Below are positions 1 through 64,000 of a stretch of DNA of 64,000 bases, piece after piece. The notes under the pieces are model-generated. The model saw only the letters and a list, made by a program, of their open reading frames with translations, ran no database searches and had not been told where the DNA came from. This DNA is from Teredinibacter franksiae (GTDB lineage: Bacteria; Pseudomonadota; Gammaproteobacteria; Pseudomonadales; Cellvibrionaceae). The stretch lies in assembly GCF_014218805.1 (NCBI RefSeq), contig NZ_JACJUV010000001.1, forward strand, positions 2,244,501 to 2,308,500. Direction: 5' to 3'. The position numbers and the translations under genes were made by a program. Position 1 is the stretch's first letter; every line of letters starts with the position of its first letter.

Positions 1-1121
1 ATTCCCGCACTAGCGAAACCCCAAGCCTAGAGTTTTCAGTGCGCGATAGCGGTATCGGTGTTGAACCGCAAAAGCAGGTACACCTGTTCGACGCCTTCAG
101 CCAAGCCGACAGTACCACCAGCCGCCGTTTCGGGGGTACCGGTCTTGGCCTTGCCATCTGCAAACAATTGGCGGAATTAATGAGCGGTACTATCGGTGTA
201 GACAGCTTGCCAGGGCAGGGAGCAACTTTCTGGTTTACGGCAAAATTTGCATTACCCGAAGACTCTTCTGAACGCCCAGCACCCAGCTCCAGCCTTGCAT
301 TATCGGGCAAGCGAATTCTTACCATTCACGATTCCCCTATTCTCAACGAAGCCTTTGGTGAGCATTGTATTTCGTGGAATATTTGCTGCGACAGCCTCAG
401 CGACGTCAAACAAGCTCTAGAACGCTTAAAATTACTGCCTGTGGAAAAAAAGTACGATTTCATTTTTATTGATCAAACCATTAATGGCCGCGACGGGTTT
501 TCAGTAGCGCGCGACATTCGCGCGCTTGAACCCTACGCCGAATCGTCCATCATCCTGCTTACGCGCGAACGCACCACCAACTTTTCGATGGAGCAGTTAA
601 TGCCCATCACCTCTATTCTGCCGCGACCGCTAACGATCCAAGCCTTGAAAAATACACTGCTCGCACAGGCCACTGGCGTTATGCTTAACGAGCTCATCAC
701 CCATGAAAGCACCAGCATCCAACCACAGCGCAAACTTAATGTACTTGTCGCTGAAGACAACGCCGTTAATCGTATGGTCATTGAAGGCCTGTTGAATAAA
801 ATTGAGATTGAGCCGATATTCGCCGAAGACGGCGCGGAAGCACTACAAGCCTACCTAACAGCAAATCCAAAATTCGACCTAATTTTCATGGATTGCGAAA
901 TGCCAGAAATGGACGGTTTTGAATCGACAGAAAAGATTCGCGAGCAGGAATTCAACAAAGCACTTACCCCTGTTCCGATTATCGCACTCACCGCACACGT
1001 AGAAGCCGAACACCGCCAACGCGTCTTTAACGTAGGTATGAACTACTACCTCACTAAGCCGGTTACGATGGAAAAGCTAAGAGAGTCGCTGGTATCTGTG
1101 GGAGTAATGACAGACGCTTAA
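1..1121 (+). CDS. Hybrid sensor histidine kinase, C-terminal part (cut by window start)
   Basis: The frame is open from base 3 to the stop at 1119-1121, so the N-terminal sensor and phosphoacceptor domains lie outside the window. What remains begins inside an HATPase_c domain: the N box end RDSGIGV, then the G2-type stretch [15 protein letters not shown]. Two receiver domains follow. The first is degenerate: a phosphoacceptor-like Asp is present ([13 protein letters not shown]) but the usual Lys is replaced (ILPRPLT). The second is complete, with the acidic pair in VAEDNAVN, the phosphoacceptor Asp in [11 protein letters not shown], Thr in IALTAH and Lys in LTKPV. There is no HPt domain after it, unlike BarA, so a separate phosphotransfer partner is inferred. 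The architecture resembles BarA/GacS-type kinases, but the signal cannot be named without the N-terminus. Confidence 0.85.
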
Positions 1122-1267
1122 GCAACCTGATTAAGCCTAGGCGAGCGTGACACATAACACCCCAAGCCGACTCACTCACGCAACAACACGGCCATATTGT
1201 ATATACTGGCATACTGTTAACTCGATAATTGTCTACAACCGATGAATACCTTCAGGAATCAAAGGTA

Positions 1268-3376
1268 ATGCCAGAACAAGAAGTCACGCCCCTCAGTAGC
1301 GAATCTTCCGATCAGGTTTCACTCGACAACAACAGCTACTACATTAATCGCGAACTCAGCCACCTGTCGTTCAACCAACGCGTGCTAGCTCAAGCCCTTG
1401 ACGAAAACCACCCGCTGCTGGAACGCCTCAAATTTCTGCTGATATTCAGCTCGAACCTTGACGAATTTTTTGAGATTCGCGTAGCTGGCTTAATGCAAAG
1501 TATTAAATTCGAACGCGAAACCACCGGCCCAGACGGCATGCATCCCAGCGAAGTACTGCGAGAAATTAGTGACATATGCCATAGAACCGTAGAGCAGCAG
1601 TACCGCACACTAAACGACATCCTTATTCCAGCAATGGAAAAGGAGAGCATTCGATTTCTACGCAGACGCAAGTGGACAGATGAACAAACCCAGTGGGTGG
1701 AACAATTCATTGAAAAAGAAGTGCTGCCTATTATTAGCCCGATCGGCATTGACCCTGCACACCCTTTTCCAAGGCTAGTGAATAAAAGCCTCAACTTTAT
1801 CGTTAAGCTCGAAGGCAAAGACGCTTTCGGCCGCGACCTAAATTACGCTATTGTTCCCGCACCCCGAACCCTGCCTCGAGTCATCAAATTACCCGATGGC
1901 CTTGGCAAGCCAGGGCACAACTTCGTGTTCCTTTCTTCCATGATTCACGCCAATGCGGAAAAAATATTTCCCGGTATGAAGGTGCTCGGCTGCTACCAGT
2001 TCCGCATCACCCGCAACGCAGACCTAGACGTCGATATTGAAGGTATTGCCGATCTCGCCCGCGCCCTGCGTGGCGAGCTACATTCCCGTCGTTTCGGGAC
2101 CGCCGTGCGCGTAGAGGTCGCCGACAACTGTCCAGAAGAACTCACTCAATTCTTACTGTCGGAAGTTGGCCTAACGGAAAAAGAACTCTACCGTGTTCAC
2201 GGCCCTGTAAACCTTAAGCGACTGATGAAAGTACCCGGACAAGTGGGCCGCCCGGATCTACTCTACCCCCCCTTTACGCCCAGCATGCCCAAAGGGCTTA
2301 CCCGTAAAGACAATATATTCGATGCCGTATCCCGTAAGGACTACCTGCTGCAGCACCCGTTTGAGTCCTTCGCTCCGGTCATACAGCTGTTGCGCCAGGC
2401 CGCCAAAGACCCCAATGTGGTCGCCATTAAACAAACCCTTTACCGCTCTGGTGGTATCAAATCATCCATTGTCGATGCGCTAATCGATGCCGCCCGTAAC
2501 GGTAAAGAAGTAACCGCCATTGTTGAGCTGCGGGCACGCTTCGATGAAGAGGAGAACCTTGAGCTCGCCAGCCGCCTGCAGGAGGCCGGCGCGGTAGTGG
2601 TGTATGGCGTGGTGGGCTACAAAACCCACTCCAAAATGATTCTTATCGTGCGCCGCGAAGGAGGTGATCTCAAACGCTATGTCCACCTCGGCACCGGTAA
2701 CTACCACAGTGGCAATGCCCGGCTATACACCGATTACTCATTACTTACGGCCCATCACGCACTGTGCGAAGACGTGCACCGTGTTTTCCAACAGCTAACC
2801 GGTATGGGTAAAACCGAGCGTATGAATAAACTGCTGCACGCCCCCTTTACCCTCAAACGCCAGCTAGTGCGCCTGATCGATGGTGAGGTAAAAGCCCACA
2901 AAGAGGGCAAGCCCGCTCACATCATTTTGAAATGCAACGGTCTCACTGAACCCAAAATAATACAGGCCCTGTATAAAGCCTCCCAGGCAGGCGTGCCCAT
3001 CGACCTCATTATTCGCGGTATGTGCTGCCTTCGCCCAGGGATTCCAGGCGTTTCCGACACAATCCGCGTACGCTCCATTGTAGGGCGGTTCCTGGAACAC
3101 ACCCGCACCTACTATTTTGCCAACAATGAACATACCGTTTTTTGCGCCAGCGCAGACCTGATGGAACGCAACCTCAACCACCGGGTAGAAACCTGTTTCC
3201 CCATATTACAGCCCGAATTGGCAGAAAGAATACACCGTGAGCTAAACCTGTACTTACAAGACAACCTGCGTAGCTGGCAGCTCGATACCGAGGGCCGTTA
3301 CAGCGTAAACAGCCGCAAGGCCGAAGAGCCAGTAGTCGGCGCTCAGGATGAACTGCTTAGCTTGCTAGCCCAATAA
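1268..3376 (+). CDS. ppk1: Polyphosphate kinase 1
   Basis: Reversibly polymerises the terminal phosphate of ATP into inorganic polyphosphate. The 702-residue protein has the usual PPK1 length and order: N domain starting YYINRELSHLSFNQRVL, head domain, and two phospholipase-D-like catalytic domains. The catalytic histidine region is visible in YKTHSKMILIVRREG, followed by HLGTGNYH and the second-domain motif LIIRGMCCLRPG. The frame can be extended upstream to a TTG at 1229, but no ribosome site precedes that codon. The ATG at 1268 has AGGA about 10 bases upstream and is preferred. ppk1 next to trxA and rho is the order known from Pseudomonas. Not obviously in an operon: 145 bases separate the next gene. 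Confidence 0.95.
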   Translation: MPEQEVTPLSSESSDQVSLDNNSYYINRELSHLSFNQRVLAQALDENHPLLERLKFLLIFSSNLDEFFEIRVAGLMQSIKFERETTGPDGMHPSEVLREISDICHRTVEQQYRTLNDILIPAMEKESIRFLRRRKWTDEQTQWVEQFIEKEVLPIISPIGIDPAHPFPRLVNKSLNFIVKLEGKDAFGRDLNYAIVPAPRTLPRVIKLPDGLGKPGHNFVFLSSMIHANAEKIFPGMKVLGCYQFRITRNADLDVDIEGIADLARALRGELHSRRFGTAVRVEVADNCPEELTQFLLSEVGLTEKELYRVHGPVNLKRLMKVPGQVGRPDLLYPPFTPSMPKGLTRKDNIFDAVSRKDYLLQHPFESFAPVIQLLRQAAKDPNVVAIKQTLYRSGGIKSSIVDALIDAARNGKEVTAIVELRARFDEEENLELASRLQEAGAVVVYGVVGYKTHSKMILIVRREGGDLKRYVHLGTGNYHSGNARLYTDYSLLTAHHALCEDVHRVFQQLTGMGKTERMNKLLHAPFTLKRQLVRLIDGEVKAHKEGKPAHIILKCNGLTEPKIIQALYKASQAGVPIDLIIRGMCCLRPGIPGVSDTIRVRSIVGRFLEHTRTYYFANNEHTVFCASADLMERNLNHRVETCFPILQPELAERIHRELNLYLQDNLRSWQLDTEGRYSVNSRKAEEPVVGAQDELLSLLAQ

Positions 3377-3445
3377 TCATGCAATTGATCACCATCAAGC
3401 CCCTGATCTTTCGTCGCTAATGAGCCCCTACTAGGTTATTTGGCC

Positions 3446-3474
3446 TTGTATCGAAATCGGGCTATCCTTATCAT
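3446..3474 (+). promoter_or_regulatory. Possible trxA promoter
   Basis: A TATCAT hexamer at 3469-3474 lies 17 bases after TTGTAT at 3446-3451. The -10 matches the sigma-70 consensus at five of six positions, the -35 only at three. It would start transcription near 3481, placing the run of eleven cytosines (3494-3504) in the 5' untranslated region. Confidence 0.35.
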
Positions 3475-3493
3475 TACCGCCTATTTCCGCAAT

Positions 3494-3504
3494 CCCCCCC
3501 CCCC
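3494..3504 (+). repeat. Run of eleven C upstream of trxA
   Basis: Eleven consecutive cytosines sit between the candidate promoter and the Shine-Dalgarno sequence GGAG (3509-3512) of trxA. Tracts this long are prone to slippage; a length change here would alter leader length, not reading frame. Confidence 0.9.
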
Positions 3505-3521
3505 ATTTGGAGAATCAAAAT

Positions 3522-3848
3522 ATGAGTGACGCGATCGTCCACACAAGCGATGCCAACTTCGAACAAGACGTATTGTCTTCTGAAGGCCCTGTACTGGTTG
3601 ACTTCTGGGCAGCTTGGTGTGGTCCCTGTAAAATGATCGCGCCCGTTTTGGATGAACTTGCTCAAGAATACGGCGACAAGATCAAGATCTGCAAAATGGA
3701 CGTTGATGCTAACAAGCAAACTCCCGCAAAATTCAATATTCGCGGAATTCCAACTTTAATCATTTTCAAAAATGGCTCTGCAGAAGGCACCAAAGTTGGC
3801 GCTTTGTCCAAAGCACAACTGAAAGAATTTATCGAAAGTAACCTGTAA
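3522..3848 (+). CDS. trxA: Thioredoxin 1
   Basis: Small cytoplasmic disulfide reductase recycled by thioredoxin reductase. The 108-residue product carries the active site WCGPC in [19 protein letters not shown], the cis-proline loop RGIPTLIIF, and the full thioredoxin fold length. The frame extends to a TTG at 3507, but the ATG at 3522 is preceded by TTGGAGA at ideal spacing and gives the classical N-terminus [10 protein letters not shown]. It is followed by a hairpin and about 500 bases before rho; trxA-rho adjacency is conserved in many gammaproteobacteria. Confidence 0.97.
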
Positions 3849-3856
3849 AAGAGTGT

Positions 3857-3882
3857 GACATGGTTGCCAGCGCGACCATGTC
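3857..3882 (+). terminator. Hairpin after trxA
   Basis: An eight-base-pair stem, GACATGGT paired with ACCATGTC around a ten-base loop, starts eight bases after the trxA stop. The U tract after it is poor (TTGCAAAA), so it may be a weak terminator or a 3'-end-stabilising structure. Confidence 0.4.
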
Positions 3883-4354
3883 TTGCAAAATGCCGTTCAT
3901 TTGAGCTTTGCACTCCCCAATTTTTGTGGCTATACTGCAAATGTATCGCTTCTGTACACATCCGTTCATCTCTCCTGCAGTCAATCAACCCTAGACTTAC
4001 AGCAACCCGATGACCGGCCCTAGGCGAAAATAGTTGCCCAATCGGACCATTCAAATACCTTACCTGTGTTATCGACAGCATATCCTAGCCTTACCCCTGG
4101 CTACCCTGTTTAGCTTCGTAACACTGAGCAATTTAAGCAAGCACATTACCCCGCTTGCCCGAAAGCAGCAGCAACTCAAAACCATTGGGTTTTACAACAG
4201 AATTCCAAGCGTTCAGCATTTACCTAAGAAACGATTACAGAACAAATAACACTAGAAGTAATAGCGCTGACCATTAACATATTAGTAAAACAAGTAAACA
4301 TCCTTAATCCTGGCCTTCGGCCGAAGCCATCACCCTGCCTACCGTATTAATCTT
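3883..4354. other. Long intergenic region, trxA to rho leader
   Basis: No convincing gene is seen in about 470 bases. The longest frame here starts at a TTG without a ribosome site and has no recognisable domain. A short inverted repeat, AAAACC/GGTTTT, occurs at 4178-4193 and a strong one at 4311-4329. The region most likely holds the rho promoter and a long autoregulatory leader, as rho genes are commonly controlled by their own product; that is inference. Confidence 0.5.
4311..4329 (+). promoter_or_regulatory. Inverted repeat in rho leader
   Basis: TGGCcTTCGGCCGAAGCCA forms an almost perfect inverted repeat (one bulged C) centred about 35 bases before the rho start. It contains the 12-base palindrome CTTCGGCCGAAG at 4315-4326. 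No clear Shine-Dalgarno lies between it and the ATG, so it may shape translation or attenuation of rho. Confidence 0.45.
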
Positions 4355-5614
4355 ATGAACCTTACCGACCTTAAACAAAAATCCATCGAAGAACTCATCG
4401 AAATCGCAAAAGAAATGGGCATGGAAAACCTTGCCCGCTCGCGCAAACAAGATGTCATTTTTAATATCCTGAAACGCCATGCCCGTAGCGGCGAAGATAT
4501 TTACGGCGATGGCGTATTAGAAATACTGCAGGACGGTTTCGGCTTCTTGCGCTCAGCAGACTCCAGCTACCTTGCTGGCCCTGATGACATCTATGTTTCA
4601 CCGAGCCAGATTCGCCGCTTTAACCTGCGTACAGGCGATACCATTTCCGGCAAAATTCGCCCACCGAAAGAAGGCGAGCGCTATTTCGCCCTGCTCAAAG
4701 TTAACCAAATTAACTTCGACAAACCGGAAAATTCTCGCAATAAAATTCTTTTTGAAAACCTCACCCCCCTGTTTCCAACCGAGCGTTTGGTTTTGGAAGC
4801 CGGTAACGGTTCTACAGAAGATTTAACTGGTCGTATTATCGATTTAATATCGCCTATTGGTAAAGGTCAGCGCGGCCTGATTGTGGCACCGCCGAAAGCC
4901 GGTAAAACTATTATGATGCAGAATGTTGCACAGGCGATTACCCGCAATAATCCCGAATGTCATCTTATTGTTCTACTTATCGACGAGCGCCCAGAAGAAG
5001 TAACCGAAATGCAGCGCTCAGTGCGCGGTGAAGTTGTTGCCTCCACCTTCGACGAGCCACCTTCGCGCCACGTACAGGTAGCCGAAATGGTTATTGAACG
5101 CGCCAAGCGTTTGGTTGAACACAAAAAAAATGTTGTGATTTTACTCGACTCCATTACTCGACTCGCCCGCGCGTATAACACCGTAATCCCATCCTCCGGT
5201 AAAGTGCTTACTGGTGGTGTTGACGCCCATGCGCTGGAGCGCCCAAAACGTTTCTTTGGCGCTGCGCGCAATATCGAAGAAGGCGGTAGTCTGTCCATCG
5301 TCGCGACGGCCCTTATCGATACCGGCTCCAAAATGGACGAGGTTATCTACGAAGAGTTCAAAGGTACCGGCAACTTAGAACTACACCTCGACCGAAAAAT
5401 TGCGGAAAAACGTGTTTACCCCGCCATTAACATTCGCCGCTCGGGTACCCGCCGCGAAGATTTGCTGATGAAAGAAGACGAGCTTGCGCGTGTATGGATT
5501 CTGCGTAAATTGTTACACGATATGGAAGATGTCAGTGCAATTGAATTCTTGTCAGACAGACTAAAAGGCTTTAAAACCAACGAGCAGTTTTTCCTGTCGA
5601 TGAAGTCCAAATAA
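4355..5614 (+). CDS. rho: Transcription termination factor Rho
   Basis: Hexameric RNA-dependent ATPase that ends transcription at unstructured C-rich RNA. The 419 residues equal the E. coli length. Order: Rho N helix-extended domain ([20 protein letters not shown]), OB-fold RNA-binding domain (DGFGFLRS), Walker A ([12 protein letters not shown]), Walker B ([16 protein letters not shown]), the Q/R-loop segment (KVLTGGVDA), and the C-terminal FLSMK end. The start ATG has no strong Shine-Dalgarno, and a strong inverted repeat lies just upstream. It is followed by a GC-rich hairpin and then ubiD. Confidence 0.97.
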
Positions 5615-5632
5615 ACGGCGTTTAAGCGCCGT
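5615..5632 (+). terminator. Hairpin directly after rho stop
   Basis: ACGGCG and CGCCGT pair around TTTAAG, beginning at the base after the rho stop codon. There is no U run, so it is not a classical intrinsic terminator. Confidence 0.4.
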
Positions 5633-5830
5633 ATAGAGCGGCGGCACCGCCTGCTGGAAACGTCCGCTGCGCTCCACTTCTGGGGCGCTTCGCTGCTTCT
5701 GGACTGCTTTGCAGCCTGCTGGGGAAACCCGAAAAAACGTAACAACAGCCTCTTCCAGCTGCCAAAGGCAGCGCTCCAGAAGCAAACTCCGTTCGCACTC
5801 CGTGATCCACACTTTTTATCAGAGTAAAAC
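5633..5830. other. Structured GC-rich spacer, rho to ubiD
   Basis: About 200 bases without a believable gene. Several short inverted repeats are packed together, such as GGCGG/CCGCC in GGCGGCACCGCC and CTGCC-AAA-GGCAG. Imperfect repeats of CGCTGCGCTCC/CGCTTCGCTGCTTCTGG and of CTGGAAAC/CTGGGGAAAC also occur. The ubiD start lies at its end. Confidence 0.5.
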
Positions 5831-7297
5831 ATGTTCAAAGATCTGCGAGACTTTATCGAACTGCTCGAAAAAAGAGGGCAGCTGAAGCGCATTAAGCACC
5901 CCGTTAGCCCTCACCTCGAAATCACTGAAATCTGCGACCGCACGTTGCGCGCGGGTGGGCCTGCGCTGTTATTTGAAAATGTTGAAGGCCACACGTTTCC
6001 GCTGCTTGGTAATCTGTTTGGTACACCTGAACGCGTTGCTTTGGGTATGGGGCAAGAAAGTGTAGAAGCGTTACGCGAAGTAGGCGAACTACTGGCATTT
6101 TTGAAAGAACCAGAGCCTCCCAAGGGCATGAAAGACGCTTGGGCAAAATTGCCGATATTCAAACAAGTACTGAACATGTCGCCCAAGGAGGTGAAAAAGG
6201 CCGCTTGTCAGCAAATCGTATTGGCAAACGATCAAGTCGACCTAACCCAGCTGCCTATTCAAACCTGCTGGCCGGGCGATGCCGGCCCACTCATTACTTG
6301 GCCATTGGTTATTACCCGCGGCCCCAACAAAGAGCGGCAGAATCTCGGCATTTACCGCATGCAGTTAATCGGCAAAAACAAACTAATAATGCGTTGGCTC
6401 AGTCATCGCGGCGGCGCACTGGATTTTCGCGAATGGCAACAGCAGCACCCCGGTGAGAATTTCCCCGTATCCGTAGCCTTGGGCGCAGACCCGGCAACAA
6501 TATTAGGTGCGGTAACACCGGTACCCGATACGCTTAGCGAATACGCCTTTGCCGGTTTACTTCGCGGCAGTAAAACCGAAGTCACAAAAAGTATTGGTAA
6601 TGATTTGCAGGTTCCCGCCAGTGCCGAATTCATTTTGGAAGGCTATATCGCCGAAAATGAGATGGCCGACGAAGGCCCCTTTGGCGATCACACCGGCTAT
6701 TACAATGAGGTGGATAGCTTCCCTGTTTTTACCGTGGAACGTATTACCCACCGCAAAGAGCCTATCTACCACAGCACTTATACGGGCCGCCCACCCGACG
6801 AACCCGCTGTACTAGGCTTGGCGCTCAACGAAGTGTTTATACCGCTGCTGAAAAAACAATTCCCGGAAATTGTTGATTTTTATCTGCCGCCGGAAGGCTG
6901 TTCCTACCGCTTGGCTGTTGTGACCATGAAAAAGCAGTACCCCGGTCATGCTAAACGGGTAATGCTCGGCGTTTGGTCTTTCTTGCGCCAGTTTATGTAT
7001 ACCAAATTTGTTATTGTTACCGATGACGACGTAAACGCACGCAATTGGGAAGATGTGATCTGGGCTATTACCACTCGCGTTGATCCCTCGCGCGATACCA
7101 CCCTCATCGACAACACCCCCATCGATTATTTAGACTTCGCATCGCCGGTATCGGGCTTAGGCTCAAAAATGGGCATCGATGCAACCAATAAATGGCCGGG
7201 CGAAACAAACAGAGAATGGGGAACACCCATAGAGATGACAACTGAGGTCAAACAAAAGGTTGATGACCTATGGGACAGCCTTGGCATAATCGATTAA
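5831..7297 (+). CDS. ubiD: 4-hydroxy-3-polyprenylbenzoate decarboxylase
   Basis: Decarboxylates the octaprenyl-4-hydroxybenzoate intermediate of ubiquinone synthesis using prenylated FMN supplied by UbiX. The 488-residue length is typical. It begins [20 protein letters not shown], the family N-terminus, and has the prFMN/metal region [17 protein letters not shown]. The conserved acidic loop [12 protein letters not shown] follows, then the C-terminal segment [12 protein letters not shown] typical of UbiD. rho-ubiD proximity is also seen in Pseudomonas. The partner ubiX is not in this window; ubiA, acting one step earlier, is at 54.4 kb. Confidence 0.96.
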
Positions 7298-7523
7298 TAC
7301 TAGCGTAATCCAGCGGCCTTTTTACCCCTGCGTATAACACTGTATCTTGCGTAATTAAATTACAGTTATTGACCTATTAATAGCTAATACAAAATCGCTA
7401 GGCCATAGAAACGGAAGAAAAATCGTCGGTTCACATGAAAGGATTTGTACTTTTGGCAGCATACTCGCGAAGACAGTGCTCTGCCAAACTGAGCGACACA
7501 TCGAATATTTTTTTCTGCCAGCA
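7298..7523. other. Spacer between convergent ubiD and beta-helix gene
   Basis: About 225 bases between two convergent genes. No gene or clear terminator with a U run was found; an A/T-rich stretch lies at about 7370-7400 and eight T at 7508-7515. Confidence 0.4.
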
Positions 7524-7543
7524 GCTCAAGCATTGACTTGAGC
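7524..7543 (-). terminator. Inverted repeat after beta-helix gene stop
   Basis: GCTCAAG and CTTGAGC form a perfect seven-base-pair stem with a six-base loop. On the minus strand it begins at the base after the TAG stop of the neighbouring gene. No U run follows on that strand, so a terminator role is only possible. Confidence 0.35.
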
Positions 7544-9322
7544 CTATAGACCTTCGGCTTTAAGCCGCTCCTTCGCCCAGCGATAGCTTCCTAAGGACTG
7601 CCTTTGTGCCTTTGACGCTAGGCGATCTAAAGCCGCCTGCCCTAGGCGATCCCGCACTTGCTGATAATAAAGACTAGCGGGCTGCGCGCGAATATCCTCA
7701 GCAGCAGCTGCGCCAGAACCCATCAGCCAAACAACGCCACCGGGGGGAGCCTGCACCTTGAAGCTGGGTGCTACGCAATTATAAAAATAAGTCTGTGTAC
7801 CCGCCCAACCGTGGCCCGTTCCCCTATTGCCGCGAAACCGCGACTCCATTCCCGCCTCAGAACTCACATTATCAAACAAGGTGGCAATGGAATAGCGATG
7901 GTGCGGTCCAGCAAAGGCTTTGGAATCCATTCCAATACAGTCGACAAAAACATTCGGCCCCGCTGTGCGAGCCTGGGTGACAAACTCATGGCGGCCACTA
8001 ATCGTGAGGCAGCGCTGCACGAGATTAAGCTGACCATCAACCATAAAGGAGTAACGACGACCGCCACTAACTCTAGAGGCATGTCCAAGATTAATACTGT
8101 CCTGGATAGTCGAACGCGTTCCCGAAACCGACACTAAGGACCAACCAAAATAGTTTCCAGTAATATTTCGAACCCAAGTATTTTCAGTATTTTTCTCAAT
8201 GTGAATACCCGTCCAGCCATGATTTTCAGCGCGGGTCGCCACTTTAGGGTCTCCGTATGGGTGCGCTGAACTCGATGAACCAAACTCCGACATCAAACGC
8301 ACCCGCTCAATACCCACTTCAGTCACTCGTGCTGGTGCGTGGTACTGAAATATTGCGCCACCCCCAAACTCTGGCTCCATCGAATGTACGATTGGCGCAT
8401 CAACAAAAACACGACGCCCTTCTATGCCGGTAATCTTTCGCTCAAAATAAAAATCATAGCGCCCGGCTTGCCACTGTTTGGTGGTATTGAGCTTCTTTCC
8501 GTCCGCAGACAGCGGAACTCGACGAACAAAATCCGACCAAGATTCACCCGTTTTTTGCAAAATAGAACGCGCTGTTTGGTCATTGGGTAATCGGTAATAC
8601 CATCCAGGATATGCGCCGGTCTTGACCCAGTGAGCCCCGTGAACTGACCGCCATCTCGGTAACAATTGGTCGCCGCCGATAAATTTAATCCATGCCTCGT
8701 TCGAGGGCCGATATACGACTATTTTATCTCCAACGGCGTATGCCAAAACCGAATCGACTTCAAACGAGTTTGACCCTATCGGCGTCGTTTTATCCACGAT
8801 TACTCGTTTCGAAGTGCTATCGACTTCTATTTTATTGGCGTTCCCAACGGTGATAAGCGTACGTTTATATTTTTTATTGTCATACCCGGCGGCGATAATA
8901 GTCGTGCCACTAGGATCACCTCCCTCGCCACGCAGCACCGTCCCACTTTGCGAAATAACGAGCTTTCCCTCTACGCGATAAATGCCGCGCGTAAGGAGTA
9001 CAGCACCACGAAGTCCATTCTGATCCAGAGGCAGCCGCCCTACTTTATCCAAAGCGTCTTGTATACGCTTGGTATCATCACCTAGCTGCGGCTTCAGCGT
9101 AATTTTAACCGCAGCGTTTGGAATCCCCTGCTCGCCGGAGTGATAGCCTACGTGGGAAAAGTCCGGAATCCGGTTTCCCTTATCATCTTTTGAATAGCGT
9201 AATTTTCCGGTTGCAGAAAGACGGTATAAAGCACTTTGTTGCTGTTCAATAATCGTCTGTGCATTGATACTTTGCGGTAGCCAAAATAAAACGGCTATTA
9301 CAACAAACACCCCTATTTTCAT
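7544..9322 (-). CDS. Secreted right-handed beta-helix protein (pectate-lyase superfamily)
   Basis: A 592-residue protein with a clear signal peptide (MKIGVFVVIAVLFWLPQSINA, cleavage before QT), so it is exported. The N-terminal part has the hallmark of pectate-lyase-superfamily helices: DDTKRIQDALDKV, then GAVLLTRGIYRVEGKLVI and SGTVLRGEGG. The middle and C-terminal parts are rich in short Asn/Gly/Val turns (GWTGIHIEKNTENTWVRNI), consistent with helix coils. No catalytic set of a named lyase or hydrolase family was recognised, so the substrate is unknown; a polysaccharide is inferred from the fold and from other such enzymes nearby. It lies 52 bases after an alpha/beta hydrolase on the same strand and could be read from the same transcript. 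Confidence 0.75.
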   Translation of the reverse strand: MKIGVFVVIAVLFWLPQSINAQTIIEQQQSALYRLSATGKLRYSKDDKGNRIPDFSHVGYHSGEQGIPNAAVKITLKPQLGDDTKRIQDALDKVGRLPLDQNGLRGAVLLTRGIYRVEGKLVISQSGTVLRGEGGDPSGTTIIAAGYDNKKYKRTLITVGNANKIEVDSTSKRVIVDKTTPIGSNSFEVDSVLAYAVGDKIVVYRPSNEAWIKFIGGDQLLPRWRSVHGAHWVKTGAYPGWYYRLPNDQTARSILQKTGESWSDFVRRVPLSADGKKLNTTKQWQAGRYDFYFERKITGIEGRRVFVDAPIVHSMEPEFGGGAIFQYHAPARVTEVGIERVRLMSEFGSSSSAHPYGDPKVATRAENHGWTGIHIEKNTENTWVRNITGNYFGWSLVSVSGTRSTIQDSINLGHASRVSGGRRYSFMVDGQLNLVQRCLTISGRHEFVTQARTAGPNVFVDCIGMDSKAFAGPHHRYSIATLFDNVSSEAGMESRFRGNRGTGHGWAGTQTYFYNCVAPSFKVQAPPGGVVWLMGSGAAAAEDIRAQPASLYYQQVRDRLGQAALDRLASKAQRQSLGSYRWAKERLKAEGL

Positions 9323-9374
9323 AATAGCGAAACACCCTGTCGAACAAGCCTGATATTGTTAATTAAGGCTAACG

Positions 9375-10139
9375 TCAACGCAAAAAATTCTTTAGCTCGA
9401 CAAAGTAATCACTATTATCAGCAATGGAGTTGTGTCCTGAATTAGCAATCGTTACCGCCGTCGCAACGCCATTAGTGAACCCACTTAACAATTTTTCACT
9501 GTGATCGGCGGTAATAACACTATCGTCAGCGGCCATCAATAACAACGTCGGAGCGGTAATACTATTGGCAACAGCTAGGGAGTTGTAACGCTCAGTAATC
9601 ATCCAGCTAATCGGATAGAACCAATACACTTTTCCGGCAACGGCCGTAATGCTGTCGAAGGGCGTTACTAGCACCAACGCATCCACTTTGCGCTTACTCG
9701 CAAGCTGAGTAGCGACACCACTACCGAGGCTTCTACCCATCACAACCACCTTTTCGTATTCCTTGGCCATCTGCTCATAGAGAAAAAGTGCGTCGCTGAT
9801 TAACGCCTGTTCGCTAGGCTCACCGTTACTACCGGCATAACCACGGTAGTGAAATCCCGCTACCGAATACTGGGGAAAGTGGAGCGCAAGCTCCTGCAAG
9901 CTGCTACCAATTTGCTCGGCGTTACCACCAAAATACAGAATAAGTTGCGATTGTTCGGCATTTGCCACATGCCCCTGTAGGCGAATGTCACCATGGTCAC
10001 GGTAAACATTTGACAACCCGGAAAATTCCATCGGAAGCGTGGGGAAATAAATAAAGCTGCGTTGAAAAAAATAAAGCGCGGTGCCAATACCAAAATAGAG
10101 AAACGCCAACAGCAACAGTAATGTTTTAATCAGAGACAT
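9375..10139 (-). CDS. Membrane-anchored alpha/beta hydrolase (BEM46/YfhR-like)
   Basis: A 254-residue protein with one N-terminal hydrophobic segment (TLLLLLAFLYFGIGTALYFF) followed by an alpha/beta-hydrolase domain. The nucleophile elbow is GRSLGSG (Ser), the acid is probably in AADDSVITADHS, and the catalytic His in NSGHNS. This matches the BEM46/ABHD13-like serine hydrolases, whose substrates are mostly unknown. It starts only six bases after hemY, so it is probably the last gene of the hem transcript. That position does not by itself imply a role in haem synthesis. Confidence 0.8.
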   Translation of the reverse strand: MSLIKTLLLLLAFLYFGIGTALYFFQRSFIYFPTLPMEFSGLSNVYRDHGDIRLQGHVANAEQSQLILYFGGNAEQIGSSLQELALHFPQYSVAGFHYRGYAGSNGEPSEQALISDALFLYEQMAKEYEKVVVMGRSLGSGVATQLASKRKVDALVLVTPFDSITAVAGKVYWFYPISWMITERYNSLAVANSITAPTLLLMAADDSVITADHSEKLLSGFTNGVATAVTIANSGHNSIADNSDYFVELKNFLR

Positions 10140-10145
10140 GGCACC

Positions 10146-11348
10146 CTACTGCTGCGTGGTAAGCAGCAAACCTTTCTGGTACAACGCCGTACTCTTTTGG
10201 TGGTCTCCCAGTTGCGCTACCAAGGCCGCCAGTTCAGCATAGGCAACCGGACTTTCCTGCAAACTTAAACTGGTCTCAAAATAGCTTCTTGCTTTACCCC
10301 AAAGTTCGCAACGATTAGCTATACGTGCCAACGCCATGAGTAGGTCAGCATCTTTGGGGTGGTCGCTAAGCCAGCGCTCGGCCTGTGCCAATTGATCGAC
10401 ACCCTGCGACAACGTCAATTGACCATACAATTTTATCAACTCGGTATTCCAGTTTTTTTTCAGCGACTGGCGCAACATCAATTCGGCTTTGTCGTGCTTG
10501 TCCTGTTGCAATAAAATCACACAATACTGAGCAATAAGGGTTTGCGATGTTTTTAAGTGCCGCGGTAATTTTTGCCACAGGGAAGCTAACCGCTGCTCCC
10601 TCTGGGCGGGTGAACCCAATTTATTTTCACCCTGTAGAAGAGCGCAATAAGCATTCACTTCCAACCCAGAAAATTGTTCTTGGCTATATTGCTTGCTGGC
10701 TTTCAACCGTGGCAATAGCTCGATTAATGCATCCCAGTTATTTAATTGCGCATACACCTTCTGCAACAACGCCAGTACCACCGGATGCGAAGGCGCCAGC
10801 GAAAAGGCTTTCTGTAAGGTAGCTAAGCTAGCGTCTAGATTATCCGTCGACATATCTAGGCGCGCGCGGCTCAACAAAACTGCAAGCTCATTTTCCGGTG
10901 CGCTTTTTTCTGCCATCTCCAACAATTGCTGCGCTTCCGCTGTATTGCCCAATGCATTTGCAGCATGAGCAGCCGCCAATAAATGCACAAGGGGTTGCTC
11001 ACTCTGTTTGGCCACGCTGAGTAAATCTTTTTTGGCAGCCCGCCAATCCCCTTCGATATAACGCAAAAGACCGCGATTAGCTTTACGTATAAACTGTTGG
11101 CTACGACGCTTAGAAAATACCGTTAAACCCACGCCAAACGAACGCAATAGCTGAACACCAAACCGGTAACATCCGTAAATTAGGAACAACCCCAAAGGCA
11201 ATGCAACGAGCCAGAAGCTGGCCTCCACTGTTGTATTGCCTACGCTAATCAAAATATAGCCGGAGTCCTGACGAACCAGTTCAATGGCAAGGGAGCCACC
11301 CACCAAAATCAATAGGCTCAGGGCACCGACATACAGAATGCGGTTCAT
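10146..11348 (-). CDS. hemY: HemY, TPR protein of the haem operon
   Basis: Inner-membrane protein of the proteobacterial HemY family (not the Bacillus oxidase of the same name). The 400 residues have two N-terminal membrane segments (ILYVGALSLLILVGG and FWLVALPLGLFLIYGCYRF). They continue with the family segment RKANRGLLRYIEGDWRAAKK and a long array of tetratricopeptide-like helices to the end. Its ATG overlaps the hemX stop by four bases (ATGA), indicating translational coupling. HemY is thought to act with HemX as a scaffold in haem assembly; the exact role is not settled. Confidence 0.92.
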   Translation of the reverse strand: MNRILYVGALSLLILVGGSLAIELVRQDSGYILISVGNTTVEASFWLVALPLGLFLIYGCYRFGVQLLRSFGVGLTVFSKRRSQQFIRKANRGLLRYIEGDWRAAKKDLLSVAKQSEQPLVHLLAAAHAANALGNTAEAQQLLEMAEKSAPENELAVLLSRARLDMSTDNLDASLATLQKAFSLAPSHPVVLALLQKVYAQLNNWDALIELLPRLKASKQYSQEQFSGLEVNAYCALLQGENKLGSPAQREQRLASLWQKLPRHLKTSQTLIAQYCVILLQQDKHDKAELMLRQSLKKNWNTELIKLYGQLTLSQGVDQLAQAERWLSDHPKDADLLMALARIANRCELWGKARSYFETSLSLQESPVAYAELAALVAQLGDHQKSTALYQKGLLLTTQQ

Positions 11349-12691
11349 GGCTGGGAGCCTCCAGCTGCAGGCGTTGCCCCTTTAAGATTATGCAGCTCTT
11401 CAATATAAGTATGCAGTAGCTCAAGGGACGGTGAGATGTCCGGGAGCTGCGCTACAATCGTTTTATCCGACAACGCCTTTAGCTGTGCGCGAAAATTATC
11501 GGCGGCGGTAGAGGCTGGTAAAAATTTGCTGATGTAGCTTTCTGCCTGCAACAAGCTCTGGGAATAAATTTGTGGCTGCTCTCGCAACAACGCCAACTGC
11601 GCGCGCTCGAGTAACAACTGAATATTATGCTGCAAATAGTGCGTTGCATCGGGTGCCAATAGCGCACGCGCCTCAACACTGTGGTCGCGCACACGTATGT
11701 ATTCACTCAAACCTTCGGTAAACCCGGAGAAGCTGGAACGCACCTTCGCTAACCAACCCGACTCTGCCTCAACTGCCTCAACGTTTGCACCTGCTCCGGG
11801 CTCCGCTTGCTGCCGCAGAGCACTATCTTCACTATTGATCATAACTTGCTGCCGTGTCGGTTGCAGCGGCAACGCTTCGATATGATTAACCAGCCCATCG
11901 ATGGCGAGGTAGATTCCTTCCACATCAATTTTTTGTACTAAGCGCAATGCTGCCAAGTCATTATTGATGGCTTTGCGCAACGGGTATAAATCCGGATCAG
12001 CTAGGTCGCGCATGATTGCGTCGGCTTCCGTTAACAGGGCTTCAGCCCCCTCTGCACTGCGCTCTATTAACACACGCTGATTAGCCAGCTTCAGTAAATA
12101 CTCGGCTTCCGCTAACAGCCAGTCTTCGCGAGTAACCGTAGACATCGCCAATAGCCGCTTATTCTGTGCAATAACACGCTGCTCAAGGATTTGCAGGCGC
12201 TCGTTAGCGCGCTCACCGCTGGCTTTAGCCGCCGCTAAAGATTCCCCAAGAGCCTGATTAATGGCAATAAGCTGTTGCGCCTGCTGACTTAATTGGCTTT
12301 CCAGTATTTTAACTTGGGCATATTTTTCGGTATCGCCCTTAATGTATTGATCTCCCTGCCACGCCAACCAAACCACAACGAAGATTGTCACTAGCATTAA
12401 CAGAGCAAGCAATAAACCAAACCAGGGAAAGCCACGCTTGGACCTTATTGTGGGCTGTGATTCAGTTGGGGCTTCGGCCACTTTTCTGCTTTCGTGTGCT
12501 GACCTGTGCTCGACGGCATTGTCGCTAGCATCGGTAGCACTTGCATCAACCACTTCCGCTGTTGCCGCTTCGGTTGATTCCACCTCTGTCCCAGATGCGT
12601 TTTCAGCATCATTGGGAATAACGTTTTGATCAGTTTTCCCCCCGACGCCTTCATCATCCAGCTGCTCAGGAACTTGCGTTTTGTCCGTCAT
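11345..12691 (-). CDS. hemX: HemX, haem-operon membrane protein
   Basis: A 448-residue single-pass protein. An acidic, low-complexity cytoplasmic tail of about 85 residues rich in Ala, Glu, Thr and Ser precedes a membrane segment (FGLLLALLMLVTIFVVVWLAW). A periplasmic coiled coil follows (ILESQLSQQAQQLIAINQAL), then the HemX domain with WLLAEAEYLLKLANQRVLIE. Often annotated as uroporphyrin-III C-methyltransferase, but it has no SAM-binding methyltransferase motifs. It overlaps hemD by 26 bases and hemY by four, within a tight operon. Confidence 0.92.
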   Translation of the reverse strand: MTDKTQVPEQLDDEGVGGKTDQNVIPNDAENASGTEVESTEAATAEVVDASATDASDNAVEHRSAHESRKVAEAPTESQPTIRSKRGFPWFGLLLALLMLVTIFVVVWLAWQGDQYIKGDTEKYAQVKILESQLSQQAQQLIAINQALGESLAAAKASGERANERLQILEQRVIAQNKRLLAMSTVTREDWLLAEAEYLLKLANQRVLIERSAEGAEALLTEADAIMRDLADPDLYPLRKAINNDLAALRLVQKIDVEGIYLAIDGLVNHIEALPLQPTRQQVMINSEDSALRQQAEPGAGANVEAVEAESGWLAKVRSSFSGFTEGLSEYIRVRDHSVEARALLAPDATHYLQHNIQLLLERAQLALLREQPQIYSQSLLQAESYISKFLPASTAADNFRAQLKALSDKTIVAQLPDISPSLELLHTYIEELHNLKGATPAAGGSQP

Positions 12692-13484
12692 TCATAAGTC
12701 TCTGTAAAGTCTCTAACATTTGGAGTTCGCTGGCATTTTGTGAAGTAAGGATACGACTAAAACCCGCTTCGCGAGCGCACTCGGCTACACGCTCACCGGG
12801 CACAAGAATAGCCAAGCGTAACAATTCGGCCTTTTTATCCATGCTAACAGCGGCCGCCACCGTAAGTAAATTATTCAACGTCTCACCGCTGAATACCGAG
12901 ATGATATCGGTACGTGAATCAAATTTTTGCTGCGCCAGTTGCGCCAACGCCAATTCGGGAATTTCTCTTAGGTACAACTCACAAAATTCAACCTGCGCAC
13001 CGCGAGCATTTAGGGCTTCACCCAACAGAGGTCGACCCCCCACTCCGCGACAAATCAATATTTTTTTATGCGTAACGTCCTGCAATAGCGAGTGTTGTAA
13101 CAACCCCTCGGTATTCATCGTCAATGCTGTCGAACTAACCTGTTCAGGCGAAAGTTCCAACGCTTGCTGTAAAGTCTGGGCTGTTTTTTTTCCGACAGCA
13201 AAATACTCAATACCCAACGGTAGCTGTGGCCAGTACTGATCCAACCACTCGCGGGTATGCAGCACCGCATTTTGACTAACAAATATAACCTTGTCGTAAA
13301 GATCAAAATCCAATATTTTTTGACGAACAGCATTTTGCTGCTGAGCGTCCACAACCGGCACTAACGCCAACATCGGCATGGATAAAACCGAAAAGCCCGA
13401 TGACGCCAGTAATGCACACCAATCGTGATTTTGGGTACCGGGCCGCGTGGCCATTACACGATAATGAAGTGGCTTAACGGCCAA
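12666..13484 (-). CDS. hemD: Uroporphyrinogen-III synthase
   Basis: Closes and inverts ring D of hydroxymethylbilane to give uroporphyrinogen III. The 272-residue protein shows the family beginning [13 protein letters not shown], the hinge region and second lobe with [18 protein letters not shown], and the conserved late segment [15 protein letters not shown]. The start is a TTG at 13484 overlapping hemC by 11 bases. The next ATG (13454) would delete the first beta strand, so the TTG is preferred. Third step of the hem cluster, between hemC and hemX. Confidence 0.92.
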
Positions 13485-14412
13485 CAGAATTACCGTAGAC
13501 GTTTTTTAGAATTTTATCGGCGCCTGCCGCCAGCAATTCCTGGGCTAGGTGTTCACCCATTTGCTCACCGGCATCGACGCTGCCTTTTACTTCGCGATAA
13601 ATTGTTTTGCTGCCATCGGGCTCGGCCACCAAGCCCCGCAACCACAACCCTCCATCCTTGTGGATAGCGTAGCTGCCGATAGGTACCTGACAACCACCTT
13701 CCAATGCACGAACCATCGCACGCTCAGCCATAACGGCCTGTGCCGTTAGCCGATGATGCAAAGGCTGCAGCAGCGCTAAAACATTTGTGTCGCCGGTGCG
13801 ACACTCAATACCGACAGCGCCCTGCCCACCGGCAGGTAGCAGGTTTTCCGGTGCAAGGCAGGAAGCGATACGGTCATCAAAACCCAATCGTTTTAATCCT
13901 GCTGCGGCAAGCAGTATGGCGTCGAACTCACCTGCATCGAGTTTCGCCAAGCGGGTATTAACGTTACCACGCAGAAACGTTACCTCCAGATCGGGGCGCA
14001 TTGCCAACAACTGACTTTGGCGGCGCAGGCTTGAAGTGCCAATAATCGCACCCGGAGGTATAGATTCAAGCGTTAAGTACTTACCCGAAACCAGCGCATC
14101 GCGCGGATCTTCACGTTCACATATAACCGCAAGCCCAAGGCCGTCGGGGAAATCCATGGGTACGTCTTTCATCGAGTGCACGGCAATATCAGCTTCATCT
14201 TCTAGTAATGCGTGCTCCAGCTCCTTCACAAACAAACCTTTGCCGCCCACCTTTGCCAGTGGCACATCGAGGATTTTGTCGCCACGGCTAGTCATGGGCA
14301 CCAACTCCACGACCAACTGAGGGTGATACTTTATTAATTCCGCTTTTACATATTCGGCCTGCCAGAGTGCAAGCGCGCTTTTTCGGGTGGCTATACGAAG
14401 GGTTTGGGTCAC
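13474..14412 (-). CDS. hemC: Porphobilinogen deaminase (hydroxymethylbilane synthase)
   Basis: Joins four porphobilinogens into hydroxymethylbilane. The frame is open upstream to 14472, but the GTG at 14412 is preceded by GAGAGGA eight bases away. That gives [19 protein letters not shown], the normal family N-terminus, and 312 residues (E. coli about 313). Other signatures are [13 protein letters not shown] [27 protein letters not shown], and the cofactor cysteine loop [11 protein letters not shown] that binds dipyrromethane. It lies 71 bases after algR and overlaps hemD by 11, so all hem genes here may be co-transcribed from the algZ side. Confidence 0.95.
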
Positions 14413-14483
14413 GACGACAATCCTCTCTGAATTCGCCATCATAATACCAGACGGAGGTGGCTTCAGAGCCAATGAGATACGAT

Positions 14484-15218
14484 TTACAGCCGCGAAAGAA
14501 GCTCGCGAACATTTGACACATGGCGCCGGCTAACCGTTGGCCGATAGTCGGTAGATTTAAGCCGCAATTCAAATTGTCCACTACCGGTACGCTCTAATGC
14601 TTCAATCTCTTTTATAGCCACCAATGCATTGCGGTGTACCCGAAGAAACAAAGCTGGAAACTCTTGTTCCAACTCTTTAAGGGTGTCGTCGATGAGCGTT
14701 TCGCCCGTGGCATGCTTTACCGTCACATATTTTTGATCAGCAATAAAGCACTGCACCCCCGCAATAGCGATCAGCTCCACACCCTTGCGGGTTTTTGCTG
14801 CAATATTTTGGCGCTGACCATCGGGTACTTTTTCGGCTGTAGCGGCATTTCTTTGAACTTTATTCACCTTTTGCGCTTTCTCCAGCGCATCCAGCAGCTG
14901 CTGTTCCTGCACGGGCTTAAGCAGGTAGCCCACAGCCAAAGTTTTGAACGCCTCCAGTGCGTACTCATCGTATGCTGTACAGAAAATCACGGCCGGCGGC
15001 TCGGGCATTGCCGAAATTTTCCCCGCGGCTTCCAGGCCATCCTCCCCCGGCATGCGCACATCTAGCAACACTATATCTGGATCAAATTTGTCGATGGCGG
15101 CAACGGCTTCTATGCCGTTGGCGGCTTCACCAACAACCTCATAACCGTCGAATCTTTCGATCATGCGTATCAAACGCTGACGCGCGAGAGGTTCATCGTC
15201 AACAATTAACATATGCAT
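14484..15218 (-). CDS. algR: LytTR response regulator AlgR
   Basis: A 244-residue two-domain regulator. The N-terminal receiver ([20 protein letters not shown]) has the phosphoacceptor Asp in [17 protein letters not shown] and the Lys in LLKPVQEQ. The C-terminal LytTR DNA-binding domain includes [17 protein letters not shown] and [20 protein letters not shown]. In Pseudomonas AlgR controls alginate, type IV pili and virulence genes and is the partner of AlgZ/FimS, encoded just upstream as here (18-base gap). GGAGAG precedes the ATG. Targets in this organism are not visible from the sequence. Confidence 0.93.
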
Positions 15219-15236
15219 GGGGATCTCTCCTGAGGC

Positions 15237-16343
15237 CTAATTTTGTAAGGTTTGATTAGGAAAGCTTAGCACGGCAATAAACTCGCCTGCGTCGCTGTTT
15301 GTTACCAGTGTTCCATTACTACCGTAGTAGGCCACCAACCGGTGGCGAATGTTATCCAAGGCTATGCCATTACCACCGGCTTCTGGCTTATCTAGCTGTT
15401 GTGTTTTATCTTCATTTTCACCAACCGGGTTACGAATAGATACCACCGCCTGCTTTTCCCCCAGCACAATGTTCACCGTTATCATGCCACCGCACGGCAT
15501 GGGCTGAATACCGTGATAGATCGCATTTTCAAACAACGGCTGCAGCAGAAAGCTAGGGATTTGCCAGTGGTCAAAACGCTCGTCTGCGGGGTCAAGCCCG
15601 CCCCCAGATTCCGCCGAAAACGTCCACTCCATGCGCATACGCTCGCCAAGGCGCATCTGCTCAATATCCATGTAATAACGGCACAAATCAATTTCCTTGC
15701 GCAGAGGAATCAAGCCTGGCTCACTGAGGCTTGCTCGAAATAGCTGCGCCAGCTCTACCACCACGCGCTCAGCCGTATCTTGGTCCACCGCGATTAAGCT
15801 CGCTATTGTATTCATACTGTTGAATAAAAAATGTGGCCGAATACGCGACTGCAACGCCTGCAGGCGAGAGGCCATTTCCGCCCGTTGCTGGTTGCGTAAT
15901 TGCTGCTGTAAATACAGGTACCGTAAACCGACGCCCGCCAGCACAGCAGCAACCATCAAGTTGCCAATTAACACCTGGCCTATACCGTAAAAATTTCCCT
16001 GACCAATCCAATGCGTAAGAAATGAAAAAACAAAGGTGCAAAACAGTACCAGACTGTAGCTGCCCAAGCCTGCCACCATCGGGTGGACCTGATTCAGATA
16101 ACGACGCAACAGACACAAACTGCCGGCACTGGTTAGCACTACCCACTGAGCCAGTATGGACACCATGCCAAACCTCGCCCAATCAAAATGATCGAAGCTG
16201 TAGGCTGCGATCATAAACGCACCAACAAACAGTTCGGCGATCAAAATAAGGGCGAGCACTGCCTGGGGGCCACAAAGATCCGGCAAAAAGTCGCCGTCGT
16301 TGCTTAAGCTTGGGGAAAGGTCTGTATTATCAGTCAAGGGCAC
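15237..16343 (-). CDS. algZ: Sensor histidine kinase AlgZ/FimS (LytS-type)
   Basis: A 368-residue membrane kinase. About four to five hydrophobic segments occupy residues 25-150 (for example AVLALILIAELFVGAFMIAA). The HisKA_4-type phosphoacceptor motif follows (RPHFLFNSMNTIASLIAVD), then a divergent ATPase domain (LQPLFENAIYHGI and GNGIALDNIRHRL). This is the unorthodox kinase class paired with LytTR regulators. The start is GTG at 16343, with an AAGGAC-like site upstream. It is divergent from argH, the same arrangement as in Pseudomonas. Confidence 0.9.
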   Translation of the reverse strand: MPLTDNTDLSPSLSNDGDFLPDLCGPQAVLALILIAELFVGAFMIAAYSFDHFDWARFGMVSILAQWVVLTSAGSLCLLRRYLNQVHPMVAGLGSYSLVLFCTFVFSFLTHWIGQGNFYGIGQVLIGNLMVAAVLAGVGLRYLYLQQQLRNQQRAEMASRLQALQSRIRPHFLFNSMNTIASLIAVDQDTAERVVVELAQLFRASLSEPGLIPLRKEIDLCRYYMDIEQMRLGERMRMEWTFSAESGGGLDPADERFDHWQIPSFLLQPLFENAIYHGIQPMPCGGMITVNIVLGEKQAVVSIRNPVGENEDKTQQLDKPEAGGNGIALDNIRHRLVAYYGSNGTLVTNSDAGEFIAVLSFPNQTLQN

Positions 16344-16394
16344 CTCGAGTAAAGTCCTTCTAAATCGCTTTTATCAAACCTGCTGGAGCTCGGG

Positions 16395-16400
16395 TATAAT
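16395..16400 (+). promoter_or_regulatory. Likely argH -10 element
   Basis: A perfect TATAAT lies 64 bases before the argH start, in the gap between divergent algZ and argH. The matching -35 is poor. A short hairpin GCAGGC-TAG-GCCTGC (16414-16428) lies in the would-be leader. Confidence 0.4.
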
Positions 16401-16463
16401 GCGCCGTCTGAGTGCAGGCTAGGCCTGCTCCATCAATATGAGTATTACAGGATTTAACTAACT

Positions 16464-17861
16464 ATGAGCCAAGAAGACAACTCTGTAAAACCCTGGGGGG
16501 GCCGATTCAGCGAAGCAACCGATGCCTTTGTCGAACGTTTCACAGCGTCCGTTGATTTCGACCAGCGGCTTTACCATCACGACATTAACGGCTCAATCGC
16601 TCACGCGACTATGCTCGCCTCCGTGGGCGTGCTAACAAACGAAGAAACATCCTCCATTATCGATGGCCTGGAAACTATCCGCAGCGACATAGAGCAGGGT
16701 AATTTTAACTGGCTGGTAAGCTTGGAAGATGTGCACATGAACATCGAAGCCGAGCTAACCAAACGTATTGGTACCACCGGTAAAAAACTGCACACAGGGC
16801 GCTCGCGCAACGATCAAGTTGCCACTGATATCCGCCTTTACCTGCGCGACGAAATAGATGCTGTGGCCAAAGAGCTTACGCGCCTGCAGCAGGGCCTGCT
16901 GACCATTGCCGAACGCGAAGCAAATACCATTATGCCGGGGTTCACCCACCTACAAACGGCACAGCCGGTTACTTTCGGGCACCATTTACTGGCTTGGTAT
17001 GAAATGCTTAATCGTGACTACAGTCGATTAATGGACTGCCGTAAGCGCTCAAACCAATCACCCCTGGGTGCCGCCGCACTGGCGGGAACAACTTACCCGA
17101 TCGACCGAGAACAAACATCTCAGCTGCTGGGCTTCAGCCAACCAACCCGCAACTCACTCGACTCCGTAAGCGATCGTGACTTTGCCATTGAGTTTACGGC
17201 CTTCGCCGCATTACTGATGACCCACCTATCTCGCGCCAGCGAAGAACTAGTGCTCTGGACATCGGCGCAGTTTAACTTTATCCACTTGCCCGACCGCTTT
17301 TGCACCGGCTCGTCAATCATGCCACAGAAGAAAAACCCGGACGTGCCCGAACTGGTGCGCGGTAAAACTGGGCGTGTAAACGGCCACTTAGTCAGCCTGC
17401 TGACACTAATGAAGTCACAACCACTGGCCTACAACAAGGATAACCAAGAAGATAAAGAGCCACTGTTCGATACTATCGACACGGTTAAAGATTGTCTTCG
17501 CGCCTTCGCCGATATGATTCCTGCATTAGAAGCCAATAGAGAATCTATGTACGAAGCGGCAAAACGTGGATTTTCCACCGCAACCGATCTCGCCGATTAC
17601 CTAGTACGCAAGGGCATTCCCTTCCGCGACTCCCACGAAGTGGTCGGCAAGTCCGTTGCCTACGGCATAGAGCAAGGCAAGGACCTTTCCGAAATGTCGC
17701 TGCAGGAGCTTCAACAATTCTCCAGTATCATCGACAACGACGTGTTTGATGTATTAACGCTAGAAGGCTCAGTCTCGGCCCGCAACCATATTGGTGGCAC
17801 TGCACCTCAACAGGTATTAAATGCCGTTAAAGTGGCTAAAACCGACATTAACTCTCGCTAA
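16464..17861 (+). CDS. argH: Argininosuccinate lyase
   Basis: Last step of arginine synthesis: splits argininosuccinate into arginine and fumarate. The 465-residue protein has the family start [20 protein letters not shown], the region [20 protein letters not shown], and the fumarase-superfamily signature [20 protein letters not shown] containing the flexible catalytic serine loop. A strong bidirectional terminator follows. argB is about 4 kb away on the other strand, so arginine genes are scattered, as usual in this group. Confidence 0.97.
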
Positions 17862-17869
17862 CCGCACAC

Positions 17870-17900
17870 AAAAAAGGCGAGCACAGAGCTCGCCTTTTTT
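17870..17900. terminator. Bidirectional terminator between argH and crc
   Basis: Stem GGCGAGC/GCTCGCC (17876-17882 with 17888-17894) and loop ACAGA, flanked by six A before and six T after. It works as an intrinsic terminator on both strands and separates two convergent genes. Confidence 0.9.
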
Positions 17901-17926
17901 GAATCTAATCTTGGTGCGTAATCGCT

Positions 17927-18700
17927 TTACAGGTCATCAATATCGTAATCGACAATTACAGGCAAGTGACTGGAGAACTTCCGGGTTTTATAAAGCGCGG
18001 CATATTCGACCTTTTTCGACAGAGAATCAGAGATCGCCTGACAATCCGTTCGCCAGCCATCACCTTCACCTACGTTACCGCTTGGCCACCAGGAGTATTC
18101 ACCAGCCTCTGGAACCGCCAAACGAAAAGCATCGGCGTAGCCCAACTGCCTGAATAACTGATCCATCCATTGCTGTTCGTGAGCAAGAAACCCCGGCTGA
18201 CTGGTATTCTGCTGCCAGTTTTCTACATCTTTTTTGGTGTGGGCCATCGCCCAGTTACCACAAAAAATATAGTGCCTACGCTTGCGAGTGATTTTATGTA
18301 GCAACGCCTGAAAGTCATCGAAAAACTTAATTTTCACCTCCTGAGATTCTGCTGCAGAAAAAGCGCTGGGCGCCAGCAGAGAACCGATAGAATAGCGCTC
18401 GAAATCCACCTGCAAATAGCGGCCTTCCATATCGACACCACTGGAAAACCCCAAACCGTAGATCAATGCTTTCGGCTGATGACGGCTGTAAATGGCAACA
18501 CCGTTGTAGTGCTTAATACCAGAATCGAAAAAATAGGCGAAGTAACCCTCGGGATGGAAAATAGCGTCGTCCAACTCGTACTCTAAGGCACGAATATCCT
18601 GCAAGCAGATGATGTCCGCATCCTGCTCGTCTATCCAGTCATATAAACCTCTTTGTGCCGCTTGATGAAGACCATCAACGCACAGACTGATCACTCTCAT
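17927..18700 (-). CDS. crc: Crc-type catabolite repression control protein (inactive exonuclease III fold)
   Basis: A 257-residue protein of the exonuclease-III/endonuclease-exonuclease-phosphatase fold that matches Pseudomonas Crc along its length. Shared stretches include ADIICLQDIRA, PKALIYGLGFSSG, GRYLQVDFERYSIGSLL, RRHYIFCGN, QPGFLAHEQQWMD and EYSWWPSGN. The nuclease residues are mostly lost: LCVDG where active enzymes have an Asn, LQD for the metal Glu, CGNWAMAH for GDxN, and SSH for SDH. Crc does not cut DNA; it works with Hfq to repress translation of catabolic mRNAs. As in Pseudomonas it is next to pyrE, here divergent from it. Confidence 0.85.
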   Translation of the reverse strand: MRVISLCVDGLHQAAQRGLYDWIDEQDADIICLQDIRALEYELDDAIFHPEGYFAYFFDSGIKHYNGVAIYSRHQPKALIYGLGFSSGVDMEGRYLQVDFERYSIGSLLAPSAFSAAESQEVKIKFFDDFQALLHKITRKRRHYIFCGNWAMAHTKKDVENWQQNTSQPGFLAHEQQWMDQLFRQLGYADAFRLAVPEAGEYSWWPSGNVGEGDGWRTDCQAISDSLSKKVEYAALYKTRKFSSHLPVIVDYDIDDL

Positions 18701-18850
18701 ACCAACCCCTTAATAACGGTTGGATATGATACAGATAGTTGTAATTCATTGTCATTAATTATCACAAAATTCATCTGGTATTCAGTATTAGAGTTTTATT
18801 ATTTATGCCTGACTAACATTGCATAGCAAGCCAAGTACACTAATGTAAAT
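18701..18850. other. Spacer between divergent crc and pyrE promoter
   Basis: A/T-rich, about 150 bases, probably containing the crc promoter reading leftward. No gene or repeat is visible. Confidence 0.4.
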
Positions 18851-18880
18851 TTGTCCGTAAGAGGGTGTTTTTCTTATAAT
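18851..18880 (+). promoter_or_regulatory. Predicted pyrE promoter
   Basis: TTGTCC (18851-18856) and a perfect TATAAT (18875-18880) are separated by 18 bases. This would start transcription near 18887 and leave a leader of about 140 bases before pyrE. Confidence 0.55.
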
Positions 18881-18941
18881 AGACGGATATCGGCCGCTTA
18901 GAAGGCTTCTCGTTGCTTTGGCATAGCATAGAGAAACAGCA

Positions 18942-18963
18942 AAACCCGTCTTTAAGCGGGTTT
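18942..18963 (+). terminator. Hairpin in pyrE leader (possible attenuator)
   Basis: AAACCCG and CGGGTTT form a stem around TCTTTAAG, ending in a short T run (GGGTTTAG), 62 bases before the pyrE start and inside the predicted leader. pyrE is attenuated by UTP supply in enteric bacteria; the same control here is possible but the U tract is short and no leader peptide was found. Confidence 0.4.
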
Positions 18964-19025
18964 AGACTAGGTAAAACAGTGTCCTAAGCCTGAAAAAAAC
19001 CTTTCAACCTATTCCCGGAGAGAGA

Positions 19026-19667
19026 ATGAAACCCTACCAAAAAGAATTTATCGAAATGGCAATTGCCAGTGAGGCGCTAAAATTTGGTGAGTTCACTCTT
19101 AAGTCAGGTCGTAAGAGCCCGTATTTTTTTAATGCTGGCTGTTTTCAGTCCGGGTCAGATATCGCCCGCCTCGGCCGGGCCTACGCCCAGGCTATGATCG
19201 ATGCCGATCTTACTTTCGATATGCTGTTCGGGCCGGCCTATAAGGGTATTCCGCTCGCTACAGCCACCGCCATCGCGCTGGCCGACAATCACCATCGGGA
19301 TATACCTTGGTGCTACAACCGCAAAGAGGCAAAGAATCACGGAGAAGGAGGAATGATGGTTGGCGCGCCACTATGCGGCCGTGTCGCTGTGATTGACGAC
19401 GTCATCACAGCAGGTACTGCGGTAAGAGAGGTATTGTCCATTATCGACTCTGCAGGCGCCCAACCCGCGGCAATAGTGATTGGCCTAAACCGCCAGGAGA
19501 AAGGCCAGGGTCAGCGTTCCGCCATCGACGAACTACAACAGTCCACTGGTGTACCTGTAGTCAGCATTATCGACTTAAGCGACATAATGACCTATCTTGA
19601 CGCCAAGGGCGATAAAACCACACTATCCAGTGTTACCGAATATCGCAATCAATACGGTACCCCATGA
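19026..19667 (+). CDS. pyrE: Orotate phosphoribosyltransferase
   Basis: Makes orotidine 5'-monophosphate from orotate and PRPP in pyrimidine synthesis. The 213-residue length fits the bacterial enzyme. Signatures: [19 protein letters not shown], the substrate loop [12 protein letters not shown], the flexible catalytic loop [12 protein letters not shown], and the PRPP motif [21 protein letters not shown] stands just before the ATG. Its stop overlaps the start of the DUF4124 gene (ATGA), so both are probably translated from one message. Confidence 0.96.
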
Positions 19668-20314
19668 TCAAACCAAACCTACACCGAACCCGCTTTACGC
19701 TAGGCCGCCTACTCTCGACGGTGGCCACCGCTTTGCTATTAGCCGCTTTCTGCGCAAACGCCCTAAGTCAGCACGTTTACTACCGCTATATAAACGAAGA
19801 CGGGGTTAAAGTGCTGGATCACTCTATTCCACCGGAATACGCCCAGACCGGCTATGAGGTGCTTAACGCCTCCGGCCAAGTGGTTAAAGTAGTACCCCCG
19901 GCGCCGTCGGCAGATGAAATTGCACGCAACGCCATAGAGCGCGAAATTCAGGAGCGTTATGCGCGCCTTAAACGCCGCTATTCATCGACCGACGACATTG
20001 AATCAGCTAAGCAACGCCGCCTGCGCAACATTAGCACCAACATCTCCATACTTAATGGAAACATCAACACCCTCAGCGCTCAAATCGAAGGCATTACCAG
20101 CAAGGCGGCGGATTTTGAACGAAGAGGAGAAAAAGTACCCAAGAAAATACTGGATGACCTAGCAGCCGTGCGCGTAGAACTAACCATTGCAGAAGAGCTA
20201 TTGCAAATCCGAAACACGGAGCATCAGGAGGTTATCAGTAAGTTTGACCAAGATATTCTGGCGTTTGCCAAAGGTGAAGCCATGGAAAAAATCTCTGCGG
20301 CAAAAATTCAGTAG
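19664..20314 (+). CDS. Secreted DUF4124-type coiled-coil protein
   Basis: A 216-residue protein with an N-terminal signal sequence ([20 protein letters not shown]). A DUF4124-like segment follows ([20 protein letters not shown]), then a charged, helix-rich remainder with probable coiled coils. Function is unknown. It overlaps pyrE by four bases. Pseudomonas genomes also carry a DUF4124 gene close to crc and pyrE, so the link is old, but no pathway connection is known. It is convergent with slmA, 28 bases away. Confidence 0.8.
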
Positions 20315-20342
20315 CCGTAAACTTGAGCAGACCTAAAACCTG

Positions 20343-20951
20343 TTAGCTTATTTGTGCCTCAGTGGCGAATATACCATGAATCATATGAGGCCACTGTTGC
20401 GCCCACCCCTCGGTGGGCAAACGCTTGAACTCGCTGCGAACATAGGCAGACATTTTCCCGTCAAGTAGCGCTAGCATTAAACTGGACGTATCGAAAATGG
20501 ACATGCCAAAATGCAAACCCTCCTTCAATTCGGCCTCTCGAAAAATTTGACGCACTTGCGTTTCCAAACGCTCGAACAACTGCACAACGCGCAAGCGTAA
20601 ACGATCCGTTTCACCGGCCAGCGCATCGCCCGTCAGTATTCGAGTAATACCCGGATTTCGTTCAGAAAAAGCCAAGACCAAATGAAGAATTTTTTCTAGG
20701 CGCAGTAAAGCATCGGAGCTTTCTGCATTGATAATACTGATACGGGAAAAGAGCGTTTCTTCAATAAATTCAATCAGTCCTTCATACATTTTTGACTTGC
20801 TTGGGAAGTGCCGATAAAGCGCCGCTTCTGACACACCCACTTCCTTAGCCAAAGCCGCCGTTGTTATGCGCGCACCGGGCTTTACTTCCAGCATATGAGC
20901 GAGAGCTTCTAATATTTGTTGCCGTCGCGGCTTTTTATTATTTGTACTCAT
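20343..20951 (-). CDS. slmA: Nucleoid occlusion factor SlmA (TetR family)
   Basis: DNA-bound inhibitor of FtsZ ring assembly that prevents division across the chromosome. The 202-residue protein has the N-terminal helix-turn-helix ITTAALAKEVGVSEAALYRHFPSK of SlmA/Ttk. The SlmA-type ligand-free domain follows, with FIEETLFSRI and RLRLRVVQLFERLETQVRQI. slmA beside pyrE or argB/coaBC is the conserved location. No SlmA-binding sequence was searched for. Confidence 0.93.
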   Translation of the reverse strand: MSTNNKKPRRQQILEALAHMLEVKPGARITTAALAKEVGVSEAALYRHFPSKSKMYEGLIEFIEETLFSRISIINAESSDALLRLEKILHLVLAFSERNPGITRILTGDALAGETDRLRLRVVQLFERLETQVRQIFREAELKEGLHFGMSIFDTSSLMLALLDGKMSAYVRSEFKRLPTEGWAQQWPHMIHGIFATEAQIS

Positions 20952-21102
20952 GTTGTCAATTCATGAACTCTCTTGAATCGCACCACCTGATACAGGTAAC
21001 GCGCCATGCAGGTGCATTGTGTTGTTGCTCAGTATGGAAACAATCCCGTTTCACTACCTATAAGTTAACCAAGCAAAAAATAATCCCGAATGTGAAGCCC
21101 AA

Positions 21103-24741
<3,639 letters not shown>

Positions 24742-24770
24742 TGACCGTTCCTTGTTTCTTGACTTATCAT

Positions 24771-26012
24771 TTAGTTTTTATCATTGGATGGCAAATGCTT
24801 AGCTACCCAATTAACAATATTGCGAGCAATCTGCTGCTTGCTTTGCTTCTCAAAAACCGCTTGCTCACCGTTTTTTGAGAATATTTTTACGGCATTGTCG
24901 TCGCTGTTGAAACCAATATCAGCGCGCGCAACATCGTTAGCAACAATGGCATCTAACTGCTTATGTTCCAGTTTACTCAGAGCGAACGGCTCCACGTTCT
25001 GCGTTTCCGCAGCAAACCCCATCACAAAGCGCTCACCCGCCATTTGTGCCACACTCGCCACTATGTCGGGGTTTTTAATTAGCTCCAACACCAAGCAATC
25101 GTCGCCGCCCTTTTTGATTTTCTGCTGACGAAACTCTTTCGGGCGATAGTCGGCAACGGCTGCAGCCGCAATCACCACGTCAGCCGATTCAGCTTGCGCC
25201 ATTACAGTTTCATACATTTGCAACGCGCTTTCCACAGCTATTCGCTCAACGTGTGGAGGGGGTAACATGGAGACCGGCCCAGATACCAACACCACACGCG
25301 CCCCCGCATCAACAGCCGCCTGTGCGAGCGCGTAACCCATTTTACCTGAACTGCGATTGCTCAAAAAGCGTACTGGGTCCAACGCTTCGATCGTTGGGCC
25401 CGCGGTAATTACCACTTTTTTCCCTGCCAGCGCCCCAGTTTCAAACTGTGCCGCAACCGCCGTAACCAGTAATTCAACCTCAAGCATACGACCAGGGCCA
25501 ACATCGCCACAAGCTTGCTCACCTTCCGCCGGCCCCAATAGTTTAGCCCCACGCTCTCGCAATAGCCGACAGTTTTTTTGTGTAGCTGCGTTTAACCACA
25601 TCCCCTGGTTCATCGCTGGAGCCAGTATTAACGGAGCTTTGGTGGCTAGCGCCAAAGTGCTAAGCAGATCAGATGCTTCGCCATTAGCTAGCCGCGAAAG
25701 CGTGTTAGCTGTAGCTGGAGCCACCAGCAACAGGTCAGCCCACCGAGCCAATTCAATATGCCCCATACCGGCCTCGGCATCAGCATCAAGCAATGAGTAG
25801 TACACAGGGTTGCCCGACAGCGCATGCAACGTGAGGGGCGTGACAAACTCTCGCGCTGCATCGGTCATAACCACGCGCACATTGGCCCCCAAAACTTTAA
25901 ACCTGCGCACAAGTTCGGCGCACTTATAAGCCGCAATTCCACCAGAAATGCCCAGCAATAGATTTTTGTGGGTGAGCGAATAAAGTGATTCAGGTTGGCT
26001 GTTAGATGTCAT
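24771..26012 (-). CDS. coaBC: Bifunctional CoaBC (Dfp), coenzyme A synthesis
   Basis: Joins cysteine to 4'-phosphopantothenate and decarboxylates the product to phosphopantetheine. The N-terminal flavoprotein half has LLGISGGIAAYKCAELVRRF, the active-site His region MGHIELARWADLLLVAPATANT, and the substrate clamp segment PAMNQGMW. The C-terminal synthetase half has VITAGPTIEALDPVRFLSN and FAAETQN. The frame extends to a TTG at 26030, but the ATG at 26012 (MTSNSQPES) is preferred, giving 413 residues. It is followed 29 bases later by algC, probably the same transcript. Confidence 0.95.
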   Translation of the reverse strand: MTSNSQPESLYSLTHKNLLLGISGGIAAYKCAELVRRFKVLGANVRVVMTDAAREFVTPLTLHALSGNPVYYSLLDADAEAGMGHIELARWADLLLVAPATANTLSRLANGEASDLLSTLALATKAPLILAPAMNQGMWLNAATQKNCRLLRERGAKLLGPAEGEQACGDVGPGRMLEVELLVTAVAAQFETGALAGKKVVITAGPTIEALDPVRFLSNRSSGKMGYALAQAAVDAGARVVLVSGPVSMLPPPHVERIAVESALQMYETVMAQAESADVVIAAAAVADYRPKEFRQQKIKKGGDDCLVLELIKNPDIVASVAQMAGERFVMGFAAETQNVEPFALSKLEHKQLDAIVANDVARADIGFNSDDNAVKIFSKNGEQAVFEKQSKQQIARNIVNWVAKHLPSNDKN

Positions 26013-26184
26013 GTGGCGGCTCGGAAACAATATACGCGCGCTTACTCGAGAGTATTACGCAAAATTCGAAGTTTTAGGGGTGTTCACATCGGCGACTCTG
26101 GCAGCTAAGATAACAGATTCATGGACGTGAGATCTGCTGGCGAGTCCTTACCGGCAAGTCGTTAAGTATAACAAGGAAGCACCT

Positions 26185-26859
26185 ATGGCTATAACCGATT
26201 GGCCCGCGCAGGAGCGCCCACGCGAAAAATTACTGCAAAAAGGCCCCAATAGTTTATCCGATGCCGAGCTACTGGCGATATTTCTGCGCACCGGGTGCGC
26301 CGGCAAATCCGCGGTAGACCTAGCCCGCGAACTACTTTCGCACTTTGGCGGCCTGCGCACCTTGCTTGACGCCAGCCAGGAAGAGTTCTGCCAAGCTCTT
26401 GGGCTTGGCAGCGCCAAATATGCACAGCTTCAGGCGGTACTGGAGATGTCACGCCGACACCTCGGTGAACAGCTGCAGCGTGAAACGCAATTTTCCAGCA
26501 GCAAATCCGTCAAACAATACCTTCTTGCGCAGCTTCGTGATCGCCCCTCGGAAGTATTCGCAGCACTATTTCTCGACACTCAGCACCGCCTTATCGCCTT
26601 CGAAGAGCTGTTCCAAGGCACTATTGATGGCGCCGCCGTGTATCCGCGCGAGGTCGTTAAAAAAGCGCTTTCGCACAACGCAGCGGCGATTATCTTAGCC
26701 CACAATCATCCCTCGGGAATTGCCGAGCCCAGCAGCGCTGATCACAACATAACCAAACGTCTTACTGACGCACTTAAGCTTGTAGATATCCGCACCCTGG
26801 ACCACCTGATTGTCGGCGATGGTAATGTCGTGTCTTTTGCTGACAACGGCTGGCTTTGA
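26185..26859 (+). CDS. radC: RadC-family JAMM protein
   Basis: A 224-residue protein with an N-terminal helix-hairpin-helix region ([15 protein letters not shown]) and a C-terminal JAB/MPN metalloprotease-like domain. The zinc motif is [14 protein letters not shown], preceded by the Glu in [15 protein letters not shown]. Despite the name, a role in DNA repair is not established in bacteria. It is divergent from coaBC, the conserved arrangement (dfp-radC-rpmB). Confidence 0.94.
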
Positions 26860-26961
26860 TCGATAACATTAACTTAACGTTTAACACGCTATAATTATTA
26901 GTTGCTATTTGTAGTTGCGATTTTTTTACACACAATAATTAAAACTCACGCGAGTGCTATC

Positions 26962-28077
26962 ATGAACACTACTCAGGCCCCACGCATACGGGCAAATGTC
27001 ATTGCTTGTATTGCGGTTTTTTCCCTATTCTTTACCGCTGTCACCCACGCAGGAGCTTCCGCTAAAGCAAAACCCGGCGAATGGTGGAACCAACCCTACC
27101 CGGAGACCTTTGACTCCAGCCAGCTCAAAATCAAAACGAGCCGCATTAGCGTTGACGGCAATCGTCTGATCAACGAAGCCGGAGAAACCATTATTCTTCG
27201 CGGCGTCAACTTTTCAGACCCCGATAAACTGAAAACAAACCGCAAATGGAAAAAAGCGCACTTTGCACAAGCAAAGGCTTGGGGCGCCAATGTCATTCGC
27301 CTGCCGATCCATCCAACCGCTTGGCAAAAACGCGGAAAAACAGACTACCTAGCGCTACTTGACCAAGCGGTCGTGTGGGCCAATGAGCTGGATATGTACC
27401 TGATTATTGATTGGCACTCTATCGGCAATCTTAAAGCTGAAATCTTTCAGCACCCCATGTACAACACCTCGCTCACAGAAACCCGCGAGTTTTGGCGGCA
27501 GATCGCCCACCGCTACCAGGGTGTTAATACCATTGCCGTATACGAGCTTTTTAATGAGCCAACCACCTCTGGCGGCAAGTGGGGCTCGCTAAGCTGGGAT
27601 GAATGGCGACAGGTAAACGAAGAACTTATCGCCATCATTTACGCTCACGATCGCCATGTTATTCCTCTGGTCGGCGGATTTAACTGGGCCTATGATTTAA
27701 GCGAAGCTGGCAGTAATCCTATTCGAGCCGAAGGGGTTGCCTACGCCGCCCACCCCTACCCTCAAAAATCCAAAAAGCCTATAGCCGAAAAACCCCAGGA
27801 CTGGGATAAAAGCTGGGGCTATATGGCCAAAAAGTACCCCATATTAGCGACCGAAATTGGCTGGATGCAGGACGGCCAGCCCGGCGCCCACATTCCCGTT
27901 ATCGATGACGGAAGCTATGGGCCCGCCATTATCGACTATATGAATAAACACGGTGTTTCCTGGACAGCGTGGTGCTTCGACCCCGACTGGGCACCGCAAA
28001 TGATTTCCGATTGGAAGTACACACCAACAGAACAGGGCGAATTTTTCCGCAAAGTAATGCTCGAAGAAAACCCATAA
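26962..28077 (+). CDS. Secreted glycoside hydrolase family 5 enzyme
   Basis: A 371-residue exported beta-glycanase of the GH5 type. The ATG at 26962 gives a signal peptide (VIACIAVFSLFFTAVTHAGA); a longer frame upstream has no support. The (beta/alpha)8 domain starts LINEAGETIILRGVNFSDPD. The acid/base Glu is in VYELFNEPT, the nucleophile Glu in ILATEIGW, and other conserved residues are in IRLPIHPTAW and AAHPYPQ. No carbohydrate-binding module is attached. The exact substrate (cellulose, mannan or other beta-glucan) cannot be read from the sequence. It interrupts the conserved radC-rpmB neighbourhood and may have been inserted there. Confidence 0.88.
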   Translation: MNTTQAPRIRANVIACIAVFSLFFTAVTHAGASAKAKPGEWWNQPYPETFDSSQLKIKTSRISVDGNRLINEAGETIILRGVNFSDPDKLKTNRKWKKAHFAQAKAWGANVIRLPIHPTAWQKRGKTDYLALLDQAVVWANELDMYLIIDWHSIGNLKAEIFQHPMYNTSLTETREFWRQIAHRYQGVNTIAVYELFNEPTTSGGKWGSLSWDEWRQVNEELIAIIYAHDRHVIPLVGGFNWAYDLSEAGSNPIRAEGVAYAAHPYPQKSKKPIAEKPQDWDKSWGYMAKKYPILATEIGWMQDGQPGAHIPVIDDGSYGPAIIDYMNKHGVSWTAWCFDPDWAPQMISDWKYTPTEQGEFFRKVMLEENP

Positions 28078-28086
28078 TTCACAGCT

Positions 28087-28127
28087 AGCAGCCAGGGTTA
28101 TAGTTAATTCGCTAAACTCTGGTTGCT
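28087..28127 (+). terminator. Hairpin after GH5 gene
   Basis: AGCAGCCAGGGTT pairs with AACTCTGGTTGCT over 13 positions (two G-U pairs) around a 15-base loop. It is not followed by a strong U run. The -35 of the rpmB promoter overlaps its right arm. Confidence 0.45.
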
Positions 28128-28151
28128 ATTGATCATCCATTTTGGTATAAA
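28123..28151 (+). promoter_or_regulatory. Predicted rpmB-rpmG promoter
   Basis: TTGCTA (28123-28128) and TATAAA (28146-28151) with the ideal 17-base spacing, about 130 bases before rpmB. This is the best sigma-70 match in the region. Confidence 0.55.
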
Positions 28152-28282
28152 ACGCGCCTCTTTTCGGTCAGCCCTCTATGCGGCGCAATTTTTAACCGAT
28201 CAGGCCGAAATTAACCCAACTAATTTACCGACTACTGGCTCACGAGCCATGGTCCTGCACCTATAAAGAAAGAGGTAAGACA

Positions 28283-28519
28283 ATGGCTAAGGTTTGTCAG
28301 GTTACTGGAAAGCGCCCGGTAACAGGCCACAATGTATCTCACGCAAAAAACCACACTAAGCGTCGTTTTCTGCCTAATTTGCACTCCCATCGTTTTTGGA
28401 TTGAATCCGAGAAGCGCTTTGTGAAACTCCGTGTTTCTAGCAAGGGTATGCGTATCATCGACAAAAACGGTATCGAGTCTGTTCTGACCGATATGCGTGC
28501 CCGCGGCGAAAAAGTATAA
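28283..28519 (+). CDS. rpmB: Ribosomal protein bL28
   Basis: 78-residue protein of the large ribosomal subunit. It begins [20 protein letters not shown], the conserved bL28 N-terminus, and continues [20 protein letters not shown]. It is preceded by AGAGG and followed by rpmG with 26 bases between, the normal pair. Confidence 0.98.
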
Positions 28520-28545
28520 ACTGCGGATAACACTGGAGAAATATC

Positions 28546-28701
28546 ATGCGAGACAAGATCCGTTTGAATTCAAGTGCCGGTACCGGCCACTTTTACACCA
28601 CTGACAAAAATAAGCGAACTATGCCTGGCAAAATGGAGATCAAAAAATACGATCCCGTTGTTCGCAAGCACGTGATGTATAAAGAAGGCAAAATTAAGTA
28701 G
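28546..28701 (+). CDS. rpmG: Ribosomal protein bL33
   Basis: 51-residue large-subunit protein, [20 protein letters not shown] at its start and VMYKEGKIK at its end. It lacks the paired CxxC cysteines of the zinc-binding form, so it is the zinc-independent type. GGAG precedes the ATG by nine bases. An intrinsic terminator follows at once. Confidence 0.97.
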
Positions 28702-28712
28702 TTTGCGCTTTC

Positions 28713-28741
28713 AAAAAAAACCGGCAGTTGCCGGTTTTTTT
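28713..28741 (+). terminator. Intrinsic terminator after rpmG
   Basis: CCGGC/GCCGG stem with a tight AGTT loop, preceded by eight A and followed by seven T. It ends the rpmB-rpmG transcript. Confidence 0.9.
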
Positions 28742-28781
28742 ATGCCCGAAAGAAAAGAAACGTCAATTATACTATTTGACC

Positions 28782-29600
28782 ATGCCAGAACTGCCCGAAG
28801 TAGAAACAACCCGTCGCGGAATTAGCCCACACCTGTTAGGGCAAACCATTCGCAGCCTGACCGTCCGCAACCCAAACTTGCGCTGGCCCATACCCCAAGA
28901 ACTATCCGGGCTATGTAAAGGCAAAACTATTAACGCCATAGACAGGCGCGGAAAGTACCTTCTGCTACACCTTTCATCTGGCGCCTGCTTAATATGGCAC
29001 CTAGGGATGTCGGGTAGCATGCGCATTCTCACTGGCTCAACCACCCCCGAAAAACATGACCACGTCGACCTCACTCTCACAAATGGCCGATGCCTGCGCT
29101 TCCATGATCCGCGTCGTTTCGGTGCTCTACTGTATACCTATGACACGCCAGACACTCACCCGCTATTATCCCACTTAGGCCCAGAACCCCTCAGTAGCCA
29201 TTTTGATGCTGACTACCTGTACCAACGCACACGGAAACGCAGCCAACCAATCAAAGCCTTAATAATGGACAGCAAAGTAGTCGTAGGAGTAGGCAATATC
29301 TATGCGAATGAAGCGCTCTTCGCAGCAAGCATTCATCCACTAAAAGCCGCGGGCAAAGTATCTCGCGCAGCAGTTGAACAGCTATGCTTGGAAATAAAGC
29401 AGGTACTTAAGGAAGCGATAGCACAGGGCGGAACCACCCTAAAGGACTTTACCGATAGCGAAGGGAAACCAGGCTATTTTGCACAAAAACTGAAAGTATA
29501 CGGACGCGCAGGACAGCCCTGCAGTCAATGCGGCAAGCCGCTTACAGAGAAACGACTGGCACAGCGTGCAACAATTTATTGCACCCAATGCCAGCGCTAG
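28782..29600 (+). CDS. mutM: Formamidopyrimidine-DNA glycosylase
   Basis: Removes 8-oxoguanine and ring-opened purines from DNA and nicks the abasic site. The start must be the ATG at 28782 because Pro2 of MPELPEVETTRRGI is the catalytic nucleophile; longer upstream versions would destroy activity. Other signatures: KYLLLHLSSG, the lesion-intercalating region, GVGNIYANEALF, and the C-terminal zinc finger with cysteines in PCSQCGKPL and IYCTQCQR. 272 residues, normal length. Confidence 0.97.
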   Translation: MPELPEVETTRRGISPHLLGQTIRSLTVRNPNLRWPIPQELSGLCKGKTINAIDRRGKYLLLHLSSGACLIWHLGMSGSMRILTGSTTPEKHDHVDLTLTNGRCLRFHDPRRFGALLYTYDTPDTHPLLSHLGPEPLSSHFDADYLYQRTRKRSQPIKALIMDSKVVVGVGNIYANEALFAASIHPLKAAGKVSRAAVEQLCLEIKQVLKEAIAQGGTTLKDFTDSEGKPGYFAQKLKVYGRAGQPCSQCGKPLTEKRLAQRATIYCTQCQR

Positions 29601-29604
29601 AGAT

Positions 29605-30048
29605 TCAATACACGCCAATACCAGCGGGAGACGCATTGCTCGCAATACGATCACTGCGGGGCTTAACCATACGGGGTACCTTGGTGGTCACCTCGATGTA
29701 AACTGGCTCACTAAACAGCTGCGCGCCCTCATCGGCGGCATCGCTCGCCACCCAGCGTGCTTTATAACCGTATAGCCCGTTCTCTCTCACCAACTCCGAA
29801 AGCGCTGCAAAATGCGGCCCCCTCAAAATACGCTGGTACTCGCCCCCGTCTTTATTGCGGTATATTTCTAGGTGCATACCCTGCTTAGATGATTCATAGG
29901 TGCTTAACGCGGATTCAACGCGTAATACAAAGCTGCCATCATCTGAAAAATGAGGCGCTTTCATGCTGATTGTCTCAGCTGACGCACTCATGGCAAACAG
30001 GAAAAAAATACAACCAAGAACCGCCAAACCTTGTGACAGTTTCTTCAT
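29605..30048 (-). CDS. Secreted hypothetical protein
   Basis: 147 residues with a signal peptide (LAVLGCIFFLFAMSASAETI). The ATG at 30048 is preceded by GTGAGG at good spacing; an upstream ATG at 30060 would add only four residues. The mature part looks like one fibronectin-III-type beta sandwich (LEIYRNKDGGEYQRI, YGYKARWVASD). No catalytic motif. It is convergent with mutM, with only four bases between the two stops. Function unknown. Confidence 0.65.
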   Translation of the reverse strand: MKKLSQGLAVLGCIFFLFAMSASAETISMKAPHFSDDGSFVLRVESALSTYESSKQGMHLEIYRNKDGGEYQRILRGPHFAALSELVRENGLYGYKARWVASDAADEGAQLFSEPVYIEVTTKVPRMVKPRSDRIASNASPAGIGVY

Positions 30049-30386
30049 GTGTAGCCTCACTCAAAATAAGCCGGGATTTGTATCGCACATGACATCTCTG
30101 CCCCCCTGTGCACCCCGGTAGTCCATCCAACTGAACAGTAAAAATACTGCCAGACACCACAGAACGGCTCTCCGACCGTCTTAATCCATTATCTCAAATA
30201 CTACGATTGCCCGTACGGAGCAAGTCGCTATTTTAAGATGTATACCATTAAAAACGCCAACCATATAACCAATCTTTTTCAGAGTGGGTAGTTAGTGGAT
30301 GGTTAACAGCGAGGATTGTACAGCCCTAAAGGTGATAGAGCTGTTCAAAAAATGTAAAAATAAGAACCCATCACAGAAGTACGGCG
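30049..30386. other. Spacer upstream of the secreted hypothetical gene
   Basis: About 340 bases between the start of that gene and the end of rph, both on the minus strand. It probably carries the promoter of the secreted protein. No gene, clear terminator or repeat is seen. Confidence 0.4.
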
Positions 30387-31106
30387 CTACTCAGCTAATG
30401 CCTGTTTTTGCAGGTCGTTCAATTCAGCAATACCTTTTTTAGCGAGCGCAAACATCTCCGCGAATTGCTGTTCGGTAAAAGGCTCCTGCTCCGCAGTACC
30501 CTGGATCTCGATCAAGCCACCGGCATCAGTCATAACGATATTCATGTCAGTATCGGCCGAAGAATCCTCGGGATAATCCAAATCCAAAACCGCTACACCG
30601 TTGACAATGCCAACGGAAACCGAAGCCACCATATGTAATAGCGGGTCGGTGGTGATTTTTCGATTGCGCTGCAAGTACCTCAATGCATCCACTAAAGCAA
30701 CACAGGCGCCTGTGATCGCAGCTGTGCGCGTACCGCCATCAGCCTGAATAACATCGCAGTCAAGTGTAATGGTGTACTCTCCCAGCGCAGCCAAATCCAC
30801 AGCGGCCCGCAAAGAGCGCCCAATTAGCCGTTGAATTTCAACGGTGCGACCCGCCTGCTTACCGCGCGCGGCTTCACGCCCCATACGCGAGCCAGTGGAG
30901 CGAGGCAACATGCCGTATTCTGCGGTAATCCAACCGCGCCCCTCGCCTTTCATAAACCGTGGCACCCCTTCCCCCACGCTAGCGTTACAGATAACCCGAG
31001 TATTACCAAAACTTACCAATACCGAGCCTTCGGCATGACAGGTGAAGTTTCGTTCAATGGAAATAGGGCGTAGTTGATCCGCAGCGCGGCCACTAGTTCT
31101 GCTCAT
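30387..31106 (-). CDS. rph: Ribonuclease PH
   Basis: Phosphate-dependent 3'-to-5' exoribonuclease that trims tRNA precursors. 239 residues with the family start [20 protein letters not shown], the RNA-binding Arg region [16 protein letters not shown], the phosphate-site region [11 protein letters not shown], and [20 protein letters not shown]. It is full length, unlike the frameshifted rph of E. coli K-12. It is divergent from yicC, as in many gammaproteobacteria. Confidence 0.97.
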
Positions 31107-31218
31107 ATTTGACTACCTTGAGAGAGATGAGGAATGGGTCGCTATTATGCTATTCCCAGACGGTTTTTTATATCGCTGTGTTACTATTACAGGGCAATAA
31201 ATTAATGAAGGACAAACT

Positions 31219-32085
31219 ATGCCACGCAGTATGACAGGCTTTGCCCGCCAGCAAGCACAGCACTCCTGGGGCAGCCTTACCTGTGAATTACGCAGTGTGA
31301 ACCACCGCTATCTCGAACCCAGCATTCGCCTCCCCGAAGCCCTGCGAGCACTGGAAACGCCACTACGCGAAAAATTGCGCAACAGCCTGAGTCGCGGCAA
31401 GGTCGACATCAGCATTCAGCTTAAAACTGAAAATGCCGTCGATGACGACTTGGCACTGAATCAGCCGCTCGCCAACCAGATCACCCAGCTGGCACAGCAG
31501 CTCGCTGCGAATATTGACGACGCAGCACCGCTGAGCCCACTTGAAATTTTGCGCTGGCCCGGAGTATTGCAGTCCGCCGAAATTGACGCCGACACACTCA
31601 ACCAAGCGGCAACCAAGCTCTTCACCACCACCCTTGAGTTGCTTATTGCGAACCGCGAGCGCGAGGGGGAAGAATTAAAATCTTTTATTGCTCAGCGCTT
31701 AACCACCATTGGCAAGCACGTAGTAGTGATGCGTACACACCTGCCAGAGCTACAGCAAGCGTACAAAGACAAGCTACGCGCGCGGGTTGACGCCCTAGCG
31801 GTGGAGGTGGATGAAGACCGCTTCAACCAAGAAGTGGTGTATGTCTGCCAAAAATCAGATGTCGCGGAAGAACTTGATCGACTGGAAGCCCATATTCAGG
31901 AAGTTACTCTCACCCTCGAACAAAAAGGTCCCGTTGGTCGCAGGCTAGACTTCCTCATGCAAGAACTGAATCGCGAAGCCAACACGCTTTCATCGAAATC
32001 CATGTCCAGCGAAACATCGCAGATTGCCGTTGACCTAAAAGTATTGATTGAGCAAATGCGCGAACAGGTGCAAAACATCGAATAA
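31219..32085 (+). CDS. yicC: YicC-family endoribonuclease
   Basis: 288-residue protein with the YicC N-terminus (MTGFARQQAQ, TCELRSVNHRYLEPSIRLPE) and the C-terminal DUF1732 part (KGPVGRRLDFLMQELNREAN, SSKSMSSETSQIAVDLK). YicC proteins are metal-dependent endoribonucleases linked to sRNA turnover. It is followed after 75 bases by gmk. Confidence 0.94.
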   Translation: MPRSMTGFARQQAQHSWGSLTCELRSVNHRYLEPSIRLPEALRALETPLREKLRNSLSRGKVDISIQLKTENAVDDDLALNQPLANQITQLAQQLAANIDDAAPLSPLEILRWPGVLQSAEIDADTLNQAATKLFTTTLELLIANREREGEELKSFIAQRLTTIGKHVVVMRTHLPELQQAYKDKLRARVDALAVEVDEDRFNQEVVYVCQKSDVAEELDRLEAHIQEVTLTLEQKGPVGRRLDFLMQELNREANTLSSKSMSSETSQIAVDLKVLIEQMREQVQNIE

Positions 32086-32151
32086 GCTCGATAGGTCAAT
32101 CGCGCTATACTCCAATTAACCTGTTCAATGCTCTTCACTTGCGGAGGATAA

Positions 32152-32778
<627 letters not shown>

Positions 32779-32857
32779 CTGCCCAATTTGCGTACACTTC
32801 CCGGCCCTTTTCGGGAAGCCAAAACAGCCCCTTAGCAACTCCAGCGGAATCAGATTA

Positions 32858-33145
32858 ATGGCACGAATTACAGTAGAAGATTGTTTGGATCACGTTGACA
32901 ACCGTTTTGAACTGGTCATCGTTGGCAGCAAGCGTGCTCGCCAGCTCGCGGTTCAAGGTAAAGAGCCTTTGGTTCCGGCCGAAAACGACAAGCCAACCGT
33001 TATCGCCCTGCGCGAAATCGAAGAAGGCCTAATTGACGCTAGTATTCTCGACCAAGACGACGAAGACACCCGCGACGATATACTGCTTAGCGAAGCACCA
33101 GTAGAATTAGACGCAAGCCTCACGCCTCCAACTACAGACCTTTAA
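32858..33145 (+). CDS. rpoZ: RNA polymerase omega subunit
   Basis: 95 residues. N-terminal [20 protein letters not shown] and [16 protein letters not shown] are the omega signature, followed by an acidic C-terminal tail. It promotes polymerase assembly and contributes to a (p)ppGpp site. A hairpin CTTCCCG/CGGGAAG (32797-32818) stands in its leader, without a U run. spoT begins 17 bases later. Confidence 0.97.
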
Positions 33146-33162
33146 ATGCCGCGGGGAAAGCG

Positions 33163-35280
33163 TTGCTCACCATTGACTCGTTAAGCCACAGGCTTTCCTC
33201 TTACCTCGAACCGGCACAAATTAGCCGGGTCAAGCACGCATACTATTACGCCGAACAGGCCCACTCGGGCCAGTATCGGCGCAGCGGCGAACCCTATATT
33301 ACCCACCCCCTAGCCGTCGCCAACATACTCGCCTCTATACACATGGACCATCAAAGCCTAATGGCCGCAATGCTTCACGATGTTATCGAGGATACGGGTA
33401 TAGCAAAAGCAGCCATCACCAAGCAGTTCGGCGAACAGGTCGCCGATATTGTTGACGGCGTCAGTAAGCTCGCCAAAATCGAATACGAAACCCAGGCAGA
33501 AAAGCAAGCTAAGAACTTCCAAAAAATGGCCCTGGCCATGGCCCGAGACCTGCGCGTAATTGTGGTGAAATTATCCGACCGCTTACACAACATGCGCACA
33601 CTTGGCGCACTTCCGGCCGAAAAAAAACGTCGCATCGCCAAGGAAACCCTAGAAATCTACGCCCCCATTGCCCACCGCTTAGGCATGAACGACTGGCGTA
33701 TTGAATTCGAAGATCGTGGCTTTTCCGCCATGCATCCACTGCGCGCCACACGCCTGCACGCCTCTTTGCAGCAGGTACGCGGCAACCGAAAAACACTGGT
33801 TGAAAAAATTCAGGCCGCTATTGAAATGCGTTTGCAGCGCGAACATATTGAAGGCTTGGTCATCGGCCGCGAGAAACACCTTTACAGTATTTACAACAAA
33901 ATGCGCAGCAAGCATAAATCGTTCAAAGAGATTATGGACGTTTATGCATTTCGCATCATTGTGGAAGATATCGATACTTGTTATCGATCCTTGGGCGCGA
34001 TTCACAACTTATACAAGCCCAAGCCTGGCGAATTTAAAGACTACATTGCCATCCCCAAAGAGAATGGCTATCAGTCGCTACATTCTGTAGTCATAGGCAC
34101 CCAGGGCGTGCCCATCGAAGTACAGATTCGCACCAAAGAAATGGACGAACTTGCCAGCCGTGGCGTCGCGGCACACTGGCTGTATAAATCATCTGGTGAT
34201 GATAAACCAACATCTTACGGTAGCTACGACCGCGCCAATCGCTGGATAAAACGTCTACTGGAAATCCAACAACATACCAACAGTTCGGTAGAGTTTGTTG
34301 AAAACGTTAAAATCGATCTGTTCCGCGACGAAGTCTACGTGTTCACCCCTAATGGCGAAATTATCGAGCTACCGGCCGGCTCCACGCCGGTCGATTTTGC
34401 CTACGGCGTGCATACTCAGGTCGGTAATACCTGCGTCGCCTGCCGTATTAATGACCGGCCCGCACCCCTGTCGCAGCCGCTGGAAAGTGGCCAGAAGGTT
34501 AAAGTGATTACCTCCGAGAAATCTCAGCCCAACCCCAACTGGCTGAACTTTGTGATTACCGCAAAAGCGCGTTCGGCCATTCGCCACTATCTCAAAAACC
34601 AGCGTCATACGGAATCTATTGAGCTGGGCAAGCGCATGCTGATTCGCGCGCTTACTAACAACAATATTCATTTCGAAAAATTAACAGGTGAACATCTTAA
34701 ATCACTGCAGGACAATACCGGCTGTGACTCTCTGGACACCATGTACGAGCGCATTGGCTTAGGCGAAATTGCAACCGTTACCATCACCAAAATTCTATCG
34801 CCCGAAACCTCTGGTAATGACAATGCCAACACCACTAGCCCCATAACAATCGATTCTGCCGACAGTCTGCTGATCAGCTTTGCCCGCTGCTGTCGCCCCA
34901 TACCGGGCGACCCGGTTATTGCGCATTTAAGTAGCGGCAAGGGTATGGTGGTACACAGGGAGACCTGTAAAAACGTCAGCGGCCTGCGCTCGAAAAATGA
35001 GAATATCTCCGATATCAGCTGGTCTTCTACCGTAGAGGGCGAATTTCTGACCCAGGTTCGCGTTGAAGTGAAAGCCGAACGCGGTATTATCGCCTCCCTC
35101 GCTACCCGTATCGCTAATACCAGCACCAGTATCGAAGGTATTCAAGTTGACGAACGCGACGCTGAACACAGCGTCATTACCCTCACTATTGAAGTAAACA
35201 GTCGAGTCCATCTCGCCAATGTAATGCGCTCTGTTCGCAACATGCGTTCAGTAGAAAGCGTTAGCCGACCACAAAACTAG
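33163..35280 (+). CDS. spoT: Bifunctional (p)ppGpp synthetase/hydrolase SpoT
   Basis: Makes and degrades the stringent-response alarmone. 705 residues in the usual order: HD hydrolase domain ([24 protein letters not shown]), synthetase domain ([33 protein letters not shown]), TGS domain ([18 protein letters not shown]), and a C-terminal ACT domain ([20 protein letters not shown]). Both catalytic halves look intact. The start is a TTG at 33163 with GGGGAAAG six bases away; no in-frame ATG fits better. Confidence 0.96.
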
Positions 35281-35308
35281 CCAACCACAAGCCAAGAGAA
35301 TTCTTACC

Positions 35309-35692
35309 ATGCCCAACAGAGCCATTATTCATTCAGAAAATGCGCCGAAAGCCATCGGCACTTATTCTCAGGCCGTAAAAGTCAGCAATACGGTTTATCT
35401 CTCGGGGCAAATTCCATTGGTCCCGGAAACCATGACTATGGTCGAAGGCGATTTCGCCGCCCAAGCCGAACAGGTTTTTAAGAATTTAAGCGCGGTATGC
35501 ACAGCAGCCGATGGCAGTCTTCAGCATATTGTGAAACTCAATATATACCTCACCGATCTTAGCCACTTTCCTAGTATCAACGACGTCATGGCTAAATATT
35601 TTCGAGAACCCTACCCCGCTCGTGCGGCCATCGGCGTTAAAGAATTACCCAAAGGCGCCTTGGTTGAAGCCGACGGCATAATGGTAGTTTAA
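35309..35692 (+). CDS. ridA: RidA family enamine/imine deaminase
   Basis: 127 residues, the family length. [29 protein letters not shown] at the start (read as two joined motifs), the Arg of the active site in [19 protein letters not shown]. Hydrolyses reactive enamines such as 2-aminoacrylate formed by PLP enzymes. It starts 28 bases after spoT and its stop overlaps that of the convergent ComB gene by four bases. Confidence 0.95.
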
Positions 35693-36384
35693 GAGACCTT
35701 AATCACCGAAAGTTCACTGGCGTTTGCGCTTATCGCTTGCGCCTGAAGCGCAAAATTAAAATGATTAAAGTTCAGACAGCAATCAAAATCCGCCGAGGGC
35801 GACCACGGCTGGGCGGGGTCAAAAAATCGTGCCGAATAGGGCGATCCTCTTAGTTTTCGATAAACAATACCATCATCCACTTCGCGCCCCCGCAATAACT
35901 CGGTAAGATAATCAGCATATAACCAGTCTTCATCCGATGCCTCGTTGGCGTTGAGCCCCATCCTTACCAAGGTAACAATTTTGGGTGACAAGCTCTGAAT
36001 GACCGCTGCTGTTGCACGCGCATTCACAAAGGCACCGGTATACACTGTTTCGGCGTTTCTCGCGTTAACCAATCCCTGCGTGCCCGCGTGCGTAGTGTGC
36101 ACAACGGTTTTACCCTGCAATCGCTCACCGGCGATTTCGCTTGGCGAATTACCAAAATCAAATCCCGGTAGGCGTTTACCATACCGCTCCCCCAATAACA
36201 CTGGGCGAGACAACGTATCCGCCATCGCCAGTGCTCTATCACTGTCGTCTACCGCAATAACCGTCTCCGCACCCGCATTAAAGCAATAACACGCTGTAGT
36301 GAAAGCCCTGAACACATCAATCACAACCGTAACCCCGCGCGCCTGCTTAGCGCCCGCAACAAAATCAACAACATTAATCTGCAT
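35689..36384 (-). CDS. 2-phosphosulfolactate phosphatase family protein (ComB-like)
   Basis: 231 residues matching the ComB family: [39 protein letters not shown], and [13 protein letters not shown]. The archetype makes sulfolactate in methanogen coenzyme M synthesis; bacterial members often lack that pathway and their true substrate is uncertain. No other sulfolactate genes are near. It is divergent from oxyR. Confidence 0.75.
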
Positions 36385-36560
36385 GATGCGCTCTCAATAT
36401 CAGAAAGGAAAAATTAAATGAAAGGATGATTTACCAACTGAAGACCCTAGTGTAGGCTTATTAACGATTCGTAACTAATAGATTTAGGGCATAAAAGAAA
36501 AATTAGTTGTGGTTAGATTTTCAACCTAGGTTATCAAACCAACTCAGGGGCAACCCCATC

Positions 36561-37481
36561 ATGACTCTGACAGAACTGCGTTATATCGTAACCCTTGCAC
36601 AGGAACAGCATTTTGGCCGCGCCGCAGATCGCTGCCACGTTTCCCAGCCCACCCTGAGTATCGCCGTTAAAAAACTGGAAGAAGAGCTAAAGGTTTCCAT
36701 TTTTGAGCGGTCCAAAACGCGCGTGTCACCAACACCGCTGGGCGAAAACATTATTCAGCAGGCGCAAAAAGTTCTTGAGCAGGCGGCATCGATAAAAGAC
36801 ATTGCCAACTCAGGTAAAAACCAACTGACCAACCCTTTTCACATTGGTGCCATCTTCACGATTGGCCCCTACCTATTTCCGCGACTGATCCCCTCATTGC
36901 AAAAACTAGCGCCAGACATGCCGCTTTATATCGAAGAAAGCTATACAGCTACGCTACGCCGTCGAATTCGCCACGGTGACTTAGACGCCATTGTTGTCGC
37001 CCTGCCTTTTACCGAGGCCGATGTAGTTACCCAACCGCTGTACGAAGAACCTTTTGTTGTTTTATTGGGCAGAGGCCACCCCCTGAGCAACAAAACACAC
37101 ATCGAACCCGCAGAACTTAACCAAGACAACGTGCTACTACTCGGAGAAGGCCACTGCTTCCGCGATCAGGTTTTAGAGGCGTGCCCCACGCTAAAGCCCT
37201 CCGTAGACGACCCCCGCGGAAATATTCGCACGGCCGCCGAAGGTAGCTCACTGGAAACATTAAAGTATATGGTCGCCTCAGGATTGGGTATTACTATTTT
37301 GCCGCAATCTGCCGCAATGACAGGCCATTACCTTAGTGACGACCTCATTATTAAACCCTTTGTCGACCCGGTACCGAAAAGAACCGTAGCGCTAGCATGG
37401 CGTGCAAGCTTTCCCAGGCTACAGGCAATCGATGCCATTCGAGACTCTATTACCGACTGTAAAGTAGGGGAAAACTTTTAG
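36561..37481 (+). CDS. oxyR: Hydrogen-peroxide sensor OxyR (LysR family)
   Basis: 306 residues from the ATG at 36561 (the frame opens 18 codons further up without support). Helix-turn-helix: YIVTLAQEQHFGRAADRCHV and SQPTLSIAVKKLEEEL. The two redox cysteines are in GEGHCFRDQVLEACP, spaced as in E. coli (Cys199/Cys208), so peroxide sensing by disulfide formation is expected. In Pseudomonas oxyR precedes recG; here recG is missing and a GGDEF/EAL gene converges on it. Confidence 0.94.
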   Translation: MTLTELRYIVTLAQEQHFGRAADRCHVSQPTLSIAVKKLEEELKVSIFERSKTRVSPTPLGENIIQQAQKVLEQAASIKDIANSGKNQLTNPFHIGAIFTIGPYLFPRLIPSLQKLAPDMPLYIEESYTATLRRRIRHGDLDAIVVALPFTEADVVTQPLYEEPFVVLLGRGHPLSNKTHIEPAELNQDNVLLLGEGHCFRDQVLEACPTLKPSVDDPRGNIRTAAEGSSLETLKYMVASGLGITILPQSAAMTGHYLSDDLIIKPFVDPVPKRTVALAWRASFPRLQAIDAIRDSITDCKVGENF

Positions 37482-37509
37482 GCTTATTCCAAGTATATAG
37501 GCTAAGCAA

Positions 37510-39357
37510 TTAGTGCAAGTACATTGCCGTAGACGTAACCAGCCGCTGTAGACGCTCCAGCGGCTGGGGACGCTCGAAGTAAAAACCTTGATAGTATTCA
37601 CAACCAAGAGATTTAAGGCTGTTCAATTCGGTTTCAGATTCAACACCTTCGGCAATAACCGCTAAACCCAAACTATTGCCGAGCGCAATTATCGTTTCGA
37701 CGATGGCTCGATTGCCCACATCTTTATCCATATTGCGGACGAAACTCTGATCAATTTTCAGCGTAGAAATTGGAAACCGGTTCAAATAAGCTAACGACGA
37801 ATAGCCAGTACCAAAGTCATCAACAGATATGCGCACCCCCAAATTACGCAAGCGGTGCATTTTGCTTGCTGTCTCAGACATATTCTTAACCAGCGTGCTT
37901 TCCGTTAATTCTATTTCGAGCAAGGCCGGATCAACGCCTGTGCGTGAAATCACCTCAAATAATTCATCCACAAATCCAGACTGATTAAATTGTAGTGCGC
38001 TCACATTTACCGCGATACAGTCAAAATGCTCGGGTAACCCATGGCGCTGTAGTTGTTTAATATCCTCACAAACACGACGAATGACCCAGCGGCCGATTTC
38101 CAGCATTAGGCCGGTATCTTCCGCTACCGAAATAAAAACGGCCGGCGAGCAAATCGCCCTATTTGAGTGATTCCAGCGAATCAATGCTTCGGCGCCAACA
38201 CATTCGCCCGAATCACAAAACTGTGGCTGATAGTGCAACGTGAAATCACTAAAATCTTTAATCGCCGCCTGAAGCTCCTTTTCTATTTCCAGGCGACGCT
38301 CAATCTCTCGGGACATTTCTTCATTATAGAAAGCGGAAGAATTAGGGCCTTGGGATTTCGCAATATACATCGCACTGTCGGCGTTTCTGAGCACGATATC
38401 TGCCGAACTGCACTTACCTGGAAAAACATCAATACCTACACTCGGGGTAATGTGGAGCATATGCCCATTTGCCAGTACCGGTATAGAAAAGGCGTCTCGT
38501 AATTTACCCAGTACACAATGGATCGTTTCTTCTATATCGGTATTTCCCTGTCCAGAAATCAACAACACAAATTCATCACCCGCCAAGCGAGCAACAACGT
38601 CCCGATCGAATACGAGCGTTTGCAATATACGTGCAACCGCCACTAGCAGCGCATCGCCGGTTGAATGCCCTAAGGAATCGTTAACAGATTTAAAACGATC
38701 AAGATCAATAAACAACAACGCACTCCGAATACCGTAGTCTTGACAGAGAACAATCTCATCTTCCAGCTTTTTTAATACAAACCGACGATTGGGTAGCTGC
38801 GTGAGCTCATCGTGATACAACTGAAAGCGTACTTTTTTCTCTGCCCTTTCTCGAGCCTCTATTGCCAGCAACAACTGCTCGTGCTCAATCGACGCCTGAC
38901 AGCTAATTGCCAACCGTTGAAATATCGGCCGTAACAATTGCAACACAGCGTCAGCCAGTGGTTTGTCCATTCTATGGAGTACCACAACACCAAAATTTGC
39001 AAGGTTATAGTAATGAAGAACCTTACCGTAATCTAATTGCGCTTCAGTAACAAAGTTACCGTTATCTCTTTCCGTTTTTTCAAAATAAGCATTAAGGCTA
39101 AGCGGTTGCTGTAACTGCTTTCTGTGGGGGGTGCTCAAAAAAGGTGTGACGAAACTATCCGGTAAAATATTGGTACACTGCACAGCATTGTTAGCATCTA
39201 GATATAGGTAAAAATGCAATTCCGCAATACCCAGTCGACGAATACAGGTTCTAGAAAAATGCTCAAGCATCGGCCTCAACAATAACTGCCGGCCAATGGC
39301 CATACCTAATTCATGCTGAATAGAGATTAAACTGAGCGCATCGTTGTTAGTCGTCAT
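37510..39357 (-). CDS. GGDEF/EAL c-di-GMP protein, FIST partner
   Basis: 615 residues. About 170 N-terminal residues form an unnamed input region (LISIQHELGMAIGRQLLLRP) without membrane segments, so the protein is soluble. GGDEF domain follows with the altered motif AGDEF in RLAGDEFVLL; AGDEF forms can be active. The EAL domain carries GAEALIRWNH, NVSALQF, ELTESTLV and the loop-6 metal site DDFGTGYSSL, so phosphodiesterase activity is likely. It is 68 bases downstream of a FIST sensor gene on the same strand and is probably controlled by it. Confidence 0.88.
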   Translation of the reverse strand: MTTNNDALSLISIQHELGMAIGRQLLLRPMLEHFSRTCIRRLGIAELHFYLYLDANNAVQCTNILPDSFVTPFLSTPHRKQLQQPLSLNAYFEKTERDNGNFVTEAQLDYGKVLHYYNLANFGVVVLHRMDKPLADAVLQLLRPIFQRLAISCQASIEHEQLLLAIEARERAEKKVRFQLYHDELTQLPNRRFVLKKLEDEIVLCQDYGIRSALLFIDLDRFKSVNDSLGHSTGDALLVAVARILQTLVFDRDVVARLAGDEFVLLISGQGNTDIEETIHCVLGKLRDAFSIPVLANGHMLHITPSVGIDVFPGKCSSADIVLRNADSAMYIAKSQGPNSSAFYNEEMSREIERRLEIEKELQAAIKDFSDFTLHYQPQFCDSGECVGAEALIRWNHSNRAICSPAVFISVAEDTGLMLEIGRWVIRRVCEDIKQLQRHGLPEHFDCIAVNVSALQFNQSGFVDELFEVISRTGVDPALLEIELTESTLVKNMSETASKMHRLRNLGVRISVDDFGTGYSSLAYLNRFPISTLKIDQSFVRNMDKDVGNRAIVETIIALGNSLGLAVIAEGVESETELNSLKSLGCEYYQGFYFERPQPLERLQRLVTSTAMYLH

Positions 39358-39425
39358 TTGACTTTTTTACTCGAATTTAAAACTATTATTCATAGTGAAG
39401 CGCGGAAACAAGGCCTATACGTCTC

Positions 39426-40577
39426 TCAAGAAAATAACGCTATCACCGTAGACTTATTCAACAATTGAAACGGGCCATGACGGGATTGGCCAATCTCCCC
39501 CAATGTTAGCGCGCCTATCACCTCGGTACTTTTATTTAAATGGCCAACAATGGCTTCCAATTCTCGATTGAATTCATTTGCTAAAAATAAGCTGCGGCTA
39601 ATACAGTCAAATACCAGTGCGGTTTGCCGCTCTTCCACAGGCTTAACATCCGCAGATATGCCGCTGGCGACCAGCGCTTCTTTAGCCGCCCCGGCCGAGG
39701 CCGCCACCAGGCTTTCGCATACCCCCTCCAGTAAATAGACGGTTGAATTAACCGGCACATCCCCCACACAAACCAATGAGGTGCCATCGAGCTTAAGGGG
39801 GTCTCGCACCAAGATATCGCCATCAACACTCGCAATACCCAGGGGGTAAGTTTTGGCAATATCAAAAAACGCATGAGTAGAAAAGCGCATGCCCGCATGC
39901 GCTTCAACAACCTTGCGATATACGTCGAATGCTGGCTGGTAATTCAGATACTCTAACGTATTGCCGTGGGCACCGGTAACCAAGAAAGGCCCCTCTAACG
40001 TCTGCCAACCATGGCTCACCCCCGCCGCATAGCGCCGCTTAGTAGCGACAATAAGCGCAGCATCTTCAAGCATGCCTTTATTACTAAACAAGCAGGGCTT
40101 CTGAATAAAATCAAGCGAACCGGCACCGCCACCCACCGGTTTACAGTCGCCACCCACCGAGGAATACAGCTCCTCTACCAATCGCTCGATATTGCTCGCC
40201 AATCCATCGGGCAACACAATCAGCGAAGGGAAGGCTTCCAGTGACGCCTGCATAGCGGCTACTTGTTCGGTAACGGCCGCTTCATCACGACTGAGCTGCT
40301 CGATAGTAAACACCTCAAAATGCCCCTTTAACCCCAATACCAACGTGCCACTATCTAGCGCCTCGGCGCCTCGAATTAGCTTTGGAAAAACACCACCAAA
40401 AAGGGGGATTCCGACACCGGTAAGAGCCGGATCAGCTAGGGACGGGGTCCAGTTGTCTGCATCACAGGCAAGAATGCACAAAGCATCCGCTCCTGCAGCC
40501 GTCACCCGAGCGATTGAGTGTGCCAAAGCGTTCGTTTCAGGGACTTCACAAACCTCAAGCGCACACACCAACGTCAT
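39426..40577 (-). CDS. FIST-domain sensor protein (NosP-like)
   Basis: 383 residues from the ATG at 40577; the upstream extension to 40640 lacks a ribosome site. It has a FIST_N region (DALCILACDADNWTPSLADP, GVGIPLFGGVFPK, PVGGGAGSLDF) and a FIST_C region (RDPLKLDGTSLVCVGDVPVN, ALVFDCISRSLFL, VIGALTLGEIGQ). No membrane segment, so cytoplasmic. FIST proteins bind small ligands; the NosP group binds haem and senses nitric oxide and is encoded beside kinases or GGDEF/EAL enzymes, as here. Haem binding is inferred from context only. Confidence 0.8.
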   Translation of the reverse strand: MTLVCALEVCEVPETNALAHSIARVTAAGADALCILACDADNWTPSLADPALTGVGIPLFGGVFPKLIRGAEALDSGTLVLGLKGHFEVFTIEQLSRDEAAVTEQVAAMQASLEAFPSLIVLPDGLASNIERLVEELYSSVGGDCKPVGGGAGSLDFIQKPCLFSNKGMLEDAALIVATKRRYAAGVSHGWQTLEGPFLVTGAHGNTLEYLNYQPAFDVYRKVVEAHAGMRFSTHAFFDIAKTYPLGIASVDGDILVRDPLKLDGTSLVCVGDVPVNSTVYLLEGVCESLVAASAGAAKEALVASGISADVKPVEERQTALVFDCISRSLFLANEFNRELEAIVGHLNKSTEVIGALTLGEIGQSRHGPFQLLNKSTVIALFS

Positions 40578-40690
40578 GGAGTTAAATTCACTCTTAAATG
40601 ATATAAGTATAAGTGAAAATTTATTTTCTGCCGCTAGCAATAAGCGCTAGGTCTGAGACAATAGCGATTCAATCAATGATGGGTGTGTTT

Positions 40691-41353
40691 ATGGACGTTA
40701 AAGCAGCACTACAACAACGAAAATCTGTTAGAGCCTTTCTCAACAAGCCCGTCGAAACCCAAACTATACACCGTATTCTGGACGCAGCCCGGCATGCGCC
40801 CTCTGGTACCAATGCACAGCCTTGGCAGGTTGCCGTTGTCAGTGGTAAAAAAAAGAAGGCGCTAGAGGAAAAACTGATAACCGCTTTCCAGTGTGGAGAC
40901 GAGGAGAAAATGGACTACCTCTATTACCCGCTGGAATGGATAGAACCCTATCGCTCACGTCGACGCGCTTGCGGCCTACAACTCTATACTGCACTCAATA
41001 TTACCCGTGCAGAGAAGGATCGCCAGCGCGCGCAATGGCAAGCCAACTACACAGCTTTTGAGGCACCCATTGTGCTGTACTTTTTTATCGATCCGGCGAT
41101 GAAAACAGGCTCGTTTATGGACTACGGCATGTTTTTACAGTCCATAATGCTCTCCGCAGTTGAAGAAGGGCTAGCAACCTGCCCCCAGGCTGCACTGGGG
41201 CAATACCCGGAAATCGTCAAGAAAGAACTACGTTATGAAGGTATGACGTTGGTATGCGGCATGGCCGTGGGCTACGAAGACAAAGGCGCACTGGTTAACA
41301 GTTATCGCACACCGCGAGAGCCAGTAGAGGTTTTTACCCGTTTTATTGACTGA
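40691..41353 (+). CDS. Nitroreductase family flavoprotein
   Basis: 220 residues from the ATG at 40691 (MDVKAALQQRKSVRAFLN). FMN-binding nitroreductase signatures: QRKSVRAFLNKPV, DAARHAPSGTNAQPWQVAVV, and the late segment GLATCPQAALGQYPEIVKK. It reduces nitro- or quinone-type compounds with NAD(P)H; the physiological substrate is not deducible. It is divergent from the FIST gene. Confidence 0.9.
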   Translation: MDVKAALQQRKSVRAFLNKPVETQTIHRILDAARHAPSGTNAQPWQVAVVSGKKKKALEEKLITAFQCGDEEKMDYLYYPLEWIEPYRSRRRACGLQLYTALNITRAEKDRQRAQWQANYTAFEAPIVLYFFIDPAMKTGSFMDYGMFLQSIMLSAVEEGLATCPQAALGQYPEIVKKELRYEGMTLVCGMAVGYEDKGALVNSYRTPREPVEVFTRFID

Positions 41354-41428
41354 TCCTAGGCCATTGCTAGCACTGATCGCCTAAACTGTGGTCAAATAGT
41401 TGCCCAAAAAATAATTAGCTCAACCACA

Positions 41429-42547
41429 ATGCATATATTGCGCCTAACAATACTTGCCTGCACCAGTCTACTACTGGCGGCCTGTGGTGGAGGAAATTCA
41501 GAGAACCCGTTAGACGCGGCCGTGTTAACACCCAATCTGGAATCAGTCGAACAATGTGCCCGCAGCGATATAGAGTCCATTCTCAGTAGCCGACTCGCAT
41601 CAGCTTCTACCGACACCGACTTTACCTTTTATCTGGAAAGCAGCGACGGCCAAGCATTCAGTTACAGCCGTGGCAATGCCGACCTCACGCGTAGCTACGA
41701 ATCGGCATCCACATCAAAGTGGGTTAGTGCCGCCATCATTCTTCAAGTGGTAGATCGCGGCTTAATGGCCCTGGACGACCATCCACAGGACTATCTGCCG
41801 AAAAGCGTATGGGATCTACCAGAAGACAGTGTGCTTAAAGATATTACCTTGGCCCAACTCTTAAGTTTTACCTCAGGGCTAGACCAACCGCAGCTATGCG
41901 ATAATTTACCCAATGCCGATTTTTTCCAGTGCGTTAGTAATATTGCCGACGACCATTTGCAATCGACAAATTTACCCGGCGGCATTTTTCATTACGGCAG
42001 CAATCACTTGCAGGTTGCCGGCGCTATGGCCGTTGAGGCAGGTGGTTACAGTAGTTGGCTAGAGTTATTCGACGAATTTAAAGCCGTAACTGGGCTGTTC
42101 CCTTCATCTCATTACAGCCTGCCATCACAGAATAATCCGCGCTTGGCTGGCGGTATGACTTGGACGGCCACCGACTATATCGACTTCATTCGCGCCTTCC
42201 GCGATGCCGATTTTTACAGTTCAACAGCCCCGGTTGAGCAAGCTACCAGCGATCAAATTGTGGGCGCTGTGATCAGTAACTCTCCCGCGATGAGCGGCAT
42301 TAGCGAAGACTGGCACTACGGTTTTGGCCTGTGGATTGAATGCCACGAATCATCGTTTAACAGTACCTGTGCGGAAACTCCCACAGTCTCCAGCCCCGGC
42401 GCCTATGGCGCTTACCCTTTCCTAAACACGTCTAACGGCGCCTTCGGTCTTATTGCCCGCCAGGGGCAGTTGGGTAGCTTTCGTGAAGGTTACGCCCTGC
42501 TGGATGGTGTGCGTGACCTAGTGGATAACTGGGCAGAGTGCCAGTAA
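41429..42547 (+). CDS. Serine beta-lactamase-fold hydrolase, lipoprotein
   Basis: 372 residues. N-terminal lipobox LLLAACGGGNSE marks a lipoprotein signal. The class C beta-lactamase/penicillin-binding-protein fold is recognised from the SxxK motif in SASTSKWVSAAIILQ and the Tyr motif in FHYGSNHLQVAG. Family members include esterases and peptidases as well as beta-lactamases; resistance cannot be inferred. A conserved HTG/KTG motif was not found, which favours an esterase-like role. Confidence 0.8.
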   Translation: MHILRLTILACTSLLLAACGGGNSENPLDAAVLTPNLESVEQCARSDIESILSSRLASASTDTDFTFYLESSDGQAFSYSRGNADLTRSYESASTSKWVSAAIILQVVDRGLMALDDHPQDYLPKSVWDLPEDSVLKDITLAQLLSFTSGLDQPQLCDNLPNADFFQCVSNIADDHLQSTNLPGGIFHYGSNHLQVAGAMAVEAGGYSSWLELFDEFKAVTGLFPSSHYSLPSQNNPRLAGGMTWTATDYIDFIRAFRDADFYSSTAPVEQATSDQIVGAVISNSPAMSGISEDWHYGFGLWIECHESSFNSTCAETPTVSSPGAYGAYPFLNTSNGAFGLIARQGQLGSFREGYALLDGVRDLVDNWAECQ

Positions 42548-42634
42548 AAATAAAACTCTCTTCACTGGTAACACCAGCGAAACACTGCATTACGGCAGGC
42601 TGGAGCGCCCTTCAACCTCATGTAAAACCCATAC

Positions 42635-43156
42635 TCACCTCGGCTTAGTGATGCGCGTAAACAATTCTGTCTTGCCATCTTTTCGTAACAACCGTACATC
42701 GTAGGGTTCAAATTTATCCCCCATTTCCATCCCCGGGCTGCCTATAGGCATACCCGCTACGGCCAAGCCCATAGCATTGGCTGGCTTCTCCGCGAGAAAA
42801 CGTTGAATGACATAAGCGGGTATATGGCCTTCAAAAATATAGCCTTGGCGGGAAACGGCCGTGTGGCAAGATTGGTATTCACTGGAGATATTCCAGCTCT
42901 GCTTAACCGCAACCAAGTCTTCTGGGTGTTCGACTTTTGACGTGAAGCCGGCTTCTTGCATATGCGCAACCCAATCGGCGCAACAGCCACAAGAGGCACT
43001 TTTGTACACCAGCAGGTCGACATCCGTTGGTGCCTGCTGAAAGTCCCCACTGTTAGCTGCCATTGGTACTGGCGCTTCATCCACCGGTTGCGTTTCTACA
43101 CCTTTGGAGCAGGACAAAACGCCAAGCAATAACATAATGACAAACAAACTTTTCAT
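42635..43156 (-). CDS. DUF411 metal-binding lipoprotein
   Basis: 173 residues. Signal with probable lipobox LLLGVLSCSK. The DUF411 domain follows: LLVYKSASCGCCADWVAHM, ISSEYQSCHTAV, GHIPAYVIQRFL and AVAGMPIGSPGMEMG. These Cys, His and Met clusters suit copper or another soft metal; DUF411 proteins occur in copper-resistance loci. No copper pump is in this window. Stands alone, convergent with the serine hydrolase. Confidence 0.82.
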   Translation of the reverse strand: MKSLFVIMLLLGVLSCSKGVETQPVDEAPVPMAANSGDFQQAPTDVDLLVYKSASCGCCADWVAHMQEAGFTSKVEHPEDLVAVKQSWNISSEYQSCHTAVSRQGYIFEGHIPAYVIQRFLAEKPANAMGLAVAGMPIGSPGMEMGDKFEPYDVRLLRKDGKTELFTRITKPR

Positions 43157-43350
43157 AAGCTTCTCCAGTAGATACCCGAGGGAAATCGGTGATGGGGAGT
43201 ATTCAGTTGCTATCCGTTACGTCATCGCACAGCAGCCCTGCAACAGTCTAGGCGAAAACATGCAGGAGCAGTCACTCTATTGCGACTTTTCCAGCGTAAA
43301 TTCTCTATAGCGCAATGGCTAGCTATTAGTCGTTCCAACGAGACCAGCCG

Positions 43351-44217
43351 CTATGCTGTTAGCACCCCCGCGTCGTAATCACGCACGGCCTGCTGAATTT
43401 CTTCAACCGTATTCATTACGAAAGGACCGTGCTGCACAATAGTTTCTTTTATTGGCTTACCCGCAAGTACAATAAAACGCGCTTGATGTTCCCCGTTATT
43501 GGTCACCAAAAGATCGCCTTCGGGGTTAAATCGGCTAAGCATCTGGCTTTTGGTTTTTACTGCTTTTCTGCCGAGCAACAACTCCTCTCCTTCATACACA
43601 TACACGAGTAGGTTATACCCTTCTGCAACGGGCATTGTGACCTCTGAATTAGACTGAAGATGAACATCCAAAAACAGTGCGTCAGTATCGGGGACAGTGA
43701 AGTAGCCTTGAATTTGCTGCCCGTCAATACAGGCCTCACCCGCAATAGCTTTAACGAACAGTTTATTCAATTGGTAAGCAGGGATCTCGTTTCCAGGCAC
43801 ATCTTCATAGTAAGCTGGTTTCATTTTTTGCGCTGCTGGTAGATTCACCCACAGCTGGAAGCCGCGCATCTTACCTTCGGTTTGTTTTGGCATTTCAGAA
43901 TGAATAACACCTCGCCCCGCTGTCATCCACTGCACATCACTGTCATTTAACAAACCGACATTACCCATATGATCACGATGCTCCATTTTGCCCTGGAGCA
44001 TATAGGTTACCGTTTCGAAACCGCGATGCGGATGAGAGGGGAAGCCACCGATATAGTCGCTGGCTTCTTCGGAGCCAAATTCGTCCAGCATTAAAAACGG
44101 GTCAAAACGTTGTGGACGGCTTCCACCAAATACCCGTAACAAGTTCACCCCCGCACCATCAGAGGCAGGCTGCCCATGTATTTGTTCTACCACTTCTCGA
44201 ATAACGTTGCCGGTCAT
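43351..44217 (-). CDS. Pirin family protein
   Basis: 288 residues, bicupin. Metal ligands of the N-terminal cupin are visible in PSHPHRGFETVTYMLQGKMEH and TAGRGVIHSEMP. Pirins act as redox cofactors or quercetin dioxygenases. Its ATG overlaps the azoreductase stop by one base (TAATG), so the two are translationally coupled; this suggests a joint role in quinone or flavonoid stress. Confidence 0.93.
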   Translation of the reverse strand: MTGNVIREVVEQIHGQPASDGAGVNLLRVFGGSRPQRFDPFLMLDEFGSEEASDYIGGFPSHPHRGFETVTYMLQGKMEHRDHMGNVGLLNDSDVQWMTAGRGVIHSEMPKQTEGKMRGFQLWVNLPAAQKMKPAYYEDVPGNEIPAYQLNKLFVKAIAGEACIDGQQIQGYFTVPDTDALFLDVHLQSNSEVTMPVAEGYNLLVYVYEGEELLLGRKAVKTKSQMLSRFNPEGDLLVTNNGEHQARFIVLAGKPIKETIVQHGPFVMNTVEEIQQAVRDYDAGVLTA

Positions 44218-44816
44218 TACGCTACCTCATGCTCAGTTATTAATTTCACCTGTTTGGCAATTTGCAGTTGCGCATCAGCGATAGCCTGCTCACGGCTGTC
44301 ACCGGATTTATTTAAACCTTCGGCGTAAATGAACGCTATATTTTTAAGGCCAATAAATCCCAAAAAAGTTTTCAAAAATGCTGTCTGGCTGTCGGCGGGA
44401 GTGCCCTGATAATTTCCCCCGCGAGTCAAAAGAACAAAAACCTTTTTTTCGCCCCCCAAACCAACGGGGCCGTTATCGGTATATTTGAAAGTAGCGCCGG
44501 CTCGCGCTATGTGGTCAAACCAGGCCTTAAGGGTAGACGGCACGCCGAAGTTATACATCGGTATGCCCAGCACCAAGATATCCGCCGCTAAATATTCGGC
44601 TATCAGTGCATCAGCGAGTTCGGCCTTGCCTTCACCAATCGACTTGAGTGTAACGGCATCCAAATGGGGAATGGGGGTTTCTCCCAGCTCGTGGTGGACA
44701 ACCTCCAGCCCTCCGAGTTGCTCGCCAAGCTGGGTCATTAGGTTTTGTCCTAACTGATGTGAAACACTGTTGGCCGGAAAAATACTGGAATCAATGTGCA
44801 ATACCTTGGTACTCAT
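44217..44816 (-). CDS. azoR: FMN-dependent NADH-azoreductase
   Basis: 199 residues from the ATG at 44816, which has AAGGAG seven bases upstream; the frame opens 16 codons further without support. Flavodoxin-like fold: KVLHIDSSIFPANSVSHQLG (FMN phosphate loop), ILVLGIPMYNFGVPSTLKAW, and LTRGGNYQG. Two-electron reduction of quinones and azo compounds. First gene of a two-gene operon with pirin, divergent from a LysR regulator. Confidence 0.93.
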   Translation of the reverse strand: MSTKVLHIDSSIFPANSVSHQLGQNLMTQLGEQLGGLEVVHHELGETPIPHLDAVTLKSIGEGKAELADALIAEYLAADILVLGIPMYNFGVPSTLKAWFDHIARAGATFKYTDNGPVGLGGEKKVFVLLTRGGNYQGTPADSQTAFLKTFLGFIGLKNIAFIYAEGLNKSGDSREQAIADAQLQIAKQVKLITEHEVA

Positions 44817-44846
44817 AAATCTACTCCTTTGCCTGCTTACGTATAT

Positions 44847-44861
44847 AAACCACGGTGGTTT
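44847..44861. promoter_or_regulatory. Palindrome in azoR-LysR intergenic region
   Basis: AAACCACGGTGGTTT is a perfect seven-base inverted repeat around one G. It lies 31-45 bases upstream of the azoR start, within the 129-base gap to the divergent LysR gene. A second set, TCAATTGATCAA (about 44927-44938), lies close to the LysR start. Either could be the LysR operator. Confidence 0.5.
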
Positions 44862-44945
44862 CAAACAATGAAGCCAGTATAAATCTTAATATTTGATTGA
44901 ATGTACGCTATATTTGCATCAATTGATCAACTTTTTTAACCAATT

Positions 44946-45839
44946 ATGAAAATCACATTAGAACAGTGGCAGACCTTTAAAACCGTCATCGACGAGGGAT
45001 CCTTCGCCAAAGCCGCCGAGGCGCTGAACAAAAGTCAATCCAGTGTCAGCTATATAGTCGCCCGTCTTCAGGAGCAATTACCTGTACCCCCGCTGGTACA
45101 GCGCGGCCGTAAAGCCGAGCTCACGGAAGCCGGTAAAGTGCTCTATCGACACGCCGCCAGCCTGCTTCAGGAAGCGGAGCAACTGGAAAAAACCGCCGCT
45201 TACCTGGCCAGCGGCTGGGAAGCCGAAGTTGCAGTCGCCGCCGATGCACTCACACCCACAGCCGCACTGTTATGTGGTTTACAGGCTTTTTCAAGCCTTA
45301 GCCCTGCTACCCGTATTCGCCTATTTGAAACAACGTTATCGGGTACGGATGAAGCCCTGCTGACCGGGCAAGTTGATATTGCCATCACCGGTCGAGTTCC
45401 GCCGGGCTTCCTTGGTACACCACTGCTAACGATAACCATGGTTCCCGTTACTGCAACCAGCCACCCGCTAGCACAATTGACAACGGTGACGGAAAAAGAT
45501 TTGAAGCAACAACGACAAATTGTTGTCCGTGACTCTGGCACCAAGCGACAACAAGATGTCGGCTGGCTTGGGGCAAACCAACGCTGGACAGTCTCCAGCT
45601 TCGCTACCAGCATAGAAGCCGTTAAAGCCGGGCTCGGCTTTGCATTTCTACCCCGGCACTGCGTGGAACAATTACTGACTGAAGGTAGTCTAAAGATATT
45701 GCCGCTACAAATGGGTACCGAACGCAGCATTCCCCTGCAACTAGTAGTCGCCAACCAAAGCAATGCCGGGCCTGCCGTGCAGGCCGTGGCCGAAAAACTA
45801 ATCGAGAAATTTCAGCAAGAGGTACAGGCGCGCCGTTAA
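44946..45839 (+). CDS. LysR-family regulator, likely controls azoR-pirin
   Basis: 297 residues. Helix-turn-helix FKTVIDEGSFAKAAEALNKS and QSSVSYIVARLQEQL, then an effector domain (ITGRVPPGFLGTPLL, VKAGLGFAFLPRHCVEQLL). Divergent from azoR, the usual place for a LysR protein controlling its neighbour. No OxyR-like cysteine pair, so the inducer is probably a small molecule such as a quinone; inference. Confidence 0.88.
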   Translation: MKITLEQWQTFKTVIDEGSFAKAAEALNKSQSSVSYIVARLQEQLPVPPLVQRGRKAELTEAGKVLYRHAASLLQEAEQLEKTAAYLASGWEAEVAVAADALTPTAALLCGLQAFSSLSPATRIRLFETTLSGTDEALLTGQVDIAITGRVPPGFLGTPLLTITMVPVTATSHPLAQLTTVTEKDLKQQRQIVVRDSGTKRQQDVGWLGANQRWTVSSFATSIEAVKAGLGFAFLPRHCVEQLLTEGSLKILPLQMGTERSIPLQLVVANQSNAGPAVQAVAEKLIEKFQQEVQARR

Positions 45840-45896
45840 TGTAAACTCCATTTTCAACTTCAATACCTAGCCCCCCACACACGTCAAGGGATAATA

Positions 45897-46511
45897 ATGC
45901 TCAATAAAACGATTCTGGCAGCTATTTACCTTACCCTGTTTAGCCATAGCAGCAACGCGCAAACTTTCCCTGAACAACTATCCCTAGCGGCCATCGAACG
46001 TACGCAACACACTATTGTGTACGATGGCCGTTATCGCAAAATCGCCTACCCCGGCGGCGATGTAGAGGCCGGCATAGGTGTTTGCACCGACGTTATTATT
46101 CGTAGTTACCGTAAACTTGGCATCGATTTACAGCAGCTCGTGCACGAAGATATACGCCGGCACTTTACGCTTTACCCCTCCAAACGAATATGGGGGCAGA
46201 ATAAACCCGACACCAATATAGACCATCGCCGCGTACCCAATCTGCAAACTTTTTTTACCCGCAACGGTCAGTCACTTTCACTCAGCAACAAGCCCGAAGA
46301 CTATCTGCCCGGAGATCTGGTAACCTGGATGCTACCCGGCAACCTTCCACATATTGGCATTGTGGCAAATCAAAACGACTCTATCAGCGGCAACCCGCTC
46401 ATTGTTCATAATATTGGTAGCGGTCCTAAAATGGACGACAACCTATTCAGCTTCACCATCACCGGCCACTACCGTTTCGCACCAAAGGAATTACCTAATG
46501 AGCAACTATAG
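45897..46511 (+). CDS. Secreted DUF1287 protein
   Basis: 204 residues with a signal peptide (TILAAIYLTLFSHSSNAQTF). DUF1287 signatures: IVYDGRYRKIAYPGGDVE, a conserved Cys in GIGVCTDVIIRSYRKLGIDL, KRIWGQNKPDTNIDHRRVPN, GDLVTWMLPGNLPHIGIVAN. The Cys and His arrangement resembles NlpC/P60 amidases, so a cell-wall role is plausible. The next gene starts 14 bases before its stop. Confidence 0.85.
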   Translation: MLNKTILAAIYLTLFSHSSNAQTFPEQLSLAAIERTQHTIVYDGRYRKIAYPGGDVEAGIGVCTDVIIRSYRKLGIDLQQLVHEDIRRHFTLYPSKRIWGQNKPDTNIDHRRVPNLQTFFTRNGQSLSLSNKPEDYLPGDLVTWMLPGNLPHIGIVANQNDSISGNPLIVHNIGSGPKMDDNLFSFTITGHYRFAPKELPNEQL

Positions 46512-47817
46512 AAAGTGGCTGCTAAGCGAAGTAGAGCTTTGGCTGAATCAAGGGATTATTGATAGCGAACAAGCGAATAAAATCTCTACGCTTTACCCCT
46601 ATCAGGCGGATACCAACTGGGGAAAAATTGTGTTTGCCGGTATTGGCTCGGTTATTTTTGGCCTCGGCATTATTTTGGTGTTTGCCTACAATTGGCAGGA
46701 TATGCACCGCTTTACCAAACTAGGGGTTGTGCTGCTGTCCGTTGCCATCACGCACGGCATTGGTTTTTATTATTCTCACGACCAATCGGCTCATAAAAAA
46801 GTGGGGGAAAGCCTGCACCTCCTCGGCACCATGTTATTCGGTGCCGGTATCTGGCTAGTCGCGCAGGTTTACCATATCGACGAACACTACCCCAACGCAC
46901 TCTTTGTCTGGGCGCTGGGGGCCTTACTGATCGCCTGGCTACTACCCTCCCTTAGTCACACTATTCTCGCGCTAGGGCTAGTTTTTTTATGGCACTGGTT
47001 TGAAGTTTTTGAGTTCCACTCCCGCAACCACTTCGCTATTTGGCTAGTACTGGCGGCGATACTTCCCTTAGCCTGGAGGCTTCGCTCACGCGGCACAGTG
47101 CTCCTCACCTGCTGCCTGACCATTTTTTCCTACAGTGCGTCCTATATCATAGTCGCCGACAGCAACGAAGAAACGCTTTTCAATGTGATGATAGCCCTGA
47201 GCGGTAGTATGATTATCGGTTCTTTCCTTGCCAGTAAATCATATTTCCCGCAAAGTCAGAACATTATTCGTTTTGTCGGGGTCAGCGTTTTCGCCGTACT
47301 ACTGTTTATTTTTTCCTTTTCGGAATTTGACGATGCTTTTTTTGCCCAACCCATATCGCAGGTTACAACACTAACCTGGCTTTATTACTGCTTGCCTATT
47401 GTACTGCTATCAACGGCTCTTTTTTTTGTGCTCGCTCGGTTTCGCCATGCACTTGAAGATAAAATCGACTTAATAGAAATACTACTGGTATCAGCCACCT
47501 GCTACATCGCTTTTATTTCTGCGTTTTCGTCTTTAGGGCTTTACGGCATTGCCTGGATAATCTACAGCCTGCTCTTTCTCGCCTACAGCATCGTGTTAAT
47601 TTACCGTGGCACCCGCTACTTGCGCTGGCAGTCCACAACATTAGGCGGGCTAATGCTAGCGTCTTATACCTTTGCCCGGTTCATGGATTTATTCGACAGC
47701 CTTCTGTGGCGAGGCATGGCCTTCTTGGTAGTTGGTGCCATGCTATTTGGTATTGGCCTTTACTATTCCCGACAAAAACAATTGGCCGAACAGCAGGGAG
47801 GCGCTACAAATGATTAG
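46498..47817 (+). CDS. DUF2157 multi-spanning membrane protein
   Basis: 439 residues from the ATG at 46498, which has AAGGAA just upstream; a longer frame is not supported. A cytoplasmic N-terminus (YRKWLLSEVELWLNQGIIDS) is followed by the DUF2157 core (IVFAGIGSVIFGLGIILVFA) and about ten to twelve further hydrophobic segments. Function unknown. It overlaps both neighbours and is coupled with the GDYXXLXY gene, its usual partner. Confidence 0.85.
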   Translation: MSNYRKWLLSEVELWLNQGIIDSEQANKISTLYPYQADTNWGKIVFAGIGSVIFGLGIILVFAYNWQDMHRFTKLGVVLLSVAITHGIGFYYSHDQSAHKKVGESLHLLGTMLFGAGIWLVAQVYHIDEHYPNALFVWALGALLIAWLLPSLSHTILALGLVFLWHWFEVFEFHSRNHFAIWLVLAAILPLAWRLRSRGTVLLTCCLTIFSYSASYIIVADSNEETLFNVMIALSGSMIIGSFLASKSYFPQSQNIIRFVGVSVFAVLLFIFSFSEFDDAFFAQPISQVTTLTWLYYCLPIVLLSTALFFVLARFRHALEDKIDLIEILLVSATCYIAFISAFSSLGLYGIAWIIYSLLFLAYSIVLIYRGTRYLRWQSTTLGGLMLASYTFARFMDLFDSLLWRGMAFLVVGAMLFGIGLYYSRQKQLAEQQGGATND

Positions 47818-48817
47818 TCGATCACTTATACGCAAGCTCATCATTGTGGCCATTGCTGCACAATTATTGGTATTACTGGTAATGGCCGGCAAACGAGAAT
47901 TCATTCTAGCCAAGGGTGATATCGTTTATTTGCGCTCAGCCCCCATAGACCCACGCGACCCCTTCCGGGGTGATTTTGTACGTTTACAATATGACTTTAA
48001 CCGCATTTCTATAAGCGAGTACCACGGACAAAAACCGTTCGCCAAATTCCGTCGAGGCGACATTATTTACGGCGTGTTAAAACCTCAAGATGACCAGGTT
48101 TATTTCGTTAATCACTTTACCGACTCTCCCACCAACGATGAACTTGCCATCAAGGGGCGGATCACAACCAAAGCCTATTCCCGGCAGCCGAATCCAACGC
48201 ATCTCAACGCTAAATTCGGTATTGAGCAATATTTTGTGCAACAGGGTAAAGGCAAAGAAATGGAAGCCACACTGGGTAGCCGCAACAGCTTGCAAGTTCC
48301 GGTAGAAATGAAAATCGCTCTAGGAGACGACGGCACGGCGGTTATTGGTGATCACCGCTGGAGTAATATTGGCGTTCAATTATCTTTTGAAAGAGCAACC
48401 CCCAGGGCCAGCAACTCAAGTGAAGGTGATGCTATTATCAGCCCGCTGATTCTGGTGTCTTTGGAAAACGTGTCTAACAAGGCTTTGGTTTTTGCTACCA
48501 GAGGAGACGACTGTGATTTTTCTCTAAGCCAAGTCGACCAAGACCAATCCAAGGTCAATATCGACACTGGCTGCACAGAAAATGCCAAAAAAACGGCTCA
48601 ACTTATCAGCCTTGCACCGGGCGAAAATCACACCGTCGAAATAGACATGAGCAAGCCCCGTTGGCATTTTATGGATAAGAAAGGCAATACAATTGAAATG
48701 GGGGAGGGTAATCTTTGGCGAAGATATCGGCTGCGCTATACGGCTCCATTAGCGGACAACGCTTGGCAGGGCTTTATGAATACACCCGCATTCCGAACAA
48801 CCGGAAATATTGACTAG
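47810..48817 (+). CDS. GDYXXLXY-domain membrane protein
   Basis: 335 residues from the ATG at 47810 with GGGAGG upstream. One N-terminal membrane segment (LIIVAIAAQLLVLLVMAG) and the family motif in DPRDPFRGDFVRLQYDFNRI (here GDFVRLQY). A second, C-terminal part (LISLAPGENHTVEIDMSKPR) appears extra to the core domain. Function unknown. Overlaps DUF2157 by eight bases, as in other genomes where the two are found together. Confidence 0.85.
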   Translation: MISRSLIRKLIIVAIAAQLLVLLVMAGKREFILAKGDIVYLRSAPIDPRDPFRGDFVRLQYDFNRISISEYHGQKPFAKFRRGDIIYGVLKPQDDQVYFVNHFTDSPTNDELAIKGRITTKAYSRQPNPTHLNAKFGIEQYFVQQGKGKEMEATLGSRNSLQVPVEMKIALGDDGTAVIGDHRWSNIGVQLSFERATPRASNSSEGDAIISPLILVSLENVSNKALVFATRGDDCDFSLSQVDQDQSKVNIDTGCTENAKKTAQLISLAPGENHTVEIDMSKPRWHFMDKKGNTIEMGEGNLWRRYRLRYTAPLADNAWQGFMNTPAFRTTGNID

Positions 48818-48977
48818 CGATATCGTTCAAAGCCCGCCTTAAACAGTAAATAACGCCTAACTGGTTCACAGTAGGCGTTAATATCCTCGCTCTTTTTCCG
48901 TGCAAATTACCCCAAAGTAACGTGTAACTCACGGATTTTAACCAATGATAGAAACGGTTTTTATTTACCTTAAACAA
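48814..48977 (-). pseudogene. Decayed 3' end of a peptidogalycan-type acetyltransferase gene
   Basis: On the minus strand this stretch matches the C-terminal coding end of the intact gene at 50742-51935. Both contain AAATAACGCCT (48848 and 50800), the exact 16-mer TTCACAGTAGGCGTTA (48865 and 50817) and ACCAATGATA (48941 and 50894). The offset is 1952 bases for the first two and 1953 for the third, so at least one indel shifts the frame. Translated in pieces it gives FYHWLK and NAYCEPVRRYLLFKAGF, against SYHWLK and NAYCEDGRRYLPFKEGC in the intact protein. It is a gene remnant, not a working gene. Confidence 0.85.
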
Positions 48978-48993
48978 CAAGACTTCACGCCAT

Positions 48994-50562
48994 CTAGTCG
49001 CTTTCGAAGGCTCCAACATCTGGCTGGCTACCGTTATACGGCAAATTTACATCCACACCCGCATCAATCAAATCGCTGCTAACCTTTAACTTTAAGTAAT
49101 CAATATCGGGCAGGCTACCATCGCTTTTACGCGGGGCTTTTAGCAATTGCGTATCAACACTTTCAAAATCTGCACTGCTGGCGGAAAGGCCATTTTGCCA
49201 ACTATTAAAGGTAATGTCTTTCATCGTAGCATTCAGACTATCGCTACTGCTACCACTAAAGGAAACAGTATTTTTAATGGTTAACGATGCGGCAATATTG
49301 CTGCTACTAAAATTAATATTGCGACCGTTACTATGTGCAGCGCAGTTCAACAAGGTAACCTCACCACGATTACTGTTGTGGTCAAAACCGTCGTGCACAT
49401 TCCCCGCAGCGATACAGTTTTTATAGATGGCGTTATGACTCAGGTCTTTGGTATCACTACCACCGGTTTTAAAACCATTGCCGTCACCAAGCCCAACTGT
49501 ACCGCTTTTGTTTTTGCCGTTATCAATGGCCCAGCAATTTTCATAGGTAGTGGTAATACCATCAACAGGCCGCAGATAACCATCCCAGCCATCATCTAGG
49601 TTGTTCCATGCGCGACACCCAACAAATCTATTACCTGTACCTACGTCGAGTTTTGCCGCAAACCCATCTGCATTCTCATTAGAAGAATCAGCGTTAAAAT
49701 AGGAGTCACTGTTCAATATAAGATTATTGCTAGCACCATTACCTAACTGTAATCCGGTATCGGCACATTCATAGAACGTGGAAAATTCCACTGTATTGTT
49801 ATCGCCACTGATGTTTAAGCAGTTGTCGCCCGCCTTATACACATCGATACCGTAGATATGCCAATAGTCCCCGGATAAGGCTAACCCACGATTGCTCGAA
49901 TTCTCAGACATCGCAGAAAAATCAAACAACGGTCTTTCGCTATCGTAGGGGTATGCTCGCAAGCCTATTTTAGAATTACTACTGCCATTTTTACTGAGTG
50001 AGATTTTTGAGCTGAACTGATAGCTACCACCGCGAATATAAATGATGCTGCCCGCCGAAGCACCGGATAAAGCCGAAAGAATTGCACTTTCACTATCAAC
50101 CACTGAACCCAGTAACTGAATAGTGAGATCCACGGTATCCGTAGTTTCGGAACCATCCAGAGCCATGGCGGTAACCGTTACGGCCCCATCCATTTTGGGC
50201 GTAATCACACCATCTGACGAAATGGTGGCAATACTGGTATCGTCCACACTCCAGCTTACGCTAGGATTAGCCGCATTCGAGGGGCTCACTACCGCCTCTA
50301 TCTGCTGCGGTAATCCGTCGTCAATATTGCTAGCGCTCAAAACTATGCTGGTTACCCGGTCTCCATTAGGTGCAGTTGTGGGCTCTGCTGTGGGCTCTGT
50401 TGTAGGCGCTGCTGTGGGCTCTGCTGTAGGCGCTGCTGTGGGCTCTGTTGTAGGTGCTGTTGTAGGCGCTGCTGTGGGAGTCGAACTGGCAGGATCTCCA
50501 TCTCCACCACAGGCTGTCAAAATAGAGAAAAAGCAAAGAAAACAGGCGACTCGAATAGCCAT
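48994..50562 (-). CDS. PL9-type pectate lyase lipoprotein with BIG2 domain
   Basis: 522 residues from the ATG at 50562, which has GGAG nine bases upstream. Lipobox ILTACGGDGD, then a Thr/Pro/Ala/Glu linker, a bacterial Ig-like group-2 domain (VSWSVDDTSIATISSDGVIT), and a right-handed beta helix to the end. The helix carries NENADGFAAKLDVGTGNRFV and GCRAWNNLDDGWDGYLRP, the hallmark of polysaccharide lyase family 9 (PelL), including the catalytic Lys region and calcium-site Asp residues. It cleaves polygalacturonate by beta-elimination; attachment to the outer membrane is inferred. Flanked by a gene and its remnant (see findings), so it was probably inserted. Confidence 0.85.
   Translation of the reverse strand: MAIRVACFLCFFSILTACGGDGDPASSTPTAAPTTAPTTEPTAAPTAEPTAAPTTEPTAEPTTAPNGDRVTSIVLSASNIDDGLPQQIEAVVSPSNAANPSVSWSVDDTSIATISSDGVITPKMDGAVTVTAMALDGSETTDTVDLTIQLLGSVVDSESAILSALSGASAGSIIYIRGGSYQFSSKISLSKNGSSNSKIGLRAYPYDSERPLFDFSAMSENSSNRGLALSGDYWHIYGIDVYKAGDNCLNISGDNNTVEFSTFYECADTGLQLGNGASNNLILNSDSYFNADSSNENADGFAAKLDVGTGNRFVGCRAWNNLDDGWDGYLRPVDGITTTYENCWAIDNGKNKSGTVGLGDGNGFKTGGSDTKDLSHNAIYKNCIAAGNVHDGFDHNSNRGEVTLLNCAAHSNGRNINFSSSNIAASLTIKNTVSFSGSSSDSLNATMKDITFNSWQNGLSASSADFESVDTQLLKAPRKSDGSLPDIDYLKLKVSSDLIDAGVDVNLPYNGSQPDVGAFESD
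50375..50482 (-). repeat. 12-base tandem repeats encoding the lipoprotein linker
   Basis: About nine units of the form GCTGTGGGCTCT / GTTGTAGGCGCT (plus-strand reading), the last imperfect. On the coding strand each adds four residues of the type APT-T/E. Unit number can vary by slippage without changing the frame. Confidence 0.85.
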
Positions 50563-50741
50563 TTGAATATACTCCAGCAATAGGCTTTAAAGAGCCCACC
50601 AAAATACGGCTTGAAACTTAAAATGTCGAGACACCACGCCTAGTATTTGGCCATTTTTACGATTATCTTGTTCTAAAAACACCACAAAACCAAACCAATT
50701 AAACGGCGATCACCATCACAAAAAGCACGCTTAGACTTATA
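50563..50741. other. Spacer upstream of PL9 gene
   Basis: About 180 A/T-rich bases between the acetyltransferase stop and the PL9 start on the minus strand; probably the PL9 promoter. No gene or strong repeat is visible. Confidence 0.4.
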
Positions 50742-51935
50742 TCAAAAGTTCTCAAGTAATTTTTCACTAGACACAACATTACACCCTTCTTTGAACGGCA
50801 AATAACGCCTGCCATCTTCACAGTAGGCGTTATTGTGCTGCTGCTCTTCCACTACAAAGTGTTTCACCGCATTGTGTAATTCAGGGATTTTCAACCAATG
50901 ATAGGAGCAGGTTTTAACCGGCGTAAACCCACGCTGTATTTTATGCTCTCCCTGAGCACCAGGGTCAAAACGCTGCAATTTTTCTTTTATCGCGTAGTCA
51001 ATACCCTGGTAATAACAGGTCTCGAAATGCAGGCCATCAAGATCTTCCTGCGTACCCCAATAGCGACCGTAAAGTGTGCTGCTGTCTCTAAGGTAGAGAG
51101 CGCCGGCCACCATTGGGCTGTCTAGATTATGCTTATGCGCGCTACACAACAGCACTTGCTGCGGTAAGGCTTTTGCCAATTGCTGAAAAAAATCAGCGGT
51201 TAAATACCCTTGGTGGCCACTGCGTTTAAAGTAAGTCCGCTGGTACAAAAGATAAAAGCTTTTCCAGTCGTCGCTATTCAATTCAGCGGCAAGTCGCATG
51301 TTAAAGCATAGCCCCTGCGCCACAACTTTTTGACGTTCACGTTTAATGTTTTTTCTTTTACGCGAATTAAACGTCGACAAAAAATCATCAAAGCTTTCAA
51401 AGTTTGCGTTAAACCAGTGAAATTGGCACCCCTGTCGCTGGGCGTATTTTTCGTTAGAAAATAATGGCCGCTCTTTTGCGGAGGGAAATAAACAGTGAAA
51501 ACCCGACCCCCCCAACTGCTCCAGCTTTTCTTGCACGGCCTGCTCAATAGTTTGAACAGCCTCTTGCTTTTGTGCAGTAGTTAAACTCGCTATAAAACCT
51601 AATCTTGGCCCGGTGGCCGGCGTGAAGGGTATTGCGCACAGCAGTTTGGGGTAATATTGAATACCCGCTCGCTGGCAGGCGTCGGCCCAGCTCCAATCGA
51701 ACACATACTCTCCGTATGAATGGCTTTTTTGGTACAACGGCATAACAGCAACAACCTGCCCATTTTGTCGTACTAGCACATGCGCGGGCTGCCACCCGGT
51801 TTCAGCTGTTGTGCTTCCCGAAGTTTCAAGTGCTGCAAGAAAGGCATGTTTTGTAAAGGGGTAAGCAAGGGGCCAAAGCGCGTCCCACTCACTGGCTGAG
51901 CAATCGAGGATGGATGTTAGAAATTGTATCTGCAA
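50742..51935 (-). CDS. Peptidogalycan biosynthesis/GNAT-like protein (DUF482 type)
   Basis: 397 residues. Recognised by FDWSWADACQRAGIQYYPKL, CAIPFTPATGPRLGF, STFNSRKRKNIKRERQKV, YLRDSSTLYGRYWGTQED and GAQGEHKIQRGFTPVKTCSY, the conserved blocks of the peptidogalycan_bio (FemAB/GNAT-like) family. No catalytic assignment is established; acyl transfer to an amine is inferred from the fold. A decayed copy of its 3' end lies 1.95 kb away beyond the PL9 gene. Confidence 0.88.
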   Translation of the reverse strand: MQIQFLTSILDCSASEWDALWPLAYPFTKHAFLAALETSGSTTAETGWQPAHVLVRQNGQVVAVMPLYQKSHSYGEYVFDWSWADACQRAGIQYYPKLLCAIPFTPATGPRLGFIASLTTAQKQEAVQTIEQAVQEKLEQLGGSGFHCLFPSAKERPLFSNEKYAQRQGCQFHWFNANFESFDDFLSTFNSRKRKNIKRERQKVVAQGLCFNMRLAAELNSDDWKSFYLLYQRTYFKRSGHQGYLTADFFQQLAKALPQQVLLCSAHKHNLDSPMVAGALYLRDSSTLYGRYWGTQEDLDGLHFETCYYQGIDYAIKEKLQRFDPGAQGEHKIQRGFTPVKTCSYHWLKIPELHNAVKHFVVEEQQHNNAYCEDGRRYLPFKEGCNVVSSEKLLENF

Positions 51936-51970
51936 TTAACCCTTCCCCTCTGAACCATCAATATCGGAGG

Positions 51971-53293
51971 TCAGGAGTGTACTTGTTCAACCGAACTATT
52001 GGTAAAACGTTTTAACGGAAAATGACAGGAGAAGGTACTGCCCTTGTGCATTTTACTGCGAATTCTCAGCTCCGCATCATGCCGCATAAGAATATGTTTC
52101 ACAATTGAAAGACCGAGGCCAGTGCCACCCGACTCCCGAGAACGCCCCTCATCTATACGATAAAAACGCTCGGTTAACCGTGGCAAGTGACGGGGTTCAA
52201 TACCATTACCGTTATCTTTAATTTTTACTATGAGTTGCAGCGGAGTGAGCTCTACATCCACAGAGATTTCACGCCCATCCGGTGTGTAGTTCACCGCGTT
52301 ATACACCAGGTTAGCGAACGCACTGCGAAGCTCATTTTCTTGCCCAACAAGCTGAATGGAGGGTTCACAATCAACATTGAACACATGCTGGTGGTCCCCA
52401 CTCAGCACTTTCGCATCCGCAATAATTTGTTCGATTAATGGCCGCAAACTCACCGGCTCTTGGCCGGTTTGCCGGTCTTCGGTTTCAAGCCGCGAGAGCG
52501 TGAGAAGATCAGTAATCAATGAGGTCATACGCTTGGTCTGATCACGCATTTGATCCAATGCGCGCGCCCAAGTCGGCGGCAGGTTATCGGCGGCGTCAAC
52601 CATCGTTTCCAGATAGCCACCTAACACCGTAAGCGGTGTACGTAATTCATGGGAGACATTTGCGACGAAGTCTTTGCGCATGCGCTCAAGATTGGCGACA
52701 CGGGTAATATCGCGAACAATGACTAAACGATCGCCTTCACCAAAACGGTGTATATGAAATTGCAGAAATTCGCCTTCATGATGCTTGGAGGGCAAGTCTA
52801 AAGGCTCTTCGTACTCGTCACTGTCGTAGTAACTAACAAAGGTGGGGTGACGAATGTAGTTGGTAAGCTTGCGGCCGATGTCCTGAGGTTCAAAATCAAA
52901 CTGTCGCTCGGCGGAGCGGTTGCACCACTCAATATTATCGTCATTATCGACAATGATAACGCCATCCGTGAGTGCCGACGTCATGTCCTGCACACGGGCA
53001 ACCACCTGTTGCAAACGGTGCTTGCCCTTATCCGCGCGCTTAATCATTAGCTCAATATCTTCAGCAACTTCTCCCCAGATACCGCGCAATTTATGGTCTC
53101 GCAGACCGTTTACCCGAACGACGGTAACCCACTTTTCAAGTTGTTGAATTTGATAGAGTATCCAGCCGAGATACACCAATGCACCAAGGAACAGGGCCGG
53201 CCAAACAGCGCCCAGCATAAAGCCTATCGCCAGTGCCACGCACAGATACACCATCAGCCACCAGAGTTCGGTCGCTATACCCTTTCGAAACAT
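51971..53293 (-). CDS. phoR: Phosphate-regulon sensor kinase PhoR
   Basis: 440 residues. Two N-terminal membrane segments (VYLCVALAIGFMLGAVWPAL, FLGALVYLGWILYQI), a PhoR-type charged linker, a PAS domain (MTSALTDGVIIVDNDDNIEW), HisKA with the phosphoacceptor His in VANVSHELRTPLTVLGGYL, and HATPase_c (NLVYNAVNYTPDG, GGTGLGLSIVKHIL). Senses phosphate status with the Pst/PhoU system (not in window). Lies 195 bases downstream of phoB, so it may be partly transcribed on its own. Confidence 0.95.
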   Translation of the reverse strand: MFRKGIATELWWLMVYLCVALAIGFMLGAVWPALFLGALVYLGWILYQIQQLEKWVTVVRVNGLRDHKLRGIWGEVAEDIELMIKRADKGKHRLQQVVARVQDMTSALTDGVIIVDNDDNIEWCNRSAERQFDFEPQDIGRKLTNYIRHPTFVSYYDSDEYEEPLDLPSKHHEGEFLQFHIHRFGEGDRLVIVRDITRVANLERMRKDFVANVSHELRTPLTVLGGYLETMVDAADNLPPTWARALDQMRDQTKRMTSLITDLLTLSRLETEDRQTGQEPVSLRPLIEQIIADAKVLSGDHQHVFNVDCEPSIQLVGQENELRSAFANLVYNAVNYTPDGREISVDVELTPLQLIVKIKDNGNGIEPRHLPRLTERFYRIDEGRSRESGGTGLGLSIVKHILMRHDAELRIRSKMHKGSTFSCHFPLKRFTNSSVEQVHS

Positions 53294-53488
53294 GGAGTGG
53301 TTCTATTTACTCGGCAACCCAAAAGGCCAGTTTAGCCTAGCCGATTCTCTGCCCGTTAATTAAGCTGTTGTATGCGAACGGCCCCAATTGACTAAGCTCG
53401 CACAAAACTCCAATTTATGTAGACACTTCTACTCGCCGCAATTTTACCCGACTTCTTTTGAGGAAACCTCTAATCAATCGGCTGTCAG

Positions 53489-54223
53489 TTATTCAGTTGT
53501 TACCAAAAATTTATTGGAGAAGCGATAACCTGCACCACGAATGGTCTGTACCAACCTGTCGTGGCCACCCAGTTGAATCGCCTTGCGTAAACGTCGAATA
53601 TGCACATCGACTGTTCGCTCTTCAACATAGACATTGCCGCCCCACACACAGTCCAGCAAGTGATTGCGGGAGTATACTCTTTCTTGATGAGTAAGGAAGA
53701 ACTCCAACAGCCGGTATTCGGTTGGCCCTAACTGTATCGGCAGATCGCTGATAGTCACCCGGTGGCTAACAGGGTCTAGGCAAAGTCCCTCTACCGCGAT
53801 AGGTTCGCCACTCGCCAGCGCATCGCTACGGCGCAGCACCGCGCGCAAACGGGCCACCAGTTCACGGGGAGAGAAAGGCTTGGTAATGTAATCATCGGCA
53901 CCAAGATCCAACCCTTGGATTTTGTTGTCTTCTTCGCTTTTGGCGGTAAGCAGAATGATGGGAATCTCCCGAGTCACCTCATCACTTTTGAGACGTCGCG
54001 CCAGCTCTATACCACTAATACCCGGCATCATCCAATCGAGCAGGATAAGGTCTGGGCGGGCATCCACGATGATCTTATGGGCCTCCTGAGCATCACCCGC
54101 TTCCATCACGGTGTAGTCGGCCATTTCCAGCGCTACCCGGAGCATATCGCGTATAGCGCGTTCGTCGTCAACGACAAGAATCTTTTTATCAACCATGAAG
54201 GTTTCACCTTGCTTGTTGGGCAT
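53489..54223 (-). CDS. phoB: Phosphate-regulon response regulator PhoB
   Basis: 244 residues. Receiver: KKILVVDDERAIRDMLRVAL, phosphoacceptor Asp in DLILLDWMMPGISG, Lys in ITKPFSPREL. C-terminal winged helix: LGPTEYRLLEFFLTHQERVY, VYVEERTVDVHIRRLRKA. Two starts are possible: ATG 54223, with AAGGAG nine bases before it, chosen here; and ATG 54196, giving the shorter typical start MVDKKILVVDDE. A Pho-box-like site lies about 130 bases upstream, consistent with autoregulation. Confidence 0.95.
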   Translation of the reverse strand: MPNKQGETFMVDKKILVVDDERAIRDMLRVALEMADYTVMEAGDAQEAHKIIVDARPDLILLDWMMPGISGIELARRLKSDEVTREIPIILLTAKSEEDNKIQGLDLGADDYITKPFSPRELVARLRAVLRRSDALASGEPIAVEGLCLDPVSHRVTISDLPIQLGPTEYRLLEFFLTHQERVYSRNHLLDCVWGGNVYVEERTVDVHIRRLRKAIQLGGHDRLVQTIRGAGYRFSNKFLVTTE

Positions 54224-54349
54224 TTGCCGATGCTCCTTAAAGCTTGATCACCGGCACTAAACGGCGACCTCTCAAATGCTACCTCAACAAAAGCTTATCT
54301 TTTGAGAATAGAAGGTTCACCGAATCAACCCCAATTAAATAAAGGTTTT

Positions 54350-54367
54350 GTGAATCTTTTATGACAC
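54350..54367 (-). promoter_or_regulatory. Pho-box-like site upstream of phoB
   Basis: Minus-strand GTGTCATAAAAGATTCAC fits the two-half Pho box (CTGTCAT-N4-CTGTCAC) at six of seven positions in the first half and four of seven in the second. The location upstream of phoB is the expected one. Confidence 0.5.
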
Positions 54368-54395
54368 GGCCTAACAAAGCCATGATTTTCTAGCA

Positions 54396-54427
54396 TTTGC
54401 TGTATTTTCGGTGGGAAATACAGCAAA
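54396..54427 (-). terminator. Strong inverted repeat after ubiA
   Basis: TTTGCTGTATTT and AAATACAGCAAA pair perfectly over 12 bases around TCGGTGGG. It lies 17 bases downstream of the ubiA stop on the minus strand. It lacks a following U run, so it may be a terminator, mRNA 3' structure or regulator site. Confidence 0.5.
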
Positions 54428-54444
54428 AACACACTATTTGAACT

Positions 54445-55344
54445 TTATTGGTGCAGTAATTGGTAGTCCAACAGCAGGCCCACGAAAAGCACCATACCAA
54501 CCCAGTTATTATTTAAAAACGCTTTAAAGCATGCTTGCCGCTCTCGATTGCGAATAAGGAACTGCTGCCACACCATCAAACAAGCCGCCAGCAAAACCGA
54601 GAGGCTATAGATCCAACCCAGCTCAAATTTCTGACCAACCATACCTAGCGCCATCACCGTCATAAACTGTAGAACGCCGGTCATTACCCGGTCAGCCTCG
54701 CCAAACAGTATGGCCGTGGATTTCACCCCGATTTTAATATCGTCATCACGATCGACCATGGCGTAAAAAGTATCATAAGCCACAGTCCACAGAACGACGG
54801 CGGTGTACAACACCCAGATGTCGGGGCTAAGCTCCCCCGCCTGAGCGGCGAACGCCATCGGCACCGCCCAGGCAAAAGCGGCCCCTAGCACTACCTGTGG
54901 CAGGTGGGTGTAGCGCTTCATAAAGGGGTAAATAAACGCCAGCGCAACGCCACCAAAAGACAGATAGACCGTAAGTTCGTTGGTAAAAAGCACCAGCACA
55001 AATGCGCTAAATGCCAGCAATACAAACAGTGCCGCCGCTTCGAAAGCTGACACATGGCCAACGACTATCGGGCGGCCAGCCGTGCGTTTTACATGACCAT
55101 CGACTTTGCGATCGGCAAAATCATTAATAACACAGCCCGCCGATCGCATTAACACAACACCAGCAACAAAAATACTCAGCATTTTTAGGTCCGGAACCCC
55201 TTCTGCCGCAAGCCACAGCGACCACAACGTTGGCCACAGCACCAAGTAAATACCAACAGGGCGGTTAAGTCGCATCAGGCGAAAATAACTGATCAGTTTC
55301 CCCGGTGAGGCCGGCAGTGTGTGCTTGTTCGAGTGGGCATTCAT
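54445..55344 (-). CDS. ubiA: 4-hydroxybenzoate octaprenyltransferase
   Basis: Attaches the polyprenyl tail to 4-hydroxybenzoate in ubiquinone synthesis; integral membrane enzyme. 299 residues with about eight or nine hydrophobic segments. The two Asp-rich motifs are [18 protein letters not shown] and [20 protein letters not shown], which bind the prenyl diphosphate through magnesium. Near phoB-phoR as in Pseudomonas. ubiC, often its neighbour, is not here. Confidence 0.96.
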
Positions 55345-55469
55345 GAATGGAGAGCTTATAGTGTTATATTGACCCGGCGAAGGTGCTCACCGAATGGGTG
55401 TCATGCATTTGAACATCATGCACATGTAATCACGGTAATATTCTACCCTTTACCCACAGTAAAATAACA

Positions 55470-55745
55470 ATGCGAAAAACTGACCTTATCCAAACCGTGG
55501 CCAAAGCCGCAAACCTATCGTCACGCGAGGCCGACGACGCTGTGTCCAGCTTGTTCGAACAAATCACCAATGCACTCGCGCGCAACGAATCAATTTCACT
55601 TGTGGGCTTTGGCAGCTTTACCCCTAAAAAACGCGCCGCCCGTACGGGTAAAAACCCGCAAACTGGCGAAACACTGCACATTCCAGAAAAAAGGCAGGTG
55701 CAGTTTAAACCCAGCGCAAAACTGCGCGCTCTCGTCGACCAATAA
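55470..55745 (+). CDS. HU-family DNA-binding protein
   Basis: 91 residues. MRKTDLIQTVAKAANLSSRE and the beta-arm region GFGSFTPKKRAARTGKNPQTGE are the HU/IHF fold. The arm sequence and length fit an HU subunit rather than IHF. Binds DNA without strong sequence preference and bends it. The symporter gene starts 17 bases downstream. Confidence 0.94.
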   Translation: MRKTDLIQTVAKAANLSSREADDAVSSLFEQITNALARNESISLVGFGSFTPKKRAARTGKNPQTGETLHIPEKRQVQFKPSAKLRALVDQ

Positions 55746-55762
55746 ATCACCAGGAGCTCAGG

Positions 55763-57073
55763 ATGCTAAAGCTGCCTCTACACTGGCAAATTCTCATCGC
55801 CATATTCGCAGCCATTGTTTGCGGCCTCATGGTTTTCCAATTAAACGCAAACGACATCGCCGCTGGAGCCCATATCCAATCGTCCATGGCGTTTGTTGGA
55901 AAGCTGTTTCTCAACGGTCTTAAGATGATCATCGTTCCGCTGATTTTATCGTCGATTATTAGCGGGGTATCCACGCTTGGGCAGGGCAGCGATCTCGGCC
56001 GACTTGGCGGCAAAACACTGGGTTTTTATATGGCCTCGAGCCTAATGGCGATTCTAACCGGCCTGCTGGTAGTTAACCTACTCACCCCCGGCATTATCGA
56101 CGGCGAACCCGCCAAAGACCGCTTAAACCTAAGCAGTACCGAGCAGGTTAGCCAGGCACTGGAAAAAATTGAAGGCAAAGGCACCGGTGATATAGCCGCC
56201 GTATTCCACCGCATGCTGCCGCCAAACATCGTAAAAGCCGCCGCCGATGGGCAAATGCTGGGGTTGATTTGCTTCGGTTTATTGTTCGGCTTCTTTATGA
56301 CGCGCATCGACAACCCACTGAAAGAAACCTTGAGTAATTTCTGGCAGGGCATCTTCGAAACCATGATGGGCATTACCATGTTCATTATGAAGTTCACACC
56401 CATTGGTGTTTTTGGGCTAGTGGGCAACACCATTGCCGAAACGGGCATCGAATCTTTTTTACCGATGATGATCTTTTTTATCTGCGTTGTGCTTGCATTG
56501 GGCATACATGTTTTTGTCACTATGCCACTGGTGCTCAAATTTGTTGCCGGGGTAAATCCATTAGCGCAGTTTCGCGCCATGGCGCCCTCCCTGCTAACCG
56601 CATTTTCCACCGCTTCTTCCTCCGGCACCCTGCCCATCACCATGGAATGTATGGAAAAGAATGTGGGCGTTTCCAACCGCACAACATCGTTTGTACTGCC
56701 CCTAGGAGCCACCATTAACATGGACGGAACAGCGCTATACGAATGTGTAGCCGCTATGTTTATCGCTCAGGCCTATGGCCTCGACCTCACCTTTGCTACG
56801 CAATTTACCATTGTGCTCATCGCACTATTAACCTCCATTGGCGTTGCCGGTATACCCGCCGCCAGCCTAGTGGCAATCGCCGTAATTCTCTCAGCTGTTG
56901 GCTTGCCGGCAGAAGGCATTGGTTTATTATTGGTCACCGATCGAATTCTGGATATGTTGCGAACAGCCGTGAACGTGTTCAGCGATAGTTGCTGTGCAAC
57001 TTTTGTGGCAAGAACCGAAGGAGAGCAAACGGCTATTGCGATAACCGACAACCTTCCCAAGCCTCAGAATTAA
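55763..57073 (+). CDS. Dicarboxylate/amino acid:cation symporter (DAACS)
   Basis: 436-residue inner-membrane transporter with about eight helices and re-entrant loops. The serine-rich loop is FSTASSSGTLPITMECMEK and the substrate/cation motif is GATINMDGTALYECVAAMF, both hallmarks of GltP/DctA/GltPh. Imports glutamate, aspartate or C4-dicarboxylates with protons or sodium; specificity not deducible. Seventeen bases after the HU gene, possibly co-transcribed. Confidence 0.93.
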   Translation: MLKLPLHWQILIAIFAAIVCGLMVFQLNANDIAAGAHIQSSMAFVGKLFLNGLKMIIVPLILSSIISGVSTLGQGSDLGRLGGKTLGFYMASSLMAILTGLLVVNLLTPGIIDGEPAKDRLNLSSTEQVSQALEKIEGKGTGDIAAVFHRMLPPNIVKAAADGQMLGLICFGLLFGFFMTRIDNPLKETLSNFWQGIFETMMGITMFIMKFTPIGVFGLVGNTIAETGIESFLPMMIFFICVVLALGIHVFVTMPLVLKFVAGVNPLAQFRAMAPSLLTAFSTASSSGTLPITMECMEKNVGVSNRTTSFVLPLGATINMDGTALYECVAAMFIAQAYGLDLTFATQFTIVLIALLTSIGVAGIPAASLVAIAVILSAVGLPAEGIGLLLVTDRILDMLRTAVNVFSDSCCATFVARTEGEQTAIAITDNLPKPQN

Positions 57074-57246
57074 ACCACAAAGCTGAAACGTAAAATGTCG
57101 TCGTACAAAAACCGAACGGCTGACAAAAAAACAAACCTCGGCCCCCACTATTATTTGATCGCTGCCATGCTCATTGCAAAAAGGAGATAAAGAAATTGAG
57201 CTAATAGCCGTATAATAGGGGGTGTCTTCCGAGTATTACAGACAAG

Positions 57247-58173
57247 ATGTATTCTAACAATCGCTTCATACGCCCGTTTATATTTTATTTGTTCGCATGC
57301 TGCTCCCTCCTGCTGTCGCTATCCGCTAACGCTATAGAGCGAGTAACGGCGCTGCCCGATATGGGCACGGGCGATGCGCGGCAAGTCTACTTTGCGAAAT
57401 TACTGCGCGCAGCGCTTGCCACAACCGAAGACGAATTTGGCCCCTACGAGCTGGTAAAACCCGACTTTCATATGAGCAGCCAACGCATGATGATGGAGCT
57501 GCTAACCGGCGACAATCTTTCTGTAGGCCTATCGCCCTATAAAATCGCCTGGGAAGGTAAAACCCACATAGTGCCGGTCCCACTGATTCGCGGCCTTGCC
57601 AGTTATCGACTATTTCTTGCGTCGAAAAAAAGCGAAGAAAAACTCGCTCAAGTACAGCACCTTAACGATTTACGCCAGCTAAAAATCGGCCAGGGGCAGG
57701 GCTGGTCTACCGCAAAAATATTGACGGATCATAAACTTTCTATCGTCTATGCGGCATCCTATCGGGGCATGTTCAAAATGCTGGAAGCCGGCAGATTCGA
57801 TCTGTTGATGCGCAGCCCCCATGAAATCATCTCTGAAAAAGCTATTTTTTCTTCTGCAGAATCAAACATTACTATAGAAAAGCGTTTTGCCATTTACAGT
57901 TATTTACCCTATTACTTCCACGTAACTCTCAAAAATAAGGTTTTAGCAAAACGACTAGAACAAGGCATTAAAAGTCTCTATGCATCTGGCGAAGTCGACA
58001 ACCTACTAACTGAACACTTCGACGAAGCGATTGAACTAGTATTGATGCCTCACAAAAAAATATTCTACTTGGAGAACACCAATCTTCCCCAGGGAGTTTT
58101 TGAAAGAGACAAGCCCTACTTAATGACCCTCGAAATACCCAAAACACCCATAAGTAGAAACTTATCTCCTTGA
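57247..58173 (+). CDS. Periplasmic binding-protein-like protein, paralogue 1
   Basis: 308 residues with a signal peptide (FIFYLFACCSLLLSLSANAI). The mature part resembles the type-II periplasmic-binding fold: LPDMGTGDARQVYFAKLLRA, VPVPLIRGLASYRLFLASK, LKIGQGQGWSTAKILTDHKL, GRFDLLMRSPHEII and SYLPYYFHVTLKNKVLAKRL. It contains no membrane domain or enzyme domain, and no ABC transporter genes lie next to it. The following gene is a clear paralogue (roughly half the residues identical by eye). Ligand unknown. A perfect TATAAT (57211-57216) stands 31 bases before the start. Confidence 0.75.
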   Translation: MYSNNRFIRPFIFYLFACCSLLLSLSANAIERVTALPDMGTGDARQVYFAKLLRAALATTEDEFGPYELVKPDFHMSSQRMMMELLTGDNLSVGLSPYKIAWEGKTHIVPVPLIRGLASYRLFLASKKSEEKLAQVQHLNDLRQLKIGQGQGWSTAKILTDHKLSIVYAASYRGMFKMLEAGRFDLLMRSPHEIISEKAIFSSAESNITIEKRFAIYSYLPYYFHVTLKNKVLAKRLEQGIKSLYASGEVDNLLTEHFDEAIELVLMPHKKIFYLENTNLPQGVFERDKPYLMTLEIPKTPISRNLSP

Positions 58174-58460
58174 TTTTTATAGCGCTGCTCAGCAGTCTGC
58201 AGCGTAATTCTGTTAAGCAATTCAAGACCTAAACATTATTTCAGTCACCCAAGCTAGACCAATTTCTTTCATAACCGATAAATCGCCTTAACTACGCTAA
58301 TAACTCAAGCGCTTTCTTCTATACTCCCCTAAAGAAAGAGTCATTCCTTATGAAGAAATTTCCATAAGGTCCGCAAAAAATCTGTGCCTTAATATCAACA
58401 AACGCTTAAAACGATATCGTACTTGATACATTTGGCATAAACGGTTGTTATGGGGTTCCT
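58174..58460. other. Spacer between the two paralogues
   Basis: 287 A/T-rich bases with no gene or clear terminator; probably a separate promoter for paralogue 2. Confidence 0.4.
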
Positions 58461-59348
58461 ATGGCTGGTTTTGGTGTTTTTAGACAGCTAACTCTCATTA
58501 TCTGCCTAGCATTTCCCTCTATCGCGCACAGTATTGAGCGTGTTATTGGCCTACCGGATATGGGTAAGCGTGATATAAGGCAGGTCTATTTCACCCGCGT
58601 AATGATTGCCGCGCTCGATAACACCAACGCAGAATACGGGCCTTACGAAATCATTAAACCCAACCTCACCATGAGCAGCCAACGGATGATGGCTGAACTC
58701 ACTACGGGTGATAACCTATCCGTGGGTATATCGTCCTACAAACCGACGTGGGAGGGGCAAACGCTGATAGTGCCCGTACCACTGATTCGTGGGCTGGCAA
58801 GTTACCGCTTATTCCTCGCCAAAACGAGCCAGAAAGAAAAGCTGCTGCAGGCCATTAGCTTTGAAAATTTGAAAACGTTTAGTTTCGGTCAAGGGCACGG
58901 CTGGTCTACAGCCAAAATATTGGAAGATCATGACTTCAAGGTCGTTTACGGCGCAAACTACCAGGGTCTATTTAAAATGCTGCTAGCAAACCGCTTCGAT
59001 TTATTTATGCGTAGCGCTCATGAAATAATTTTGGAAAAACCACTTTTTGATGAACGTGAAGACGACATATTTGTTGTGGATACATTTGCCCTTTACACCT
59101 ATTTGCCTACCTATTTCCACGTAACAAAACGACAACCTGCATTAGCTAAAAGGCTGGAGGATGGACTGAACATAATGTACTCCACCGGTGAGATCGACAG
59201 CCTGCTCACCGAATACTTTACTGAAGCTATAGAAATAATTTTGCAGCCTGGGCGAAAAATATACCGGTTACAAAATACAAATTTGAAGCCAGGTATCTAT
59301 GAGCGTGACCAACCCTACCTAATTAAGCTTAATATGGATAACAACTAG
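58461..59348 (+). CDS. Periplasmic binding-protein-like protein, paralogue 2
   Basis: 295 residues with a signal peptide (QLTLIICLAFPSIAHS). Same blocks as its neighbour: LPDMGKRDIRQVYFTRVMIA, MSSQRMMAELTTGDNLSVGI, VPVPLIRGLASYRLFLAK, FGQGHGWSTAKILEDHDF, RFDLFMRSAHEII and SLLTEYFTEAIEIIL. It arose by tandem duplication, yet the 287-base spacer suggests separate expression. Function unknown; no transporter nearby. Two terminators follow. Confidence 0.75.
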   Translation: MAGFGVFRQLTLIICLAFPSIAHSIERVIGLPDMGKRDIRQVYFTRVMIAALDNTNAEYGPYEIIKPNLTMSSQRMMAELTTGDNLSVGISSYKPTWEGQTLIVPVPLIRGLASYRLFLAKTSQKEKLLQAISFENLKTFSFGQGHGWSTAKILEDHDFKVVYGANYQGLFKMLLANRFDLFMRSAHEIILEKPLFDEREDDIFVVDTFALYTYLPTYFHVTKRQPALAKRLEDGLNIMYSTGEIDSLLTEYFTEAIEIILQPGRKIYRLQNTNLKPGIYERDQPYLIKLNMDNN

Positions 59349-59374
59349 CGATCATAGGTATAGCTAAATCATTT

Positions 59375-59400
59375 AAACCACAGTTCACTTTAGTGGTTTT
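59375..59400 (+). terminator. Terminator after paralogue 2
   Basis: AAACCAC/GTGGTTT stem with an 11-base loop, ending in TTTT. Confidence 0.55.
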
Positions 59401-59410
59401 CCTGTTAGGG

Positions 59411-59452
59411 AAAAAAGAAAAATCCCGCTGTGTACGCAGCGGGATTTTCTTT
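59411..59452. terminator. Bidirectional terminator
   Basis: AAAATCCCGCTG pairs with CAGCGGGATTTT (59419-59430 with 59437-59448) around TGTACG, with flanking A and T runs. It serves the plus-strand paralogue genes and the minus-strand PstS-like gene. Confidence 0.85.
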
Positions 59453-59546
59453 CGGCTTTAAGACACTTCTAATAATTGCTTTTGGGCTCTGGCATGCTAA
59501 GCCGCGCAGAGGAAAAATTTATTACTAAGGATGCCCTTAATTGTCA

Positions 59547-59981
59547 TTAAAACGTATAAACAACACGCACTGACTCATCCACCGAGGAAGCCTCCATATA
59601 ACCGATTTTGGCTGGATCTTCCGCCACCAGACGTTTTACTTCTGCATCCGAAGCCACAGTAGAGGGGGGCGTGCTACCGCCGGTAAAAATCTGCTGCGCC
59701 CAATAGGCTTTTAATTGCCTGTTATTTTTCTTCAATACGCTTTTTGCAAACGCTGCACTTATTAACGAACCTTCTGCCTGATTAACCGGCAGTGCACGCG
59801 ACTTGTCGGCATACACTTTACGCTGGCCCAGATAAATTTTCGCTATATCCGCACGCTTAAACTCATTAGTATTGCTGGGGTGCACAACTACAGCAACCTC
59901 TGCCTGAACCACTGCAGACAAGACCAACATCATCAATAATATCCCGTTAATTACGGGTTTAACTGAAAAAACCATTTTCAT
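59547..59981 (-). CDS. Short PstS-like phosphate-binding-type protein
   Basis: 144 residues from the ATG at 59981, giving a good signal peptide (INGILLMMLVLSAVVQAEVA); the frame also opens at a TTG (59999) touching the porin stop. The mature part shows the short PstS-like family: VVVHPSNTNEFKRADIAKIYLGQRKVYADK (read as two motifs), LKAYWAQQIFTGGSTPP, and ADPAKIGYMEAS-like AEDPAKIGYMEAS. It is much shorter than true PstS (about 320). It directly follows a porin gene, and the pair is likely one operon; no PstCAB is nearby. Confidence 0.8.
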   Translation of the reverse strand: MKMVFSVKPVINGILLMMLVLSAVVQAEVAVVVHPSNTNEFKRADIAKIYLGQRKVYADKSRALPVNQAEGSLISAAFAKSVLKKNNRQLKAYWAQQIFTGGSTPPSTVASDAEVKRLVAEDPAKIGYMEASSVDESVRVVYTF

Positions 59982-59999
59982 TAATTTTACCCGACTCAA

Positions 60000-61169
60000 T
60001 TAGAATAATAGATCTACACCAAAGGTAATCACATCCACCTCATCCACCTTCCCACGAACAAAAACAACACCGTCGTGTGAAGTATCCGCAGTGCTGGCGT
60101 ATTCAATTTTGAAAGCCGCCGACGGGTGGAAATCCCAACGCAAGCCTGCCGTTAGCGTTTCGGTTTTGATATACCAGTCGCCAATACTCGGGTCGAGTGC
60201 AGGTGAAAAATTTACATTAGAATCGGAGTAACTGATGTGTGGCGTAAAATCGCCGAATTGGTAACCTGCCGTAAGCATTAACGAGCCCAGCTCGTCCAAT
60301 GGCACAAATTCACCGTTTGAAGAAACCACCAAAAAACCATCGTCCGCCATCTTTCCGCCTGTTGCTTCAGCCATAACAAAACCATTACCCAGCGTAAGGT
60401 TCGCCGCCAAAGAAACAAACTGGCCGTCCTGCGGATTGTCTTCACCGGTTAGAGGGTTGCCGCCAATATAAAACTCGCCGTCAATTACCGATGCTCGCAA
60501 ACGCAGCCATTCGTTATTGACGTTAAAGACCGCTCCCATGATTCCATCAGAACTAAAATTACCGAATCGCGACGTTTTATTCGATGTTGTACCCGTGTAT
60601 ACACGGGTTTTGGTTGTCCAGTTGCCCAACTGTCCGTTATGAATCAACGATACCCCTTCGTAAGTACGCAAGGTATTGGAGTACACATCTACCGGTGGTC
60701 GAACCCAGTGGTAGGCGTAACCTACATCGACAAAGTCAGAATAGTAGTAAAGCGGTATGCGCTGACGACCAGCTTGAACGGTAAAGCTTGATGTAAGGTC
60801 ATACGACATATATACCCACTCCAGCTCAGTTTCAAAGTCCTGCGCGCCGCGACCGGTTAATTGCGCCGTTACTGTAAGATCGCGGTTCAGGTCAGACTTA
60901 ATCTGCAGACCGTAATTGGAGTCTGGTCTATACGACAAATGATCACCGTAGATTGCGTTTTTATTAGCGGCCCCCGCTTCCGTGGTTGCATAGCCACGGT
61001 CGGCCACATAACGACTCTCCTCGCCATTAGGCAATTCAACCGAATTCAGCGCCTTGCCACCTACGATGGAGGCAAAACCATTAATGGTTGTTTCTGCCGC
61101 GTTTACAGAAGCGGCGACAAACACGACGCCCAGAACCGGCAGAAGTTTTTTAAAAAAAGCGTAACTCAT
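60000..61169 (-). CDS. Outer-membrane porin
   Basis: 389 residues. Signal peptide LLPVLGVVFVAASVNAAET, then alternating-polarity strands ending in an aromatic C-terminus (VDVITFGVDLLF), the outer-membrane insertion signal. Typical blocks: VYMSYDLTSSFTVQAGRQRI, RVYTGTTSNKTSRFGNF, HISYSDSN. Belongs to the trimeric porin-like superfamily; selectivity is not deducible. Cotranscribed with the short PstS-like gene, which suggests use for phosphate or similar anions. Confidence 0.82.
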   Translation of the reverse strand: MSYAFFKKLLPVLGVVFVAASVNAAETTINGFASIVGGKALNSVELPNGEESRYVADRGYATTEAGAANKNAIYGDHLSYRPDSNYGLQIKSDLNRDLTVTAQLTGRGAQDFETELEWVYMSYDLTSSFTVQAGRQRIPLYYYSDFVDVGYAYHWVRPPVDVYSNTLRTYEGVSLIHNGQLGNWTTKTRVYTGTTSNKTSRFGNFSSDGIMGAVFNVNNEWLRLRASVIDGEFYIGGNPLTGEDNPQDGQFVSLAANLTLGNGFVMAEATGGKMADDGFLVVSSNGEFVPLDELGSLMLTAGYQFGDFTPHISYSDSNVNFSPALDPSIGDWYIKTETLTAGLRWDFHPSAAFKIEYASTADTSHDGVVFVRGKVDEVDVITFGVDLLF

Positions 61170-61593
61170 AGAAAATCCATACTTTGAAATCAGTTAAATC
61201 ACCACCGCTGTAACAGCCGTGCCAGCTTCAATGTCCTCAATTTTTACGCAAAAGTGTCCCCCTGCCGAATCGCAGCCGACAGCCGTTAACTTTCTTCGAT
61301 TGGTGTGCAGACCGGGTAACCTACAACTGGGTGGTTACCGTTTAGGAATTTTTTTAGGGCCGCTTTCATCCGTGCCAATGCATACACATGTGGACAAGCA
61401 CGCGCATTATATTCATACCAAAGTGTGATTACAAGATATACAGATGTGATTTTAAACGACCACTTGAAATATATCCTGTAAACTCAAATTCAGTGGTTTT
61501 ATACCATCCTCCCTCTGTACATATTTTAATCATGTGGTATCTTGTGCCACCGTCGCCCCCCCAAACACCTGTTTAACTGAACGGATCTATCTG
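61170..61593. other. Divergent spacer, porin to coiled-coil gene
   Basis: 424 bases between divergent genes, with the promoters of both. Two copies of the short motif GTGTGATT/ATGTGATT occur near 61424 and 61444 in an A/T-rich stretch. No gene or Pho box was recognised here. Confidence 0.4.
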
Positions 61594-62508
61594 ATGTATA
61601 AGCTTTTTTTGCCCTGCCTAGCGGTATTCATAGCCACCGCTGTGATCCCGGCTCGAGCAGAAGCGAGCGCTAGCCCTACCGTGCAAACGCATCGCATTAA
61701 ACTCGACAAAATCGAGCAAACCCTAAAAACCCTGCGTACGCAGTTAGCTACAGAACAATCGATACTGGAGCGGCACAATCACAATTTGTCGAATGCGGTA
61801 GAATTACAACGCCAGAGCGAACTTGAACTCAGCGTCGCAAGTACTGCTGCAGCGGCTAACCAAGACGAAGCTGTGCAACGGGATGCACGCCGCATTCAGA
61901 TTCGCTTTAATCGCCACTCGGCCAAAGTCACCCGTCAGAAAGAGCGCCAAGTCCACTCCCTCGCCGTTATTAAAGCGCTGGAAACCAAAGTGAATGCGCT
62001 CCAGCAACAGAGAATTCGCTATACCAATGCCCTGCGCGACTTAGTGGAGCAGGACAAACAAAATGCAGCGAAACGCACGGAAAAAAAACCGCCAACACTA
62101 GGTTCTACCGGCAGCTTGGCACTTGAGCAGCCCAAGCAACCTATATCCTTTAGTTGGCCATACCTTAATCAGGCAACCGAGCAAAACATCGTGTTTGCAC
62201 AACAAACGCTGGCAGAGCTCCAGCAGCTGAAAAAGCGCGGCGAAACAGATAAGGCTCCGCTAGACAAAGTTGAAATCCTTGCTCGACGTTCATTTGGTAA
62301 AGCAGAACTGAAATACCTCGGTAACAACCTTTATTCAGTAACGCGTTCTGTACAGGCAGGCCGCCAGAACTTTGCGCTATTTAACCAAGACCATTGGCAT
62401 ACCATCCCCAGTGAAGATGACGGTAAGCGCTATCGGTTTCTGTTCGATGTCTCTTCGCTCTCGAAGCCCAAGCTTCACCTATTCAAAGCTGATCTGCTGG
62501 CGGAGTAA
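61594..62508 (+). CDS. Secreted coiled-coil protein paired with chalcone-isomerase-like/TonB gene
   Basis: 304 residues from the ATG at 61594, giving the signal peptide LFLPCLAVFIATAVIPARAE; the longer frame from 61534 has no support. A long coiled coil of about 130 residues follows (LDKIEQTLKTLRTQLATEQS, VIKALETKVNALQQQRIRYT). A C-terminal globular part begins near FSWPYLNQATEQ and ends FDVSSLSKPKLHLFKADLLA. No known family recognised. Nine bases before the next gene, so the two are one operon and their products probably work together in the periplasm. Confidence 0.7.
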   Translation: MYKLFLPCLAVFIATAVIPARAEASASPTVQTHRIKLDKIEQTLKTLRTQLATEQSILERHNHNLSNAVELQRQSELELSVASTAAAANQDEAVQRDARRIQIRFNRHSAKVTRQKERQVHSLAVIKALETKVNALQQQRIRYTNALRDLVEQDKQNAAKRTEKKPPTLGSTGSLALEQPKQPISFSWPYLNQATEQNIVFAQQTLAELQQLKKRGETDKAPLDKVEILARRSFGKAELKYLGNNLYSVTRSVQAGRQNFALFNQDHWHTIPSEDDGKRYRFLFDVSSLSKPKLHLFKADLLAE

Positions 62509-62517
62509 CTCATTGTA

Positions 62518-63735
62518 ATGTTGACCACTCGTTTATACCGCGCAAGCGGCAGTTCGCGTCTGTACGGCTGTATCTGCGTATTATTCCTGTTATTCACCGG
62601 CGATATAGCATCGGCTAAGCACGTCAATGGTGTGGGCAGTTACCACGCACTAGGTAGAGAACAATACATTGCCAAATTATCACTTGCCACGCCCTCCACG
62701 GAGTCTAAATCGCTACTGCAACAAGACCTGCCCGCCACCATGGAGCTGCGTGTTGCCACCAAACGCATTCCCCAAAGGCGTTTCGTCTCCATGTGGATTG
62801 AGGCGATTACAGTAAACAATGATTCGGCCATGGTTCAACAGCACATGCAGGAACTCCTTAGCTTTAACCAACTATTTAAAGGCTCGCTGTATGAAGGCGA
62901 TCAGTTGGTTATCGACTACCAGCCACAGGCGGGTATGCGTGTAATACTCAATGACGTAGCGCTGGGGGAAATTACTTCTGGCAGTTTTTTCCGCCTGCTA
63001 TTGGCCAGCTGGATTGGCCCAGTACCGATCTCGTCTTCGTTTCGTAGCCAAATGTTAAGCCCCAACGATCAGGACGAAACACTAACTCAACGGTTTAGCA
63101 GCCTGAACCCCAGCCAGCTCCGCGCTTCAGATGTGGCCGATTGGCATCAGTCCGCACAGGAACAAGAACCAACCCCACCCGTGCAAGCAACACCAAAAGT
63201 GGCACAACCGGCAAGCACACAGCCGCAGCAGCTTACGGCGGTTCAATCTAGTATCGTCAGCACAACAGACCAACACAAACCCGAAAAAACAGAATTCCCT
63301 AGGCCAGCTGCCCAAGCAAAAGCACAGAGCGAAACAGTCGTTGCCGCTACGCCAAACACAACAGAAGCACAGCAAACTACCGACAAATCCCGAGCCACTA
63401 AAGCAGAAGAAGCGTCATTTACCCTGAGCGAAGAAACTTTGCAGGCGCAACAGGAATACTACGTTCAGCTCAGCAACCAGATTTTAAAGTATCAAGCTCT
63501 GCCACGGCAGGCTTTTCAGCGACGCCTAGAAGGCGATGTGCGCGTATTGATAAAAATTCATCGCGACGGAAAATTAAAATCACTGGAGCTGGCACACGAT
63601 TCAAAACACAAGCTGTTGAACCAACAGGCCCTCGACGCCGTTGCCGAAGCGGCCCCATTTCCACCTATTCCCGCCAGTCTGTCCGGTGAAGAGTTCGCCT
63701 TTAGCGTACCGATGAATTATCGTTTACCTTATTAA
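62518..63735 (+). CDS. Chalcone-isomerase-like domain fused to TonB C-terminal domain
   Basis: 405 residues. N-terminal signal sequence (YGCICVLFLLFTGDIASAKH). Residues about 35-185 look like the bacterial chalcone-isomerase-like fold: ATMELRVATKRIPQRRFVSM, WIEAIT, YEGDQLVIDYQPQAGMRVIL, GSFFRLLLASWIGPVPISSS. A Pro/Gln/Thr/Ala linker (about 205-310) follows, then a TonB C-terminal domain (EGDVRVLIKIHRDGKLKSLE, LDAVAEAAPFPPIPASL). The linker is not the EP/KP repeat of true TonB, and no ExbB/ExbD lie near. The signal looks cleavable, in which case it is not anchored like TonB. Function unknown; both domain calls are by eye. Confidence 0.7.
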   Translation: MLTTRLYRASGSSRLYGCICVLFLLFTGDIASAKHVNGVGSYHALGREQYIAKLSLATPSTESKSLLQQDLPATMELRVATKRIPQRRFVSMWIEAITVNNDSAMVQQHMQELLSFNQLFKGSLYEGDQLVIDYQPQAGMRVILNDVALGEITSGSFFRLLLASWIGPVPISSSFRSQMLSPNDQDETLTQRFSSLNPSQLRASDVADWHQSAQEQEPTPPVQATPKVAQPASTQPQQLTAVQSSIVSTTDQHKPEKTEFPRPAAQAKAQSETVVAATPNTTEAQQTTDKSRATKAEEASFTLSEETLQAQQEYYVQLSNQILKYQALPRQAFQRRLEGDVRVLIKIHRDGKLKSLELAHDSKHKLLNQQALDAVAEAAPFPPIPASLSGEEFAFSVPMNYRLPY

Positions 63736-63796
63736 CGGCATTACTATTCAGCCGAATATCGGGTTACTATCGTTATTTTAGTAAGGAGCAGACGCA

Positions 63797-64000
63797 ATGC
63801 CCCAACATCCGGCGCCGGGTATATTTTCCGGTTTAAGTAAAACGTTTTTCGCTGGGCTTCTGGCGGCGCTGCCGCTAGCCATTACCGTGGTCATTATTAT
63901 CTGGTTTGGGGAAATGGTGCATCGCCACCTAGGCCCAGAAAGTTTTGTCGGCAGCCTGTTTGGCTCCATTGGCCTACAATTTGTTACCACCGAAATCACC
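63797..64000 (+). CDS. DUF502 membrane protein, N-terminal part (cut by window end)
   Basis: 68 codons to the window end. ATG at 63797 has AAGGAG eight bases upstream. MPQHPAPGIFSGLSKTFFAG and LLAALPLAITVVIIIWFGEM are the first cytoplasmic and membrane segments of DUF502 proteins, predicted inner-membrane proteins of unknown function. Sixty-one bases after the chalcone-isomerase-like/TonB gene, so it may share its transcript. Confidence 0.75.
   Translation, partial: MPQHPAPGIFSGLSKTFFAGLLAALPLAITVVIIIWFGEMVHRHLGPESFVGSLFGSIGLQFVTTEIT

Follow-up and report, generated by a model that had tools for sequence, protein, structure and literature searches.

The TonB end domain is regarded as the terminal part of a rod that couples energy, and the locus analysed here raises the question of what such a domain may be doing on a protein that begins with a signal-like sequence and a different fold altogether. 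The locus lies in a window of 64,000 nucleotides (by window we mean the whole stretch of DNA analysed) from Teredinibacter franksiae, in which a first-pass annotation made from the sequence had described a secreted coiled-coil protein followed closely by a fusion of a chalcone-isomerase-like (CHI-like) domain with a TonB C-terminal domain, and had proposed a soluble adaptor recognising receptors or a lipid-like ligand. Our best reading, which we hold tentatively, is that of a soluble, non-energised TonB-like adaptor of the periplasm acting with its coiled-coil partner; the architecture of the fusion and the co-occurrence of the two proteins in one branch were established by computation.

Both reading frames are open over the coordinates given in Table 1, and the gap of nine bases previously noted between the genes is confirmed, running from the stop of the partner gene to the ATG of the fusion gene (62509-62517). 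The GGAG listed in the table lies in the last codons of the partner gene and ends 12 bases ahead of this ATG. A DUF502 gene located downstream was considered as a member of the unit and rejected, since it is not found downstream in two other loci (L077 and L078). Elsewhere in the window, two similar proteins are encoded in tandem (57247-58173 and 58461-59348); each begins with a signal-like sequence and looks like a solute-binding domain, and for the first no Pfam family was matched at 0.01.

Table 1. Features of the two-gene unit and of its divergent neighbours, in positions of the window.
Feature	Coordinates	Strand	Basis
Exported coiled-coil partner (304 aa) with signal peptide, then helical hairpin, linker and beta domain	61594..62508	+	Sequence, Pfam scan, predicted model; relatives P0019, P0020, L050, L051
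Helical hairpin of partner, residues 28-163	61675..62082	+	Predicted model
Beta domain of partner, residues 226-298, where family conservation is highest	62269..62487	+	Family comparison, predicted model
GGAG, possible ribosome binding site of fusion gene, within end of partner gene	62502..62505	+	Sequence reading; inference
Chalcone-isomerase-like/TonB_C fusion protein, 405 aa	62518..63735	+	Pfam, NCBIfam, predicted model
Probable signal peptide of fusion, residues 1-33, site after ASA	62518..62616	+	Sequence; family-wide motif pattern
Chalcone_3 domain, residues 36-180, Tyr42 where stand-alone relatives have Arg	62623..63057	+	Pfam, predicted model, alignment
Low-confidence (disordered) linker, residues 214-303	63157..63426	+	Predicted model; composition
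TonB_C domain, residues 327-403	63496..63726	+	Pfam, NCBIfam, structure-sequence match, predicted model
Porin-like gene, divergent; homologues adjoin the fusion in L077 and L165	60000..61169	-	No own Pfam match; homologous to L165 protein matching Porin_4; association inferred
Small PstS-like periplasmic protein, paired with porin-like gene	59547..59999	-	Weak NCBIfam TIGR02136, 5e-05, far below cut-off

The fusion itself is well supported. Its Chalcone_3 match reaches 68 bits against a Pfam cut-off of 27 (1.4e-18) and its TonB_C match 46.5 bits against 24.6 (5.2e-12), so that both halves of the architecture first proposed stand above curated thresholds; the NCBIfam model TIGR01352 is matched too (51.8 bits, cut-off 27.1), and a CHI fold and a TonB-type fold are both present in the predicted model, which agrees with the profile on the nature of the N-terminal part. 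A chance overlap of domains was rejected because both scores are well above cut-off and the architecture recurs in relatives; the same Pfam domains are present in 12 of the 17 proteins found with the fusion (P0001-P0012). The linker, described earlier as rich in Pro, Gln and Thr and free of EP/KP repeats, calls for a small correction, its 90 residues containing 15 Thr, 14 Ala, 13 Gln and 10 Pro, with one EP and one KP.

The reading of this protein as a rare curiosity was rejected, since fusions are found throughout the order. At 1e-20 a whole-protein profile of the fusion has matches in 136 of the 144 family genomes, that of the window included, many of the listed matches covering the head only, and Chalcone_3 is present in 79 of 145 genomes of the order. 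Both domain profiles are matched by one frame in 37 of 40 loci of the order, a set picked because the Chalcone_3 hit or fusion match was located in a frame of some length or in an additional copy, and hence biased, which indicates breadth and not frequency. In a tree of 101 rows the fusions come from 17 families of the order besides that of the window, and within the Cellvibrionaceae fusion loci occur also in Agaribacterium haliotis and Marinagarivorans algicola. A contig search with the single protein returned no related loci; the same search with an alignment (A1) returned three. Most fusions have no adjacent coiled-coil gene, and the two-gene unit is confined to one branch. The genome of the window holds a second, solo copy of the fusion (32% identical), with a gene order partly common to many relatives, and a Crp-like neighbour is found in 16 of 46 clustered fusion loci. 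Separately, we observed an exbD-like gene at about 3 to 9 kb from a solo fusion, non-adjacent to it, in L202 (9669-10085), L205, L206, L109, L110, L173 and L177.

In order to act as a conventional transducer the fusion would need an anchor and a motor. The N-terminus had been described as cleavable (ASA-K), a view that the family-wide motif pattern favours: among 90 distinct fusions, the 79 with an NG motif at the start of the domain were counted (the 11 without it being omitted), and in 72 of these a small-x-small site lies 0-8 residues before the motif. A SHLS-like motif, even in loose form, is present in just 2 of 127 distinct fusions, not including the window protein, and a lipobox-like motif in 7 of 127. 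Both proteins of the pair begin with sequences resembling export signals, and export is strongly suggested on this ground. Of the hallmarks of a TonB transducer, the locus has TonB_C and lacks both the SHLS-type anchor motif and exbB/exbD, the case against an anchor being weaker than that against the motif.

A true energised TonB, keeping its signal uncleaved as an anchor and borrowing ExbB/ExbD from elsewhere in the genome, would account for the good TonB_C domain, and the genome does offer 14 ExbD and 11 ExbB family matches. In some fusions the N-terminal hydrophobic stretch would suffice as an anchor, a 19-residue hydropathy of 2.0 or more being reached in 17 of 79, with a maximum of 1.87 in the window protein. 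Furthermore, the solo paralogue of the same genome has an exbD-like gene at a distance of about 5.4 kb, and such genes are found in three of six solo loci inspected (this paralogue included) and in four of the 46 clustered fusion loci. Against this stand the position of the small-x-small site just before the folded domain, the scarcity of the SHLS-like motif and the distance of the motor genes: in the family search of the genome all ExbB matches were more than about 19 kb away from the solo paralogue, and in agreement with the first-pass annotation none of the two genes is near the fusion gene of the window (C1:2307018), the closest ExbD (C1:2112954-2113322) and ExbB (C1:2113410-2114395) being about 0.19 Mb apart from it. 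We consider an energised TonB with an odd N-terminus very unlikely, and less likely than the carriage of a ligand, heme or other, which is the strongest rival of the adaptor and is discussed below.

The coiled-coil partner stays below cut-off for every Pfam and NCBIfam family, as anticipated. Its predicted model is formed by two helices (residues 28-88 and 92-163) and seven strands within residues 226-298. The Foldseek and VIA-align matches spanned the helical hairpin, barely testing the beta domain, for which a search by sequence gave no solved relative (best E 0.36). A protein search with the partner profile yielded three matches, one of them new (P0021), among the best 7995 candidates scored. 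Paralogues outside the pair were observed near a gene resembling a cyclic-di-GMP phosphodiesterase (L234, on G000:C8, 3240-4226; L235, 2765-3673; L238, 3068-4084), in three genomes of two genera; this neighbour, named by eye, starts with MSLIKRIPI or MSSKKIHVSELRPGMYVS.

Conservation of the gene pair is found at two levels. The coiled-coil gene is directly upstream of the fusion in three genomes (G000, G058 and G156, the genes being separated by 9, 6 and 11 bases, respectively), and probably on one further contig, since P0009 and P0020 each lie on one contig of 5757 bases; in five more genomes (G022, G035, G159, G160 and G161) they are co-inherited although they lie on separate contigs or at a distance of more than 0.4 Mb. 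In a tree of 83 fusions the branch of the window copy (support 99/97) consists of these eight genomes together with P0002-P0010, L197 (G022) and four members of one genus being long branches and less sure; in the tree of 101 rows the twelve rows labelled beforehand as pair-type fall in a 100/100 branch with L197 (G022) and L199 (G035), which did not bear that label. The partner tree, built on 57 domains and as few as 105 columns with the best domain-profile match of each protein, places the partners of the same eight genomes in one branch (100/100) with P0020 and a fragment from G024, and leaves 47 rows outside, including six congeners of the window's genome. Second partner paralogues of G000, G058, G035, G159, G160 and G161 are likewise outside the pair branch. 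Three loci (L044, L239 and L279) have no rows in this tree, being duplicates of P0021, L045 and L047, and an eight-row basal group in a first version of the partner tree was discarded, as it arose from second, coiled-coil matches of the domain profile. The sampling of these trees covers part of the 144 genomes, with most but not all of the further copies.

The one mismatch is G024, a genome 68% complete: the pair-branch partner fragment is present, but a search for a fusion belonging to the pair-type branch found none, its second fusion falling outside. At the level of the family, the partner domain is present in 84 of 144 genomes, all of which match the fusion profile, and none of the eight fusion-negative genomes, which span four genera, is among them. 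Over six couples, with each genus or contig represented once, pairwise distances of the two proteins are correlated (r 0.93, exact p 0.004), in a comparison that ignores species relatedness. The matched branches in eight genomes argue for a functional pair; because their inheritance is joint even without linkage of the genes, the two proteins probably act as one envelope unit.

What the CHI-like head may bind is constrained by the loss of one residue. The hallmark of CHI enzymes and fatty-acid-binding relatives, a conserved pocket arginine, is absent, and the window protein has Tyr42 instead. We aligned 93 domains from frames longer than 300 aa and 25 from shorter frames, the fusion class being thus defined by frame length (3 of the 93 have no TonB_C match). 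Position 42 is Arg in 23 of the 25 short-frame domains, the other two having a His and a gap. No long-frame domain has Arg there; His occurs in 48, Tyr in 26, Phe in 9, Glu in 5, Leu in 2, Ser and Asn in one each, and one row has a gap. A separate motif count gave Arg in 0 of 85 long and 22 of 23 short frames, with 10 rows lacking the motif. The long class has a signature of its own, near-fixed at Arg87 (87 of 93), Trp93 (83), Asn100 (90), Ser172 (85) and Arg202 (89) and mostly absent from the 25 stand-alone domains (Arg87 in 2, Trp93 in 2, Asn100 in 4, Ser172 in 2); Asp128 is common to both classes (93 of 93 and 23 of 25). We take position 42 to be that of the conserved pocket arginine of plants and fungi, an equation for which the alignment to AtFAP3 provides one low-scoring segment. 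The lipid-like ligand proposed earlier is weakened, because this arginine is missing from all 93 domains of the fusion class, and a fatty-acid carrier was for the same reason rejected as first choice.

A ligand carrier is the main alternative to the adaptor. Histidine and tyrosine are common heme ligands, and the head could bind heme or a hydrophobic ligand through the residue at position 42, TonB_C then taking the ligand to an outer-membrane barrel. The predominance of His, Tyr and Phe at this position is consistent with such a role, as is the porin-like module described below; moreover, according to PMC9996372, fatty acids are bound by the CHI-fold protein AtFAP1 and heme by Aim18p and Aim46p, which do not bind fatty acids and whose binding of heme is reduced upon mutation of the conserved arginine. 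That very arginine is lost here, 19 of the 93 rows have neither His nor Tyr, and receptors are not enriched around the fusion, so that we regard the carrier as unlikely.

The genomic context was then compared with expectation. TonB-dependent receptor genes flank the fusion in 3 of 46 loci (L078, L174 and L201). Plug matches number 24 to 63 in each of five genomes of 4.2 to 7.2 Mb, from which about 3 to 5 receptor neighbours are expected by density in 46 stretches of about 10 kb. Receptors are therefore not enriched, neither the docking target nor the receptor recognition first suggested receives support from context, and these neighbours were rejected as evidence for an adaptor. The porin-like gene and its small PstS-like companion constitute a standing module, seen by eye in nine of nine other porin loci inspected (two of which overlap, and L215 being left out of the count). 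This module adjoins the fusion in 3 of 46 clustered loci, namely those of the window, G058 and G180, the last from another family, and two of the three cases fall in one fusion branch. Porin homologues give 1 to 3 match rows in eight of nine genomes and none in the ninth, so that by density well under one porin neighbour would be expected. In this case from another family (L165, 3009-6994) the genes for the porin, the PstS-like protein, the CHI-TonB fusion and a coiled-coil protein follow each other in the same orientation; the last of these is unrelated to the partner, giving no match to its domain profile. Where partner and fusion are adjacent, the diverging neighbour is porin-like in two loci and a receptor in the third, a sample too small to prove much.

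The component families of the fusion are already known. With the TonB/HasB transducers the fusion shares the C-terminal domain, by sequence (6sly, 5lw8 and the HasB structure 2m2k) and by predicted fold, and a preceding tether; it differs in having a signal-like start in place of the motor anchor, an additional CHI-fold domain and a tether with a single EP and a single KP. The stand-alone bacterial Chalcone_3 proteins belong to the same Pfam family, and one of them (L193, 4264-4821) has by eye a signal-like start, but TonB_C is found in none of 25 and most keep the arginine. This stand-alone gene, in G043, was seen to diverge from a CHI-TonB fusion gene (5186-6400). Unlike AtFAP1, other plant CHI-fold proteins and yeast Aim18p, the fusion is bacterial, predicted to be exported, devoid of the arginine and joined to TonB_C. 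Another protein of the same genome, L129 (784-2181), likewise combines a signal-like start with TonB_C and so also seems to be exported, although it has Sel1 repeats instead of a CHI fold and its TonB_C is internal (residues 153-227 of 466). Searches of a library of open-licence papers gave no description of a CHI-TonB fusion, and the word "chalcone" is absent from the main text of a 2025 study on the evolution of TonB and TolA (PMC12204202).

Two further explanations start from these resemblances. By analogy with CpoB and TolA, the pair may be a factor of envelope structure, in which wall enzymes would be modulated by the coiled-coil protein, TonB_C having as its target the cell wall or a Tol-type partner. 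CpoB is a periplasmic coiled-coil protein that acts with a TonB-like C-terminal domain, a likeness that the pair shares, and it carries TPR after the coiled coil, whereas no TPR match was found in the window partner and six relatives (two of the pair branch); in addition, a TolA-like gene is located elsewhere in the genome, at C1:1535334, far from the pair. We judge this role distinctly unlikely. The other explanation, a decoy in which the soluble TonB_C occupies TonB boxes and tunes receptor traffic, would fit a TonB_C with no evident anchor, and the genome's TonB_C proteins with long hydrophobic N-terminal stretches would be possible competitors; it leaves the CHI-like head and the co-inherited partner unexplained, and appears to us the least probable of all.

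For the soluble adaptor we propose the following course. Cleavage of the signal would release a fusion that is soluble and not driven by ExbB/ExbD, and its TonB_C would dock through strand addition, either to an outer-membrane barrel or to another strand. A tether of about 90 residues, predicted to be disordered, would join this end to the CHI-like head, which lacks the arginine and may hold either the coiled-coil partner or some ligand whose binding does not depend on that residue. The pair would then be a passive adaptor or tether inside the envelope, resembling TonB at its far end only. The extension of this proposal to a whole class of soluble TonB-like adaptors, widespread and so far undescribed, which would have a CHI-fold head in place of the motor anchor and in one branch would work inside the envelope with an obligate coiled-coil partner and without proton-motive force, is possible though rather doubtful.

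Across the order, a TonB end domain is found on proteins that seem both exported and devoid of a motor end. If these proteins are soluble, TonB-type docking would serve proteins unable to pull, which would represent a second, passive use of the domain, and the arginine-less, fused class of CHI-fold domains may provide a route to asking what the CHI-like proteins of bacteria do.
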